Source: an uncultured Flavobacteriales bacterium (lineage in GTDB: Bacteria > Bacteroidota > Bacteroidia > Flavobacteriales_D > Crocinitomicaceae). From it: DNA of 44,128 nt. A program made the translations under genes and the position numbers. The notes beneath the pieces are model-generated. The model searched no databases. It saw only the letters and a list, made by a program, of their open reading frames with translations, and was not told where the DNA came from. How positions within the stretch are numbered: position 1 is the stretch's first letter; each line of letters opens with the position of its first letter. Below, piece after piece: positions 1-44,128 of this stretch. The DNA is taken from NCBI GenBank assembly GCA_913046365.1, contig CAJWRM010000021.1, positions 1-44,128 on the forward strand, in the 5' to 3' direction.

Positions 1-52
1 TTAAATGTAGAAGAAAACCTAGAAACTTTAGAAAAATATCCTGTCCTTCTTT

Positions 53-1771
53 TTAATACATAAAAAAGACAGGTAAGATATTGACACTCTTTTCGAAATA
101 AGGACTGCTCTTATATATAAAATAAAGCTGAGCCCATTCAGATTCACGAAAATCTTTGTCCGCATTCATTTTGCTTTCATATGCAGTTCTTAATTCAGTA
201 TCATTATTTAATATTTCTTCAATCTTGTCAATAAATACATAGCTCGAAAAGTATTCCTTTTGCTGAAGATAGCTATCGAAAAAATTCCAGGTGAAATATG
301 AATCCTCAGACTCAGGCTGCAATACGGAATGGATAAAAGATGCTCTTTCTTGATTTGAAGAAATTCTTACATCTCCTGCTTTTAATGCAACTGCTCTTTC
401 ACCGAGACTGACCTGCACATTATTTAATTTAAAATGGCCTTCATAAGGACGCTTGGAAACTTGATAATCAACCACTTCAAAAAAACCGAGTTGCATTATA
501 GTATCATTTTTAAGCTTATTCATTATGACCTTATTGGCCTTCAACCTTTTAATTACATCCTTCTCCTGACGACCAACAAAGTAATATTTAGGCACCCGGA
601 CTTCATTCTTAGGTTCGAAACTTTTGTAATGCGCAATATTTCGTTCATAAGGAGCTAGCGTATCATATTTGAGTCTCTCTAATCCTGTTATTTGATGTTT
701 TGGAAAAGAATGCTCATAACCCTTGAATAATATGGAGTCGCACAATCCGTCAGATTCATAACCAAAATGGAAAGTTTTAGACTCAGCAATCGACTTACGC
801 GCCTTTAATCTAGATTTTTCAATGAGCTTTTTGTGCTGAGTAGTCCAAGAAATAAGCGATTTCATAAAGGCTAATGTGGCCTGTACTCTTTGCGGAAAGG
901 GCTTGAGCATATGGGTTTCGACTGTAAAGCTTAAGGATTGAAAAAGAGCAGTGTAGCCCATAGAATAACGCGGTAGGTCATTGAATGCGACAATTCCTTC
1001 TCCAGGTGTTTGGCCCTTTAAGTCAACATATGGAAAGAGGTCAATACCATAGTTCGCATATAGGTCACTTTTTAAGCTTGGTAAAAGACTTTCATGCGTA
1101 ATTTTTTTTATTGCAGCAGGCATTCGATCACTTAAAGACGAAATGTATGTCAAGGTGTATTGATAGTCTGCCCCATTAGATACATGATTGTCTACAAATA
1201 CATCTGGGTCAAGACCATGAAAAATCTTAGAAAACACGAAAGCATTCTTAGAATCCATTTTTATAAAGTCTCGATTCAAATCTAAGTTTTGCGCATTCCC
1301 TCTAAAACCATATTCGTTGGGACCATTCTGATTTGCTCGACTATTAGAAGATCGATTAATCATCCCTCCGACATTATATGAGGGAATAAACGCGACTACC
1401 GGCATCTCTGAAGAAAACTCCTGGCCGACAATTAGTTCATCAAGCCAAATAAGACAAGCATTGATCCCATCGGGTTCTCCAGGGTGAATTGCATTATTGA
1501 ATAGTATTGTCGTTTCTTTTCTTGCTTTTTTAAAGGTTTCCAGTGAATCTTTAGCACCATTTACAATACATATATATATTGGGAGCCCGTAATCAGACTT
1601 TCCCATATTGTAAAGTTCGACTTTCTCACTCATCTTTGATAATTCAATGAGATGTTCAGATAGCTCGTAATACGTTGGAGTCGTATTTCCCTTCCATTTG
1701 TTTTGAGCAATGATATTGTTACCTAAAAATAGTATACAAATGATTGCTCCGATTTTAAATAGATATTTCAT
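53..1771 (-). CDS. Secreted M14-family zinc carboxypeptidase
   Basis: This 572-residue protein is predicted to be an exported metallopeptidase that removes C-terminal residues from peptides or opens peptidoglycan-type peptides. A signal peptide spans about residues 1-22 (hydrophobic stretch ending IIA-Q). The M14 zinc site is visible: HPGE with H96 and E99, then H196 in VDNHVSNG. LNRDF (N166, R167) matches the substrate-carboxylate-binding Asn-Arg pair, and FTVETH with E285 is the likely catalytic glutamate. The catalytic domain covers about residues 30-310. The C-terminal 250 residues have no domain I recognise and do not look like a T9SS sorting domain, so the enzyme is probably periplasmic. 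The start lies 3 nt after the stop of the upstream PETase-like gene, which implies one transcript. The exact substrate cannot be told. The first 52 bases of the window, beyond its stop, hold nothing recognisable. Confidence 0.88.
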   Translation of the reverse strand: MKYLFKIGAIICILFLGNNIIAQNKWKGNTTPTYYELSEHLIELSKMSEKVELYNMGKSDYGLPIYICIVNGAKDSLETFKKARKETTILFNNAIHPGEPDGINACLIWLDELIVGQEFSSEMPVVAFIPSYNVGGMINRSSNSRANQNGPNEYGFRGNAQNLDLNRDFIKMDSKNAFVFSKIFHGLDPDVFVDNHVSNGADYQYTLTYISSLSDRMPAAIKKITHESLLPSLKSDLYANYGIDLFPYVDLKGQTPGEGIVAFNDLPRYSMGYTALFQSLSFTVETHMLKPFPQRVQATLAFMKSLISWTTQHKKLIEKSRLKARKSIAESKTFHFGYESDGLCDSILFKGYEHSFPKHQITGLERLKYDTLAPYERNIAHYKSFEPKNEVRVPKYYFVGRQEKDVIKRLKANKVIMNKLKNDTIMQLGFFEVVDYQVSKRPYEGHFKLNNVQVSLGERAVALKAGDVRISSNQERASFIHSVLQPESEDSYFTWNFFDSYLQQKEYFSSYVFIDKIEEILNNDTELRTAYESKMNADKDFRESEWAQLYFIYKSSPYFEKSVNILPVFFMY

Positions 1772-1774
1772 CGC

Positions 1775-2881
1775 TTATATTTTGACAAATCTGTAGTTAA
1801 GATTACCCACCCTTAATGAGTAAGGCCCATACTGGAGACCCTCAATCTCTATTTTATTTAACTGCTTTGATACAACGCCACCTTGTACACATTTCCCTAA
1901 TGCATCGTAGACTTTGTACTCAACATCGTCTACCTCAATCAAATTGAGAAAAATACTTCCGTTTGCTGGGTTAGGATATAGCAGTAAGATTTCTTCATCA
2001 TAAGGTGAAAATAGCTCAAGTGATTCACAGTCAATATTTGTCTCATAAGCAAATGAATTCGATGGGTTATCGAGTAAAAAATCACAATAACAAGGGTCAG
2101 CTAAAAGATAAGTTTTTAGCCAAGAAAGCGCATAAATACCTGTCTCTCCTCCAGCCATATTTGGTTCATTTGCTGCACCATGACCCCCATCTTCAATTTC
2201 AAAATAAAGCTTATCCGTATCATTTGGTGTATTAGTATAATGCATATAACCATATTCAGATGGGCTAGCGATATCATCATTCTGGCCCGTAAAAATAAGA
2301 ACCGGAACATCATGAATTAAATCAGAAGCATCAAAATCATTCAAGTCTAACCAAGGACATAATCCAACAACCGCTTTTAATGAAGGATCTATTGATGCAG
2401 CCAATTGTGCTCCACCGCCGCCCATGGACCATCCAGAAACAGCAAAATTGTTGACATTGATCTTTCCATTTAAAGGAGATCCTTCACGAGTATTCTCCGA
2501 CTTAATGGTTTCAATGGCATCCAACAGCGCAACGGCACGCATTGCTGGCCAATCAGCACAGGGATCATTTGTTCCCAAAGTGATAGAAACAATACCATGA
2601 GACGCATAAAAAGGACCCCAATTTTGAATATCCGTTTCTACACCACAATATCCCGGAACAATGGCTATACCTGAATATGGAGGTACACCATTATTCGGAT
2701 AATATATCGTTGCCCCTTCATAATCAGGGCCGTTTCTAATATCATCAACACCTTCTACCAGAATAGAAACAGAAAATGGACCAGGATTCGTTATAGAAGC
2801 CAAGGTGACATCTTCACATTGAGCATAGCAATTCGACAAGAGTATAGAGAGGGAAATAGAAACGAACAAAAATCTAAACAA
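1775..2881 (-). CDS. PETase/cutinase-like polyester hydrolase with T9SS sorting domain
   Basis: This 368-residue protein is a secreted alpha/beta hydrolase that closely resembles the bacterial cutinase/PET-hydrolase family. From recall of Ideonella PETase, these blocks match: AIVPGY (oxyanion Tyr, here Y78), [15 protein letters not shown] (nucleophile S152, flanked by W151 and M153), PSLKA, CPW (W177), ND.IA (D202) and GGH (H234). A signal peptide covers residues 1-20 (NCYA-Q). The C-terminal cysteine pair near C266/C285 fits the family disulfide, but the second PETase-type disulfide near the active site is absent (G199 and A236 in place of Cys). Residues about 297-368 form a type A T9SS sorting domain (LYPNPANG...YDALGK...YSLRV). 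No in-frame ATG exists at the 5' end: the start must be TTG at 2881 or TTG at 2869. Polyester activity is inferred, and natural substrates may be cutin-like or other esters. Confidence 0.87.
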
Positions 2882-3030
2882 AGTAATTGATTTTAATGAA
2901 CCTCTAAAATACAGAATATTATCTCAGACTTACCATCGAAATATGGACTATATTGACTACATATTTATTAAAATATCACTTTGGGTATTTACTTTTTACG
3001 GGTGTTCGCATAGAGATTTTAGAATGTTTG

Positions 3031-3038
3031 TAAATTTG
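3031..3038 (+). promoter_or_regulatory. TAnnTTTG -7 element before trmD
   Basis: TAAATTTG is an exact match to the Bacteroidota -7 consensus. It ends 3 nt before the GTG at 3042, so transcription probably begins at or next to that start codon. This argues against the upstream ATG codons at 2943 and 3024 as translation starts. I see no clear TTG -33 element at the expected spacing. Confidence 0.55.
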
Positions 3039-3041
3039 CCT

Positions 3042-3719
3042 GTGCGTATTGATATTTTAACCTTACTTCCGGAATTACTTAACGGACCTTTTGCTGCTTC
3101 AATCTTGCATAGAGCACAGGAAAAAGGTCTTGTTGAGATACACATGCATAATATACGTGATTACGCAACAGACAAACATAAAAATGTCGATGACTACCAA
3201 TACGGTGGCGGCGCGGGCATGGTTATGAGCATTGAACCAATAGTGACAATAATTGAAAAGCTTCAAAAAGAAAGAACATACGACGAGGTTATCTATATGA
3301 CACCTGATGGTACTTTATTAGAGCAAAATACCTGCAATGACTTATCCTTGAAAAAAAATCTAATGATTCTTTGTGGCCACTACAAAGGCATAGATGAGCG
3401 TGTTCGAGAACACTTTATCACCAGAGAGATTTCAATAGGCTCATATGTTTTGTCTGGTGGTGAGCTCGCAGCCGCAGTGCTTACAGATACTATTGTCAGA
3501 TTACTACCAGGGGTTCTCAATGATGAGACTTCAGCCCTTACAGACAGTTTTCAAGATAAACTTTTATCACCACCTGTATACACAAGACCTCCCGAGTTTA
3601 GAGGCTGGAAGGTGCCCAAGATTTTGTTGTCAGGAAATTTCCCAGAAATTGAAAAATGGAGAGAAAAAAAAGCGATTGAAAGAACACAAGAAAGACGACC
3701 AGATCTTTTCGATGAATAA
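3042..3719 (+). CDS. trmD: tRNA (guanine-N1-)-methyltransferase TrmD
   Basis: TrmD methylates N1 of G37 in tRNAs read by CNN codons, using S-adenosylmethionine, and prevents +1 frameshifting. The protein shows the family start [13 protein letters not shown], then [24 protein letters not shown] and the deep-trefoil-knot region [14 protein letters not shown]. It ends at about 225 residues, the normal family size. The open frame extends upstream to 2943, but those extra 33 residues are unlike TrmD, and the TAAATTTG element sits just before GTG 3042, so I chose that GTG. The gene stands between the divergent PETase operon and the aminotransferase gene. Confidence 0.93.
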
Positions 3720-3766
3720 GATATTAAAATGTCAACCATAACACTCTTTTCAGACTTGAATTTGAT

Positions 3767-3774
3767 TAAATTTG
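3767..3774 (+). promoter_or_regulatory. TAnnTTTG -7 element before the aminotransferase
   Basis: TAAATTTG lies 18 nt upstream of ATG 3793. It overlaps a TTG at 3772 that could be taken for a start codon; being part of the promoter, that TTG cannot be translated from this transcript. Confidence 0.5.
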
Positions 3775-3792
3775 CGCCAAAATAAAATTTCT

Positions 3793-4986
3793 ATGATCCA
3801 ACTATCAGAACGCTTGCTAGCAATGGAGGAATCTGCAACGATTGCTATGTCCAGGAAAAGCCGAGAGCTTAAAGCGCAAGGAAAAGATGTAATCTCACTA
3901 TCCTTAGGAGAGCCAGACTTTAATACACCACAATTTATTAAAGATGCAGCTACTGAAGCAATGGATAACAATTTTACAAAATACATGCCTGTCCCGGGTT
4001 ATGATGATTTAAGAGAAAGCATTTCAAATAAGTTCAAAAGGGACAACAATCTAAATTATGATAAAGATCAAATTGTAGTTTCAACAGGAGCAAAACAATC
4101 CATCGCAAATGTAGTGCTGACTTTGATTAATCCCGGAGATGAGGTAATCATACCTGCCCCATTCTGGGTTTCATATATAGAGATTGTAAAAGTAGCGGGT
4201 GGAGTTCCAGTTCTTGTAAACGCAGGAATTGATAAAGATTTTAAAATTAGCGGAAAGGATTTAGAAAACTCCATTACTACGAAAACTAAGCTAATGATCT
4301 TCTCTACACCCTGCAATCCAACTGGTTCTGTTTATAATCGATCCGAATTGAGAAACCTAGCGGATGTGATCAAAAACCACCCCTCTCTTATTGTTTTATG
4401 TGATGAAATTTACGAGCACATCAACTTTGAAAGCAAACATGAAAGTCTCGCACAATTTAATGATGTTTATGAACAAGTTGTTACTGTAAATGGTGTATCG
4501 AAAGCTTGGGCAATGACAGGATGGAGACTTGGGTATATTGGCGCCCCTAAAGCTATTGCCAGCGCCTGTTCGAAGGTACAGGGACAATTTACATCAGGAA
4601 CATCAAGCATTACGCAAAAAGCAGCAATTGCTGCCATGGAGGCAGACCCTCAAATACTAAATGATATGATTTCAGCGTTTAAGTCAAGACGAGGACTTGT
4701 TCTTGATGCGTTAGCTAAAATGCCTGGCATCAAAACAAACCACCCAGGAGGCGCGTTTTATGTCTTCCCAGACTGCAGCGCTTACTTTGGAAAAACGAAC
4801 GGAAGCTTAACGATAAATAACGCAAATGATTTGTGCCTTTATCTGTTAGAAGAAGCTTTGGTTGCTTTGGTCACAGGAGATGCATTTGGTGACCCGAATT
4901 GCTTTAGAATTTCTTATGCGGCATCGGAAGAAACCCTTATGGAAGCCATGCGTAGAATAAAAGCAGCCTTGTCAAAACTAAATTAA
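3793..4986 (+). CDS. PLP-dependent aminotransferase, aspartate aminotransferase type
   Basis: This 397-residue fold-type I aminotransferase probably interconverts aspartate and oxaloacetate with a 2-oxoglutarate/glutamate partner in the cytoplasm. Visible features are SLGEPDF near residue 37, STGAKQS near 97, CNPTG (N175), LCDEIYEH (D204), and the PLP-binding lysine K237 in NGVSKAWAMTGWR. An arginine in CFRISYA near the C-terminus should bind the substrate alpha-carboxylate. The start at ATG 3793 gives the usual N-terminus for the family. The next gene begins on the base after its TAA, so the two are probably co-translated. Substrate preference among family members (AspC/AspB-like or broader) cannot be settled by eye. 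Confidence 0.9.
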   Translation: MIQLSERLLAMEESATIAMSRKSRELKAQGKDVISLSLGEPDFNTPQFIKDAATEAMDNNFTKYMPVPGYDDLRESISNKFKRDNNLNYDKDQIVVSTGAKQSIANVVLTLINPGDEVIIPAPFWVSYIEIVKVAGGVPVLVNAGIDKDFKISGKDLENSITTKTKLMIFSTPCNPTGSVYNRSELRNLADVIKNHPSLIVLCDEIYEHINFESKHESLAQFNDVYEQVVTVNGVSKAWAMTGWRLGYIGAPKAIASACSKVQGQFTSGTSSITQKAAIAAMEADPQILNDMISAFKSRRGLVLDALAKMPGIKTNHPGGAFYVFPDCSAYFGKTNGSLTINNANDLCLYLLEEALVALVTGDAFGDPNCFRISYAASEETLMEAMRRIKAALSKLN

Positions 4987-5970
4987 GTGAATTACGAAGA
5001 TATTTTAAAAGAGTTTAAAGGAAAGCGCATACTCGTTGTAGGAGATGTTATGCTCGATGCTTATATTCTTGGTAAGGTTACTAGAATAAGCCCTGAGGCT
5101 CCAGTTCCGGTAGTTTCTTTAGACAAAAAAGAAAATAGAATTGGTGGAGCAGGAAATGTCGCCTTGAATTTAAAAAATCTAGGGGCCTCCCCTATAATTG
5201 CTTCGGTCATCGGAACTGATTCAGAAGGTGAAATCCTCGAGGAGTTATTTCAAAAAAGAGGAATATCTTCAGCTGGTTTAGTTAGAAGTAAATTCCGAAA
5301 AACAACGGTAAAAACCAGAGTAATTTCATCAAAACAGCAGCTTTTAAGAATAGATTCGGAAGACACCCACGCTTTATCAAGTGAACACAAACAGCTTTTG
5401 TTCGAAAAGATAATCCAACTAATAGGAATAGGCTTAGATGCGATTATTTTAGAAGACTACGATAAGGGCGTACTAAATGAAAACAATATACAGCGAATTA
5501 TTACTGAGGCAAACAAAAAAAATATACCAGTTACCGCTGATCCCAAAAAAGAAAATTTTCATCATTATTATGGTTTACGCTTATTCAAGCCAAACCTCAA
5601 AGAACTAAAAGAAGGTTTAAATATTGATTTTAGCTTTGAAAATGACCGTGATGCTTTTGAAACAGCAGTTCAAAATCTTAGAAAATCAATTCCTCATGAA
5701 GTTTCATTAATTACACTATCTGAACACGGTGTTTACATTTGTGACAACTCAAAAAAAACACACATTGAAGCCCATAAAAGGGAAATTACAGATGTTTCGG
5801 GAGCTGGCGATACCGTTATTGCGGTAGCAACCCTGTGCCTTCTTTCCGAGGCACCATTAGAAGCAATTGCCAAGATTTCCAATATCGCAGGTGGTATGGT
5901 ATGCGAGAAACCTGGAGTGGTCAGTATTTCATTCGAAGAATTAAAAAAAGAGGTACGCGAACTCCTTTAG
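4987..5970 (+). CDS. rfaE1: D-glycero-beta-D-manno-heptose-7-phosphate kinase homologue (PfkB family)
   Basis: This 327-residue PfkB-type sugar kinase resembles the kinase half of HldE/RfaE, which makes heptose 1,7-bisphosphate for ADP-heptose and LPS core. Supporting motifs are [32 protein letters not shown] near residue 51, EDYDKGVL near 156, TADPK, FKPN, and the catalytic signature DVSGAGDTV with D275. The nucleotidyltransferase half of bifunctional HldE is absent, as is usual for single-domain RfaE1 in this phylum. The start is a GTG directly abutting the aminotransferase stop (0 nt), and ubiE follows after 20 nt. Its true substrate could be another phosphosugar. Confidence 0.85.
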
Positions 5971-5990
5971 CAATTAAGTGTTTAAGTAAT

Positions 5991-6719
5991 ATGTCAGATA
6001 AAACAGTTAAACCATACAACAGCGAAAAATCTAAGAAAGAAGAGGTTGAACAAATGTTCGACAATATATCTGCGAAATACGATTTTTTGAACCACTTCTT
6101 ATCCTTAGGTATCGATAAGATCTGGAGAAGAAAGGCTGTTAAAGCCCTTCGTTCCACTGAACCGAAAAGAATATTAGATATTGCGACAGGCACTGGAGAT
6201 TTTGCAATCGCAAACTTAAAACTTGATCCAGAAGAAGTTGTAGGTATTGATATATCTAATGGTATGCTTGAGGTAGGCAGACAAAAAATGATCAAGAGGA
6301 AGATTGATCACATTGTAAGTATGAAACAAGCAGACTCAGAAATGCTTCCTTTTGAAGATTGCTATTTTGACGGCTTGACAGTCGGTTTTGGGGTCCGTAA
6401 CTTTGAAAACCTAGAAAAAGGGCTTTCAGAAATGCTAAGGGTCCTTAGGCCAGGTGGAAAAGCGGTAATTCTAGAATTCTCAAAACCAAAAGCATTTCCA
6501 ATTAAACAAGCATTTGGATTCTACTCGAGGTACATAATCCCGACACTTGGAAAAAACATTTCCAAAGATGAACAAGCATACGCTTATCTCCCAGAGAGTG
6601 TGGCGGCATTTCCTGAAGGGAAAGAATTTACTGATATCCTGAGTAGACTAAATTATAAGCAAGTTACTGCAACACCTGTTAGCGGTGGGATTGCCACAAT
6701 TTACACGGGAATCAAATAA
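5991..6719 (+). CDS. ubiE: Demethylmenaquinone methyltransferase
   Basis: UbiE/MenG carries out the SAM-dependent C-methylation that finishes menaquinone. The 242-residue protein has the family opening [20 protein letters not shown] motif [12 protein letters not shown] near residue 62, GIDIS near 86, and [14 protein letters not shown] near 138. The frame is open upstream to 5835 but that part lies inside the kinase gene. ATG 5991 gives the expected N-terminus and leaves 20 nt after the kinase stop. porT begins 37 nt downstream. Confidence 0.93.
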
Positions 6720-6756
6720 TACTGCAACATTGAACGCTTCTTTCCGTTATCAGATT

Positions 6757-7467
6757 ATGAAGTCGCTCCTTAGCATCACCTTTATGTGCTTATTTCTGTT
6801 CAGTTATGGACAAAAATTAAAGCAGCAACGCTTCAAGAATTTTGATAAAAAAGCATTTCGATTTGGTTTTATGCTAGGAATAAATAGTACCGACCTTACA
6901 GTGTATCAGAATCCAAATGCCTACGAAGAATATGGACTGGTCTCAGTTCAAAATGAATCACAACCTGGCGGTCAGCTAGGCATATTAACTACTTTAAAAC
7001 TAGGTACGCCAGTTCTGCGCCTTCGATTTATGCCAGGACTTTCTTTTCAAGAAAAAACACTCACCTATAGAAGCTTAGACAGTACGAATTTCCCAAAGGG
7101 CATGAGCGAAGAAAGAATAAATGCGACCTGTTTGGATTTCCCCTTGTCCTTTATTTTCAGAACAAAAAGATTTAACAATTTTGCCGCCTACGCCCTATTT
7201 GGTGGTCAATACTCAATTGATTTGCAATCACAGCAGGACGCATCACAAAACTACATTGACCCGTTTGTTAAGCTCAATAAATATGATATTCAAGGACAGC
7301 TCGGTGGTGGTATAGATTTTTACGCTCCCTTTTTTAAGTTTTCTATAGAGGTTAAATATTCTCACGGAGTGAAAAGCACATTTATACAAGACTATTCGCC
7401 GGTAGCTAAACCAATAGACCAACTGTATAACAAAGGATGGTGGTTCTCAATAATCTTCCAATCCTAA
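6757..7467 (+). CDS. porT: PorT-type outer membrane beta-barrel protein of the type IX secretion system
   Basis: This 236-residue protein has a signal peptide (about residues 1-19, ending FSYGQ) followed by FRFGFMLGIN and alternating hydrophobic strands that end in an aromatic-rich C-terminus, as in an eight-strand outer membrane barrel. PorT/SprT is required for T9SS export in Porphyromonas and Flavobacterium, and a position directly after ubiE is typical in this phylum. I identify it from sequence character plus this context. The start at ATG 6757 gives a proper signal peptide; the frame is open upstream into ubiE. Its TAA overlaps the next ATG (TAATG), so the FAD protein is translationally coupled. 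Confidence 0.82.
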   Translation: MKSLLSITFMCLFLFSYGQKLKQQRFKNFDKKAFRFGFMLGINSTDLTVYQNPNAYEEYGLVSVQNESQPGGQLGILTTLKLGTPVLRLRFMPGLSFQEKTLTYRSLDSTNFPKGMSEERINATCLDFPLSFIFRTKRFNNFAAYALFGGQYSIDLQSQQDASQNYIDPFVKLNKYDIQGQLGGGIDFYAPFFKFSIEVKYSHGVKSTFIQDYSPVAKPIDQLYNKGWWFSIIFQS

Positions 7468-9014
7468 TGAAAGAAATCTCATTTTATGTCAGTCCCGAGC
7501 AAGCAAAAGATGAATCTTACCTCAAGCAAGTTATCATTGATAAACTAAAGCTAAAACATTCGAATGCTTTTCAATATAAATGGCATAAAAGAAGTATTGA
7601 TGCGCGTAAGAAGAATATCAGAATTCTCTGCACATTTCATGTTTATTTCGAAAATGATTCTCCTCCTCTACCTTATGAACCGAAATTCAGGCCATTAGAC
7701 ACTGAAAAAGAGGTACACATTATAGGATTAGGTCCGGCAGGGATTTTTGCAGCATTAAGTGCCTTAGAGCTAGGAATGAAACCAATTGTTTATGAGAGAG
7801 GTAAGGCTGTCAAAGAAAGGATTAAGGATATCGGAAAGCTAAATCGAAAAGGGATCGTCAATGGAAATAGCAACTATTGCTATGGCGAGGGCGGAGCTGG
7901 TACATATTCGGATGGAAAACTTTACACAAGATCCAAAAAAAGAGGTGCTGTCAGACAAGTTCTAGAAACGTTTGTTTATTTCGGTGCAAATGACGACATA
8001 CTTGTTGAGGCGCATCCTCATATTGGAACAAATAAACTTCCAAGAATAGTTTCAGCAATGAGTGATAAAATCGTTGAAATGGGCGGAGAAATACACTTCA
8101 ACCAGCAATTAACGGATTTAGCAATTGAAAATAACCGAATCTGCTCTATTACTTTGAACGAACAAAACACAGTTACAGTTGCGAATCTAGTCTTGGCTAC
8201 GGGGCATTCTGCTCGAGATATTTTTGAGCTACTTCATAGCAAAGGTATTCACATAGAAGCCAAACCATTTGCGCTAGGTGTTCGTGTTGAGCACAGCCAA
8301 GAGTTTATTGACAAAGCCCAATATCATGGTAGCGTAAATGATGATTATTTACCTCCCGCATCATATAGACTTGTAACCCAGGCCGAAAATAAAGGAGTAT
8401 ATTCCTTTTGTATGTGCCCTGGAGGTATCATTGCGCCTTGTGCAACATCAGCTGAAGAGGTAGTTACGAATGGTTGGTCTCCATCAAAAAGAAACAATCC
8501 TTACGCCAATTCAGGAATTGTTGTGTCGATTGAACCAGAGGACTTAGAAAATCCGAAAGATCCTTTTTGTGGAATTAAATTCCAAAAGAAAATTGAGCGC
8601 AAAGCTTGGGAATTAGCAGGTAAAAATCAAAAGGTACCAGCACAATGCTTAGCAGATTTTATTCATGGAAAAAAATCAACTGATTTCCCAAGAAGTTCAT
8701 ATCAACCGGGAATTACGAGCATAGAAATGGATGACGTATTTCCTGAATTCATCACAAGACGATTGCGTAAAGCTTTCCTAGATTTCAACAAAAAAGTTCC
8801 AGGTTTTATCTCTAATGATGCAGTACTCCACGCACCAGAATCAAGAACATCCTCCCCTGTTCTCATTCCTAGAAATAAAGAAACCTACCAACATATTAAT
8901 ATTAAAAACCTATACCCTTGTGCAGAAGGTGCAGGTTATGCCGGCGGAATTGTTTCTGCAGCAATTGATGGTATAAATTGTATACAAGCGCTACATGAAG
9001 AAATGGAGTCATAG
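7467..9014 (+). CDS. COG2509-type FAD-dependent dehydrogenase of unknown substrate
   Basis: This 515-residue cytoplasmic flavoprotein has an N-terminal region of about 80 residues, then the dinucleotide-binding motif HIIGLGPAGIFAA (about residues 84-96) and the family block NYCYGEGGAGTYSDGKLYTR near 137. The C-terminal FAD-contact segment is PCAEGAGYAGGIVSAAIDG. Cysteines in FCMCPGGIIAPCA are also visible. The family is widespread but its reaction is not established, so I assign no substrate. ATG 7467 overlaps the porT stop by one base. It is the last gene of the ubiE-porT group and is followed by a gene-free stretch with a terminator. Confidence 0.85.
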   Translation: MKEISFYVSPEQAKDESYLKQVIIDKLKLKHSNAFQYKWHKRSIDARKKNIRILCTFHVYFENDSPPLPYEPKFRPLDTEKEVHIIGLGPAGIFAALSALELGMKPIVYERGKAVKERIKDIGKLNRKGIVNGNSNYCYGEGGAGTYSDGKLYTRSKKRGAVRQVLETFVYFGANDDILVEAHPHIGTNKLPRIVSAMSDKIVEMGGEIHFNQQLTDLAIENNRICSITLNEQNTVTVANLVLATGHSARDIFELLHSKGIHIEAKPFALGVRVEHSQEFIDKAQYHGSVNDDYLPPASYRLVTQAENKGVYSFCMCPGGIIAPCATSAEEVVTNGWSPSKRNNPYANSGIVVSIEPEDLENPKDPFCGIKFQKKIERKAWELAGKNQKVPAQCLADFIHGKKSTDFPRSSYQPGITSIEMDDVFPEFITRRLRKAFLDFNKKVPGFISNDAVLHAPESRTSSPVLIPRNKETYQHINIKNLYPCAEGAGYAGGIVSAAIDGINCIQALHEEMES

Positions 9015-9222
9015 TGCCCGTTTTATTTTCCATATGTAGAAATTAACATCGCCACAGGTAAATAATTTTAACGCCTAGGAAAACATATTGTGAATTATTA
9101 AAAAATAAAGGCATCCCTAACGAAATTACTACGTCTTTAATGTGACTATTGGTTAATAGCTAATTGTTCTCTTACGAATCTTATCTCCTTTGAATCGATT
9201 AAGAGCTCATTAGTCTTAGTAG
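9015..9222 (+). other. Structured non-coding stretch upstream of a terminator
   Basis: No convincing coding frame lies between 9015 and 9361. This part contains two small hairpins, CTATT-GGTT-AATAG (9146-9159) and CTCTTA...TAAGAG with a bulge (9169-9205), and then runs into the terminator. It could be a long 3' UTR of the flavoprotein gene or an independent small RNA. I found no TAnnTTTG promoter within it and cannot match it to a known RNA family by eye. From 9258 to 9361 I see only the promoter listed separately. Confidence 0.3.
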
Positions 9223-9257
9223 ACACCTCGTATTTCATTATATGAGGTGTTTTTTTT
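9223..9257 (+). terminator. Rho-independent terminator
   Basis: ACACCTC (9223-9229) pairs with GAGGTGT (9244-9250), and a run of eight T follows. It ends the ubiE-porT-FAD transcript or a small RNA lying upstream. Confidence 0.85.
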
Positions 9258-9307
9258 AACAGAAACAAAACTCATCCATAATGCGCAGTAGAAATGAAAA
9301 AATACAG

Positions 9308-9315
9308 TACTTTTG
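9308..9315 (+). promoter_or_regulatory. TAnnTTTG -7 element before the secreted CTD protein
   Basis: TACTTTTG is an exact consensus match. It would give a leader of about 40 nt before ATG 9362. No TTG -33 element is evident. Confidence 0.5.
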
Positions 9316-9361
9316 CGCCCGTAAATAACTAGAAACATTTCATAAATAGTACAAAAAGACT

Positions 9362-10411
9362 ATGAAAAACTTATCATCATCCCTTATTTTTAGCCTCGTT
9401 ACATTTTCAATTTTAGGTCAACAAATCAGTCAAATTGGTTCAGACTTTGACAATTGTGGCGGAACACCAGCCTATGGCTTATATGACTATTCTCAATCTG
9501 CAATGCTATATCTAGCCTCTGAGCTTGAGGGAGTTGGAATATCTGCAGGCAACTCGATTACGGCGATTCAATTTCAATTCAATAGCTGGGAGAGCGGCTA
9601 TGAATTAAACAACCAAACCATTAAAATATCTCATGTTACCGAATCTAGTTTGCCGAATCCAGGCTTACCTGATTATAGCTCTTTAACCATATCCAATACC
9701 ACAACGGTCAAGGAAGAATTCGATTTTAGAGGTTTTACAGGGATTACATGGGGACAATTTGACTTCGATACGCCTTTCGTATGGGATGGATCAAGTAATA
9801 TTTTGGTGACCTGGGAAAATAGAGATGGAAGCTGGATTAGTGGTTACGGGTGGCTTGAAGGTCGCGATCTAAGTAACCGTTGTCACGTGTGGTATAAGGA
9901 TGACAATTATCCTGTGGCAAGCTCTAGTGAAGACCGTTACCTCCCAAACATTAAACTCCACACCAGTTTTAATCCGCTTCCTATTACATTGAATTCATTT
10001 ACAGGAGAATTGCTTTCAGGCTTCGGGAATTCAATCCAATTAAATTGGTCAACAGCATCTGAAAAAGATAACGACTATTTCACCCTGTGGAGGTCTTTTG
10101 ACGGACAATCATGGAAAGAAATCACACAATTAACAGGTGCCGGTAATTCAAACGAACTATTAAATTATCAACACATAGATCGAAACATAATTGTACAATC
10201 TATCGAGAAAAACACAATCTATTACAAGCTGTCTCAAACAGATTATGACGGCACAACAGAGTTTTTCCAAATCATCCCAGTTGAAATTCAAGCAGCCAAA
10301 ACCTATGTTGTAAGCAGAACGAATCTTATGGGGCAAGAGGTTGATCAAAATCACAAAGGACTCATTATTGAAACCTGGAACAACGGCCTAACGACAAAAA
10401 TCTACAATTAA
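9362..10411 (+). CDS. Secreted protein with a short T9SS-type C-terminal domain
   Basis: This 349-residue protein has a signal peptide of about 19 residues (SILG-QQ). It continues with a beta-rich region of about residues 25-205 rich in Asn, Ser, Trp and Tyr, with no domain I can name. Next comes a fibronectin-like module (LNSFTGEL...IQLNWSTASEKDNDYFTLWRS, about 213-300) that is common just before T9SS sorting domains. The final segment, NLMGQEVDQNHKGLII...NGLTTKIYN, resembles a C-terminal sorting signal seen in Flavobacteriales. I infer export and surface attachment through the T9SS. The gene is monocistronic, with its own promoter and a strong terminator upstream. Confidence 0.75.
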   Translation: MKNLSSSLIFSLVTFSILGQQISQIGSDFDNCGGTPAYGLYDYSQSAMLYLASELEGVGISAGNSITAIQFQFNSWESGYELNNQTIKISHVTESSLPNPGLPDYSSLTISNTTTVKEEFDFRGFTGITWGQFDFDTPFVWDGSSNILVTWENRDGSWISGYGWLEGRDLSNRCHVWYKDDNYPVASSSEDRYLPNIKLHTSFNPLPITLNSFTGELLSGFGNSIQLNWSTASEKDNDYFTLWRSFDGQSWKEITQLTGAGNSNELLNYQHIDRNIIVQSIEKNTIYYKLSQTDYDGTTEFFQIIPVEIQAAKTYVVSRTNLMGQEVDQNHKGLIIETWNNGLTTKIYN

Positions 10412-10527
10412 TAGCGTTTTTGATTCAATCATTTCAATTGTCATACACATTACAAATAAAATAAGACAATCAGCAGTGTATTTGTTAATCCAAGGAGTTT
10501 ATCACTAATCAAATTGACAATAACTCC

Positions 10528-10535
10528 TATTTTTG
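10528..10535 (+). promoter_or_regulatory. TAnnTTTG -7 element before mnmA
   Basis: TATTTTTG ends 4 nt before ATG 10540, so the mRNA probably starts at or within a base or two of the start codon. Confidence 0.5.
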
Positions 10536-10539
10536 TAAC

Positions 10540-11703
10540 ATGAAAAGAGTCGTTGTTGGTCTTTCTGGCGGAGTAGATTCTAGCGTCGCTGCGTATATCC
10601 TTCAAAAAGAAGGTTATGAAGTCATCGGCATGTTTATGAAAAACTGGCACGATGAATCTGTAACAATTTCAGATGACTGTCCATGGATCGATGACTCAAA
10701 TGATGCATTAATGGTCGCAGAAACATTAGGTATACCATTTCAAGTGATCGACTTAAGCAAGGAATACAAGGAACGTATAGTCAACTACATGTTTAACGAA
10801 TATAAACAAGGAAGAACCCCAAACCCTGATATTCTCTGTAACAGAGAAATTAAATTTGATGTATTCTTGAAAGCCGCAATGGAATTGGGTGCTGACTATG
10901 TGGCAACTGGTCATTATTGTCAAAAAGAAATGAACGAGAATCAGGAGTGGGAGCTTCTTGCGGGTAAAGATCCTTCAAAAGATCAATCTTATTTCTTGTG
11001 TCAAATCACACAAGAGCAGCTTTCAAAGGCGCTATTTCCAATTGGAGGCTTGCTAAAAAGTGAGGTACGAAAAATAGCGAGTAAAATGAATTTAGTTACG
11101 GCAGATAAAAAGGATTCGCAAGGCTTGTGCTTTGTTGGTAAGATAAAGCTTCCAGAATTCCTACAACAGAAGTTAGAAGCCAAGAAAGGACCTGTGATTG
11201 AAATCCCTATCGATATGAATCAATACGAAAAATATAGGTCAATAGATCATAATGATCTTGATTCATTGTGTCGTCCTTTTTCATATACAAAAGATGATGG
11301 AGAAGAAGTGAGCCAGCATTCTGGCGCTCATTTTTATACCATTGGACAAAGAAAAGGTTTACACATTGGTGGAAGACCGCTTCCTAGCTTTGTAATTTCG
11401 ACAGACACAAAGAACAATGTCGTCTATTCTGGTCAAACGGATGAACATCCAGGACTTAACCGAATTGCATTAAAGATTGAAGCCAATACGTTGAATTGGA
11501 TAAGTCAAAAAACTAATAAAAGTGAAGAGCACTATGAATTTAGGATAAGATACCGACAGCCATTACAAAAAGGAAAACTTATTCAAAAAAATGAAGGGAT
11601 ATATGTACTTTTCGATGAAAAACAAAAGGGAATTAGTCCAGGACAGTTTGTTGCTTGGTATAAGAAAGGGGTGCTATTAGGCTCTGGTGTTATTGAATCC
11701 TAG
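10540..11703 (+). CDS. mnmA: tRNA-uridine 2-sulfurtransferase MnmA
   Basis: MnmA installs the 2-thio group on U34 of tRNAs for Lys, Glu and Gln; a tRNA-Lys(UUU) that would be a substrate is encoded at 43479. The 387-residue protein shows the PP-loop GLSGGVDSS (residues 7-15), nucleophilic C100 in NPDILCNREIKF, VATGHYC, DQSYFLC and the second catalytic cysteine C197 in DSQGLCFVG. The C-terminal beta-barrel region (from about 275) includes TIGQRKGLHIGG. ATG 10540 begins exactly at the family N-terminus. It appears to be transcribed alone. Confidence 0.95.
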   Translation: MKRVVVGLSGGVDSSVAAYILQKEGYEVIGMFMKNWHDESVTISDDCPWIDDSNDALMVAETLGIPFQVIDLSKEYKERIVNYMFNEYKQGRTPNPDILCNREIKFDVFLKAAMELGADYVATGHYCQKEMNENQEWELLAGKDPSKDQSYFLCQITQEQLSKALFPIGGLLKSEVRKIASKMNLVTADKKDSQGLCFVGKIKLPEFLQQKLEAKKGPVIEIPIDMNQYEKYRSIDHNDLDSLCRPFSYTKDDGEEVSQHSGAHFYTIGQRKGLHIGGRPLPSFVISTDTKNNVVYSGQTDEHPGLNRIALKIEANTLNWISQKTNKSEEHYEFRIRYRQPLQKGKLIQKNEGIYVLFDEKQKGISPGQFVAWYKKGVLLGSGVIES

Positions 11704-11708
11704 TAGAC

Positions 11709-11897
11709 TTAATTCATATGAAGAGAAAACAGTATGGCTTCGTTTTTTATATTGGCCCTACCGCTAATGGTATCCATTAAAGAAGCTACCTCATGAATGT
11801 CAATTTTACTCCTTACACCCAATTCTTTGTGTTTTGATAACTTTAATTGCGCTTTCTTCACCCTGTTTGTTCTTAAGGTCTGTACTTGTCTTTTCAT
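11709..11897 (-). CDS. Possible small basic protein of unknown function
   Basis: An ATG-initiated frame of 62 codons lies in the gap between mnmA and the next lipoprotein, antisense to both neighbours' direction. The first half is strongly basic (MKRQVQTLRTNRVKKAQ, then KLSKHKELGVRSK) and the second half is mixed helix-like. Codon use resembles its neighbours. There is no signal peptide or recognisable motif. Upstream, a TATTTG element lies about 40 nt away but does not fit TAnnTTTG exactly. It could equally be a chance frame. Confidence 0.4.
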   Translation of the reverse strand: MKRQVQTLRTNRVKKAQLKLSKHKELGVRSKIDIHEVASLMDTISGRANIKNEAILFSLHMN

Positions 11898-12010
11898 GTG
11901 CGTAGGTTTGTCTTGAATACTATAAACGCAAATACTGTTCCAAGGTTTCAGTTTTATAAAACCGAAAAATTTTATGCCAAATCCGACCTAATATAAGAAA
12001 CCATTATAAT

Positions 12011-12018
12011 TATATTTG
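12011..12018 (+). promoter_or_regulatory. TAnnTTTG -7 element before lipoprotein gene
   Basis: TATATTTG ends 3 nt before ATG 12022, another leaderless-type arrangement. It also shows that the TTG at 12016 is promoter, not start codon. Confidence 0.5.
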
Positions 12019-12021
12019 CCT

Positions 12022-12840
12022 ATGAAAATAATCTACTGCTTCTTGTTTTTATGGTTCCTTATGGGTTGTTCAAATGAGGACTCGAGTGGTCCCGCTCAAG
12101 AGTCAGATCTCTTTGAAACCATTAAAAATCAAAATAGCAGAAATAAGACCGGCTATCTACTAGATAGTAGCGCCTTTTATGTTGACTCAATCATTCAAAA
12201 ATATATTCGAGAAACCTTGAACACTGGAGACAAAGAAAATTTTACTTACAATATTCATAAAGCAGCACTGAATCCAGATAACGCAATGGATGCCATTATC
12301 AGCGTAAATAGGTTGGCATACGCAAAACAAACAGCGATTGAGTCAGGCCATGTTACTCAAGCCGAAAAGCTCGCATATATGGGGCCATTTAATGCTTTTA
12401 TATTTTATGATGGACGAAGTAATTCCTTTTCTATACCAGTTCCGGTACCCTCTTCTCCTCTACTCCCACTAGACATAAGTTTCGTTAACATTTCCTCTAA
12501 CCAACACAAGGATCTAATTGTGGATTTTAGAATACGTAACTCGAGCTATAAGGAGGTTTACTTTTTATTTAACAATAAGCCAAGTAAGGTTTTCCAATGG
12601 AAAAACTTTGATGGGCTAGGCACACATGATTCCGAAGCCTACGCCTTTGGGTTTAATCCAGGCAATGGTCCGGTCAGGGATATTATTGTTTACAAGGCAA
12701 AAATCGAGGCACCAAAAGTAGCAATAGATCCCTTTATCTTTAAACCGAAAATTTTAAATTCCCAGGAAGTACAAAAGAAGTTCTTTTATGTGCCCGCACA
12801 AGGTAAATATTTCTCCACTAAAGACGACCCCGAAGGGTAA
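12022..12840 (+). CDS. Uncharacterised lipoprotein
   Basis: This 272-residue protein starts with a lipoprotein signal (FLWFLMGC, lipidated Cys at about 16) followed by an acidic, Ser-rich tether. The body (about residues 35-270) is a mixed alpha/beta sequence with no domain I recognise. An unusual Pro-rich patch, VPVPSSPLLPLDIS, lies near residue 140. Export to the outer membrane is inferred from the lipobox. The last 23 nt overlap the 3' end of the convergent TonB-receptor gene. Function unknown. Confidence 0.8.
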   Translation: MKIIYCFLFLWFLMGCSNEDSSGPAQESDLFETIKNQNSRNKTGYLLDSSAFYVDSIIQKYIRETLNTGDKENFTYNIHKAALNPDNAMDAIISVNRLAYAKQTAIESGHVTQAEKLAYMGPFNAFIFYDGRSNSFSIPVPVPSSPLLPLDISFVNISSNQHKDLIVDFRIRNSSYKEVYFLFNNKPSKVFQWKNFDGLGTHDSEAYAFGFNPGNGPVRDIIVYKAKIEAPKVAIDPFIFKPKILNSQEVQKKFFYVPAQGKYFSTKDDPEG

Positions 12841-15337
12841 TAATGATATTGCGCCCAGGCGCAGAAATATTGGATGCGAAGCTTCGGTAGTTTCGATCTA
12901 AAATATTTTCACAAGCCAGTTGTAAAGAAAGATTTTTTGAAAAAGCGTAGCTGATTCTGGCATTGACAGTATACCAGCTCGGCATGCCGCGGCCTTCAAT
13001 GGCAAAAGCATAATTGTCCTCCCCGAGAAGATTATAATCTGCATATCGCTTCCAAGCTGAATAATTGGCAAAGACCTCAGCAATCCATCCTTTCTTTTGG
13101 TATTTGACACTCACCTTGCCGAACAATGGCGGAATATGGTCCAAAGGATATGGAACCGTATCCGTTAATATACGCCCATAGGTATAATTCAAGGTTGAAT
13201 AAAGCGTAAGGTGCCTTCCTATTGTTCCACTAATTAAACCTTCAACCCCGCAAACAAACGCTCTATTCGCATTGGTGGTCGTAATGACTTCACTATAGGA
13301 GCCATCATAAAAAACGGAATCTGCACCATCCATTGTACCTCCTTGAATGGTCAATGCATTTGTTAAATAAGTCCCATAAATATTTGTGGAGAAATTGATG
13401 TATTTAAAGAAAAGAAACTCTGCTCCTAGCTCTAAATTATACGAATACTCAGGTTTCAAATCTGGATTAGGGACGATGACTTTGCCTGGAACAGATTCAA
13501 ATACCTTGGATACATCATCTACATTTGGCGCCCGAAAACCTGTAGCAGAAGACAACGTGAATCTCATACTCTTTTTTGGCATATAAATCAGTCCTAAATT
13601 ACCGTTAATCGAAGAATTTTGTTGCTTTATGGAATTAAACGGAAAAGGAAAGAAAGTTTGATCAATAAACAGTGCATTGAGTCTGACATGTGAGGCACGT
13701 ATCCCGCCATTTATAATCATCTTTCTATTGAGTTCCCAGTTATCGGTGCAGTATATTGCAAATGAGGACATGTCAGATCCTCCATCGGGATAACGCGTAT
13801 CAAGAGATGTATTTAAAAGTGTATAAATTTTCGTCGAATAAGCAGTTGACCCAACTATGTTGTGTGATACATCCAATCCATAATTTAGCTCATGTTTACT
13901 GCGTACACCACCTTCCTCATCTATTTTAATTAAATCCTTTGAGAAATCAATATTTAAGGTAAAAATATCCAAGTCCTCTATTCTACTTTTTAACTGATCA
14001 TCTTGGAACCTCCTTACCATCCTGCTCTCTGTAATCGCCTGATAGGCTGCAATAAGCTTTGCATTGTCATACCATTTATTTGACTTTGAATGCTCGAAAG
14101 TATACGAAGATAGAAACCGGTATTGCGGTCCATAATACCATTCAGCATATTTAGCAACCCCATTTTCCATTTGTGTCAGACGGTCATATCTGTCAATATT
14201 ACTAGAATTAGAAAGCTGTAAGTTAAGCTTGTGCGTTATAAACTCATTCTGCCTATACATAAACTTCTGTAACAAATCAAGCTGCTGATAGGCAGAACCT
14301 ACCTGTAGGTTTGGATCAGGATTGTTCACCATTGTATCTAAATAATCCACTTGGGTTACGTACCAATTTCGAGCGCCAAAACCCTCCGTAAAATCGGACC
14401 TATTCGCGCCTTGTCGTAAGTCACCAAAATCAGAAAAGGTAACAGAGCTTAAAGAACCTAGTTTCTTATTGGCAACAGATACATTTGCGTTTGTAGCAAA
14501 GCCATTAGCAGCACTAAAATACCTTGTATAGGCATCCCCGATTACAAGTGGCTTTTCTTTATGGCTAAGTTTCGGATCCTTGGTGGTAAAGCTCATCACC
14601 CCTCCTATGGCATCTGAACCATAAACCACTGACCCTGGACCAAACAAGACCTCTACCCGCTCCATGATTGAATTGTCAAGAGTAATGATATTCTGCAAAT
14701 GGCCGCCTCGGTATATTGCGTTATTGAGACGCACTCCATCTACAACCATCAATACTTTATTGGTTTCAAATCCTCTAATAATAGGACTCCCGCCTCCAAG
14801 CTGACTCTTCTGAACAAATACATTTCCAGAGGCACCGACCAAATCGGCCATCGATGATTGGTTCTGATTTTGAATTTCTTCACTTTTGATTACCCTGATT
14901 TTTTGGATCACATCTCTTTTTTTCTCAGGAATTCGATTTGCCGAGACCACCATCTCGTCTAATGTGTTGGCATTTGATTCAAGAAATACTTTGAATTCAC
15001 GATTCGCTAATGAATCATAATTTAATCGTTGTGCTTTGTAATTTTCATGAAGAAAGGATATATTGAATACAATAGAATCTTTCCCGTCAAATAAATCAGT
15101 CTGAAATTTACCTTTTTTATTCGTATAGAACTCACCACAAGAATTCGGTTGAGCTACCATAGTCTTAGGTATAGTTCTATCACTAGCATATGCAAGACAG
15201 AATACCTTCACATAAACGTCATGAATGGGAAACCCTGAGGTCTTATCTAAAACTGTGATTTTTTGTTGCGCAAAAATAGGACCAGCAAAACAAAGCAAAA
15301 TACCAAAGAGAAAAGCCTTAAAAGAATACCGAATCAC
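12818..15337 (-). CDS. TonB-dependent outer membrane receptor
   Basis: This 839-residue receptor should import a large ligand such as a siderophore, haem or cobalamin across the outer membrane with TonB energy. A signal peptide spans residues 1-23 (GPIFA-QQ). It is followed by a carboxypeptidase-regulatory-like domain (about 24-122), a likely TonB box LDEMVVSAN (126-134), and a plug domain (about 141-255) with PIIRGFETNKVLMVVDGVR and FGPGSVVYGSDAIGGV. The 22-strand barrel ends in NIIITLRGRL. The plug sequence is nearest to the vitamin/haem-receptor group, but ligand assignment is inference. The start is GTG 15337, 4 nt after a TAAATTTG promoter element. No other transport gene adjoins it. Confidence 0.9.
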   Translation of the reverse strand: MIRYSFKAFLFGILLCFAGPIFAQQKITVLDKTSGFPIHDVYVKVFCLAYASDRTIPKTMVAQPNSCGEFYTNKKGKFQTDLFDGKDSIVFNISFLHENYKAQRLNYDSLANREFKVFLESNANTLDEMVVSANRIPEKKRDVIQKIRVIKSEEIQNQNQSSMADLVGASGNVFVQKSQLGGGSPIIRGFETNKVLMVVDGVRLNNAIYRGGHLQNIITLDNSIMERVEVLFGPGSVVYGSDAIGGVMSFTTKDPKLSHKEKPLVIGDAYTRYFSAANGFATNANVSVANKKLGSLSSVTFSDFGDLRQGANRSDFTEGFGARNWYVTQVDYLDTMVNNPDPNLQVGSAYQQLDLLQKFMYRQNEFITHKLNLQLSNSSNIDRYDRLTQMENGVAKYAEWYYGPQYRFLSSYTFEHSKSNKWYDNAKLIAAYQAITESRMVRRFQDDQLKSRIEDLDIFTLNIDFSKDLIKIDEEGGVRSKHELNYGLDVSHNIVGSTAYSTKIYTLLNTSLDTRYPDGGSDMSSFAIYCTDNWELNRKMIINGGIRASHVRLNALFIDQTFFPFPFNSIKQQNSSINGNLGLIYMPKKSMRFTLSSATGFRAPNVDDVSKVFESVPGKVIVPNPDLKPEYSYNLELGAEFLFFKYINFSTNIYGTYLTNALTIQGGTMDGADSVFYDGSYSEVITTTNANRAFVCGVEGLISGTIGRHLTLYSTLNYTYGRILTDTVPYPLDHIPPLFGKVSVKYQKKGWIAEVFANYSAWKRYADYNLLGEDNYAFAIEGRGMPSWYTVNARISYAFSKNLSLQLACENILDRNYRSFASNISAPGRNIIITLRGRL

Positions 15338-15341
15338 CCTA

Positions 15342-15349
15342 CAAATTTA
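15342..15349 (-). promoter_or_regulatory. TTG-N21-TAnnTTTG promoter of the TonB receptor
   Basis: On the minus strand TAAATTTG is preceded at 21 nt by TTTTG, matching the Bacteroidota -33/-7 pair. The element ends 4 nt before GTG 15337, so transcription should begin at the start codon itself. Confidence 0.65.
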
Positions 15350-15376
15350 TTAATTTTATAGGGTATACAGCAAAAT

Positions 15377-15994
15377 ATGAGCCACAGATTTCAATCCACA
15401 AAAACGTACCGATACTTTTCAGTTTCAGTAGAAAAAAATCCGAAAAATCTCCTCATCGCAATGCATGGATATGGACAGCTTGCTGAGTATTTTATACGCA
15501 AGTTTAATGGCTGTTCAGAGGACTTCAGAATTCTGGCACCTGAAGGACCACATCGGTTTTATAAAAACGGGTACTCTGGTCGCGTTGGTGCCTCATGGAT
15601 GACTAAAGAGGCACGTGAGGATGACATTGATGATAATCTGAATTGGCTAACAGAATGGCTGACAGCACATTTAAAAGAAAATACTTACGAAAAAATTGTA
15701 TTACTTGGATTCTCACAAGGCGGTGCAACTGCAGCAAGGTGGTACTATAATCAACCAAAACTATTTAGCCATTTTATCTTGTGGGCGTCCGTATTTCCGC
15801 CGGATATTGAAAAGCCAAATACCGCGGTTGAGCAAAGCTATTTTCTAGTTGGAAATAAAGATGAATTCCTGACCTCCGAACTTTTAGAAAAGGAGCTTCT
15901 TATTTATCAAAAATTGGGATTTGAAACAATACAATTTGAGGGCAACCACGATATAGAACCTAAAACACTTAATAGTCTTTTAAATAGTTTTTAA
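15377..15994 (+). CDS. Phospholipase/carboxylesterase-family serine hydrolase
   Basis: This 205-residue cytoplasmic alpha/beta hydrolase (no signal peptide) is of the YpfH/predicted-esterase type. MHGYGQ (residues 29-34) forms the oxyanion loop. The nucleophile is S113 in LLGFSQGG, the acid is D162 in VGNKDEF, and H191 in EGNHDI completes the triad. APEGPHRFY near 54 is also typical. The natural ester is unknown. It diverges from the TonB receptor with 39 nt between start codons, so the two promoters overlap. Confidence 0.83.
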   Translation: MSHRFQSTKTYRYFSVSVEKNPKNLLIAMHGYGQLAEYFIRKFNGCSEDFRILAPEGPHRFYKNGYSGRVGASWMTKEAREDDIDDNLNWLTEWLTAHLKENTYEKIVLLGFSQGGATAARWYYNQPKLFSHFILWASVFPPDIEKPNTAVEQSYFLVGNKDEFLTSELLEKELLIYQKLGFETIQFEGNHDIEPKTLNSLLNSF

Positions 15995-16006
15995 GCCTAC
16001 TTAAAA

Positions 16007-17389
16007 TCACTCTTCGGTTTTGGCTACAATCGCAGCAACTGTGGCATCACTTGAAACATTAATAACGGTCCGACACATATCTAGGATTCTATCAATCGGA
16101 TAGATGATAACGATCCACATAGGATTTAAGCCCACAGAATTCAGCACAAACATGAGCATGATTAAACCAGCGCTAGGAACCGCAGCAGAACCAATAGAGG
16201 CAAGTGTTGTCGTCGCCACAATACCTAATTGTTGAGACATAGATAAATCTACACCATGAAATTGAGCAAGAAAAATAACGGCAACTGCCTGGTACAAGGA
16301 AGTACCGTCCATATTCACCGTCGCACCAATAGGCAATACAAAATCACTGACCTTCTTGGGTACCCTTAATCCTTCTTGAACACATTTAATGGTAACGGGA
16401 AGTGTAGCGGCACTTGAGCTTGTTGAAAATGCAAGAAATTGAGCAGGACTCATTTTTTGGTAAAACTCACGGTAACCAAAATGAACGCCAAATATTCGCT
16501 GAAGTAAAGGATAAAAAACAAAAAGCAAGAGCGCCAAACCTAAAACGACCACGAGGGAGTACAATCCAAGTGTTTGAAACAACGTGAACAACTCAGCTGG
16601 AGTATTTGCTATTTTGGCTAAAACACCAGCCATTAAGCAAAATACAAAGAACGGAGAAAGTGCCATAATCATATTTACCATTTTTATAAATACATCACCC
16701 ATTGCATTAAAAAAACGATGTACTTGCTTTGAACCCTCTGTTTGCATTAAGGAAAGAGCTATCCCAAAAAATAGTGCAAAGAAAATAACTTGTAACATGA
16801 GCTTGCTACTTGAGAAAGCAGCCACAAGGTTTTCAGGAACCATATCCACCAAAGGCTGAAGCGGTCCAGTCTTTCTACCCTTTGCATTTTCTTTTTTGGA
16901 CATCATGCTTTGATAATCAGAAGAGCTTTTCTCTTCATCTAATGAAGCTTCAATTTTCTTAACTATCAGCGGGTCTGCCGTTTTAAGAAGATTGCGCCCA
17001 TCCTTCACGGCTATACCTTCTGATTTTGCCCAAATCTCATAACGTAAGCGATTCGAATCTTCCAATGAATTTTGACCGGGTTCCAGCAAATTGACTAATG
17101 AAAGCCCCAAGGTAACTGAGGCTACCGTCGTGATTAAATATAAACCCAAGGTCTTAGCGCCAATCCTACCCAACTGGCGAACATCTCCGAGACCTGCTAC
17201 CCCACCAACAATGGAGAATAAAACCAAAGGAATAGCAATGAACTTGAGGCAATTGATGAAAATCACACCAAATGGGTCAATATAATCAATGGTAAACTTA
17301 TTTAAACCTACCGACCCAGAAAATAGTGCCCAGAGCACTCCTAAAAACATTCCGATAAGTATTTTCCAATGCAATGCCAATTTTTTCAT
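16007..17389 (-). CDS. Dicarboxylate/amino acid:cation symporter (DAACS family)
   Basis: This 460-residue inner membrane carrier imports glutamate, aspartate or C4-dicarboxylates with Na+ or H+. It has about eight hydrophobic segments, the serine-rich re-entrant loop AFSTSSSAATLPVT, the cation-site motif GATVNMDGTSLYQ, and the C-terminal IDRILDMCRTVINVSSDA. An extra hydrophilic stretch of about 60 residues (near 125-190, charged, Lys- and Glu-rich) lies between early transmembrane segments. The frame is open to 17416, but the TACTTTTG promoter element at 17406-17413 would put those codons before the RNA start. I therefore take ATG 17389, preceded by AAAGAG. Substrate is uncertain. Confidence 0.88.
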   Translation of the reverse strand: MKKLALHWKILIGMFLGVLWALFSGSVGLNKFTIDYIDPFGVIFINCLKFIAIPLVLFSIVGGVAGLGDVRQLGRIGAKTLGLYLITTVASVTLGLSLVNLLEPGQNSLEDSNRLRYEIWAKSEGIAVKDGRNLLKTADPLIVKKIEASLDEEKSSSDYQSMMSKKENAKGRKTGPLQPLVDMVPENLVAAFSSSKLMLQVIFFALFFGIALSLMQTEGSKQVHRFFNAMGDVFIKMVNMIMALSPFFVFCLMAGVLAKIANTPAELFTLFQTLGLYSLVVVLGLALLLFVFYPLLQRIFGVHFGYREFYQKMSPAQFLAFSTSSSAATLPVTIKCVQEGLRVPKKVSDFVLPIGATVNMDGTSLYQAVAVIFLAQFHGVDLSMSQQLGIVATTTLASIGSAAVPSAGLIMLMFVLNSVGLNPMWIVIIYPIDRILDMCRTVINVSSDATVAAIVAKTEE

Positions 17390-17405
17390 GGTGCTCTTTT
17401 TTTTA

Positions 17406-17413
17406 CAAAAGTA
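17406..17413 (-). promoter_or_regulatory. TAnnTTTG -7 element of the symporter gene
   Basis: The minus strand reads TACTTTTG, 16 nt before ATG 17389. It faces away from the carboxylase promoter 44 nt further on, making a compact divergent control region. Confidence 0.55.
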
Positions 17414-17457
17414 CAATTTAAGACGAACTTGATTTGATAGCTAAAGACCTAGTTTCG

Positions 17458-17465
17458 TATATTTG
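17458..17465 (+). promoter_or_regulatory. TTTG-N21-TAnnTTTG promoter of the carboxylase gene
   Basis: TATATTTG is preceded at 21 nt by TTTG, a complete -33/-7 pair for this phylum, and ends 16 nt before ATG 17482. Confidence 0.65.
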
Positions 17466-17481
17466 AGTTCAAATAAAATCT

Positions 17482-19125
17482 ATGGCAGTTTCCCAAAAAG
17501 AAATAGAATTCAATTTTAACGAAGACAAAATGCGTCTTAAAATACGTGCACTTGAAAAAGAGCTTGAAAAAGTTCAATTAGGTGGCGGTAAAAAAAGAAT
17601 TGATAAACTACACTCAGCTGGAAAGCTCACTGCAAGAGAGCGTATCAAGCTACTCGTGGATAAAGGCTCGGAGATGCAAGAAATCGCTGCGTTTGCTGGT
17701 CATGGAATGTATGCAGAGTACGGAGGATGCCCATCAGGCGGAGTAGTTGTCGTCATAGGAGTTGTAAGTGGAAGAAGGTGTGTTGTTGTTGCCAATGATG
17801 CGACTGTAAAAGCAGGTGCATGGTTTCCAATAACTGGAAAGAAAAACTTAAGGGCACAGGAAATTGCGATGGAAAACCATCTGCCTATTATTTATTTGGT
17901 AGACAGCGCAGGTGTATTTTTACCAATGCAAGAGGAAATTTTTGCAGACAAAGAACATTTCGGTAGGATATTCAGGAATAATGCAAAAATGAGTGCACAA
18001 GGAATCGTTCAGATTGCTGCAGTCATGGGAAGCTGTGTAGCAGGTGGAGCTTATCTGCCTATTATGTCAGATGAATCCCTAATTGTAAATAAAACAGGTA
18101 CTATATTCTTAGCAGGCTCCTATCTTGTGAAAGCGGCAATTGGCGAGAACATCGACAATGAGACCTTGGGGGGAGCCACGACACACACCGAAATTTCTGG
18201 TGTATGTGATTATAAGGTAGAAAACGATAAAGAATGCCTAAAGACCATTAGAGCGCTTATGGATAAAATCGGAGCCCCTGAAAACGCCGGATTTGACCGA
18301 AGTGAATCTATTGAACCAAAAAGTGCAATTAAAAAAGTATACGGGATATTACCGGCAGAACGCTCGAAACCATATAAAAGCAGAGCGCTCCTGAAGTGTT
18401 TAACTGATGAATCTAAATTCACTGAATACAAAGCTGGTTTTGGTAAAACGATACTAACAGGCTATGCTCGAATTGATGGATGGAGTGTTGGAATCGTAAT
18501 GAACAACCGAGAGCTCGTTAAAAACGGGAAAGGCGAAATGCAGTTTGGTGGTGTCATCTATTCAGATGCAGCAGATAAAGCAGCGCGTTTCATCATGAAT
18601 TGCAATCAAAAAAATATTCCCTTGGTATTTATTCATGATGTTACTGGTTTTATGGTTGGTTCTAAAAGTGAACATCAAGGAATCATTAAAGATGGTGCTA
18701 AAATGGTGAATGCAATGGCCAACTCGGTCGTACCAAAGTTCTCCATCGTAATTGGAAACTCATATGGCGCAGGGAATTACGCCATGTGTGGGAAAGCATA
18801 TGACCCAAGACTGATTGTGGGTTGGCCTACGGCAGAAATTGCTGTGATGAGTGGTGCTGCTGCTGCTAAAACGCTACTTCAAATTGAGGTTTCCTCTTTA
18901 AAGGCGAAAGGTGAAAAAATCACGAAAGAAAAGGAAAAAGAGCTCTTTGACAAAATCAAGAACCGTTACGACGAGCAAATATCACCTTACTATGCAGCAA
19001 GCAGATTGTGGATAGATGCCATCATAGATCCGATTGAGACAAGAAAGGTCATTTCGATAGGCATAGATTCAGCCAATCACAAGAAAGCAACAGAAGCTTA
19101 TAACGTGGGAGTACTTCAGACTTAA
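17482..19125 (+). CDS. Acyl-CoA carboxylase carboxyltransferase (beta) subunit
   Basis: This 547-residue cytoplasmic enzyme subunit transfers CO2 from carboxybiotin to an acyl-CoA. The sequence is nearest to methylcrotonyl-CoA carboxylase beta (leucine breakdown): DKLHSAGKLTARERI near residue 44, VDSAGVFLPMQEEIF near 140, GGATTHTEISGVCDY near 232, and FIHDVTGFMVGSKSE near 388. The C-terminal crotonase-like domain includes IVIGNSYGAGNYAMCGKAYDP. No biotin carboxylase or biotin carrier gene adjoins it, so its alpha subunit must be elsewhere. Propionyl-CoA as substrate is possible. Its TAA interlocks with the stop of the convergent barrel gene in TTAA. Confidence 0.9.
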   Translation: MAVSQKEIEFNFNEDKMRLKIRALEKELEKVQLGGGKKRIDKLHSAGKLTARERIKLLVDKGSEMQEIAAFAGHGMYAEYGGCPSGGVVVVIGVVSGRRCVVVANDATVKAGAWFPITGKKNLRAQEIAMENHLPIIYLVDSAGVFLPMQEEIFADKEHFGRIFRNNAKMSAQGIVQIAAVMGSCVAGGAYLPIMSDESLIVNKTGTIFLAGSYLVKAAIGENIDNETLGGATTHTEISGVCDYKVENDKECLKTIRALMDKIGAPENAGFDRSESIEPKSAIKKVYGILPAERSKPYKSRALLKCLTDESKFTEYKAGFGKTILTGYARIDGWSVGIVMNNRELVKNGKGEMQFGGVIYSDAADKAARFIMNCNQKNIPLVFIHDVTGFMVGSKSEHQGIIKDGAKMVNAMANSVVPKFSIVIGNSYGAGNYAMCGKAYDPRLIVGWPTAEIAVMSGAAAAKTLLQIEVSSLKAKGEKITKEKEKELFDKIKNRYDEQISPYYAASRLWIDAIIDPIETRKVISIGIDSANHKKATEAYNVGVLQT

Positions 19126-19790
19126 TTTTGTGCACTAGATTTACCATTAAAATAATGCGTATATCCAAAACCAACAATTAAAAACGAAGACGTTCGGTCA
19201 AACTCCTCGGTCTCATAACCCGCATTTCCATCAACACCAATGTCCCATGGTCTAAAACCGAATCCATAAAAAGGATAGGCAATCGTTAATCTATATGAAT
19301 TAGAATCATCAGAAGCCAATACCAAACCTATATTAGGTTCAATATAAATGGACTGAAGAACATTCAAACGAATTCCATCCTCAAATAAAGCATCGGTTTT
19401 GATCATAGAATGCATGTAACCAAACTTGACGCCAATATCCGTGCCGAAGCGTTCACGCCAGAATTTCTCATAACCCAGCTTTACAAATCCGCCCAAACAG
19501 TGCATCCCGCCATAAATTGCAGAGGGTACATTGAACTCATTTACCGCGAAATAAGAATAATGCGCTCCCGCACCAAATGCAAAACCTTTTTCTAAAGTAT
19601 ATTGATAATAAGGTGAAACGGAAACCAAGCCTTGCATGAAATCTTTAAATGGTTTATTGACAAATGAGTTCGGTAAACCAATCTCCAATGTAAATGAATC
19701 ATCAATTTCCATCCCCTGAGCCATTAGTGGTCTAGATAAAAACCCTAGATTCAAAATTAGAATCATTATAAAAACTAAAGCACCTCTCAC
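19122..19790 (-). CDS. Small outer membrane beta-barrel protein, unknown role
   Basis: This 222-residue sequence has an N-terminal signal peptide ending PLMAQG. Alternating aromatic and glycine-rich strands follow (FGAGAHYSYFAV, GGFVKLGYEKFW, FLIVGFGYTHYF), as in small Bacteroidota outer membrane barrels. The annotated start is GTG 19790; ATG 19766 would still leave a signal peptide and is an alternative. It follows trmN6 by 81 nt, a gap without a clear promoter. No specific function is evident. Confidence 0.72.
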   Translation of the reverse strand: MRGALVFIMILILNLGFLSRPLMAQGMEIDDSFTLEIGLPNSFVNKPFKDFMQGLVSVSPYYQYTLEKGFAFGAGAHYSYFAVNEFNVPSAIYGGMHCLGGFVKLGYEKFWRERFGTDIGVKFGYMHSMIKTDALFEDGIRLNVLQSIYIEPNIGLVLASDDSNSYRLTIAYPFYGFGFRPWDIGVDGNAGYETEEFDRTSSFLIVGFGYTHYFNGKSSAQN

Positions 19791-19871
19791 GATAATAAAA
19801 CGATTTTGCTTCTTAAATATTGTCAGTATCTGATTTTCTTTAATGGAGAACCAGTAACCACATTAATAAAG

Positions 19872-20585
19872 TTACTTTTTTAAATCCTTCGAATGAAACT
19901 CTTTGGTTAAATTAATGTAAGAATCGCTATAGCTGTTGTCCTCATTTCGAATAACTAACCTGGATGTGTTTATAGGAGTAGAAAAATTTGAGAGCGAAAC
20001 TACAATGCGTGAATTCGGTTTAGATTCTTTAGCGTCTATATAAATAATCTCATTTACATACAATGAAACGTTTTTTGTGCAGTCCTTTAAAAACATTAAT
20101 TGTGCATGCGGTATAATCATCCAGCACGTCCCATCTTGAGTCAACAATGATTTGACTACGGAAATAAACATAGAAAAATCCTCCTTTGAGGTATGCTTGG
20201 CCACCTCGCTTTCACGTTTCATACCCGCAGCATGCTCAAGATAAAAAGGCGGATTTGACACGATAAGATCATAAGACCTCAAAAAAACATAATTCAAATA
20301 ATCTCCATGTATTGCATGGACTTGTTCAGACCAGCTAGATTGATTTACGTTAAAGAGGCAATCTTGAAATGCGCCTTTATCAATTTCAATGGCATCAACA
20401 TTTAATGTTGGGAATTTTTGACAGAGCATTAATGAAAGCACGCCGGTACCCGCACCCAAATCCAAGGCGTATTTTGGAGCGTTTGCAGATATGAGCGCAC
20501 CTAAAAGCATGCTATCAGTTCCAACCTTAAGGGCTGTTCTATTTTGAGAAATTGTAAAGTATTTGAACTGAAAGTCCTGAGCCAC
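19872..20585 (-). CDS. trmN6: tRNA1(Val) (adenine(37)-N6)-methyltransferase
   Basis: This 237-residue SAM-dependent N6-adenine methyltransferase corresponds to E. coli YfiC/TrmN6, which modifies A37 of tRNA-Val. It has FTISQNRTALKVGTDSMLLG near residue 10 (a strong family signature), SAM motif I ALDLGAGTGVLSL near 40, and the catalytic NPPFYLEH at 111-118. Translation begins at GTG 20585, which overlaps the proS TAG by one base (TAGTG), so it is coupled to proS. Confidence 0.87.
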   Translation of the reverse strand: MAQDFQFKYFTISQNRTALKVGTDSMLLGALISANAPKYALDLGAGTGVLSLMLCQKFPTLNVDAIEIDKGAFQDCLFNVNQSSWSEQVHAIHGDYLNYVFLRSYDLIVSNPPFYLEHAAGMKRESEVAKHTSKEDFSMFISVVKSLLTQDGTCWMIIPHAQLMFLKDCTKNVSLYVNEIIYIDAKESKPNSRIVVSLSNFSTPINTSRLVIRNEDNSYSDSYINLTKEFHSKDLKK

Positions 20586-22057
20586 TAGTATGCCTTTGCA
20601 AACAAAACTTTCCCTTTAGATGGCGCACCGCTGTAGACACAGGCACCTGCTTCTTCGACCTGATCTAAAGGTATGCATCGAATCGTTGCTTGCGTTTCTT
20701 CCTTTATCTTGTTTTCGGTTTCCTCAGTTCCATCCCAATGTGCTGACACAAAGCCTCCTTTATTCACAAGCTTTTTAAAGGTCGCAAAATCTGAAGCATC
20801 ACTTGTTTTCTCCTTGCGAAATGTATCCGCCTTCTCAAAGAGATTAGACTGAATTTCTTTTAATAATCCTTCAATAAAATCTTCAACGCCCTCAAAAGAA
20901 ACGATTTCTTTTGTTTTTGTATCTCTTCGGGCTACTTCGATATTTCCGTTCTCTAAGTCTCTTGGTCCCATAGCTAATCTCACAGGAACACCTTTTGTTT
21001 CGTATTCAGAGAATTTCCATCCAGGTCGTCTATTATCGTCATCATCATACTTAAATGAAATACCTTTATTTTTGAAAGCCAAGCGGAGAAGCTCGAATTT
21101 ATCAGAAATCTTCTCAAGATCCTCAGGGCTTCGATAGATTGGAATACCCACCACCTGAATCGGGGCCAACAGTGGAGGTAAAACGAGTCCTTCATCATCC
21201 GAATGGCTCATGATCAAGGCACCCATCAGCCGAGTTGAAACACCCCAAGAGGTTGCCCAAACGTGGTCTAATTTACCTTCTTTATCGGCAAATTTTACAT
21301 CAAATGCTTTTGCAAAATTCTGACCTAAAAAATGAGAGGTCCCTGCCTGAAGCGCTTTTCCATCTTGCATCAAGGCTTCAATACATAAGGTGTCCTCTGC
21401 ACCGGCAAACCTTTCTGATTCTGTCTTCCTTCCTTTGACAACAGGCATTGCCATATATTGCTCTGCAAAATCAGCATAAACCTCTAACATCCTCGCTGTT
21501 TCCTCACGTGCCTCCTGATTTGTTGCATGTGCTGTGTGTCCCTCTTGCCATAAAAACTCTGCTGTCCTTAGGAAAAGTCTAGTTCTCATTTCCCAACGGA
21601 CTACATTCGCCCACTGATTGATTAAGATTGGAAGATCTCTGTAGGATTGAATCCAATTTCTGTATGAATTCCATATAATTGTTTCAGAAGTTGGTCTCAC
21701 AATCAATTCTTCTTCGAGCTTTGCTTTTGGATCAACAACGACCCCACTCCCGTCCTCTGCATTCTTTAACCTATAATGCGTTACAACAGCACATTCCTTT
21801 GCAAAACCTTCTACGTGACTTGCCTCCTTACTTAAATATGATTTAGGAATGAACAATGGAAAATAAGCATTGGAATGGCCCGTCTCTTTAAATTTCTGAT
21901 CGAGCACCTCTTTCATTCGCTCCCAAATCGCAAATCCGTAAGGTTTGATAATCATACAACCTCTTACATCTGAGTGCTCTGCTAAATCCGCCCTTTGAAC
22001 CAACTCATTATACCATTTTGAATAATCCTGTTTTCGTGTTGTATGCTTCCCGCTCAT
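20585..22057 (-). CDS. proS: Prolyl-tRNA synthetase, archaeal/eukaryotic-like type
   Basis: This 490-residue class II synthetase charges tRNA-Pro. It is the short type without the editing insertion of E. coli ProS. It opens [23 protein letters not shown] and carries motif 1 around [10 protein letters not shown] and motif 2 [20 protein letters not shown] near 178. The C-terminal zinc-type domain ends [18 protein letters not shown], where Tyr is the last residue, as in this subclass. A TAAATTTA promoter-like element lies 18 nt upstream (22076-22083, one mismatch to consensus). It leads a two-gene unit with trmN6. Confidence 0.95.
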
Positions 22058-22123
22058 AATAAATATTCTTGGGTGTAAATTTAGACAAACGATTCAATAT
22101 TTCCATCACAAATAAAATCTTCC

Positions 22124-23938
22124 TCAAGGAAGCATTTCATTGCTTACTAGCGCATTGATATATTGCTGATACACCGCTTTGATTTTTCTATTGATCTCCT
22201 TATTTGAATTAGGGTCATCTTTTATTTCATTCCAAATGATTGGACTTCTTCCAGGAGCCATAGAAACAATATTGTTCTGATAATAGGACATAGTTGGCAT
22301 ATCCGGACCACTCAGATAAGATGATCCAACTGAAAAATAGTCTGTCTCAATATTGAGCAAGTCCAGTACGGTTGGCATCAAGTCTATTTGCTGCATTGTT
22401 TCATTGGCCTTTACATTGGGTAAAACGCCGGACTCATGGTAAAAGGCAATAGGAATCTTAAATGACCAATCTATATCTCCCCTATCCTTTCGCGACGTCG
22501 GTCCAACATGGTCAGCGCAAAAAACAAAAAGTGTATTATTAAACCATTCTTGCTTACGTGCTTTTAGCCAAAAATCCCTAAAACCATAATCGGCATAGCT
22601 AATTGATTTACAAAGGGGGTCGGGGCCCGACTTGGTAATATCCTCAAAACCTTCAGGGATTGTATACGGATGATGCGAAGAATAAGTAAAAATCGTTGAA
22701 AAGAATGGTATGCGCATTCCGTTCATAATATCGACGGACCAAGGTAAAAAATGATGGTCTGGTATTCCCCATGTGCCATCGAAGTGGTCTTCATTTGCGT
22801 ATTCAGTGCGGCCGTAATATTTATCAATCCCCGCAGCCAATGTAAAGGAGTCAAAACGCATAGAGCCATTTGTAGGACCATGAAAAAAAGCGGATGAATA
22901 GCCATTGTCTTTCAGGATTCCCGGAAGACTATTGTATTGATTCATGCTGTAGGTAGATAAAATAAAGGTTTCTTTCATCCATGAAGGAATGGAAGCCAAA
23001 ATGGCCGGAACTGCATCCATAGACGACTGACCATTTGAAACACCATGCTCGAAATACATACTTTTATTAAGAATAGAATCCAAAAATGGTGTGTAGCTTT
23101 CCTCATTATTCGGACCAACATACATCGAACCAAAGCTTTCGAAAATAATTAGAACCACATTCGTCTCATCTTTTAAAATACGGGCAGGGACAGAACGTTG
23201 AAACGGATTAAAAATCGCATCTGCTTCCTGATCAGTAAAAAATTCTTTTTTTTCTAAGTCCTTGTAATCTATCGTCTTAAGCATCGTAAATGCGGAGTTT
23301 AAAGCCGCAGGAGCGTTCTTTAATGAGGTGTATTTACTCACTTCAATGATGTCAACGGGCTTGAGCTGAAAACCTCCCCTACCTATAATTACAGCTGAAA
23401 ACAAAATGACAATGCAGAGCAACCAAGAAGATATAATGCTGAGACTAGATTTTTGGGGTTTGAACTTAAAGAATAAATAAAAAACCAAAGACAAAGAGAA
23501 AATAAAGAACAAAATCAACCACCAAAATTCAGAAATAAATTCAACAGCCAAAATACCCGCTTCATTTTCAGAAAATAAAAATTTAAAATAATGGAAACTC
23601 ACACGTTTTCTCGTAAAAGAGAAAAAAGCAATATCCCATGCATTTAGAAAAAAGATTATGAAAGTGACCGGGATATAAAAGATAAACTTAATGCTTCTAC
23701 GAAAACGCTCAAATGCATTACTCAAGGGGACTGCACTCACAAAAATGAATGGCAAATAAAAGAAGGAGATCGTAATCAAATCAAACCAGGCACCTACCGC
23801 GTAATCTTGAAAACTAAAGTCCGAAAAAAATGAAGGATTACTTAAGAGAAATACCACGCGAAACAAGGTCATAAAAACCCATACAATTCCTAATTGTGCT
23901 ATAAGTATGGTGTAAATATTTCTCGGCTTTTCGAGCAT
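22124..23938 (-). CDS. LTA-synthase-like membrane sulfatase/phosphoglycerol transferase
   Basis: This 604-residue inner membrane protein has five hydrophobic segments in residues 1-190 and a periplasmic alkaline-phosphatase-superfamily domain from about 258. VVLIIFESFG (metal ligand E267), SNGQSSMDAVPAILASIP (probable nucleophile S305 or S306), GIPDHHFLPW, TYSSHHPYTIP and FVFCADHVG (metal-binding D and H) define the active site. The family contains lipoteichoic-acid synthases and phosphoethanolamine transferases. In a Gram-negative cell it probably modifies an envelope glycolipid or glycan. The start lies 4 nt after the stop of the E1 fusion gene, so they are co-transcribed, although no functional link is obvious. 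Confidence 0.85.
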   Translation of the reverse strand: MLEKPRNIYTILIAQLGIVWVFMTLFRVVFLLSNPSFFSDFSFQDYAVGAWFDLITISFFYLPFIFVSAVPLSNAFERFRRSIKFIFYIPVTFIIFFLNAWDIAFFSFTRKRVSFHYFKFLFSENEAGILAVEFISEFWWLILFFIFSLSLVFYLFFKFKPQKSSLSIISSWLLCIVILFSAVIIGRGGFQLKPVDIIEVSKYTSLKNAPAALNSAFTMLKTIDYKDLEKKEFFTDQEADAIFNPFQRSVPARILKDETNVVLIIFESFGSMYVGPNNEESYTPFLDSILNKSMYFEHGVSNGQSSMDAVPAILASIPSWMKETFILSTYSMNQYNSLPGILKDNGYSSAFFHGPTNGSMRFDSFTLAAGIDKYYGRTEYANEDHFDGTWGIPDHHFLPWSVDIMNGMRIPFFSTIFTYSSHHPYTIPEGFEDITKSGPDPLCKSISYADYGFRDFWLKARKQEWFNNTLFVFCADHVGPTSRKDRGDIDWSFKIPIAFYHESGVLPNVKANETMQQIDLMPTVLDLLNIETDYFSVGSSYLSGPDMPTMSYYQNNIVSMAPGRSPIIWNEIKDDPNSNKEINRKIKAVYQQYINALVSNEMLP

Positions 23939-23942
23939 TTAT

Positions 23943-25931
23943 TTAATAGTTCAAAAGCTGATCTACAGCTTTTGTAAAGCGATCCTGGGGGAGGAAAATA
24001 GCCTCGATAGTCGCTGCAAAAGGTACAGGAGAGTTCAAGGACCCAACACGAAGCACTGGAGCATCAAGAAACTCAAAACAATGCTCAGTGATCAATGCAT
24101 TTATCTCTCCGCCTATACCACCTGAAATACAGTCTTCATGTAGTACTATAGCCCTGCCTGTTTTCTTTACACTCGCAAAAATGGTCTCCGTGTCCAAAGG
24201 AACCAAAGACCTGAGGTCAATGATTTCCGCTTGAATATCAGGCCTATTTTTCATTTCTTCGACAGCCCAATGCACACCTAAACCATAGGTGATAATGGTC
24301 AAATCATCTCCAGCACTCACAACATTCGCTTTGCCAATTTCAGTAGTGTAATAAGCCTCAGGAACCTCTTCCTTCAGGCTTCGATAAAGGTATTTGTGCT
24401 CAAAAAACAATACGGGATTTGGGTCTTCAATAGCCGCATTTAATAACCCCTTTGCATCAGTCGGATTTGATGGATAAAGAATTTTAAGACCAGGTGTGTG
24501 AAAAAACCAAGCCTCATTACTTTGCGAATGGAAAGGTCCTGCTGCGGTTCCTGCACCTGTAGGCATCCGAACAACCACATCAGCGTTTTGTCCCCATCTC
24601 CAATGAATCTTAGCAAGATTATTTATGATTTGATTGAAACCACAGGTAACAAAATCTGCAAACTGCATCTCCACCATAGCCTTCATACCTTTAATAGACA
24701 GACCAAGACCTGCACCAACAATTGCAGATTCACAAAGTGGTGTGTTTCTTACGCGTCCTTTACCAAATGTGTCAACTAAACCTTCAGTCACCTTAAATGC
24801 ACCTCCGTACTCAGCAATATCCTGTCCCATTAGTACTAATCCAGGATACCTTTCCATTGATTGATTCAGACTCTGCTGAATGGCATCAATAAATCGAATT
24901 TCTTTTTTATCCCCCTTACCTTCAATAACATTCTGAATGTAAGGTGCAAAAACATCGGCCTCTTCTTTTCCCTCATCTGAGGTTATTAAAGGCTCATTTT
25001 GAGCCGTATCAAATGAAGACTGAATATGTTCTTTTAGCTCCTTTCTATATTCAGACTCTATTTCATCGGTAAGAATACCCTCCTCTTTGAGGAACATTTC
25101 ATAATTGGAAAGTGGATCCTTAATCGCCCATTCTTCTTGAATACCTTCAGGATAATATTTAGTCCCTGAAGATTCCTCATGTCCTCTAACTCGGAAAGTC
25201 ATTGCTTCAAGAAGAACGGGTTTAGGGTTTCTCCGAATCTCCTCGGTGATCTTTCTTACCGTGCGGATTACTTCTAGAATGTTGTTACCATCCATTTGAA
25301 TGGCCTCCATACCGTAACCAACACCCTTATCGATGAATTGCTTGCATTTAAATTGTTCTTCTGACGGAGTTGACAAACCCCAGCTATTATTTTCGACACA
25401 AAATATAACAGGCAGATTCCAAACGGCAGCAACATTCAATGATTCATGAAAATCACCTTCAGAAGCTCCACCATCACCGGTAAAAACTAAAGTCGCAAGC
25501 TCTTCTTGCTTTAGGGTATTTGCCAGCGCAATGCCATCAGCGATTCCAAGCTGCGGTCCCAGATGAGAAATCATCCCGACAACTCTATGCTCCTGGGTGC
25601 CAAAATGAAAAGACCTATCCCTACCTTTAGTAAATCCATTTTGCTTTCCTTGAAATTGAGAAAACAATCGATTTAAAGGTATGTCCCTCGTCGTGAATAC
25701 ACCAAGGTTTCGATGCATAGGAAGGATATATTCCTCCTCTTTCATGGCCAAGGTTGTTCCAACTGAAATTGCTTCTTGTCCCCATCCAGAAAACCACTTG
25801 GTGATTTTACCTTGACGAAGCAGCACAAGCATTTTTTCTTCAATCATGCGAGGCTTTAAAAGACTCTTATATATGGAGAGAAGCTCAGGTTTAGAAAAAC
25901 CTTGAGCGTCAAAAGAGATGGCTCTTTTCAT
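23943..25931 (-). CDS. 2-oxo acid dehydrogenase E1, fused alpha and beta subunits
   Basis: This 662-residue enzyme joins both E1 chains in one polypeptide. The alpha part (about 1-330) has TPP-binding GDGGASEGDFHESLNVAA (GDG 152-154, NN 181-182), and EAMTFRVRGHEESSG near 244. The beta part (from about 342) has FIDAIQQSLNQSME, GQDIAEYGGAFKVTEGL, VEMQFADFVTCGFNQI and a transketolase C-terminal domain. It decarboxylates branched-chain 2-oxo acids or pyruvate and passes the acyl group to E2, which is not encoded nearby. Such fusions are usual in Bacteroidota. The branched-chain assignment is the more likely but not proven. Confidence 0.9.
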   Translation of the reverse strand: MKRAISFDAQGFSKPELLSIYKSLLKPRMIEEKMLVLLRQGKITKWFSGWGQEAISVGTTLAMKEEEYILPMHRNLGVFTTRDIPLNRLFSQFQGKQNGFTKGRDRSFHFGTQEHRVVGMISHLGPQLGIADGIALANTLKQEELATLVFTGDGGASEGDFHESLNVAAVWNLPVIFCVENNSWGLSTPSEEQFKCKQFIDKGVGYGMEAIQMDGNNILEVIRTVRKITEEIRRNPKPVLLEAMTFRVRGHEESSGTKYYPEGIQEEWAIKDPLSNYEMFLKEEGILTDEIESEYRKELKEHIQSSFDTAQNEPLITSDEGKEEADVFAPYIQNVIEGKGDKKEIRFIDAIQQSLNQSMERYPGLVLMGQDIAEYGGAFKVTEGLVDTFGKGRVRNTPLCESAIVGAGLGLSIKGMKAMVEMQFADFVTCGFNQIINNLAKIHWRWGQNADVVVRMPTGAGTAAGPFHSQSNEAWFFHTPGLKILYPSNPTDAKGLLNAAIEDPNPVLFFEHKYLYRSLKEEVPEAYYTTEIGKANVVSAGDDLTIITYGLGVHWAVEEMKNRPDIQAEIIDLRSLVPLDTETIFASVKKTGRAIVLHEDCISGGIGGEINALITEHCFEFLDAPVLRVGSLNSPVPFAATIEAIFLPQDRFTKAVDQLLNY

Positions 25932-25971
25932 TTTTTCGTTTAGCTATTGTTTATAGTGGTGATGAATGAAC

Positions 25972-26520
25972 TTAAACCTTCATTCCGCCAACTACTCTTT
26001 CTTTTCGTTTACTTTTCTGAAGTCGCTTCCTAGAAACTAGGATATAGGAGGATCTTGCCGAACCGCGCATCATATCAACTTTAAATTTTTTATTGCCGTA
26101 CATGAGCTCTGGCCCTCCACTAGCACTCCAGTTTGCAACAAAATAATAACGATCTCGCGGCTTATTAGATTTAGACTTAAAAGTAACATATTTATTTTCG
26201 CCTAGCTCGAACCTAATATTAACCTCTTTACCCGAACCAAAACCTTCGAAAATGCATTTCGAATTGGCAGGAATAATAATGGTTTCACTTTTATCCGTGG
26301 AGCTTGATACCAAAACACCTGAATCGTCAGTTGAATTCTCACTAGAGGATTGTCCCACTTGTTTTAAAATGATGGTAGAAGAAGTGAAGAACTGAACTTT
26401 TCGCATCTTTTCCTCAGAATCCAAGCCAAATTCCTCTTTGACCTCATTTGTAAATGGAACTTTCACAGCACATGAAAACAAAACCAACACAAGCGCTAAT
26501 AAACCGAATATTTTTTTCAT
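25972..26520 (-). CDS. Uncharacterised lipoprotein
   Basis: From ATG 26520 this is a 182-residue protein with a lipobox (LVLVLFSC, Cys at about 17) and a basic C-terminus (SRKRLQKSKRKERVVGG). The middle is beta-rich. No domain is recognised. The frame is open to a TTG at 26535, but that codon is inside the TAAATTTG promoter element, so ATG 26520 (preceded by AAAGG) is preferred. The E1 fusion gene follows after 40 nt and may share its transcript. Confidence 0.75.
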   Translation of the reverse strand: MKKIFGLLALVLVLFSCAVKVPFTNEVKEEFGLDSEEKMRKVQFFTSSTIILKQVGQSSSENSTDDSGVLVSSSTDKSETIIIPANSKCIFEGFGSGKEVNIRFELGENKYVTFKSKSNKPRDRYYFVANWSASGGPELMYGNKKFKVDMMRGSARSSYILVSRKRLQKSKRKERVVGGMKV

Positions 26521-26532
26521 ACCTTTTTTTGA

Positions 26533-26540
26533 CAAATTTA
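26533..26540 (-). promoter_or_regulatory. TAnnTTTG -7 element of the lipoprotein (and E1) transcript
   Basis: The minus strand reads TAAATTTG, 12 nt before ATG 26520. A TTTG lies 24 nt further upstream, slightly wide for a -33 element. Confidence 0.5.
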
Positions 26541-26600
26541 ATTTTTTTTCAGTGAAGAAAACATCAAACGAATATAGTTAACTTTAAATATTTAAACCCT

Positions 26601-27236
26601 ATGAAAGAAATTTTCTTTAAAACTGTTTTTTTGTTCACACTTTTATCTTGTGGAGAAGATAATACAAAAGAGAGCTTATCTTACACAAAAATTGGTGCCG
26701 CTGACATCGAAAATTCAAAAATCGAGCCAAAAGAGATAGTACAAAAAGATACTTTCCAAATTAATTTTAATTCGGAGCTGTTTGCAAAAATAAGCCGCTC
26801 AATAATAGACTCTGTTACTTTAATAACAAAAAATGAGGTAATTGACCGAGTAAGCCATCTGAATGCAGAAAAAGTCAACATATACATTGACTCGAATGCG
26901 ATACAATTTAAATCATGGGACTTTCAAGATTCTTCAGGGTTGAAAATAGCTTGGTATAATATGCTAGACTGTTTTGGTGAGCATTGCGAAAGTATTGAGC
27001 TATTTGATAGCCTTTTTCAAACCGATCGATACAATCTTGTATTTGTTGCTGAAAAATCGATTGATTGGATTTCATCGAAATACAACCTAGACAATAAAGA
27101 TTGGCGCCTGTATCTCAAAAAAGAAAGAATTAGACCCAAATATCATTATGTTTTTGAGATTCTTGTTGGTCAACCTATTGTATGGTATAATTTTAACGAA
27201 AAAGGTATGAACCCTAAAACAGATTTGAATGATTAA
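26601..27236 (+). CDS. Uncharacterised lipoprotein
   Basis: This 211-residue protein begins MKEIFFKTVFLFTLLSCGED, a lipoprotein signal with the lipidated Cys at residue 17, followed by a Ser/Glu-rich tether. The remainder is acidic and has no recognised domain. A cysteine pair in MLDCFGEHCESIELF (about residues 126-140) could form a disulfide. TAACTTTA about 15 nt upstream is a degenerate promoter element. The last 8 nt overlap the next gene (ATGATTAA), so the two are coupled and probably work together. Confidence 0.7.
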   Translation: MKEIFFKTVFLFTLLSCGEDNTKESLSYTKIGAADIENSKIEPKEIVQKDTFQINFNSELFAKISRSIIDSVTLITKNEVIDRVSHLNAEKVNIYIDSNAIQFKSWDFQDSSGLKIAWYNMLDCFGEHCESIELFDSLFQTDRYNLVFVAEKSIDWISSKYNLDNKDWRLYLKKERIRPKYHYVFEILVGQPIVWYNFNEKGMNPKTDLND

Positions 27237-27573
27237 AATTTTAGATAGAGGATTTATTAGTGTCTCACCAAAACCATCTTTTTATGAGGAAGCAGCAAAA
27301 GAAATGAATGAGGCAATTCTCGAATTCATAAATCCTGAACCTACCATATACCTAATTGAAGAGGACTTTTGGGACAATGAAATGGTTCTAAAGAAACACT
27401 TTAAAAAAATTATTTCGAGTGAAAAAAGACAGCTTAACCCCTCAATACATCTAGTACTACCTCAAATAAAAGCTGAAAATGCGGAACAATATTTTACATT
27501 CAGCTTTGGAAGCCTAGTGATAGATAATGAAGATAGGGGAATCGAAATTACTAAAGACGATTTATCAAATTAG
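27229..27573 (+). CDS. Uncharacterised 114-residue protein coupled to the lipoprotein
   Basis: A short acidic protein without a signal peptide (MIKILDRGFISVSPKPSFY). The sequence alternates helix-like and strand-like stretches, with EEAAKEMNEAILEFI in the first half and YFTFSFGSLVI near the end. No family recognised. The start overlaps the lipoprotein gene by 8 nt, and the 3' end overlaps the convergent CYTH gene by 23 nt. Being cytoplasmic by sequence while its partner is exported, a direct complex is uncertain. Confidence 0.65.
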   Translation: MIKILDRGFISVSPKPSFYEEAAKEMNEAILEFINPEPTIYLIEEDFWDNEMVLKKHFKKIISSEKRQLNPSIHLVLPQIKAENAEQYFTFSFGSLVIDNEDRGIEITKDDLSN

Positions 27574-28003
27574 CATTAAAATAGCTTGGATCATAGGAAA
27601 CTTCCTTTCCAATCCAAGCTGGTTTTTCAAATGCTTCTTGTTCAGATTCAAGTTCAATTTCAGCTATAATTAGCCCCTTTAGATTGCCGTCAAAAACATC
27701 CACTTCCCATGTCTTACTTGAAAAATCAATCAAATACCGTTTTTTCTTGAGTACCTTAAGTTTAAGGTCTATTATCATCTCTTCGGCTTCTTGATATGGG
27801 ATTTCATACTCATACTCCTTACGCGTCAAACCGATTGTTGGACCTTTAATCGTAAGGTAAGCTTTTGCATCTTTTAAACGAAGACGTATCGTTTGTTCCT
27901 TTGAAATGTGTACATAAGCCTGAGATATATCAAATGATTTGGCTTTTATTTGTTTGCTCCAAGTAGAATGATCTACCAAGAATTTACGCTCAATTTCTTT
28001 CAC
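27551..28003 (-). CDS. CYTH-domain phosphohydrolase/triphosphatase
   Basis: This 150-residue protein is a single CYTH domain that forms a beta tunnel and binds triphosphate-containing ligands with a metal ion. The N-terminal ExExK-type signature is EIERKF (residues 3-8), followed by basic and acidic tunnel residues in TIRLRLKD, AYLTIKG, RKEYEYEI, KKRYLI, WEVDVFDG and IAEIELE. Relatives hydrolyse inorganic triphosphate. The start is GTG 28003; I see no clear promoter element. The 3' end overlaps the convergent 114-residue gene. Confidence 0.85.
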   Translation of the reverse strand: MKEIERKFLVDHSTWSKQIKAKSFDISQAYVHISKEQTIRLRLKDAKAYLTIKGPTIGLTRKEYEYEIPYQEAEEMIIDLKLKVLKKKRYLIDFSSKTWEVDVFDGNLKGLIIAEIELESEQEAFEKPAWIGKEVSYDPSYFNANLINRL

Positions 28004-28118
28004 AATGAGTATTTGTTTGTACTGTCTATAATTGGTTTAAAGCTAAGTATTTTAGGTTTACGATTATATTCCTACAATTAGTAATCGACCTTTAATGTAG
28101 ATTGGTGAAAGAACTTGT

Positions 28119-28126
28119 TATTTTTG
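28119..28126 (+). promoter_or_regulatory. TAnnTTTG -7 element before the nucleotide-sugar dehydratase operon
   Basis: TATTTTTG ends 4 nt before ATG 28131, the same leaderless-type spacing as mnmA and the TonB receptor. Confidence 0.5.
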
Positions 28127-28130
28127 TATT

Positions 28131-30011
28131 ATGCTCCGTTTCAGATCTAGAACACCGCGTTGGGTTATTGTCTATTTAGACATGTTGATCAACCTTTTTG
28201 CCTTGCTTTTTGCCTATATCATACGTTTTGATCTTGACTCACAGTCCGAGCTAGTTAAGGAGGAATGGCTACTACTGAAGAATTACCTTTGGCTATTTAT
28301 CGTAGTCAAGCTAGTTGTTTTTAAGCTCTTTAAGATTCATAAAGGACTTGTGCGCTACACCTCTACTCGTGACCTAAATAGAATCTTTATTGCCATATCA
28401 ACTTGTACATTAATTTTTGCAGGTTTTGGTCTGATTCGATATCAATTTATAGATGGGCACTATTTTGTACCTACATCGGTACTCATTGTAGAATTCCTAG
28501 CCAGCTTTGCTTTTACCGTAGGTAGTCGATTTATTATTAAACTGATCTACCTGGAGTCTAAAAAAAGTAAGGAAGACGTCGAAAATATAATGATCTATGG
28601 AGCAGGAGTATCTGGATTAATTACAAAAAGGACAGTAGAAAACGATACGAAGAGTGCCATCAACATTATTGGTTTTATTGATGATAATCCAAAGCTTTGG
28701 GGGACAAGAATGGAAGGCACAAACGTTTATGGACCTCAAAAACTAAAAGAGATTAACGCAAAAATTAACATTGACACTGTAATTATTGCGATTCAAAATC
28801 CCAAAGCTGAAAGAAGAAAGGCGCTTCTTGATGAATGTATTAACCTTAAAATAAAAGTTCAGAAAGTTCCTGAACCGAAGAGCTGGATCAATGGAGAATT
28901 TACCTCTAAGCAATTTGTTAAAGCAAAAATTGAAGACCTTCTTGGAAGAGAGGAGATTAAATTAAACATTGAACAAATAAATAAAAACCTAAAAGGAAAA
29001 ATTATTTTAATTACTGGTGCGGCAGGAAGCATTGGCAGCGGTTTGGTAAAACAAATTGCAAAATTTCAACCTGACCGACTCATTTTATTCGACCAGGCTG
29101 AGTCCGGTCTTTATGATTTGCAATGGGAAATTTTAGAAGAGTCACCTGAGGTTAAATTTGAAATTGTAATTGGAGATGTCACACACGAAAAGCGTGTAGA
29201 AAATTTAATAAGGAGCTTTACACCAGAGATAGTATTTCACGCTGCAGCTTATAAACATGTCCCATTAATGGAGCTAAATCCATCTGAAGCCGTTAAAACA
29301 AACGTACTTGGCTCTAAAATACTCATGGATACCTGCCATAAATATGAGGTCAAGAAATTTATCCTTATTTCAACAGATAAAGCCGTTAATCCCACAAACG
29401 TTATGGGAGCAACCAAAAGGGTCGCGGAAATATACGCCCAGCAGCTAAACAAAGAAAGTAAAACCCAGTTCATTACCACGCGCTTTGGAAATGTGCTTGG
29501 TTCAAACGGTTCAGTAATCCCATTATTTCAGAGACAAATTGAGAACGGCGGACCCATCACCATCACGGATACACGAATCACTCGCTTTTTTATGTCCATT
29601 CCAGAAGCGTGTCAGCTCGTACTGGAGGCAAGTGTCATGGGAAATGGTGGGGAAATATATGTCTTTGATATGGGTGACTCGGTAAAAATCATTGACCTTG
29701 CTAAAAAAATGATTTCGCTTAGTGGCATGACCATTGATAAGGATATACAAATTAAAGTAACGGGATTGAGACCTGGGGAAAAACTATATGAGGAGCTATT
29801 GGCGAATGAAGAAAACACAATCCCTACGCACCACAATAAAATACTCATTGCTAAAACCAATGTTAATAGCAAAAATGTAACGAAAATTGATGCACTCATC
29901 AACTTAATCGATGAACAAAAAAACGATGAGCTCGTGAAGGTTATCAAGACTATTGTTCCCGAGTACCTCAGTCAAAATTCAAGTTTTGAAAAATTAGACA
30001 AAAATGATTGA
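28131..30011 (+). CDS. Membrane nucleotide-sugar 4,6-dehydratase (CapD/PglF/WbpM type)
   Basis: This 626-residue protein has four hydrophobic segments in residues 10-140, a first Rossmann-like domain with IMIYGAGVSGL near 153, and a catalytic SDR domain with ITGAAGSIGS at 294-303. The active-site stretch STDKAVNPTNVMGATKR (414-430) has Met in place of the usual Tyr of YxxxK (M425, K429), which is normal for this large-dehydratase group. The substrate is likely UDP-GlcNAc, making a precursor for capsule, O-antigen or protein glycans. No glycosyltransferase adjoins it. The downstream thioesterase start overlaps by 8 nt. Confidence 0.9.
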   Translation: MLRFRSRTPRWVIVYLDMLINLFALLFAYIIRFDLDSQSELVKEEWLLLKNYLWLFIVVKLVVFKLFKIHKGLVRYTSTRDLNRIFIAISTCTLIFAGFGLIRYQFIDGHYFVPTSVLIVEFLASFAFTVGSRFIIKLIYLESKKSKEDVENIMIYGAGVSGLITKRTVENDTKSAINIIGFIDDNPKLWGTRMEGTNVYGPQKLKEINAKINIDTVIIAIQNPKAERRKALLDECINLKIKVQKVPEPKSWINGEFTSKQFVKAKIEDLLGREEIKLNIEQINKNLKGKIILITGAAGSIGSGLVKQIAKFQPDRLILFDQAESGLYDLQWEILEESPEVKFEIVIGDVTHEKRVENLIRSFTPEIVFHAAAYKHVPLMELNPSEAVKTNVLGSKILMDTCHKYEVKKFILISTDKAVNPTNVMGATKRVAEIYAQQLNKESKTQFITTRFGNVLGSNGSVIPLFQRQIENGGPITITDTRITRFFMSIPEACQLVLEASVMGNGGEIYVFDMGDSVKIIDLAKKMISLSGMTIDKDIQIKVTGLRPGEKLYEELLANEENTIPTHHNKILIAKTNVNSKNVTKIDALINLIDEQKNDELVKVIKTIVPEYLSQNSSFEKLDKND

Positions 30012-30408
30012 GCCTGTTCAAATACAAATACGCTTTGCAGATATTGATTCAATGGGCCATGTCAACAATGCGGTATACCTCAGCTATTTTGAGTTTACGC
30101 GGGTTTATTACTTCAAAGTACTATTAGGTGAAAATTGGGATTGGGAAACAAAGGGAATCATTCTAGCCCATACGGAACTGAGCTTCATAAAACCCATCGA
30201 ACTGAATGATCAGGCATTTATTGAAATGACAATAGGAAATATAGGAAACAAGAGCTTCACATTTCATTACGCCATTAGGGTTGATGGACAGCTTACCACA
30301 AAGGGATCCTCTACCCTTGTTGCATTCAACACTAAGCTTCAAAAATCAATTGCCATACCAAACGAAATGAAAGCATCTTTTGACGCTTTAAAAGTATTCC
30401 AACCATGA
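30004..30408 (+). CDS. Hotdog-fold acyl-CoA thioesterase (YbgC/4HBT type)
   Basis: This 134-residue cytoplasmic enzyme hydrolyses acyl-CoA thioesters. The 4-hydroxybenzoyl-CoA thioesterase signature is clear: RFADIDSMGHVNNAVYLSYFE, with the catalytic Asp at residue 13 or 15. ATG 30004 lies inside the last codons of the dehydratase gene (ATGATTGA, 8-nt overlap), and its own TGA overlaps the next ATG (ATGA). The natural acyl-CoA is unknown. Confidence 0.87.
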   Translation: MIEPVQIQIRFADIDSMGHVNNAVYLSYFEFTRVYYFKVLLGENWDWETKGIILAHTELSFIKPIELNDQAFIEMTIGNIGNKSFTFHYAIRVDGQLTTKGSSTLVAFNTKLQKSIAIPNEMKASFDALKVFQP

Positions 30409-31379
30409 GTCAAATGAGACTTTTTAATTTTATACTAGCTTTACTAGCTGTCATTCTTGTCCAGAGCTATAATGCACAAAAAGCCCCATGCTATAAAAAA
30501 AAGAAAATCTGTAATTTTCAGTATTTGACCAATTGCTATGAAAAGGTGGCCTTCGATAGTATCACGCAGCGGTATTACTCACGACAGAATTTTGGAGTTC
30601 CATTTGATGGCTCATGTGCAACATGTCATCGAAATGGTGTGGTTGAACAGGAAATGACATTTGTCGAAGGAAGAAGAAATGGAACCGACACGTCCTATTA
30701 TCCCTCGGGTTGTCCATATTCCAGCCAAAGCTTTTTACTCGGAAATCCACATGGAAAAAGTACAACGTACTTTGACAGTACATTTAGGGTAAAAACAGAA
30801 ATAGAGCATTACATGGGCCGAGTTCATGGAAGCTATATAGAATATGATGCTACCGGAGACACAATTAAAATGCAAAATTTCGCTGATAACCTTCCCAATG
30901 GAGTGAAGAAAGAATATTACGGTGAATCCAAAATCAAAAAGATCAGCCATTACCAGAATGGATTGCTACATGGCTGTCAAATCAGATTTTCAAACAACGG
31001 AAACAAAGAGCTCGCCATATCATATTACGAAGGAAAAAAAGATGGTGATTGGATCTATTACTTTGAGAACGAAAAAATAGCACGTTCTGAACAATGGGAT
31101 AAAGGCATAAAAGATGGCGCATTTAAAACCTTTAGCAACATGGATATATTGATGAGTGAGCAATACTTTAAGAAAGGGAAAACTATTGGGATTCATAAAG
31201 AATATTACCAAGACGGTCGTGAAAAACACGTACGAATGTTCTCAAAAAAAGGCTTGCTTGAAGAAGAATATGCTTTTGATGACTACGGTGTGAAACAGGT
31301 CATCAAGCAAAGAGAGACAAAAGCAATGAAAAAGAAGAAGAAAAAGGCCAAAGAAAAAGACAACAGCCTGATGAATTAG
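30405..31379 (+). CDS. Exported MORN-like repeat protein (YwqK-type)
   Basis: This 324-residue protein has a signal peptide ending SYNAQ (about residue 24), then a cysteine-containing segment with SCATCHRNG near 70. Roughly eight repeats of about 22 residues follow with the pattern G...G....Y...G (VEGRRNGTDTSYYPSG, YEGKKDGDWIYYFENEK, DKGIKDGAFKTFSN), like MORN or YwqK antitoxin-type repeats. The tail is Lys-rich (about 308-318). Such repeats usually mediate binding; no enzyme activity is suggested. It is third in a tightly overlapping operon, and its TAG interlocks with the stop of the convergent permease gene. Confidence 0.8.
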   Translation: MSQMRLFNFILALLAVILVQSYNAQKAPCYKKKKICNFQYLTNCYEKVAFDSITQRYYSRQNFGVPFDGSCATCHRNGVVEQEMTFVEGRRNGTDTSYYPSGCPYSSQSFLLGNPHGKSTTYFDSTFRVKTEIEHYMGRVHGSYIEYDATGDTIKMQNFADNLPNGVKKEYYGESKIKKISHYQNGLLHGCQIRFSNNGNKELAISYYEGKKDGDWIYYFENEKIARSEQWDKGIKDGAFKTFSNMDILMSEQYFKKGKTIGIHKEYYQDGREKHVRMFSKKGLLEEEYAFDDYGVKQVIKQRETKAMKKKKKKAKEKDNSLMN

Positions 31380-32155
31380 ACCAAACCTATAATCATTGCA
31401 CTTCCCATTAAGAACAAAAATACGGCGACAAAAACACGAACATTTTGAACCTTTTTCTTTGTGAAAAGTTTTTTTCCAAAATAAGAACCCAAAAACGCAA
31501 AAACACAGGCAGGAGCAATCAACAACCAATGGTCATAAATTTGAACATTAGCGCTCAGATAGATCGGAATTCTTGTTGCATCAATGAGCAATGAAAGACA
31601 GACAGATGTGGAGATGAAGACCTCAGCTTTTAAATTTGACTTAGCTAAAAAAGCAGCACGTAAAGCACCTTGATGACCAGACAAACCTCCAAAAAAACCA
31701 CTCAAAAACCCACCAATCGCAAACTGACCTTTTCCAAATGAAATCTTTTTAAGAATAGGAAGTAAATCCAATAAGGCAAAAACAAACATCAGTATTCCGA
31801 TTACAAAAGAAAGCAGCTCTACCCTATTCAAAGCACCAAAAAGTTCAAGCTCATAAACAACAAGACTGCCGCCAATGCTCTTTTGAATCATTGCACCAAT
31901 AAAGGCTCCCAGCACAGCAGTTATACCAAAAGAAATTAAAACAGCTTTGTCAATGAAATTTCTAATCAGTATAAATTTTAATGCATTGTTAAGGATGTGA
32001 ACAATAGCTGTTGCCAATACCGCCAATTCTATTGGCATAAATAGACTAAAAACGGGCAAAAGAAGCGTCCCTAATCCGAAACCAGAAAAGAAAGTCAATA
32101 TCGATGCTGAAAAAGAGACCACACAGATGAGCAAGAAAAAGAATATTCCTTCCAT
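31376..32155 (-). CDS. TauE/SafE-family sulfite/organosulfur permease
   Basis: This 259-residue inner membrane protein has about eight hydrophobic segments and the family pattern SFSASILTFFSGFGLGTLLLPVF near the start, with a repeated half containing GGFLSGFFGGLSGHQGALRAAFL. Family members export or import sulfite, sulfoacetate or similar anions. The frame is open to 32254, but the extra 33 codons lie in the divergent gene's start region and are hydrophilic; ATG 32155 gives the normal N-terminus. The transported substrate is unknown. Confidence 0.82.
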   Translation of the reverse strand: MEGIFFFLLICVVSFSASILTFFSGFGLGTLLLPVFSLFMPIELAVLATAIVHILNNALKFILIRNFIDKAVLISFGITAVLGAFIGAMIQKSIGGSLVVYELELFGALNRVELLSFVIGILMFVFALLDLLPILKKISFGKGQFAIGGFLSGFFGGLSGHQGALRAAFLAKSNLKAEVFISTSVCLSLLIDATRIPIYLSANVQIYDHWLLIAPACVFAFLGSYFGKKLFTKKKVQNVRVFVAVFLFLMGSAMIIGLV

Positions 32156-32184
32156 AAATCGTATTTTTAGCGAAAATAAATAGA

Positions 32185-33204
32185 ATGATTGATTTAAGGA
32201 GCGATACTGTGACAAAGCCAAGTAAAGAAATGCTTGATGCGATGACCTCTGCACCTGTAGGTGATGATGTTTTTGGGGAAGACCCTACTGTAAATAAACT
32301 TCAAGATTACGCAGCAGAAATGTTTGGCAAACAGGCTGCTATTTTTTGTGCTTCAGGAACTCAAACCAACCAGATAGCAATCAATCTTCATGTACAACCA
32401 GGAGGAGAAGTGATTTGCCACTATGAGAGCCATGTGTTTAAATATGAAGGCGGTGGTATTGCCAAAAACTCCGGAGCTTCCACGAGAACTGTTGGCGGTT
32501 CAAGAGGTAGAATGAATGTTGCTGAGCTTGAGCCTTGGATGAACCCTCCAAACGACGTTCACTATCCACTTACACAGCTTGTATCCATTGAAGACACCTC
32601 AAATCGAGGCGGCGGAGCAATCTATGACTTCAATGAAATAAAAAACATTCGTTCATTCTGTGATGCTAAAGATTTACCGTTACACCTAGATGGCGCAAGA
32701 GTTTGTAATGCGCTTGTAGAGAACAACATAGATGCGCAGGAATACGGTAGACAATTTGATTCTATTTCTGTATGCCTTTCAAAAGGATTGGGTGCACCTG
32801 TAGGAAGTCTTTTAGTCGGAGATGCTGATTTTATTGAACGTGCCCGAAGGGTTAGGAAGGTATTTGGCGGTGGCATGCGACAAGCAGGATACATCGCTGC
32901 AGCTGGTCTATATGCACTAGAAAATAACATTCATAGACTAAAACAAGACCACGATCATGCCAAACAAATTGAAGCACAGTTACACAAAATGGAATGGGTA
33001 GAAGATGTCTTACCCGTTGAAACCAATATTGTTGTTTGTATGCTTAAGGACCATAAACGTGTAGAAGAATTTGTTTCTAAATTCGAGCGCAAAGGGATTT
33101 TGATCATGGCCTTCGGAAAAGGGATGCTCCGAATGGTCACACATCTTGATATTTCTGAGGCCGATACCCAAGAATTGTGTTCGGCTATAAGTGCAATGCG
33201 ATAA
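32185..33204 (+). CDS. ltaE: Low-specificity L-threonine aldolase
   Basis: This 339-residue PLP enzyme cleaves threonine or allo-threonine to glycine and acetaldehyde. It begins with the family block MIDLRSDTVTKPS, followed by DDVFGEDPTVN, YEGGGIA, LHLDGARVCNA and the PLP lysine K200 in SVCLSKGLGAPVGS. A degenerate promoter element TATTTTTA lies 15 nt upstream in the 29-nt divergent gap shared with the permease gene. Confidence 0.92.
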   Translation: MIDLRSDTVTKPSKEMLDAMTSAPVGDDVFGEDPTVNKLQDYAAEMFGKQAAIFCASGTQTNQIAINLHVQPGGEVICHYESHVFKYEGGGIAKNSGASTRTVGGSRGRMNVAELEPWMNPPNDVHYPLTQLVSIEDTSNRGGGAIYDFNEIKNIRSFCDAKDLPLHLDGARVCNALVENNIDAQEYGRQFDSISVCLSKGLGAPVGSLLVGDADFIERARRVRKVFGGGMRQAGYIAAAGLYALENNIHRLKQDHDHAKQIEAQLHKMEWVEDVLPVETNIVVCMLKDHKRVEEFVSKFERKGILIMAFGKGMLRMVTHLDISEADTQELCSAISAMR

Positions 33205-33261
33205 GCTATTATTCTTACCTTTAGAAAAATATTAAGCTATTGATTTCGTTAATTACTTAAC

Positions 33262-35526
33262 GTGAAGCATTTTAAAATAATATTTTCGCTCTCTCTTCTT
33301 TTTTCCAGCCTATTTGGGGTGGCCCAAAATTGCAATGTCGTTCCGGGAAAAGTAATGAAGAAATTGCAAAAAGCTAGGCTTGAAAACGATTTCGACAAAA
33401 AGCTATCCCTCTTAAATAAAGTACTAGCTAAAAGCCCGAATGAAGCTTCTGTTTACTTTGAGCTGGCAGAAACATATATGCAACAGGGAAATATTAGCTT
33501 AAGAACCCAAAGTAGTCCAACTGAAGGAGAACAGCTGCTAAAAAAAGCTGCCTACTACTATCAAATTTCAATTCAAAAATGTGCAAGCTATACGCACAAA
33601 AGCTATTACAACCTCGGCAATATTTTCTTTTCTATGAGAAAAGACAAGGAGGCACTGTTCTGCTACAAATCTCTGGTAGAATTCGAGGAAAAATATCCGC
33701 AAAGAACAAATGGAAACTACAAGAGAGAAAAGAAAAATGCCCTAAAAATTATTGAGGGGCTAGAATTTGAAGACAAAATGAGGGCCAATCCCGTCCCTTT
33801 CGCTCCTAACATGGTAAATAGAGTGAGTACTGAGCTCGATGAATACTTCCCAATGATTTCACCAGACAATGACTTATTGTTTTATTCAAGAAAAGTAGAT
33901 CGAACGCGTTTGGGTGATATCGCAAACAATGTTGTTGAGGAATTTACTATTTCATCGAAAGAGGGGTCTTCAAACACCTTCACGATAGGAAAAGCCCTTG
34001 ATACTCCATTTAACGATGGCACATTCAATAATTATGGGTCGGCAACGCTATCTGTAGACAATAGAGAAATGATTATTTGCGCATGTAAAAAAGAGCGTGT
34101 ATACCGACAAAATTATCTAAACTGTGACCTTTACGTAACCAAATTTAAAAGGACAGGTGAAGGAGGAAATGATTTCCAATGGTCGCCTCTCGTTAATTTA
34201 GGAGAAAACATCAATACCAAAGATGGTTGGGAGGCACAACCTTCTTTATCCTCAGATGGCCAAACTTTATTTTTCACATCTATTCGCAAAGGTTCACGAG
34301 ATAACGACATCTATATATCTGAAAAACAAGCCGATGGAACCTGGGGTAAAGCAATTCCATTTGAAGAAATTAATACAGGTGGGAAAGATAAAAGTCCATT
34401 TTTTCACCAAGACGGAGAAACCCTATACTTTGTTTCCTCTACAAGCGAGGAAAGACGGGGTATGGGAGGGCTTGACATTTTCTATATTCGCCGAGATGGT
34501 GATTCATGGACCAAACCACAAAATATCGGATACCCGATTAATTCTCCAGAAGATGAGCTCGGTATTTTTGTCTCTACCAGTGGACGAATTGCCTATTTCT
34601 CCTCCTTCAAAGACGGTGATTGGAATATTTATGCTTTTAACTTGTACAAAGAAGCCAGACCAGAGGAGGTGATCATTGTAAAAGGTTCTCTTGCCAACAA
34701 TGAAGGAGAATTTGTCTCAGATGCAAATGTTAGTATTCATTACGATGAGACTGGCCAAAAACAAGAGGTCAAAGTCAACCAAGACGATGGAAGCTATGCG
34801 GCGGCTGTAAAGGTCAATGATGCAAAAAGTATCTCCATCGTAGCAGAGAAAGAAAATTCAACTTTCGCTGTCTCACAAATCAATCTTACACCATTGCAAA
34901 CGGTGCCATACGAGAAACCGGTATCGCCTGAACTTGTGGCAAAAGATTCTCTCGATATTCAAGCTGAATCGAATGAAGTTTCACAGACAAACCTCTCGGG
35001 CATAGATCAAGAGGAGGAGGCTGCTATTGAAATACAGAAAGACAGCACAGAAATTGAACCTATAGAATTACAAAGGATTCCTTATTCATCTTTGAATGAA
35101 AAAGAGCTACAAGCATTGAAACCCTTGAATGACTCAAAACCACTTCAGCTAGAAGCCATCATAATTGACACCGTTGAAAGCGGTAGTAAATTTGAGCTGA
35201 ACGATTTACTCTTTAAAACAGACTCATATGCACTACTGGAGGAGTCTAAAGCTATACTTGATTTATTTGCGGTCTATTTAAAAAGCAACCCTGAATACTT
35301 TATCAAAATAGAGGGCCATACGGATGATATCGGAGACGATCGTTCAAACCTTACCTTATCACAGAAAAGAGCTCAAGAAGTCAAGAAATATCTTATCAGT
35401 AAGAAAATCAGTAAAGATAGGCTTCAAGCGACCGGATATGGGGAACAAAAACCAAAAGTCCCGAATTCATCAAGTGAAAACCGTCGCATCAACCGAAGAA
35501 CGGAGTGTCAAATTATTATTAGGTAG
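33262..35526 (+). CDS. porE: PorE-like TPR, PD40 propeller and OmpA-domain protein of the T9SS
   Basis: This 754-residue periplasmic protein has a signal peptide ending FGVAQ, TPR repeats (about 28-150), WD40-like PD40 blades (about 175-460, for example FPMISPDNDLLFYSR and QPSLSSDGQTLFFTS), a carboxypeptidase-regulatory-like fold (about 470-560), an acidic linker, and an OmpA C-terminal domain (645-754) with GHTDDIGDDRSNLTLSQKRA and NRRINRRTE for peptidoglycan binding. This order matches PorE of Porphyromonas, which anchors the T9SS to the cell wall. Other multidomain OmpA proteins share the plan, so identity is likely rather than certain. The start is GTG 33262. A perfect hairpin (35521-35542) covers the stop codon. 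Confidence 0.75.
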   Translation: MKHFKIIFSLSLLFSSLFGVAQNCNVVPGKVMKKLQKARLENDFDKKLSLLNKVLAKSPNEASVYFELAETYMQQGNISLRTQSSPTEGEQLLKKAAYYYQISIQKCASYTHKSYYNLGNIFFSMRKDKEALFCYKSLVEFEEKYPQRTNGNYKREKKNALKIIEGLEFEDKMRANPVPFAPNMVNRVSTELDEYFPMISPDNDLLFYSRKVDRTRLGDIANNVVEEFTISSKEGSSNTFTIGKALDTPFNDGTFNNYGSATLSVDNREMIICACKKERVYRQNYLNCDLYVTKFKRTGEGGNDFQWSPLVNLGENINTKDGWEAQPSLSSDGQTLFFTSIRKGSRDNDIYISEKQADGTWGKAIPFEEINTGGKDKSPFFHQDGETLYFVSSTSEERRGMGGLDIFYIRRDGDSWTKPQNIGYPINSPEDELGIFVSTSGRIAYFSSFKDGDWNIYAFNLYKEARPEEVIIVKGSLANNEGEFVSDANVSIHYDETGQKQEVKVNQDDGSYAAAVKVNDAKSISIVAEKENSTFAVSQINLTPLQTVPYEKPVSPELVAKDSLDIQAESNEVSQTNLSGIDQEEEAAIEIQKDSTEIEPIELQRIPYSSLNEKELQALKPLNDSKPLQLEAIIIDTVESGSKFELNDLLFKTDSYALLEESKAILDLFAVYLKSNPEYFIKIEGHTDDIGDDRSNLTLSQKRAQEVKKYLISKKISKDRLQATGYGEQKPKVPNSSSENRRINRRTECQIIIR

Positions 35527-35559
35527 GCGAAATCGCTTACCTCCCCAAATATTTAAAGC

Positions 35560-35584
35560 AAAAAAAAAGAGGGCCTTGGCCCTC
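35560..35584 (-). terminator. Terminator of rplS, possibly bidirectional
   Basis: GAGGGC (35569-35574) and GCCCTC (35579-35584) form a GC-rich hairpin with loop CTTG. On the minus strand it is followed by a nine-T run, ideal for ending rplS. On the plus strand the following sequence is only moderately T-rich. Confidence 0.85.
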
Positions 35585-35609
35585 CTTTATATTCTTTACA
35601 TACAAAAGT

Positions 35610-35969
35610 CTAGTCTTTTGTAAAACTTCTTTTCTCTCTAATTCTAGCAGATTTACCTGTTCTTTCTCTAAAGTAAAATATTCTAGCTCTTCGAACAGAA
35701 CCTTCTTTCAATACCTTGATGCTATCAATAAACGGCGAAGAAATTGGAAAAATTCTTTCCACACCAACGTTACCAGACATTTTACGAACTGTGAACGTTT
35801 CAGTAGCGCCTGTTCCTCTCCTTTGAATCACAACGCCTTGAAACTGCTGAATTCTTTCTTTATTACCTTCACGTATCTTATATGAAACGGCAATTGTGTC
35901 ACCAGATGAAAAGCTTGGCATTTCGTTAATGGTGGTGATTTCTTTCTGTATTTCGTTAATAATATTCAT
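35610..35969 (-). CDS. rplS: 50S ribosomal protein L19
   Basis: L19 sits at the 30S-50S interface. The 119-residue protein shows [59 protein letters not shown] and [22 protein letters not shown], covering the whole family with the usual length. It is monocistronic here, with its own promoter and terminator, and is separated from trmD (its partner in many bacteria), which lies at 3042. Confidence 0.97.
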
Positions 35970-35986
35970 CGCTTTTGTATTGAATT

Positions 35987-36011
35987 CCCGTTATTTCGGG
36001 GTGCAATATTA
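35987..36011 (-). promoter_or_regulatory. rplS promoter and 5'-end hairpin
   Basis: The minus strand reads TAATATTG (36011-36004, one mismatch to TAnnTTTG), preceded at 18 nt by TTG. Transcription should begin near 36000, so the RNA would open with a small hairpin, CCCG-AAATAA-CGGG (36000-35987). It could stabilise the message or control L19 synthesis. The remaining stretch to 36204 holds only a weak parA promoter, TAAATTTA at 36176-36183. Confidence 0.4.
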
Positions 36012-36204
36012 CAAAAAAAATCTCGTTTACAAGAATACATATGTCTAAAAAAGAGAATATTTTTTATTCACAAAGATCGGTGCAAAATTAAAAGGCTTTA
36101 GATATAAACAAAATTAATTGTCATTTCGTTGAAAAGTTCCTTCTGCTCAGTCAAAATTCAAGCACAACTTCTCTTAAATTTACATTAAACAAATACACTG
36201 AAGG

Positions 36205-37017
36205 ATGGCTAAGATTATTGCAATTGCAAATCAAAAAGGAGGCGTAGGAAAAACAACCACGACAATTAACCTAGGAGGATGCCTTGGTGTATTAGAATAC
36301 AAAACTTTAATCGTAGATGCCGATCCACAAGCGAATGCAACCTCAGGAACTGGATTCAATCCCTCTGCCGTAAAAAATATTTATGATTGTCTTGTACAAG
36401 GCTATCACCCCAAAGATGTAATTGTAAAAACCGAAAGTCCGAATTTGGACATCCTACCAGCACACATCGACTTGGTGGGTGCAGAGCTTGAAATGATTCA
36501 TTTGCCAAACCGTGAGTACTTGCTAAAAGAGGCCTTAGAAAAAGTAAAAGATGATTACGACTTCATTTTAATAGACTGCTCCCCTTCTCTTGGCTTGATA
36601 ACTGTTAACTCATTAGCGGCTGCCGATTCTGTTTTGATCCCCGTGCAATGCGAGTACTTTGCCTTAGAAGGACTAAGCAAGCTACTAAACACAATAAAAA
36701 TTGTGCAAGGGCGTCTAAATGAAACCCTAGAGATCGAAGGAATGCTTCTAACAATGTACGATACACGCTTAAGGTTAGCGAATCAGGTGGTAGATGAATT
36801 AAAAACACACTTCCAGGAGCTTGTATTTGACACTGTTATTCACAGAAACACGACATTGAGTGAAGCGTCAAGCCACGGTGCTACCATCATTATGCACGAC
36901 GCGTCATGTAAAGGGGCGATAAACTATTTAAATTTTGCACGAGAAATTCTTCAAAAGAATGACCTGACAAAAATTGAGAATGGTGATAAATTTATTGAAA
37001 TAGACAATGAACTCTAA
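36205..37017 (+). CDS. parA: Chromosome-partitioning ATPase ParA (Soj)
   Basis: ParA is a DNA-binding ATPase that works with ParB to segregate the origin region. The 270-residue protein has the deviant Walker A motif QKGGVGKTTTT (residues 9-19), LIVDADPQANAT near 35, and DFILIDCSPSLGLITVN near 118. The C-terminus and chromosomal context with housekeeping genes argue for the chromosomal, not plasmid, type. A GAAGG Shine-Dalgarno-like stretch precedes ATG 36205. The last 11 nt overlap parB. Confidence 0.95.
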   Translation: MAKIIAIANQKGGVGKTTTTINLGGCLGVLEYKTLIVDADPQANATSGTGFNPSAVKNIYDCLVQGYHPKDVIVKTESPNLDILPAHIDLVGAELEMIHLPNREYLLKEALEKVKDDYDFILIDCSPSLGLITVNSLAAADSVLIPVQCEYFALEGLSKLLNTIKIVQGRLNETLEIEGMLLTMYDTRLRLANQVVDELKTHFQELVFDTVIHRNTTLSEASSHGATIIMHDASCKGAINYLNFAREILQKNDLTKIENGDKFIEIDNEL

Positions 37018-37882
37018 TTCAGATAAAAAACCAGCATTAGGTAGAGGACTCAGCGCTATTCTGCAAAATTCAGAGACAGATGTAACCTCAGCAAGAACAG
37101 CTCCAGCAGGATCTGTTTCCGAGATTACTATTGGCGCGATTGAAACGAACCCATTCAATCCACGAACGAATTTTGAAAAAGAGGCATTATTTGACCTTCG
37201 CGATTCTATTCTTGAACACGGAATCATACAGCCACTTACTGTACGCAAGATGGGTCATGACAAGTATCAGCTTATTTCTGGCGAGCGAAGGTACCGGGCA
37301 TCTCAGCTTGCTGGCCTGAAAACTGTTCCTGCCTACATACGAATCGCCAATGACCAAAACATGCTGGAGTATGCTTTGGTTGAAAATATACAGCGAGAAG
37401 ACCTCAATGCCATAGAAATAGCACTTTCATATGAACGCCTATTGTCGGAATGCGCACTTACACAAGAAGAATTGAGCGACAAAATTTCAAAATCGCGGTC
37501 CAATATTGCCAATTACATCCGCCTATTAAAGCTACCTTCAGAAATACAAGCTGGTTTAAGAGACCGATTAATCACGATGGGCCATGCAAGGGCTTTATTG
37601 GCCCTGAGCTCTGAATCAGACCAGCTTCTTCAATATAAAGACATTCTTGAGAATAAACTTTCTGTGCGAGCGATCGAAGAAAAAGTGAAAGGGCAAAAAC
37701 CAGTAATAAAATCGAGTACGCAAGCGGTGCATTTTCCTGCTGAAACAAAGGCATCACTCACCTCCTACTACAATACCCCAATTAATATTTACCAAAACAA
37801 AAATGGAGCTGGTAAAATTCAGTTCAACTTCTCAAGCGAAGAAGAGCTCCAACGATTGGTCAAATTGCTCGTCAATAAATGA
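37007..37882 (+). CDS. parB: Chromosome-partitioning protein ParB (Spo0J), CTP switch type
   Basis: ParB binds parS sites and spreads as a CTP-dependent clamp. The 291-residue protein opens ALGRGLSAIL, then has the N-terminal domain with NPFNPRTNF, HGIIQPLTVRK and the CTP-binding GERRYRASQ. The helix-turn-helix region is LTQEELSDKISKSRSNIANY and MGHARALLAL. A C-terminal dimerisation segment follows. I did not find an obvious parS-like 16-bp palindrome in the immediate flank by eye. The next ATG overlaps its stop (ATGA). Confidence 0.95.
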   Translation: MNSNSDKKPALGRGLSAILQNSETDVTSARTAPAGSVSEITIGAIETNPFNPRTNFEKEALFDLRDSILEHGIIQPLTVRKMGHDKYQLISGERRYRASQLAGLKTVPAYIRIANDQNMLEYALVENIQREDLNAIEIALSYERLLSECALTQEELSDKISKSRSNIANYIRLLKLPSEIQAGLRDRLITMGHARALLALSSESDQLLQYKDILENKLSVRAIEEKVKGQKPVIKSSTQAVHFPAETKASLTSYYNTPINIYQNKNGAGKIQFNFSSEEELQRLVKLLVNK

Positions 37883-38424
37883 AAGCCTTGACTTCTGTTT
37901 TATTTATGTTGTTGGCACTTAACACTGCTTACAGTCAAGAAGCCACAATAGATACGAACCAAACCCATCCCTTCAATAAAGCGGTAATGTTCTCTGCGAT
38001 TATTCCTGGAGGCGGGCAAGTTTACAATAGCATTAAGAAGAAAAAAGGATTCCGTCACGCCATTTGGAAAGTGCCGTTGATCTATGGAGGTTTGGGTGCT
38101 ACCATATATATGCTTGCTCAAAATCAAAGCATTCAAAAAAACTTGAAGGCCGAATACACCAATCGACTCAATAACGAAACAGGAAGTCCCGAATGGGCGG
38201 ATTACGATGACCAAGGCGTATTATTCTTGTACCAGCAATACCTCGATCAGAGAGACCTATCTATTTTAGCTGTAGGCGCAGTCTATCTTTTCCAAATTTT
38301 AGATGCAGGTGTAGAATCCCATTTTATTTCTTTTGATGTAAGCGAGGACCTTTCGCTTCGGGTGCGCCCCACTATTTTGGGAAATACAACGCCCGGAATT
38401 AACATAAGTTTGAATTTCAAATAA
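37879..38424 (+). CDS. DUF5683 exported protein
   Basis: This 181-residue protein has a signal peptide ending AYSQ (about residue 20). The DUF5683 core follows: MFSAIIPGGGQVYN, KKKGFRHAIWKVPLIYGGLGATIYML and a second hydrophobic helix near LSILAVGAVYLFQILDAGVE. It probably sits in a membrane with two or three helices. The function of the family is unknown, but its place between parB and dapB is conserved in many Bacteroidota as I recall. Translation is coupled to parB by ATGA. Confidence 0.85.
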   Translation: MKALTSVLFMLLALNTAYSQEATIDTNQTHPFNKAVMFSAIIPGGGQVYNSIKKKKGFRHAIWKVPLIYGGLGATIYMLAQNQSIQKNLKAEYTNRLNNETGSPEWADYDDQGVLFLYQQYLDQRDLSILAVGAVYLFQILDAGVESHFISFDVSEDLSLRVRPTILGNTTPGINISLNFK

Positions 38425-38458
38425 ATACAAATCATCAAATAATCATACCTTAGCAGAC

Positions 38459-39178
38459 GTGAAAATAGCAATCATTGGATATGGCAAAATGGGCAAGGAG
38501 ATTGAAAAAGTCGCCCTTGAAAGAAACCATACTATCTCACATGCCTTTTCAGAGGAGAAGCCATTCCTAGACGCTAAAGATGTAGATGCCGATGTGGCCA
38601 TTGAGTTTACGGCTCCAAACCTAGCTGTGCGGCATATGGAGCACTGCCTGCAATTAAACCTACCTGTTGTTGTGGGTACAACTGGATGGGCAGCATCCTT
38701 GCCAAGCATAGAAAAAGCAACTGAATCCCAAAATGGAAGTGTATTATACGCGTCTAACTTTAGCCTTGGCGTTCATTTGTTCTTTGAAATGACTAAAATG
38801 CTGAGCAAATTAATGGATCCATATGACTATCATCCTACGATTACGGAAACACACCATACAGAGAAATTAGACCAACCGAGTGGAACAGCCATCACCACAG
38901 CCGAACATATTTTACAAGAACTTAAAACCCTAAATGAATGGGAGTTAAATGACTCTACTTCTAAAATTGATTTAGATAAATTACCCATTATTTCTAAGCG
39001 TATCGAAAATGTACCAGGCACCCATGAGGTCTCCTTTTCATCAGATATCGATGAGCTTACACTCACACATAAAGCAAACAATAGAAAAGGGTTTGCCCTC
39101 GGTGCGGTAGTCGCTGCCGAATGGCTCCTAGACAAAAAAGGCCTATTCACGATGAGTGATGTACTTAACTTAAAATAA
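38459..39178 (+). CDS. dapB: 4-hydroxy-tetrahydrodipicolinate reductase
   Basis: DapB reduces the product of DapA with NAD(P)H on the way to diaminopimelate for lysine and peptidoglycan. The 239-residue protein has the Rossmann motif IAIIGYGKMG (residues 3-12), EFTAPN near 49, VVGTTGW near 71, and the catalytic THHTEKLDQPSGTA with H132, H133 and K136. It is shorter than the E. coli enzyme, as is usual in this phylum. The start is GTG 38459, and lepB begins 1 nt after its stop. Confidence 0.95.
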   Translation: MKIAIIGYGKMGKEIEKVALERNHTISHAFSEEKPFLDAKDVDADVAIEFTAPNLAVRHMEHCLQLNLPVVVGTTGWAASLPSIEKATESQNGSVLYASNFSLGVHLFFEMTKMLSKLMDPYDYHPTITETHHTEKLDQPSGTAITTAEHILQELKTLNEWELNDSTSKIDLDKLPIISKRIENVPGTHEVSFSSDIDELTLTHKANNRKGFALGAVVAAEWLLDKKGLFTMSDVLNLK

Positions 39179-39179
39179 C

Positions 39180-41060
39180 ATGAGCATACTATATTTTTAC
39201 ATCTTTCTACTTGTTCATCCCTATTTGGCAATGTGGTGGAAATCATTTCCTACCGCTGGACGTGCCTCATGGGAGGCCCTTATTCCGGGATACAACTACT
39301 TCGTAGTATTTAAGATCACTTGTAATAAACCTTTTTGGGCCTTGCTGTTGGCTTTTCCGGGAATTCATTTAATCATGTGGGCAACAGCCAATCTATCCTA
39401 TGTTAGAAGGTTTGGTTATTACTCCTTTACAGATACACTTCAGGGTATCTTTTTCCCTTACTACCTCATGCAGCAGTGCACGAGGGAAGACAGCTTTTTT
39501 GGTCAAGAAACGAATTGGTCAAATTCTGCAGAGCGAGAAACCAGAAAATGGGGAGACCACGTTGCACTATTTCTGTCCTTACCCGTCATTGGTCATATTG
39601 TGGCGATCACTATCGATATGGTTACCCGAGATAAACCAGGGACAAAATCTAGAGTCAAAGAATGGGGAGATTCAATATTATTTGCTTTAGTGGCAGCGAG
39701 TATTATCAGAACTTATGTATTTGAGCCGTTTCAGATTCCTACAGGATCAATGGAGAAAACACTATTGGTAGGAGACTTTCTCTTTGTCAACAAGCTCGCA
39801 TACGGTTCTAAGGTTCCTGTAACACCACTCTCCTACCCACTTGTGCACAATACAGTACCCTGGGTGAACATGAAATCCTACACAGGTCTTGAGAAGGGAG
39901 AATACACGAGATTGCCAGGATTTGGATCCGTCCAGCGAAATGAGGTTGTCGTTTTTAACTACCCGTCAGGAGATACTGCTGTATATGATCCGAGAATGCC
40001 TAATGGCTTGATGGGACATGATTACCACGGCATCCTAAACCAAGAAGCATTTTATCAATACCAGAAAGCAAAAGCTGCAAAGCTGAAACAAGCAAAAAAC
40101 ACTTTATCTGATAGTGCCTTTAATGTGGCCTATGAGAATTTCTGTCAAACTTTTATCAAGAATGCCGCTCCGTGGAGAAAAACAGCCAGAGAGCGACTTG
40201 CAAATGGAAACTTCCCCGAATATATGGGTACCAATGAAAGTTTACCCGCCAAACACGGGGGACTCATCTATAGACCGGTAGACAAAAGAGAAAACTACAT
40301 CAAACGCTGTGTAGGTATTCCAGGAGACACCCTTGAGATCATCGATGCAGTACTTTTCGTGAATGGAAAACCGGCACATGTTGCAGAAAACCAAGCACTA
40401 GAATACCAAATTGACAAGAAGCTCGTCGAGTTCCCAGGAGCATCAGAAATGTTCGAGGAGTATGGCCTTGAAAATGCACCCAATCAATCTAGGATGGATT
40501 TTAGAGATGCTGATTTTCGCAATCCAAACAATTATGTACTGACACTAACGGCGCAACAAAAGAAAGACATAGAAAAGGACTTCAATATCAAGCTTGACTT
40601 AGTACTGGAACCACAATATTCTGACGATACAAATTATGTAGCTACAGGACAAGACCTTATTGACAACATGAATTATTTCCCGAAAGACTTCTATATCAAC
40701 AATACACCTACAAATTTCACACGATTTGTTGTACCTAAAAAAGGAACGACTGTGACTATAAACGCAGAGAACATCGCATGGTATAGAAGAATTATTCGCG
40801 CATATGAAGAACATCAACTTGAGGAAAAGCCAGATGGCATATACATCGATGGACAAAAGACCGATACCTACACCTTCGCCATGAATTACTACTGGCTCAT
40901 GGGAGACAACCGCTACAATTCTGCAGACTCACGCGTTTGGGGATTTGTTCCCGAAGACCATGTTGTAGGTAGAGCATCCTTGGTTTGGCTCTCCAAAAGT
41001 GCCTATATCGAGAGCTTCGGAGGAATTCGTTGGGAACGAATATTTAAATGGATTGAATGA
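39180..41060 (+). CDS. lepB: Signal peptidase I with N-terminal membrane domain and large insertion
   Basis: LepB removes signal peptides at the periplasmic face of the inner membrane. At 626 residues it is about twice the usual size. Residues 1-100 form an extra membrane region (WEALIPGYNYFVVFKI, DUF5684-like), then a transmembrane helix near 165-180 leads to catalytic S190 in PTGSMEKTL and K375 in YIKRCVGIPGDTL. GDNRYNSADSRVWGFVPEDHV closes the fold near 595. About 185 residues separate Ser and Lys, and a further 200 separate Lys from GDNR, both far longer than in E. coli. Such long forms are typical of Bacteroidota. It is coupled to the WbqC-like gene by ATGA. Confidence 0.93.
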   Translation: MSILYFYIFLLVHPYLAMWWKSFPTAGRASWEALIPGYNYFVVFKITCNKPFWALLLAFPGIHLIMWATANLSYVRRFGYYSFTDTLQGIFFPYYLMQQCTREDSFFGQETNWSNSAERETRKWGDHVALFLSLPVIGHIVAITIDMVTRDKPGTKSRVKEWGDSILFALVAASIIRTYVFEPFQIPTGSMEKTLLVGDFLFVNKLAYGSKVPVTPLSYPLVHNTVPWVNMKSYTGLEKGEYTRLPGFGSVQRNEVVVFNYPSGDTAVYDPRMPNGLMGHDYHGILNQEAFYQYQKAKAAKLKQAKNTLSDSAFNVAYENFCQTFIKNAAPWRKTARERLANGNFPEYMGTNESLPAKHGGLIYRPVDKRENYIKRCVGIPGDTLEIIDAVLFVNGKPAHVAENQALEYQIDKKLVEFPGASEMFEEYGLENAPNQSRMDFRDADFRNPNNYVLTLTAQQKKDIEKDFNIKLDLVLEPQYSDDTNYVATGQDLIDNMNYFPKDFYINNTPTNFTRFVVPKKGTTVTINAENIAWYRRIIRAYEEHQLEEKPDGIYIDGQKTDTYTFAMNYYWLMGDNRYNSADSRVWGFVPEDHVVGRASLVWLSKSAYIESFGGIRWERIFKWIE

Positions 41061-41644
41061 CCGCGGTTTTTCCAAGCGCTTATTTTCCGAGCATAGGATA
41101 CCTAAAGGCCTATTTCTCACATAAAGACCGATGTATTGAGGTCTATGAAAGCTTTCCAAAACAAACGTACAGAAACCGCTGTGATATCGCGACGAGCATG
41201 GGAAAGCTTAGATTAAGTATACCCCTCAAAAAACCAGAAGGTTCAAAAACAAAAACCAAAGACGTTCTACTGGATGGTTCAGCCACATGGCAAAAGGAAC
41301 ATTGGCGCAGTATTCGGACCGCTTATGCCTCCGCACCTTATTTTGAGCAGTATGACAAGGAGATCTATCAGCTCATTCATACAGAAAGCAAATACTTAAT
41401 GGACCTAAATTCAGGTATTCTAGAATTTATTCATGGGGTTGTTGACCTTCCTTTTGAAAAACAAGAAACGGCTAGCTACAATACTGACGGAATCATAGAC
41501 CTTCGCAATGAAACATTTGATTCTGTTGAAACACCGGCTTATTTCCAGGTCTTTTCAGAAGAAAATGGATTCATCCCCCACCTATCTATATTGGACCTCT
41601 TGTTCAATGAGGGTCCATTTATCAGAAATTGGATTTTAAGCTAG
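41057..41644 (+). CDS. WbqC-like family protein
   Basis: This 195-residue cytoplasmic protein begins with the family pattern FPSAYFPSIGYLKAYF, then YRNRCDIATSMGKLRLSIPL and the conserved block W.K.HWRSIRTAYASAPYFEQY (about 77-97). WbqC proteins occur in O-antigen gene clusters, but their reaction is not known to me. Here the gene is fixed behind lepB by an ATGA overlap, suggesting an envelope-related role. Confidence 0.85.
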   Translation: MTAVFPSAYFPSIGYLKAYFSHKDRCIEVYESFPKQTYRNRCDIATSMGKLRLSIPLKKPEGSKTKTKDVLLDGSATWQKEHWRSIRTAYASAPYFEQYDKEIYQLIHTESKYLMDLNSGILEFIHGVVDLPFEKQETASYNTDGIIDLRNETFDSVETPAYFQVFSEENGFIPHLSILDLLFNEGPFIRNWILS

Positions 41645-41650
41645 GCACAG

Positions 41651-42169
41651 ATGAGCTACTGCGACTATTGTAATGGCCGTCCAAAAAACGATATGCATCG
41701 CATCTATCATGATACCATCTATGGGCAGAAATGCAGGGATGACCAGGAGCTTTTTGGAAGATTGATTCTAGAGATCAATCAAGCAGGTTTGTCTTGGTCT
41801 ACAATCCTAAAAAAATCAGAAAGCATCCGCAGTGCGTATGCAAATTTTAACATTCAGCAAATTGCAGACTTTGACGAGGCAAAAATCAACGCCCTCATGA
41901 ACGATGAAGGAATTATTCGACATCGTGGTAAAATCAAGGCAATCATTCATAATGCCCAACAGATCCTTGAATTAAAGAAGCAGTACCCTTCTTTTATTCA
42001 TTGGATTGAAGAAAAAGGTGAAATAACTTTGGATGAATGGACAAAAGTCTTCAAAAAGAGTTTTAAATTTGTTGGCAAGGAAATTGTGAAAGAGTTCCTA
42101 ATGGGCACAGGTTTTATAGAAGGCGCACATGAGCCTACTTGCCCAATTTACATTAAATTAATACCTTAA
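41651..42169 (+). CDS. tag: DNA-3-methyladenine glycosylase I
   Basis: Tag excises 3-methyladenine from alkylated DNA. The 172-residue protein keeps the zinc ligands expected from the E. coli enzyme: C4 in MSYCDYC, a His in the YHDTIYG segment (H20), and H160 and C164 in AHEPTC. The substrate-pocket signature is LEINQAGLSWSTILKK (about 40-55), and EGIIRHRGKIKAIIHNA carries the helix-hairpin-type region. It starts 6 nt after the WbqC-like gene, in the same run of plus-strand genes. Confidence 0.92.
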   Translation: MSYCDYCNGRPKNDMHRIYHDTIYGQKCRDDQELFGRLILEINQAGLSWSTILKKSESIRSAYANFNIQQIADFDEAKINALMNDEGIIRHRGKIKAIIHNAQQILELKKQYPSFIHWIEEKGEITLDEWTKVFKKSFKFVGKEIVKEFLMGTGFIEGAHEPTCPIYIKLIP

Positions 42170-42174
42170 TACCG

Positions 42175-42852
42175 ATGAAAAATTTTCTTCTTATTTGTTT
42201 CACCTTTTGTATGGTTCAGGCCATGAACGCACAGGTCAGTATCAGTGCGGGCACGGGATTTTTACGCGGCTTCCAATCTGAAAAATCTTTCTTTGGACTA
42301 CATGGTGGATTTGAGCTACCACGCAACAATGATGTTACCCTTTATGGAAGAGTAGGACAATACTTTGCTCGAAATGAAGATCAAGCGAGCACTGCACTTG
42401 TAACTGCAGAGGACTTTGCAACAGTACCTTATCAATTACAGGTGAACTATTTTTCATCCTTCAATTATACGACCCTTGAGGGAGGCACACGATACTACAT
42501 CGGTAATGACTACGACAATGGTTTTTCCGGCTATGGTGGAAGTAATTTCCTATTGGCCTTCAATTCCGTTAAGCGCGATTATGAAACAACAGATATTACC
42601 GGATTGTATGAATGGGAAGGCCAATACCAAACTGGTGAGAACGAAGAAACTTCGGGCCGTATTATCTCTTTTGCCCTTGGACTACAAGGTGGTGTAAAAT
42701 ATACCATTCCAGGTACAGGAACGGTTTACTTTGACATTAGCGCGCAGTACGCGATTGCAGGTGTTGGCAATAACGAAACGGCTAACAATACGAACCTCTA
42801 CTCCCCACTCTACTTCATATTCAATGTAGGGTTCAGAAAAGACCTATACTAG
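42175..42852 (+). CDS. Outer membrane beta-barrel protein, unknown role
   Basis: This 225-residue protein has a signal peptide ending AMNAQ (about residue 20) followed by glycine- and aromatic-rich strands (FFGLHGGFELP, TLYGRVGQYF, LEGGTRYYIGN, YGGSNFLLAF, ALGLQGGVKYTI), and ends in FIFNVGFRKDLY, a barrel-like C-terminus. No defined family. It begins 5 nt after tag and so belongs to the same transcript. Its TAG interlocks with the aroK stop in CTAG. Confidence 0.75.
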   Translation: MKNFLLICFTFCMVQAMNAQVSISAGTGFLRGFQSEKSFFGLHGGFELPRNNDVTLYGRVGQYFARNEDQASTALVTAEDFATVPYQLQVNYFSSFNYTTLEGGTRYYIGNDYDNGFSGYGGSNFLLAFNSVKRDYETTDITGLYEWEGQYQTGENEETSGRIISFALGLQGGVKYTIPGTGTVYFDISAQYAIAGVGNNETANNTNLYSPLYFIFNVGFRKDLY

Positions 42853-43373
42853 GACCGCTTCAGCTTCTGAATGATTTCTTGGACTACCGCCGGAACCGCA
42901 GCATTGGCATTTACCGTGATATCGGCTTCTGTATAAACCCTTTTGCGTGTTTCAAGTTGTTGCTCCAAAACTTCTTTTCTCTTGCCTAAATCGTCTAATA
43001 AGGGCCTTGAATTGTTATTCTCGAGACGTTGTAGGATAGATACTACATTCGCCTCTAAATAAATGATTGAAGCCATTGGTGAAAGGAAGCCTCTAATTTC
43101 GTCTTGCATCCATGCACCTCCTCCTAGCGCCAAAACGCTTGGACTTGATAAATCTAATTCTAAAACAGTATTCCCTTCTAATTCCCTGAACCTCCCCTCG
43201 CCCTGCTGTGCAAAGATTTCGGCAATAGATATGCCTTCACTTTGTACGATAAGGTCATCTACATCTATAAAGCTAAAATTCAGCTGCTTAGAAAGCGCAG
43301 CGCCAATGGTTGATTTGCCAGAACCACTGAGACCTACAAGAACAATTATATCTGTTTTCGGGTTGATTACCAT
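42849..43373 (-). CDS. aroK: Shikimate kinase
   Basis: AroK phosphorylates shikimate on the chorismate pathway. The P-loop GLSGSGKST lies near residue 14, followed by FIDVDDLI (shikimate-binding Asp), GEGRFRELE and LALGGGAWM (substrate-binding Gly-rich loop). The lid arginine is in NNSRPLLDD. I chose ATG 43373 (174 residues); a GTG three codons further upstream at 43382 is also possible. A degenerate promoter element TAAATTTA lies about 43 nt upstream at 43416-43423. Confidence 0.93.
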   Translation of the reverse strand: MVINPKTDIIVLVGLSGSGKSTIGAALSKQLNFSFIDVDDLIVQSEGISIAEIFAQQGEGRFRELEGNTVLELDLSSPSVLALGGGAWMQDEIRGFLSPMASIIYLEANVVSILQRLENNNSRPLLDDLGKRKEVLEQQLETRKRVYTEADITVNANAAVPAVVQEIIQKLKRS

Positions 43374-43457
43374 ATCATTCACAACTGATTAGAAAAAAAA
43401 GAAATATGATCTGATAAATTTACTTCTTTTATAGTTTGATTTACTGAATATTCCATT

Positions 43458-43465
43458 TATATTTG
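43458..43465 (+). promoter_or_regulatory. TTTG-N19-TAnnTTTG promoter of tRNA-Lys
   Basis: TATATTTG preceded at 19 nt by TTTG is a full consensus promoter for the phylum. It ends 13 nt before the first base of the tRNA. Confidence 0.75.
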
Positions 43466-43478
43466 CACCCTCAAAACC

Positions 43479-43551
43479 GATCTCCTAGCTCAGTTGGTAG
43501 AGCAACGCCCTTTTAAGGCGTGGGTCCTGGGTTCGAGCCCCAGGGGGATCA
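43479..43551 (+). tRNA. tRNA-Lys (anticodon UUU)
   Basis: A 73-nt cloverleaf is complete: acceptor stem GATCTCC/GGGGATC (one G-T pair), D arm GCTC...GAGC, anticodon stem ACGCC/GGCGT with loop CTTTTAA (anticodon TTT), and T arm CTGGG-TTCGAGC-CCCAG. The discriminator is A. CCA is not encoded. Its 3' half is a likely attachment site for the element that begins just downstream. Confidence 0.97.
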
Positions 43552-43575
43552 CTTGGAGAAATCCAAAATCTATCT

Positions 43576-43610
43576 AAAGTCCTTGAAACACTTGTTTTAA
43601 GGGCTTTTTT
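43576..43610 (+). terminator. Terminator after tRNA-Lys
   Basis: AAAGTCCTT pairs with AAGGGCTTT through an extended stem that also includes GAAACA/TGTTTT, and a T-run ends it. It should separate tRNA transcription from the integrase gene. Confidence 0.8.
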
Positions 43611-43651
43611 GCTTTTCTACATTTTCGTTAAAACACGATATCGGTCGAAAT

Positions 43652-43697
43652 TTGTGTCGCCCTTGTGTCGCCTTCACTAAATATATTGTGTCACCTT
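43652..43697 (+). repeat. Three direct copies of TTGTGTCRCC between tRNA and integrase
   Basis: TTGTGTCGCC begins at 43652 and again at 43663, and TTGTGTCACC begins at 43686. The spacings are 11 and 23 nt, close to one and two helical turns, so the copies would lie on the same DNA face. The position between attachment site and integrase start suggests arm-type binding sites for the recombinase or its accessory factor. The function is inferred. Confidence 0.6.
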
Positions 43698-43711
43698 AAT
43701 AAATTAACCCT

Positions 43712-44128
43712 ATGGGAAGAGTAACAATCACGTTCTATCCTAGTGATAGAAAGCAATCCAAAACAACAAAGCAGATTCCAATTTATCTGCGTATTCGCAA
43801 AGAAAGGCTAAAGACTGAGGCTAGAACAGATTGGTCTTTGTCACCAAATGAACGCTCGCTTTGGAACAAAACCATGCAACGCGTTGATCTTAAAAATTGT
43901 AAGGCCAACGACTATCTAAATAAGATTGAGGAAAAATTTAATGCATTACGCATTTTTAAATCTGAAGAATTTGACAATTATGATCTACAGACGATCAAGA
44001 ACCTCATTCTAGGCAAAAACCCAAACCGAAAAAAGATTCCTAGCATTTTAGAATTCATGGAGAGTTATTATGATATAAACATTGAATCAAGCACCAGAAT
44101 ACAAAAGGGAACAAAAAAGAACTACCTA
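43712..44128 (+). CDS. Tyrosine recombinase/integrase, 5' part (runs off window)
   Basis: The frame opens at ATG 43712 and stays open for 139 codons to the window end. The first part, VTITFYPSDRKQSKTTKQIP then IYLRIRKERLKTEARTDWSL, resembles the arm-DNA-binding domain of Bacteroidota phage/ICE integrases. A core-binding SAM-like domain starts at about residue 110 (SILEFMESYYDINI...QKGTKKNY). The catalytic Arg/His/Tyr domain lies beyond the window. The orientation away from tRNA-Lys, 160 nt downstream, is that of an element inserted at the tRNA 3' end. The type of element (ICE, prophage, island) cannot be told. Confidence 0.85.
   Translation, partial: MGRVTITFYPSDRKQSKTTKQIPIYLRIRKERLKTEARTDWSLSPNERSLWNKTMQRVDLKNCKANDYLNKIEEKFNALRIFKSEEFDNYDLQTIKNLILGKNPNRKKIPSILEFMESYYDINIESSTRIQKGTKKNYL

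Follow-up and report, generated by a model that had tools for sequence, protein, structure and literature searches.

A PET27/PET30-type esterase with a type IX sorting domain and a clade-specific cysteine pair in a Crocinitomicaceae genome

The stretch of DNA analysed here (the window) comprises 44,128 nucleotides from an uncultured Crocinitomicaceae bacterium and carries an esterase gene between genes for an M14-type carboxypeptidase and a divergent trmD. A first-pass annotation had described a PETase-like hydrolase at 1775..2881. These coordinates were correct, and the gene was found to lie on the minus strand, read from 2881 to 1775, with the plus strand there full of stop codons in the same frame. 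The following features were assigned.

53..1771, minus strand: M14-type zinc carboxypeptidase gene (Pfam), starting 3 bp after the esterase stop codon
1775..2881, minus strand: PETase-family (PET27/PET30-type), predicted secreted serine esterase, 368 amino acids, probable TTG start
1793..1981, minus strand: type IX secretion C-terminal sorting domain (TIGR04183 and PF18962 profile matches; residues 301-365 in Pfam)
2054..2836, minus strand: PETase catalytic domain PF12740 (Pfam), residues 16-276
2180..2182, minus strand: catalytic H234, from alignment to PDB chains
2276..2278, minus strand: catalytic D202, from alignment to PDB chains
2426..2428, minus strand: catalytic S152, from alignment to PDB chains
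2549..2563, minus strand: codons of P107-C108-A109-D110-W111, from alignment; with one residue more than the PET30 and IsPETase sequences
2645..2650, minus strand: codons of Y78 (oxyanion and clamp residue, IsPETase Y87) and C79 (T88), from alignment
2822..2881, minus strand: putative export signal at the N-terminus (residues 1-20) with an expected cleavage site before Q21 (by eye; helix 2-18 in the predicted model)
2943..3719, plus strand: trmD, the divergent upstream neighbour (Pfam), its true start probably downstream of 2943

The earliest possible start codon of the esterase is a TTG, which is present at the same site in L001, L035, L036 and L037 (L001 and L035 are apparently one genome); no ATG in frame was found among the upstream bases examined. 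The exact start codon is not certain, because the relatives P0003 and P0006 begin with a methionine two codons earlier. The sequence ATTCTGTATTTTAG, upstream of the start at about 2917-2904 of the minus strand, is also seen in L001, L035 and L038 and, in similar form, in L036 (by eye), and may be a promoter element of the esterase. A promoter and terminator scan of 1-3300 gave numbers at chance level (14 vs 13.4 and 2 vs 1.7, respectively). Elsewhere in the window, two long plus-strand open reading frames (9362-10411 and 12016-12840) had no Pfam match at E ≤ 1e-4.

The profile search that the annotation had proposed placed the protein firmly in the PETase family (PF12740: E = 1.2e-50, 172.8 bits against a cut-off of 28; in controls, 6 of 14 genomes matched this profile, four above the cut-off), and it matched the PET30 chain 7pzj over residues 1-365 with E = 2.2e-98, which excludes chance. 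Of three PETase-family matches in the host genome, this esterase was the only one to pass the cut-off. The predicted model showed the PET30 fold, with 53% identity to PET30 over the aligned fold. S152, H234, D202, Y78, M153 and W177 aligned with PDB chains, in a GWSMGGGG context with an aromatic clamp, and the triad residues S152, D202 and H234 were invariant in 68 rows. Every residue that had been named (Y78, C79, C108, W151, S152, M153, C175, W177, G199, D202, H234 and A236) was found at its given number. The chemistry of the triad is that expected from the family. The NCBIfam model for BHET hydrolases, NF051441, scored 125.1 bits, below its cut-off of 520.

The C-terminal type IX secretion domain was likewise confirmed (Por_Secre_tail of Pfam: E = 4.2e-9; TIGR04183 of NCBIfam: 26.9 bits, cut-off 23). 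The host assembly (2.44 Mb, 94% complete) encodes SprA (2373.5 bits; matched in none of 14 control genomes) and has 90 TIGR04183 matches at E ≤ 0.001, the esterase included (controls: 2 of 14 matched, one over the cut-off). The sorting domain on the esterase, together with SprA and these 90 matches, points to a type IX system in the host. Sec would deliver the esterase to the periplasm, from where the type IX system would take it across the outer membrane, making it a cell-surface or extracellular enzyme. The habitat of the host is probably marine, because a named relative, 80% identical, is from Crocinitomicaceae bacterium TMED16 and other relatives, such as P0006 and P0016, are Tara-sourced. 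In another PETase-like protein, P0123 (354 aa), two DINxDGxV-type tail repeats replace the T9SS domain; we take these to be reminiscent of dockerin/EF-hand repeats.

PET30 is from Kaistella jeonii (PDB 7PZJ) and PET27 from Aequorivita sp. (PMC8767016), and the window protein resembles both in its catalytic domain, triad, T9SS sorting domain and CYC motif. The single disulfide reported for the PET30 crystal, C262-C285 (PMC8767016), matches C266 and C285 here, counted along the aligned chain. The clamp is Tyr-Met-Trp here, in contrast to Phe-Met-Tyr in PET30 and Phe-Met-Trp in PET27. The esterase therefore lacks the Phe-Met-(Trp/Tyr/Ala) binding motif of the PET27/PET30-type set, which, as described in PMC8767016, is common in that set rather than its strict definition (PET57 is an exception); Tyr at the clamp position was also present in 15 of 84 other homologues listed. 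Relative to PET30, C79, C108, W111 and Y210 replace T, L, Q and H in the alignment, one residue is added at 107/108, and the loop after W177 is longer. Identity to IsPETase (type IIb) was 34% over the fold, and the T9SS domain is a further difference. The type IIb disulfide C203-C239 is absent, with G199 and A236 at these positions, as had been noted (G and V in PET30), and T88, Q119, S214 and S238 are changed to C, W, Y and G. HaloPETase1 (type III) is described as a PET hydrolase whose disulfides, C64-C126 and C273-C276, are unusually placed and which has Thr for clamp Y87 (PMC12442448). PET93 and PET94, PET-active Bacteroidota hydrolases from Maribacter and Arenibacter, share the Tyr-Met-Trp motif, but are reported to lack the porC sorting domain and to fall outside the PET27/PET30 cluster (PMC13188925). 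We place the esterase in the PET27/PET30-type family, where it has a variant cleft, and do not regard it as a new kind of system.

Cysteines were counted in 121 aligned proteins, namely 120 listed of 905 matches and the window protein, whose own cluster in the alignment is P0002. P0001-P0036 were taken as close relatives (n = 36), leaving 85 other listed proteins, or 84 without P0037. C22, C175, C264, C266 and C285 are family-wide (118, 119, 121, 120 and 120 of 121, respectively). In contrast, C79, P107, C108 and W111 occurred together in 36/36 close relatives and 0/84 other listed homologues. The 85th, P0037, carries all four and is likely chimeric, its first half being near P0016 and the remainder not (by eye). 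The annotation had singled out C108 and C175 as extra cysteines that could form a different bridge. C108 is indeed clade-specific, but C175 is a cysteine in 36/36 close relatives and 83/85 other listed proteins, with or without C108, and a C108-C175 bridge was rejected. The PETase family and T9SS assignments of the annotation stood, and its suggested bridge did not. A homologue 82% identical to the esterase, P0004, is among the close relatives, and the divergence of the listed branch members from the window protein reaches about 40%.

The four residues were present in 13 of 14 carriers in the genus, the 14th being a fragment beginning at residue 118. At the level of the order, 20 of 399 genomes had matches, 13 within the genus and seven outside it, which lack both cysteines; P107 was present without the cysteine in L118, which lies outside the genus. 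A phylum-wide sample of 395 genomes gave a single match at E ≤ 1e-60, in the genome of the window itself, a result with little bearing on more distant members. A word search for the pair covered 64 candidates only, so that distant carriers could escape it. In a tree of the catalytic domain with the trait columns removed (129 rows; P0013, which lacks the N-terminus, and P0037 were dropped, and the fragment P0122 is also outside it), the C79/C108 pair required one change (SH-aLRT 100). One origin is therefore sufficient for the trait, which by this tree is clade-wide and a single evolutionary event. Two further loci were seen among the relatives. L047 (G170:C156:463-1500) is a second PETase-like gene, 40% identical, with one in-frame TAA and without the cysteine pair, in a genome that also has a branch member without internal stops. 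In another family of the order, L118 and L124 (G370:C133:585-2539) are two different PETase-like genes adjoining on opposite strands, and the pair is in neither.

Of 86 genomes of the genus, 14 had a match to the esterase at E ≤ 1e-30 and 73 a match to the M14 gene at E ≤ 1e-60; among the 50 best assemblies these numbers were 7 and 48, respectively. The esterase adjoins the M14 gene in 14/14 carriers, and the two may be co-transcribed. Divergent trmD lies on the other side of the esterase in 12 carriers, and the contig ends there in the remaining two. We compared 70 M14 loci (G168, G187 and G200 of the 73 genomes are outside this set). Among the 56 non-carriers, divergent trmD was directly beside M14 in 22, at 11-86 bp as estimated from alignment ends; it was upstream and codirectional in 12, and none was found within the stretch examined in 22. 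The gap in the codirectional cases (L064, L065, L067, L068 and L070-L077) was 7-11 bp in five and about 950-960 bp in seven, and we read this arrangement as a local rearrangement of this site. The 14 carriers form one side of a branch (99/93) in a tree of 69 M14 rows. The simplest history would be one acquisition of the esterase between trmD and M14, with vertical inheritance thereafter. Because the M14 tree is unrooted, the gene may alternatively have been present from early on and been lost in the other genomes.

Pairwise alignment with IsPETase equated Y78 with Y87, C79 with T88, A109 with L117, W111 with Q119, W177 with W185, G199 with C203, Y210 with S214, G235 with S238 and A236 with C239. 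The extra residue of the branch falls at 107 or 108 depending on the alignment, and C108 directly precedes the L117 position. Subsite I is given as Y87, L117, Q119, W185 and S214 and subsite II as T88, A89, S93, W159 and S238 in a table of PMC11219463, where this split follows from the section title and column order. On this basis, C79, P107, C108 and W111 map to subsites I and II. Other subsite positions are also changed in the clade. G80 is found in 36/36, D84 in 35/36 and Y210 in 36/36 close relatives, whereas A or S, S and H, respectively, predominate in the other 84 listed homologues; position 235 is G or D in 32/36 close relatives. An aromatic residue at position 119 is not unique, as Phe was found in 50/84 and Tyr in 6/84 other listed homologues. 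W111 resembles the engineered Q119Y of DuraPETase, and Y210 the engineered S214Y of HotPETase, which itself carries Q119K. These changes suggest that the cleft of the sub-branch was rebuilt and its substrate range shifted.

We consider it likely that the protein as a whole is a T9SS-exported esterase of the PET27/PET30 type with a cleft stapled by C79-C108 and a natural polyester or lipid ester as substrate. The Ser152-His234-Asp202 triad would hydrolyse esters held between the aromatic residues Y78, W177, W111 and Y210, with the amides of Y78 and M153 serving, by analogy with homologues, as the oxyanion hole. In nature, such a surface esterase would probably cleave a polyester or lipid ester, presumably of marine organic matter, and PET would be no more than a side substrate. 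The enzyme could instead act on natural lipids, as a secreted lipase or an esterase of small esters without useful activity on polyesters, its cleft changes tuning it away from polymers, and we give this reading real, if less than even, weight. PET28 and PET29, which have the binding motif of PET27, are reported to be inactive on PET (PMC8767016), and in a marine survey PET activity was confined to enzymes with the M5 motif, with none among the tested M1-M4 enzymes, whose taxa include Flavobacteriales (PMC12224614). The changes at the positions of A89, S93 and S238 also fit a small-ester enzyme. However, PET27 to PET30 all hydrolysed PCL, BHET and Impranil, with PET hydrolysed by PET27 and PET30 only (PMC8767016), and the protein is 53% identical to PET30 over the aligned fold. 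The M5-PETase tail motif DxDxR(Y)xxFxC, as defined in PMC12224614, was absent from the esterase by eye; it is also absent from the PET-active PET30, where the aligned segment is NDCYCSVL, and other PET-active enzymes are said to be without M5 as well (PMC13234336). As to a PET-assimilation pathway, no tannase-family MHETase match was found in the host genome, but the control set also gave none. One ring-hydroxylase match lies elsewhere in that genome.

As part of the polyester or lipid esterase reading, a C79-C108 disulfide would staple the oxyanion and subsite I loops together in the sub-branch, doing the job of C203-C239 of IsPETase at a different place. In DuraPETase, L117F and Q119Y stack on Tyr87 (PMC10546322). 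These loops are therefore in contact, which makes pairing likely, and the partner of C108 is probably C79. The cleft of the sub-branch is clade-specific and probably disulfide-stapled. We think it less likely that C79 and C108 are not bonded to each other, being free or ligand- or metal-binding and kept with W111 by shared descent. The trait belongs to one lineage, and co-occurrence therefore gives no independent support for pairing; 19 positions show the same clade-specific pattern. On the other hand, both cysteines are kept in all 36 listed members of the branch, and the two loops touch in DuraPETase. Unpaired cysteines are also uncommon in exported proteins. Finally, an ordinary dienelactone hydrolase with chance resemblance, the name given to several homologues in one source and the outcome that the first-pass annotation had said would count against it, is refuted at the level of both sequence and fold and has a negligible probability: DLH scored 15 bits, under its cut-off of 21, with PETase far above its own, the 50 best rows of the fold comparison were PET hydrolases and cutinases as judged by their titles, and the triad was aligned.

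We tentatively propose, as a stronger reading that may well not hold, that one Bacteroidota lineage rebuilt the cleft of a T9SS-exported PETase, with C79-C108 tying the oxyanion and subsite II region to the subsite I loop, and became a separate subtype with its own natural polyester. A literature search, with subscription journals mostly outside its scope, found neither a bridge at this place nor such a branch, and no paper on PETase under the exact spellings T88C or L117C. If the bridge is real, it would stiffen the active site of a PETase by natural means, at a position for which we found no engineering attempt. The depth of the branch, given the divergence of its listed members from the window protein, would fit an old natural ester better than a recent adaptation to plastic.
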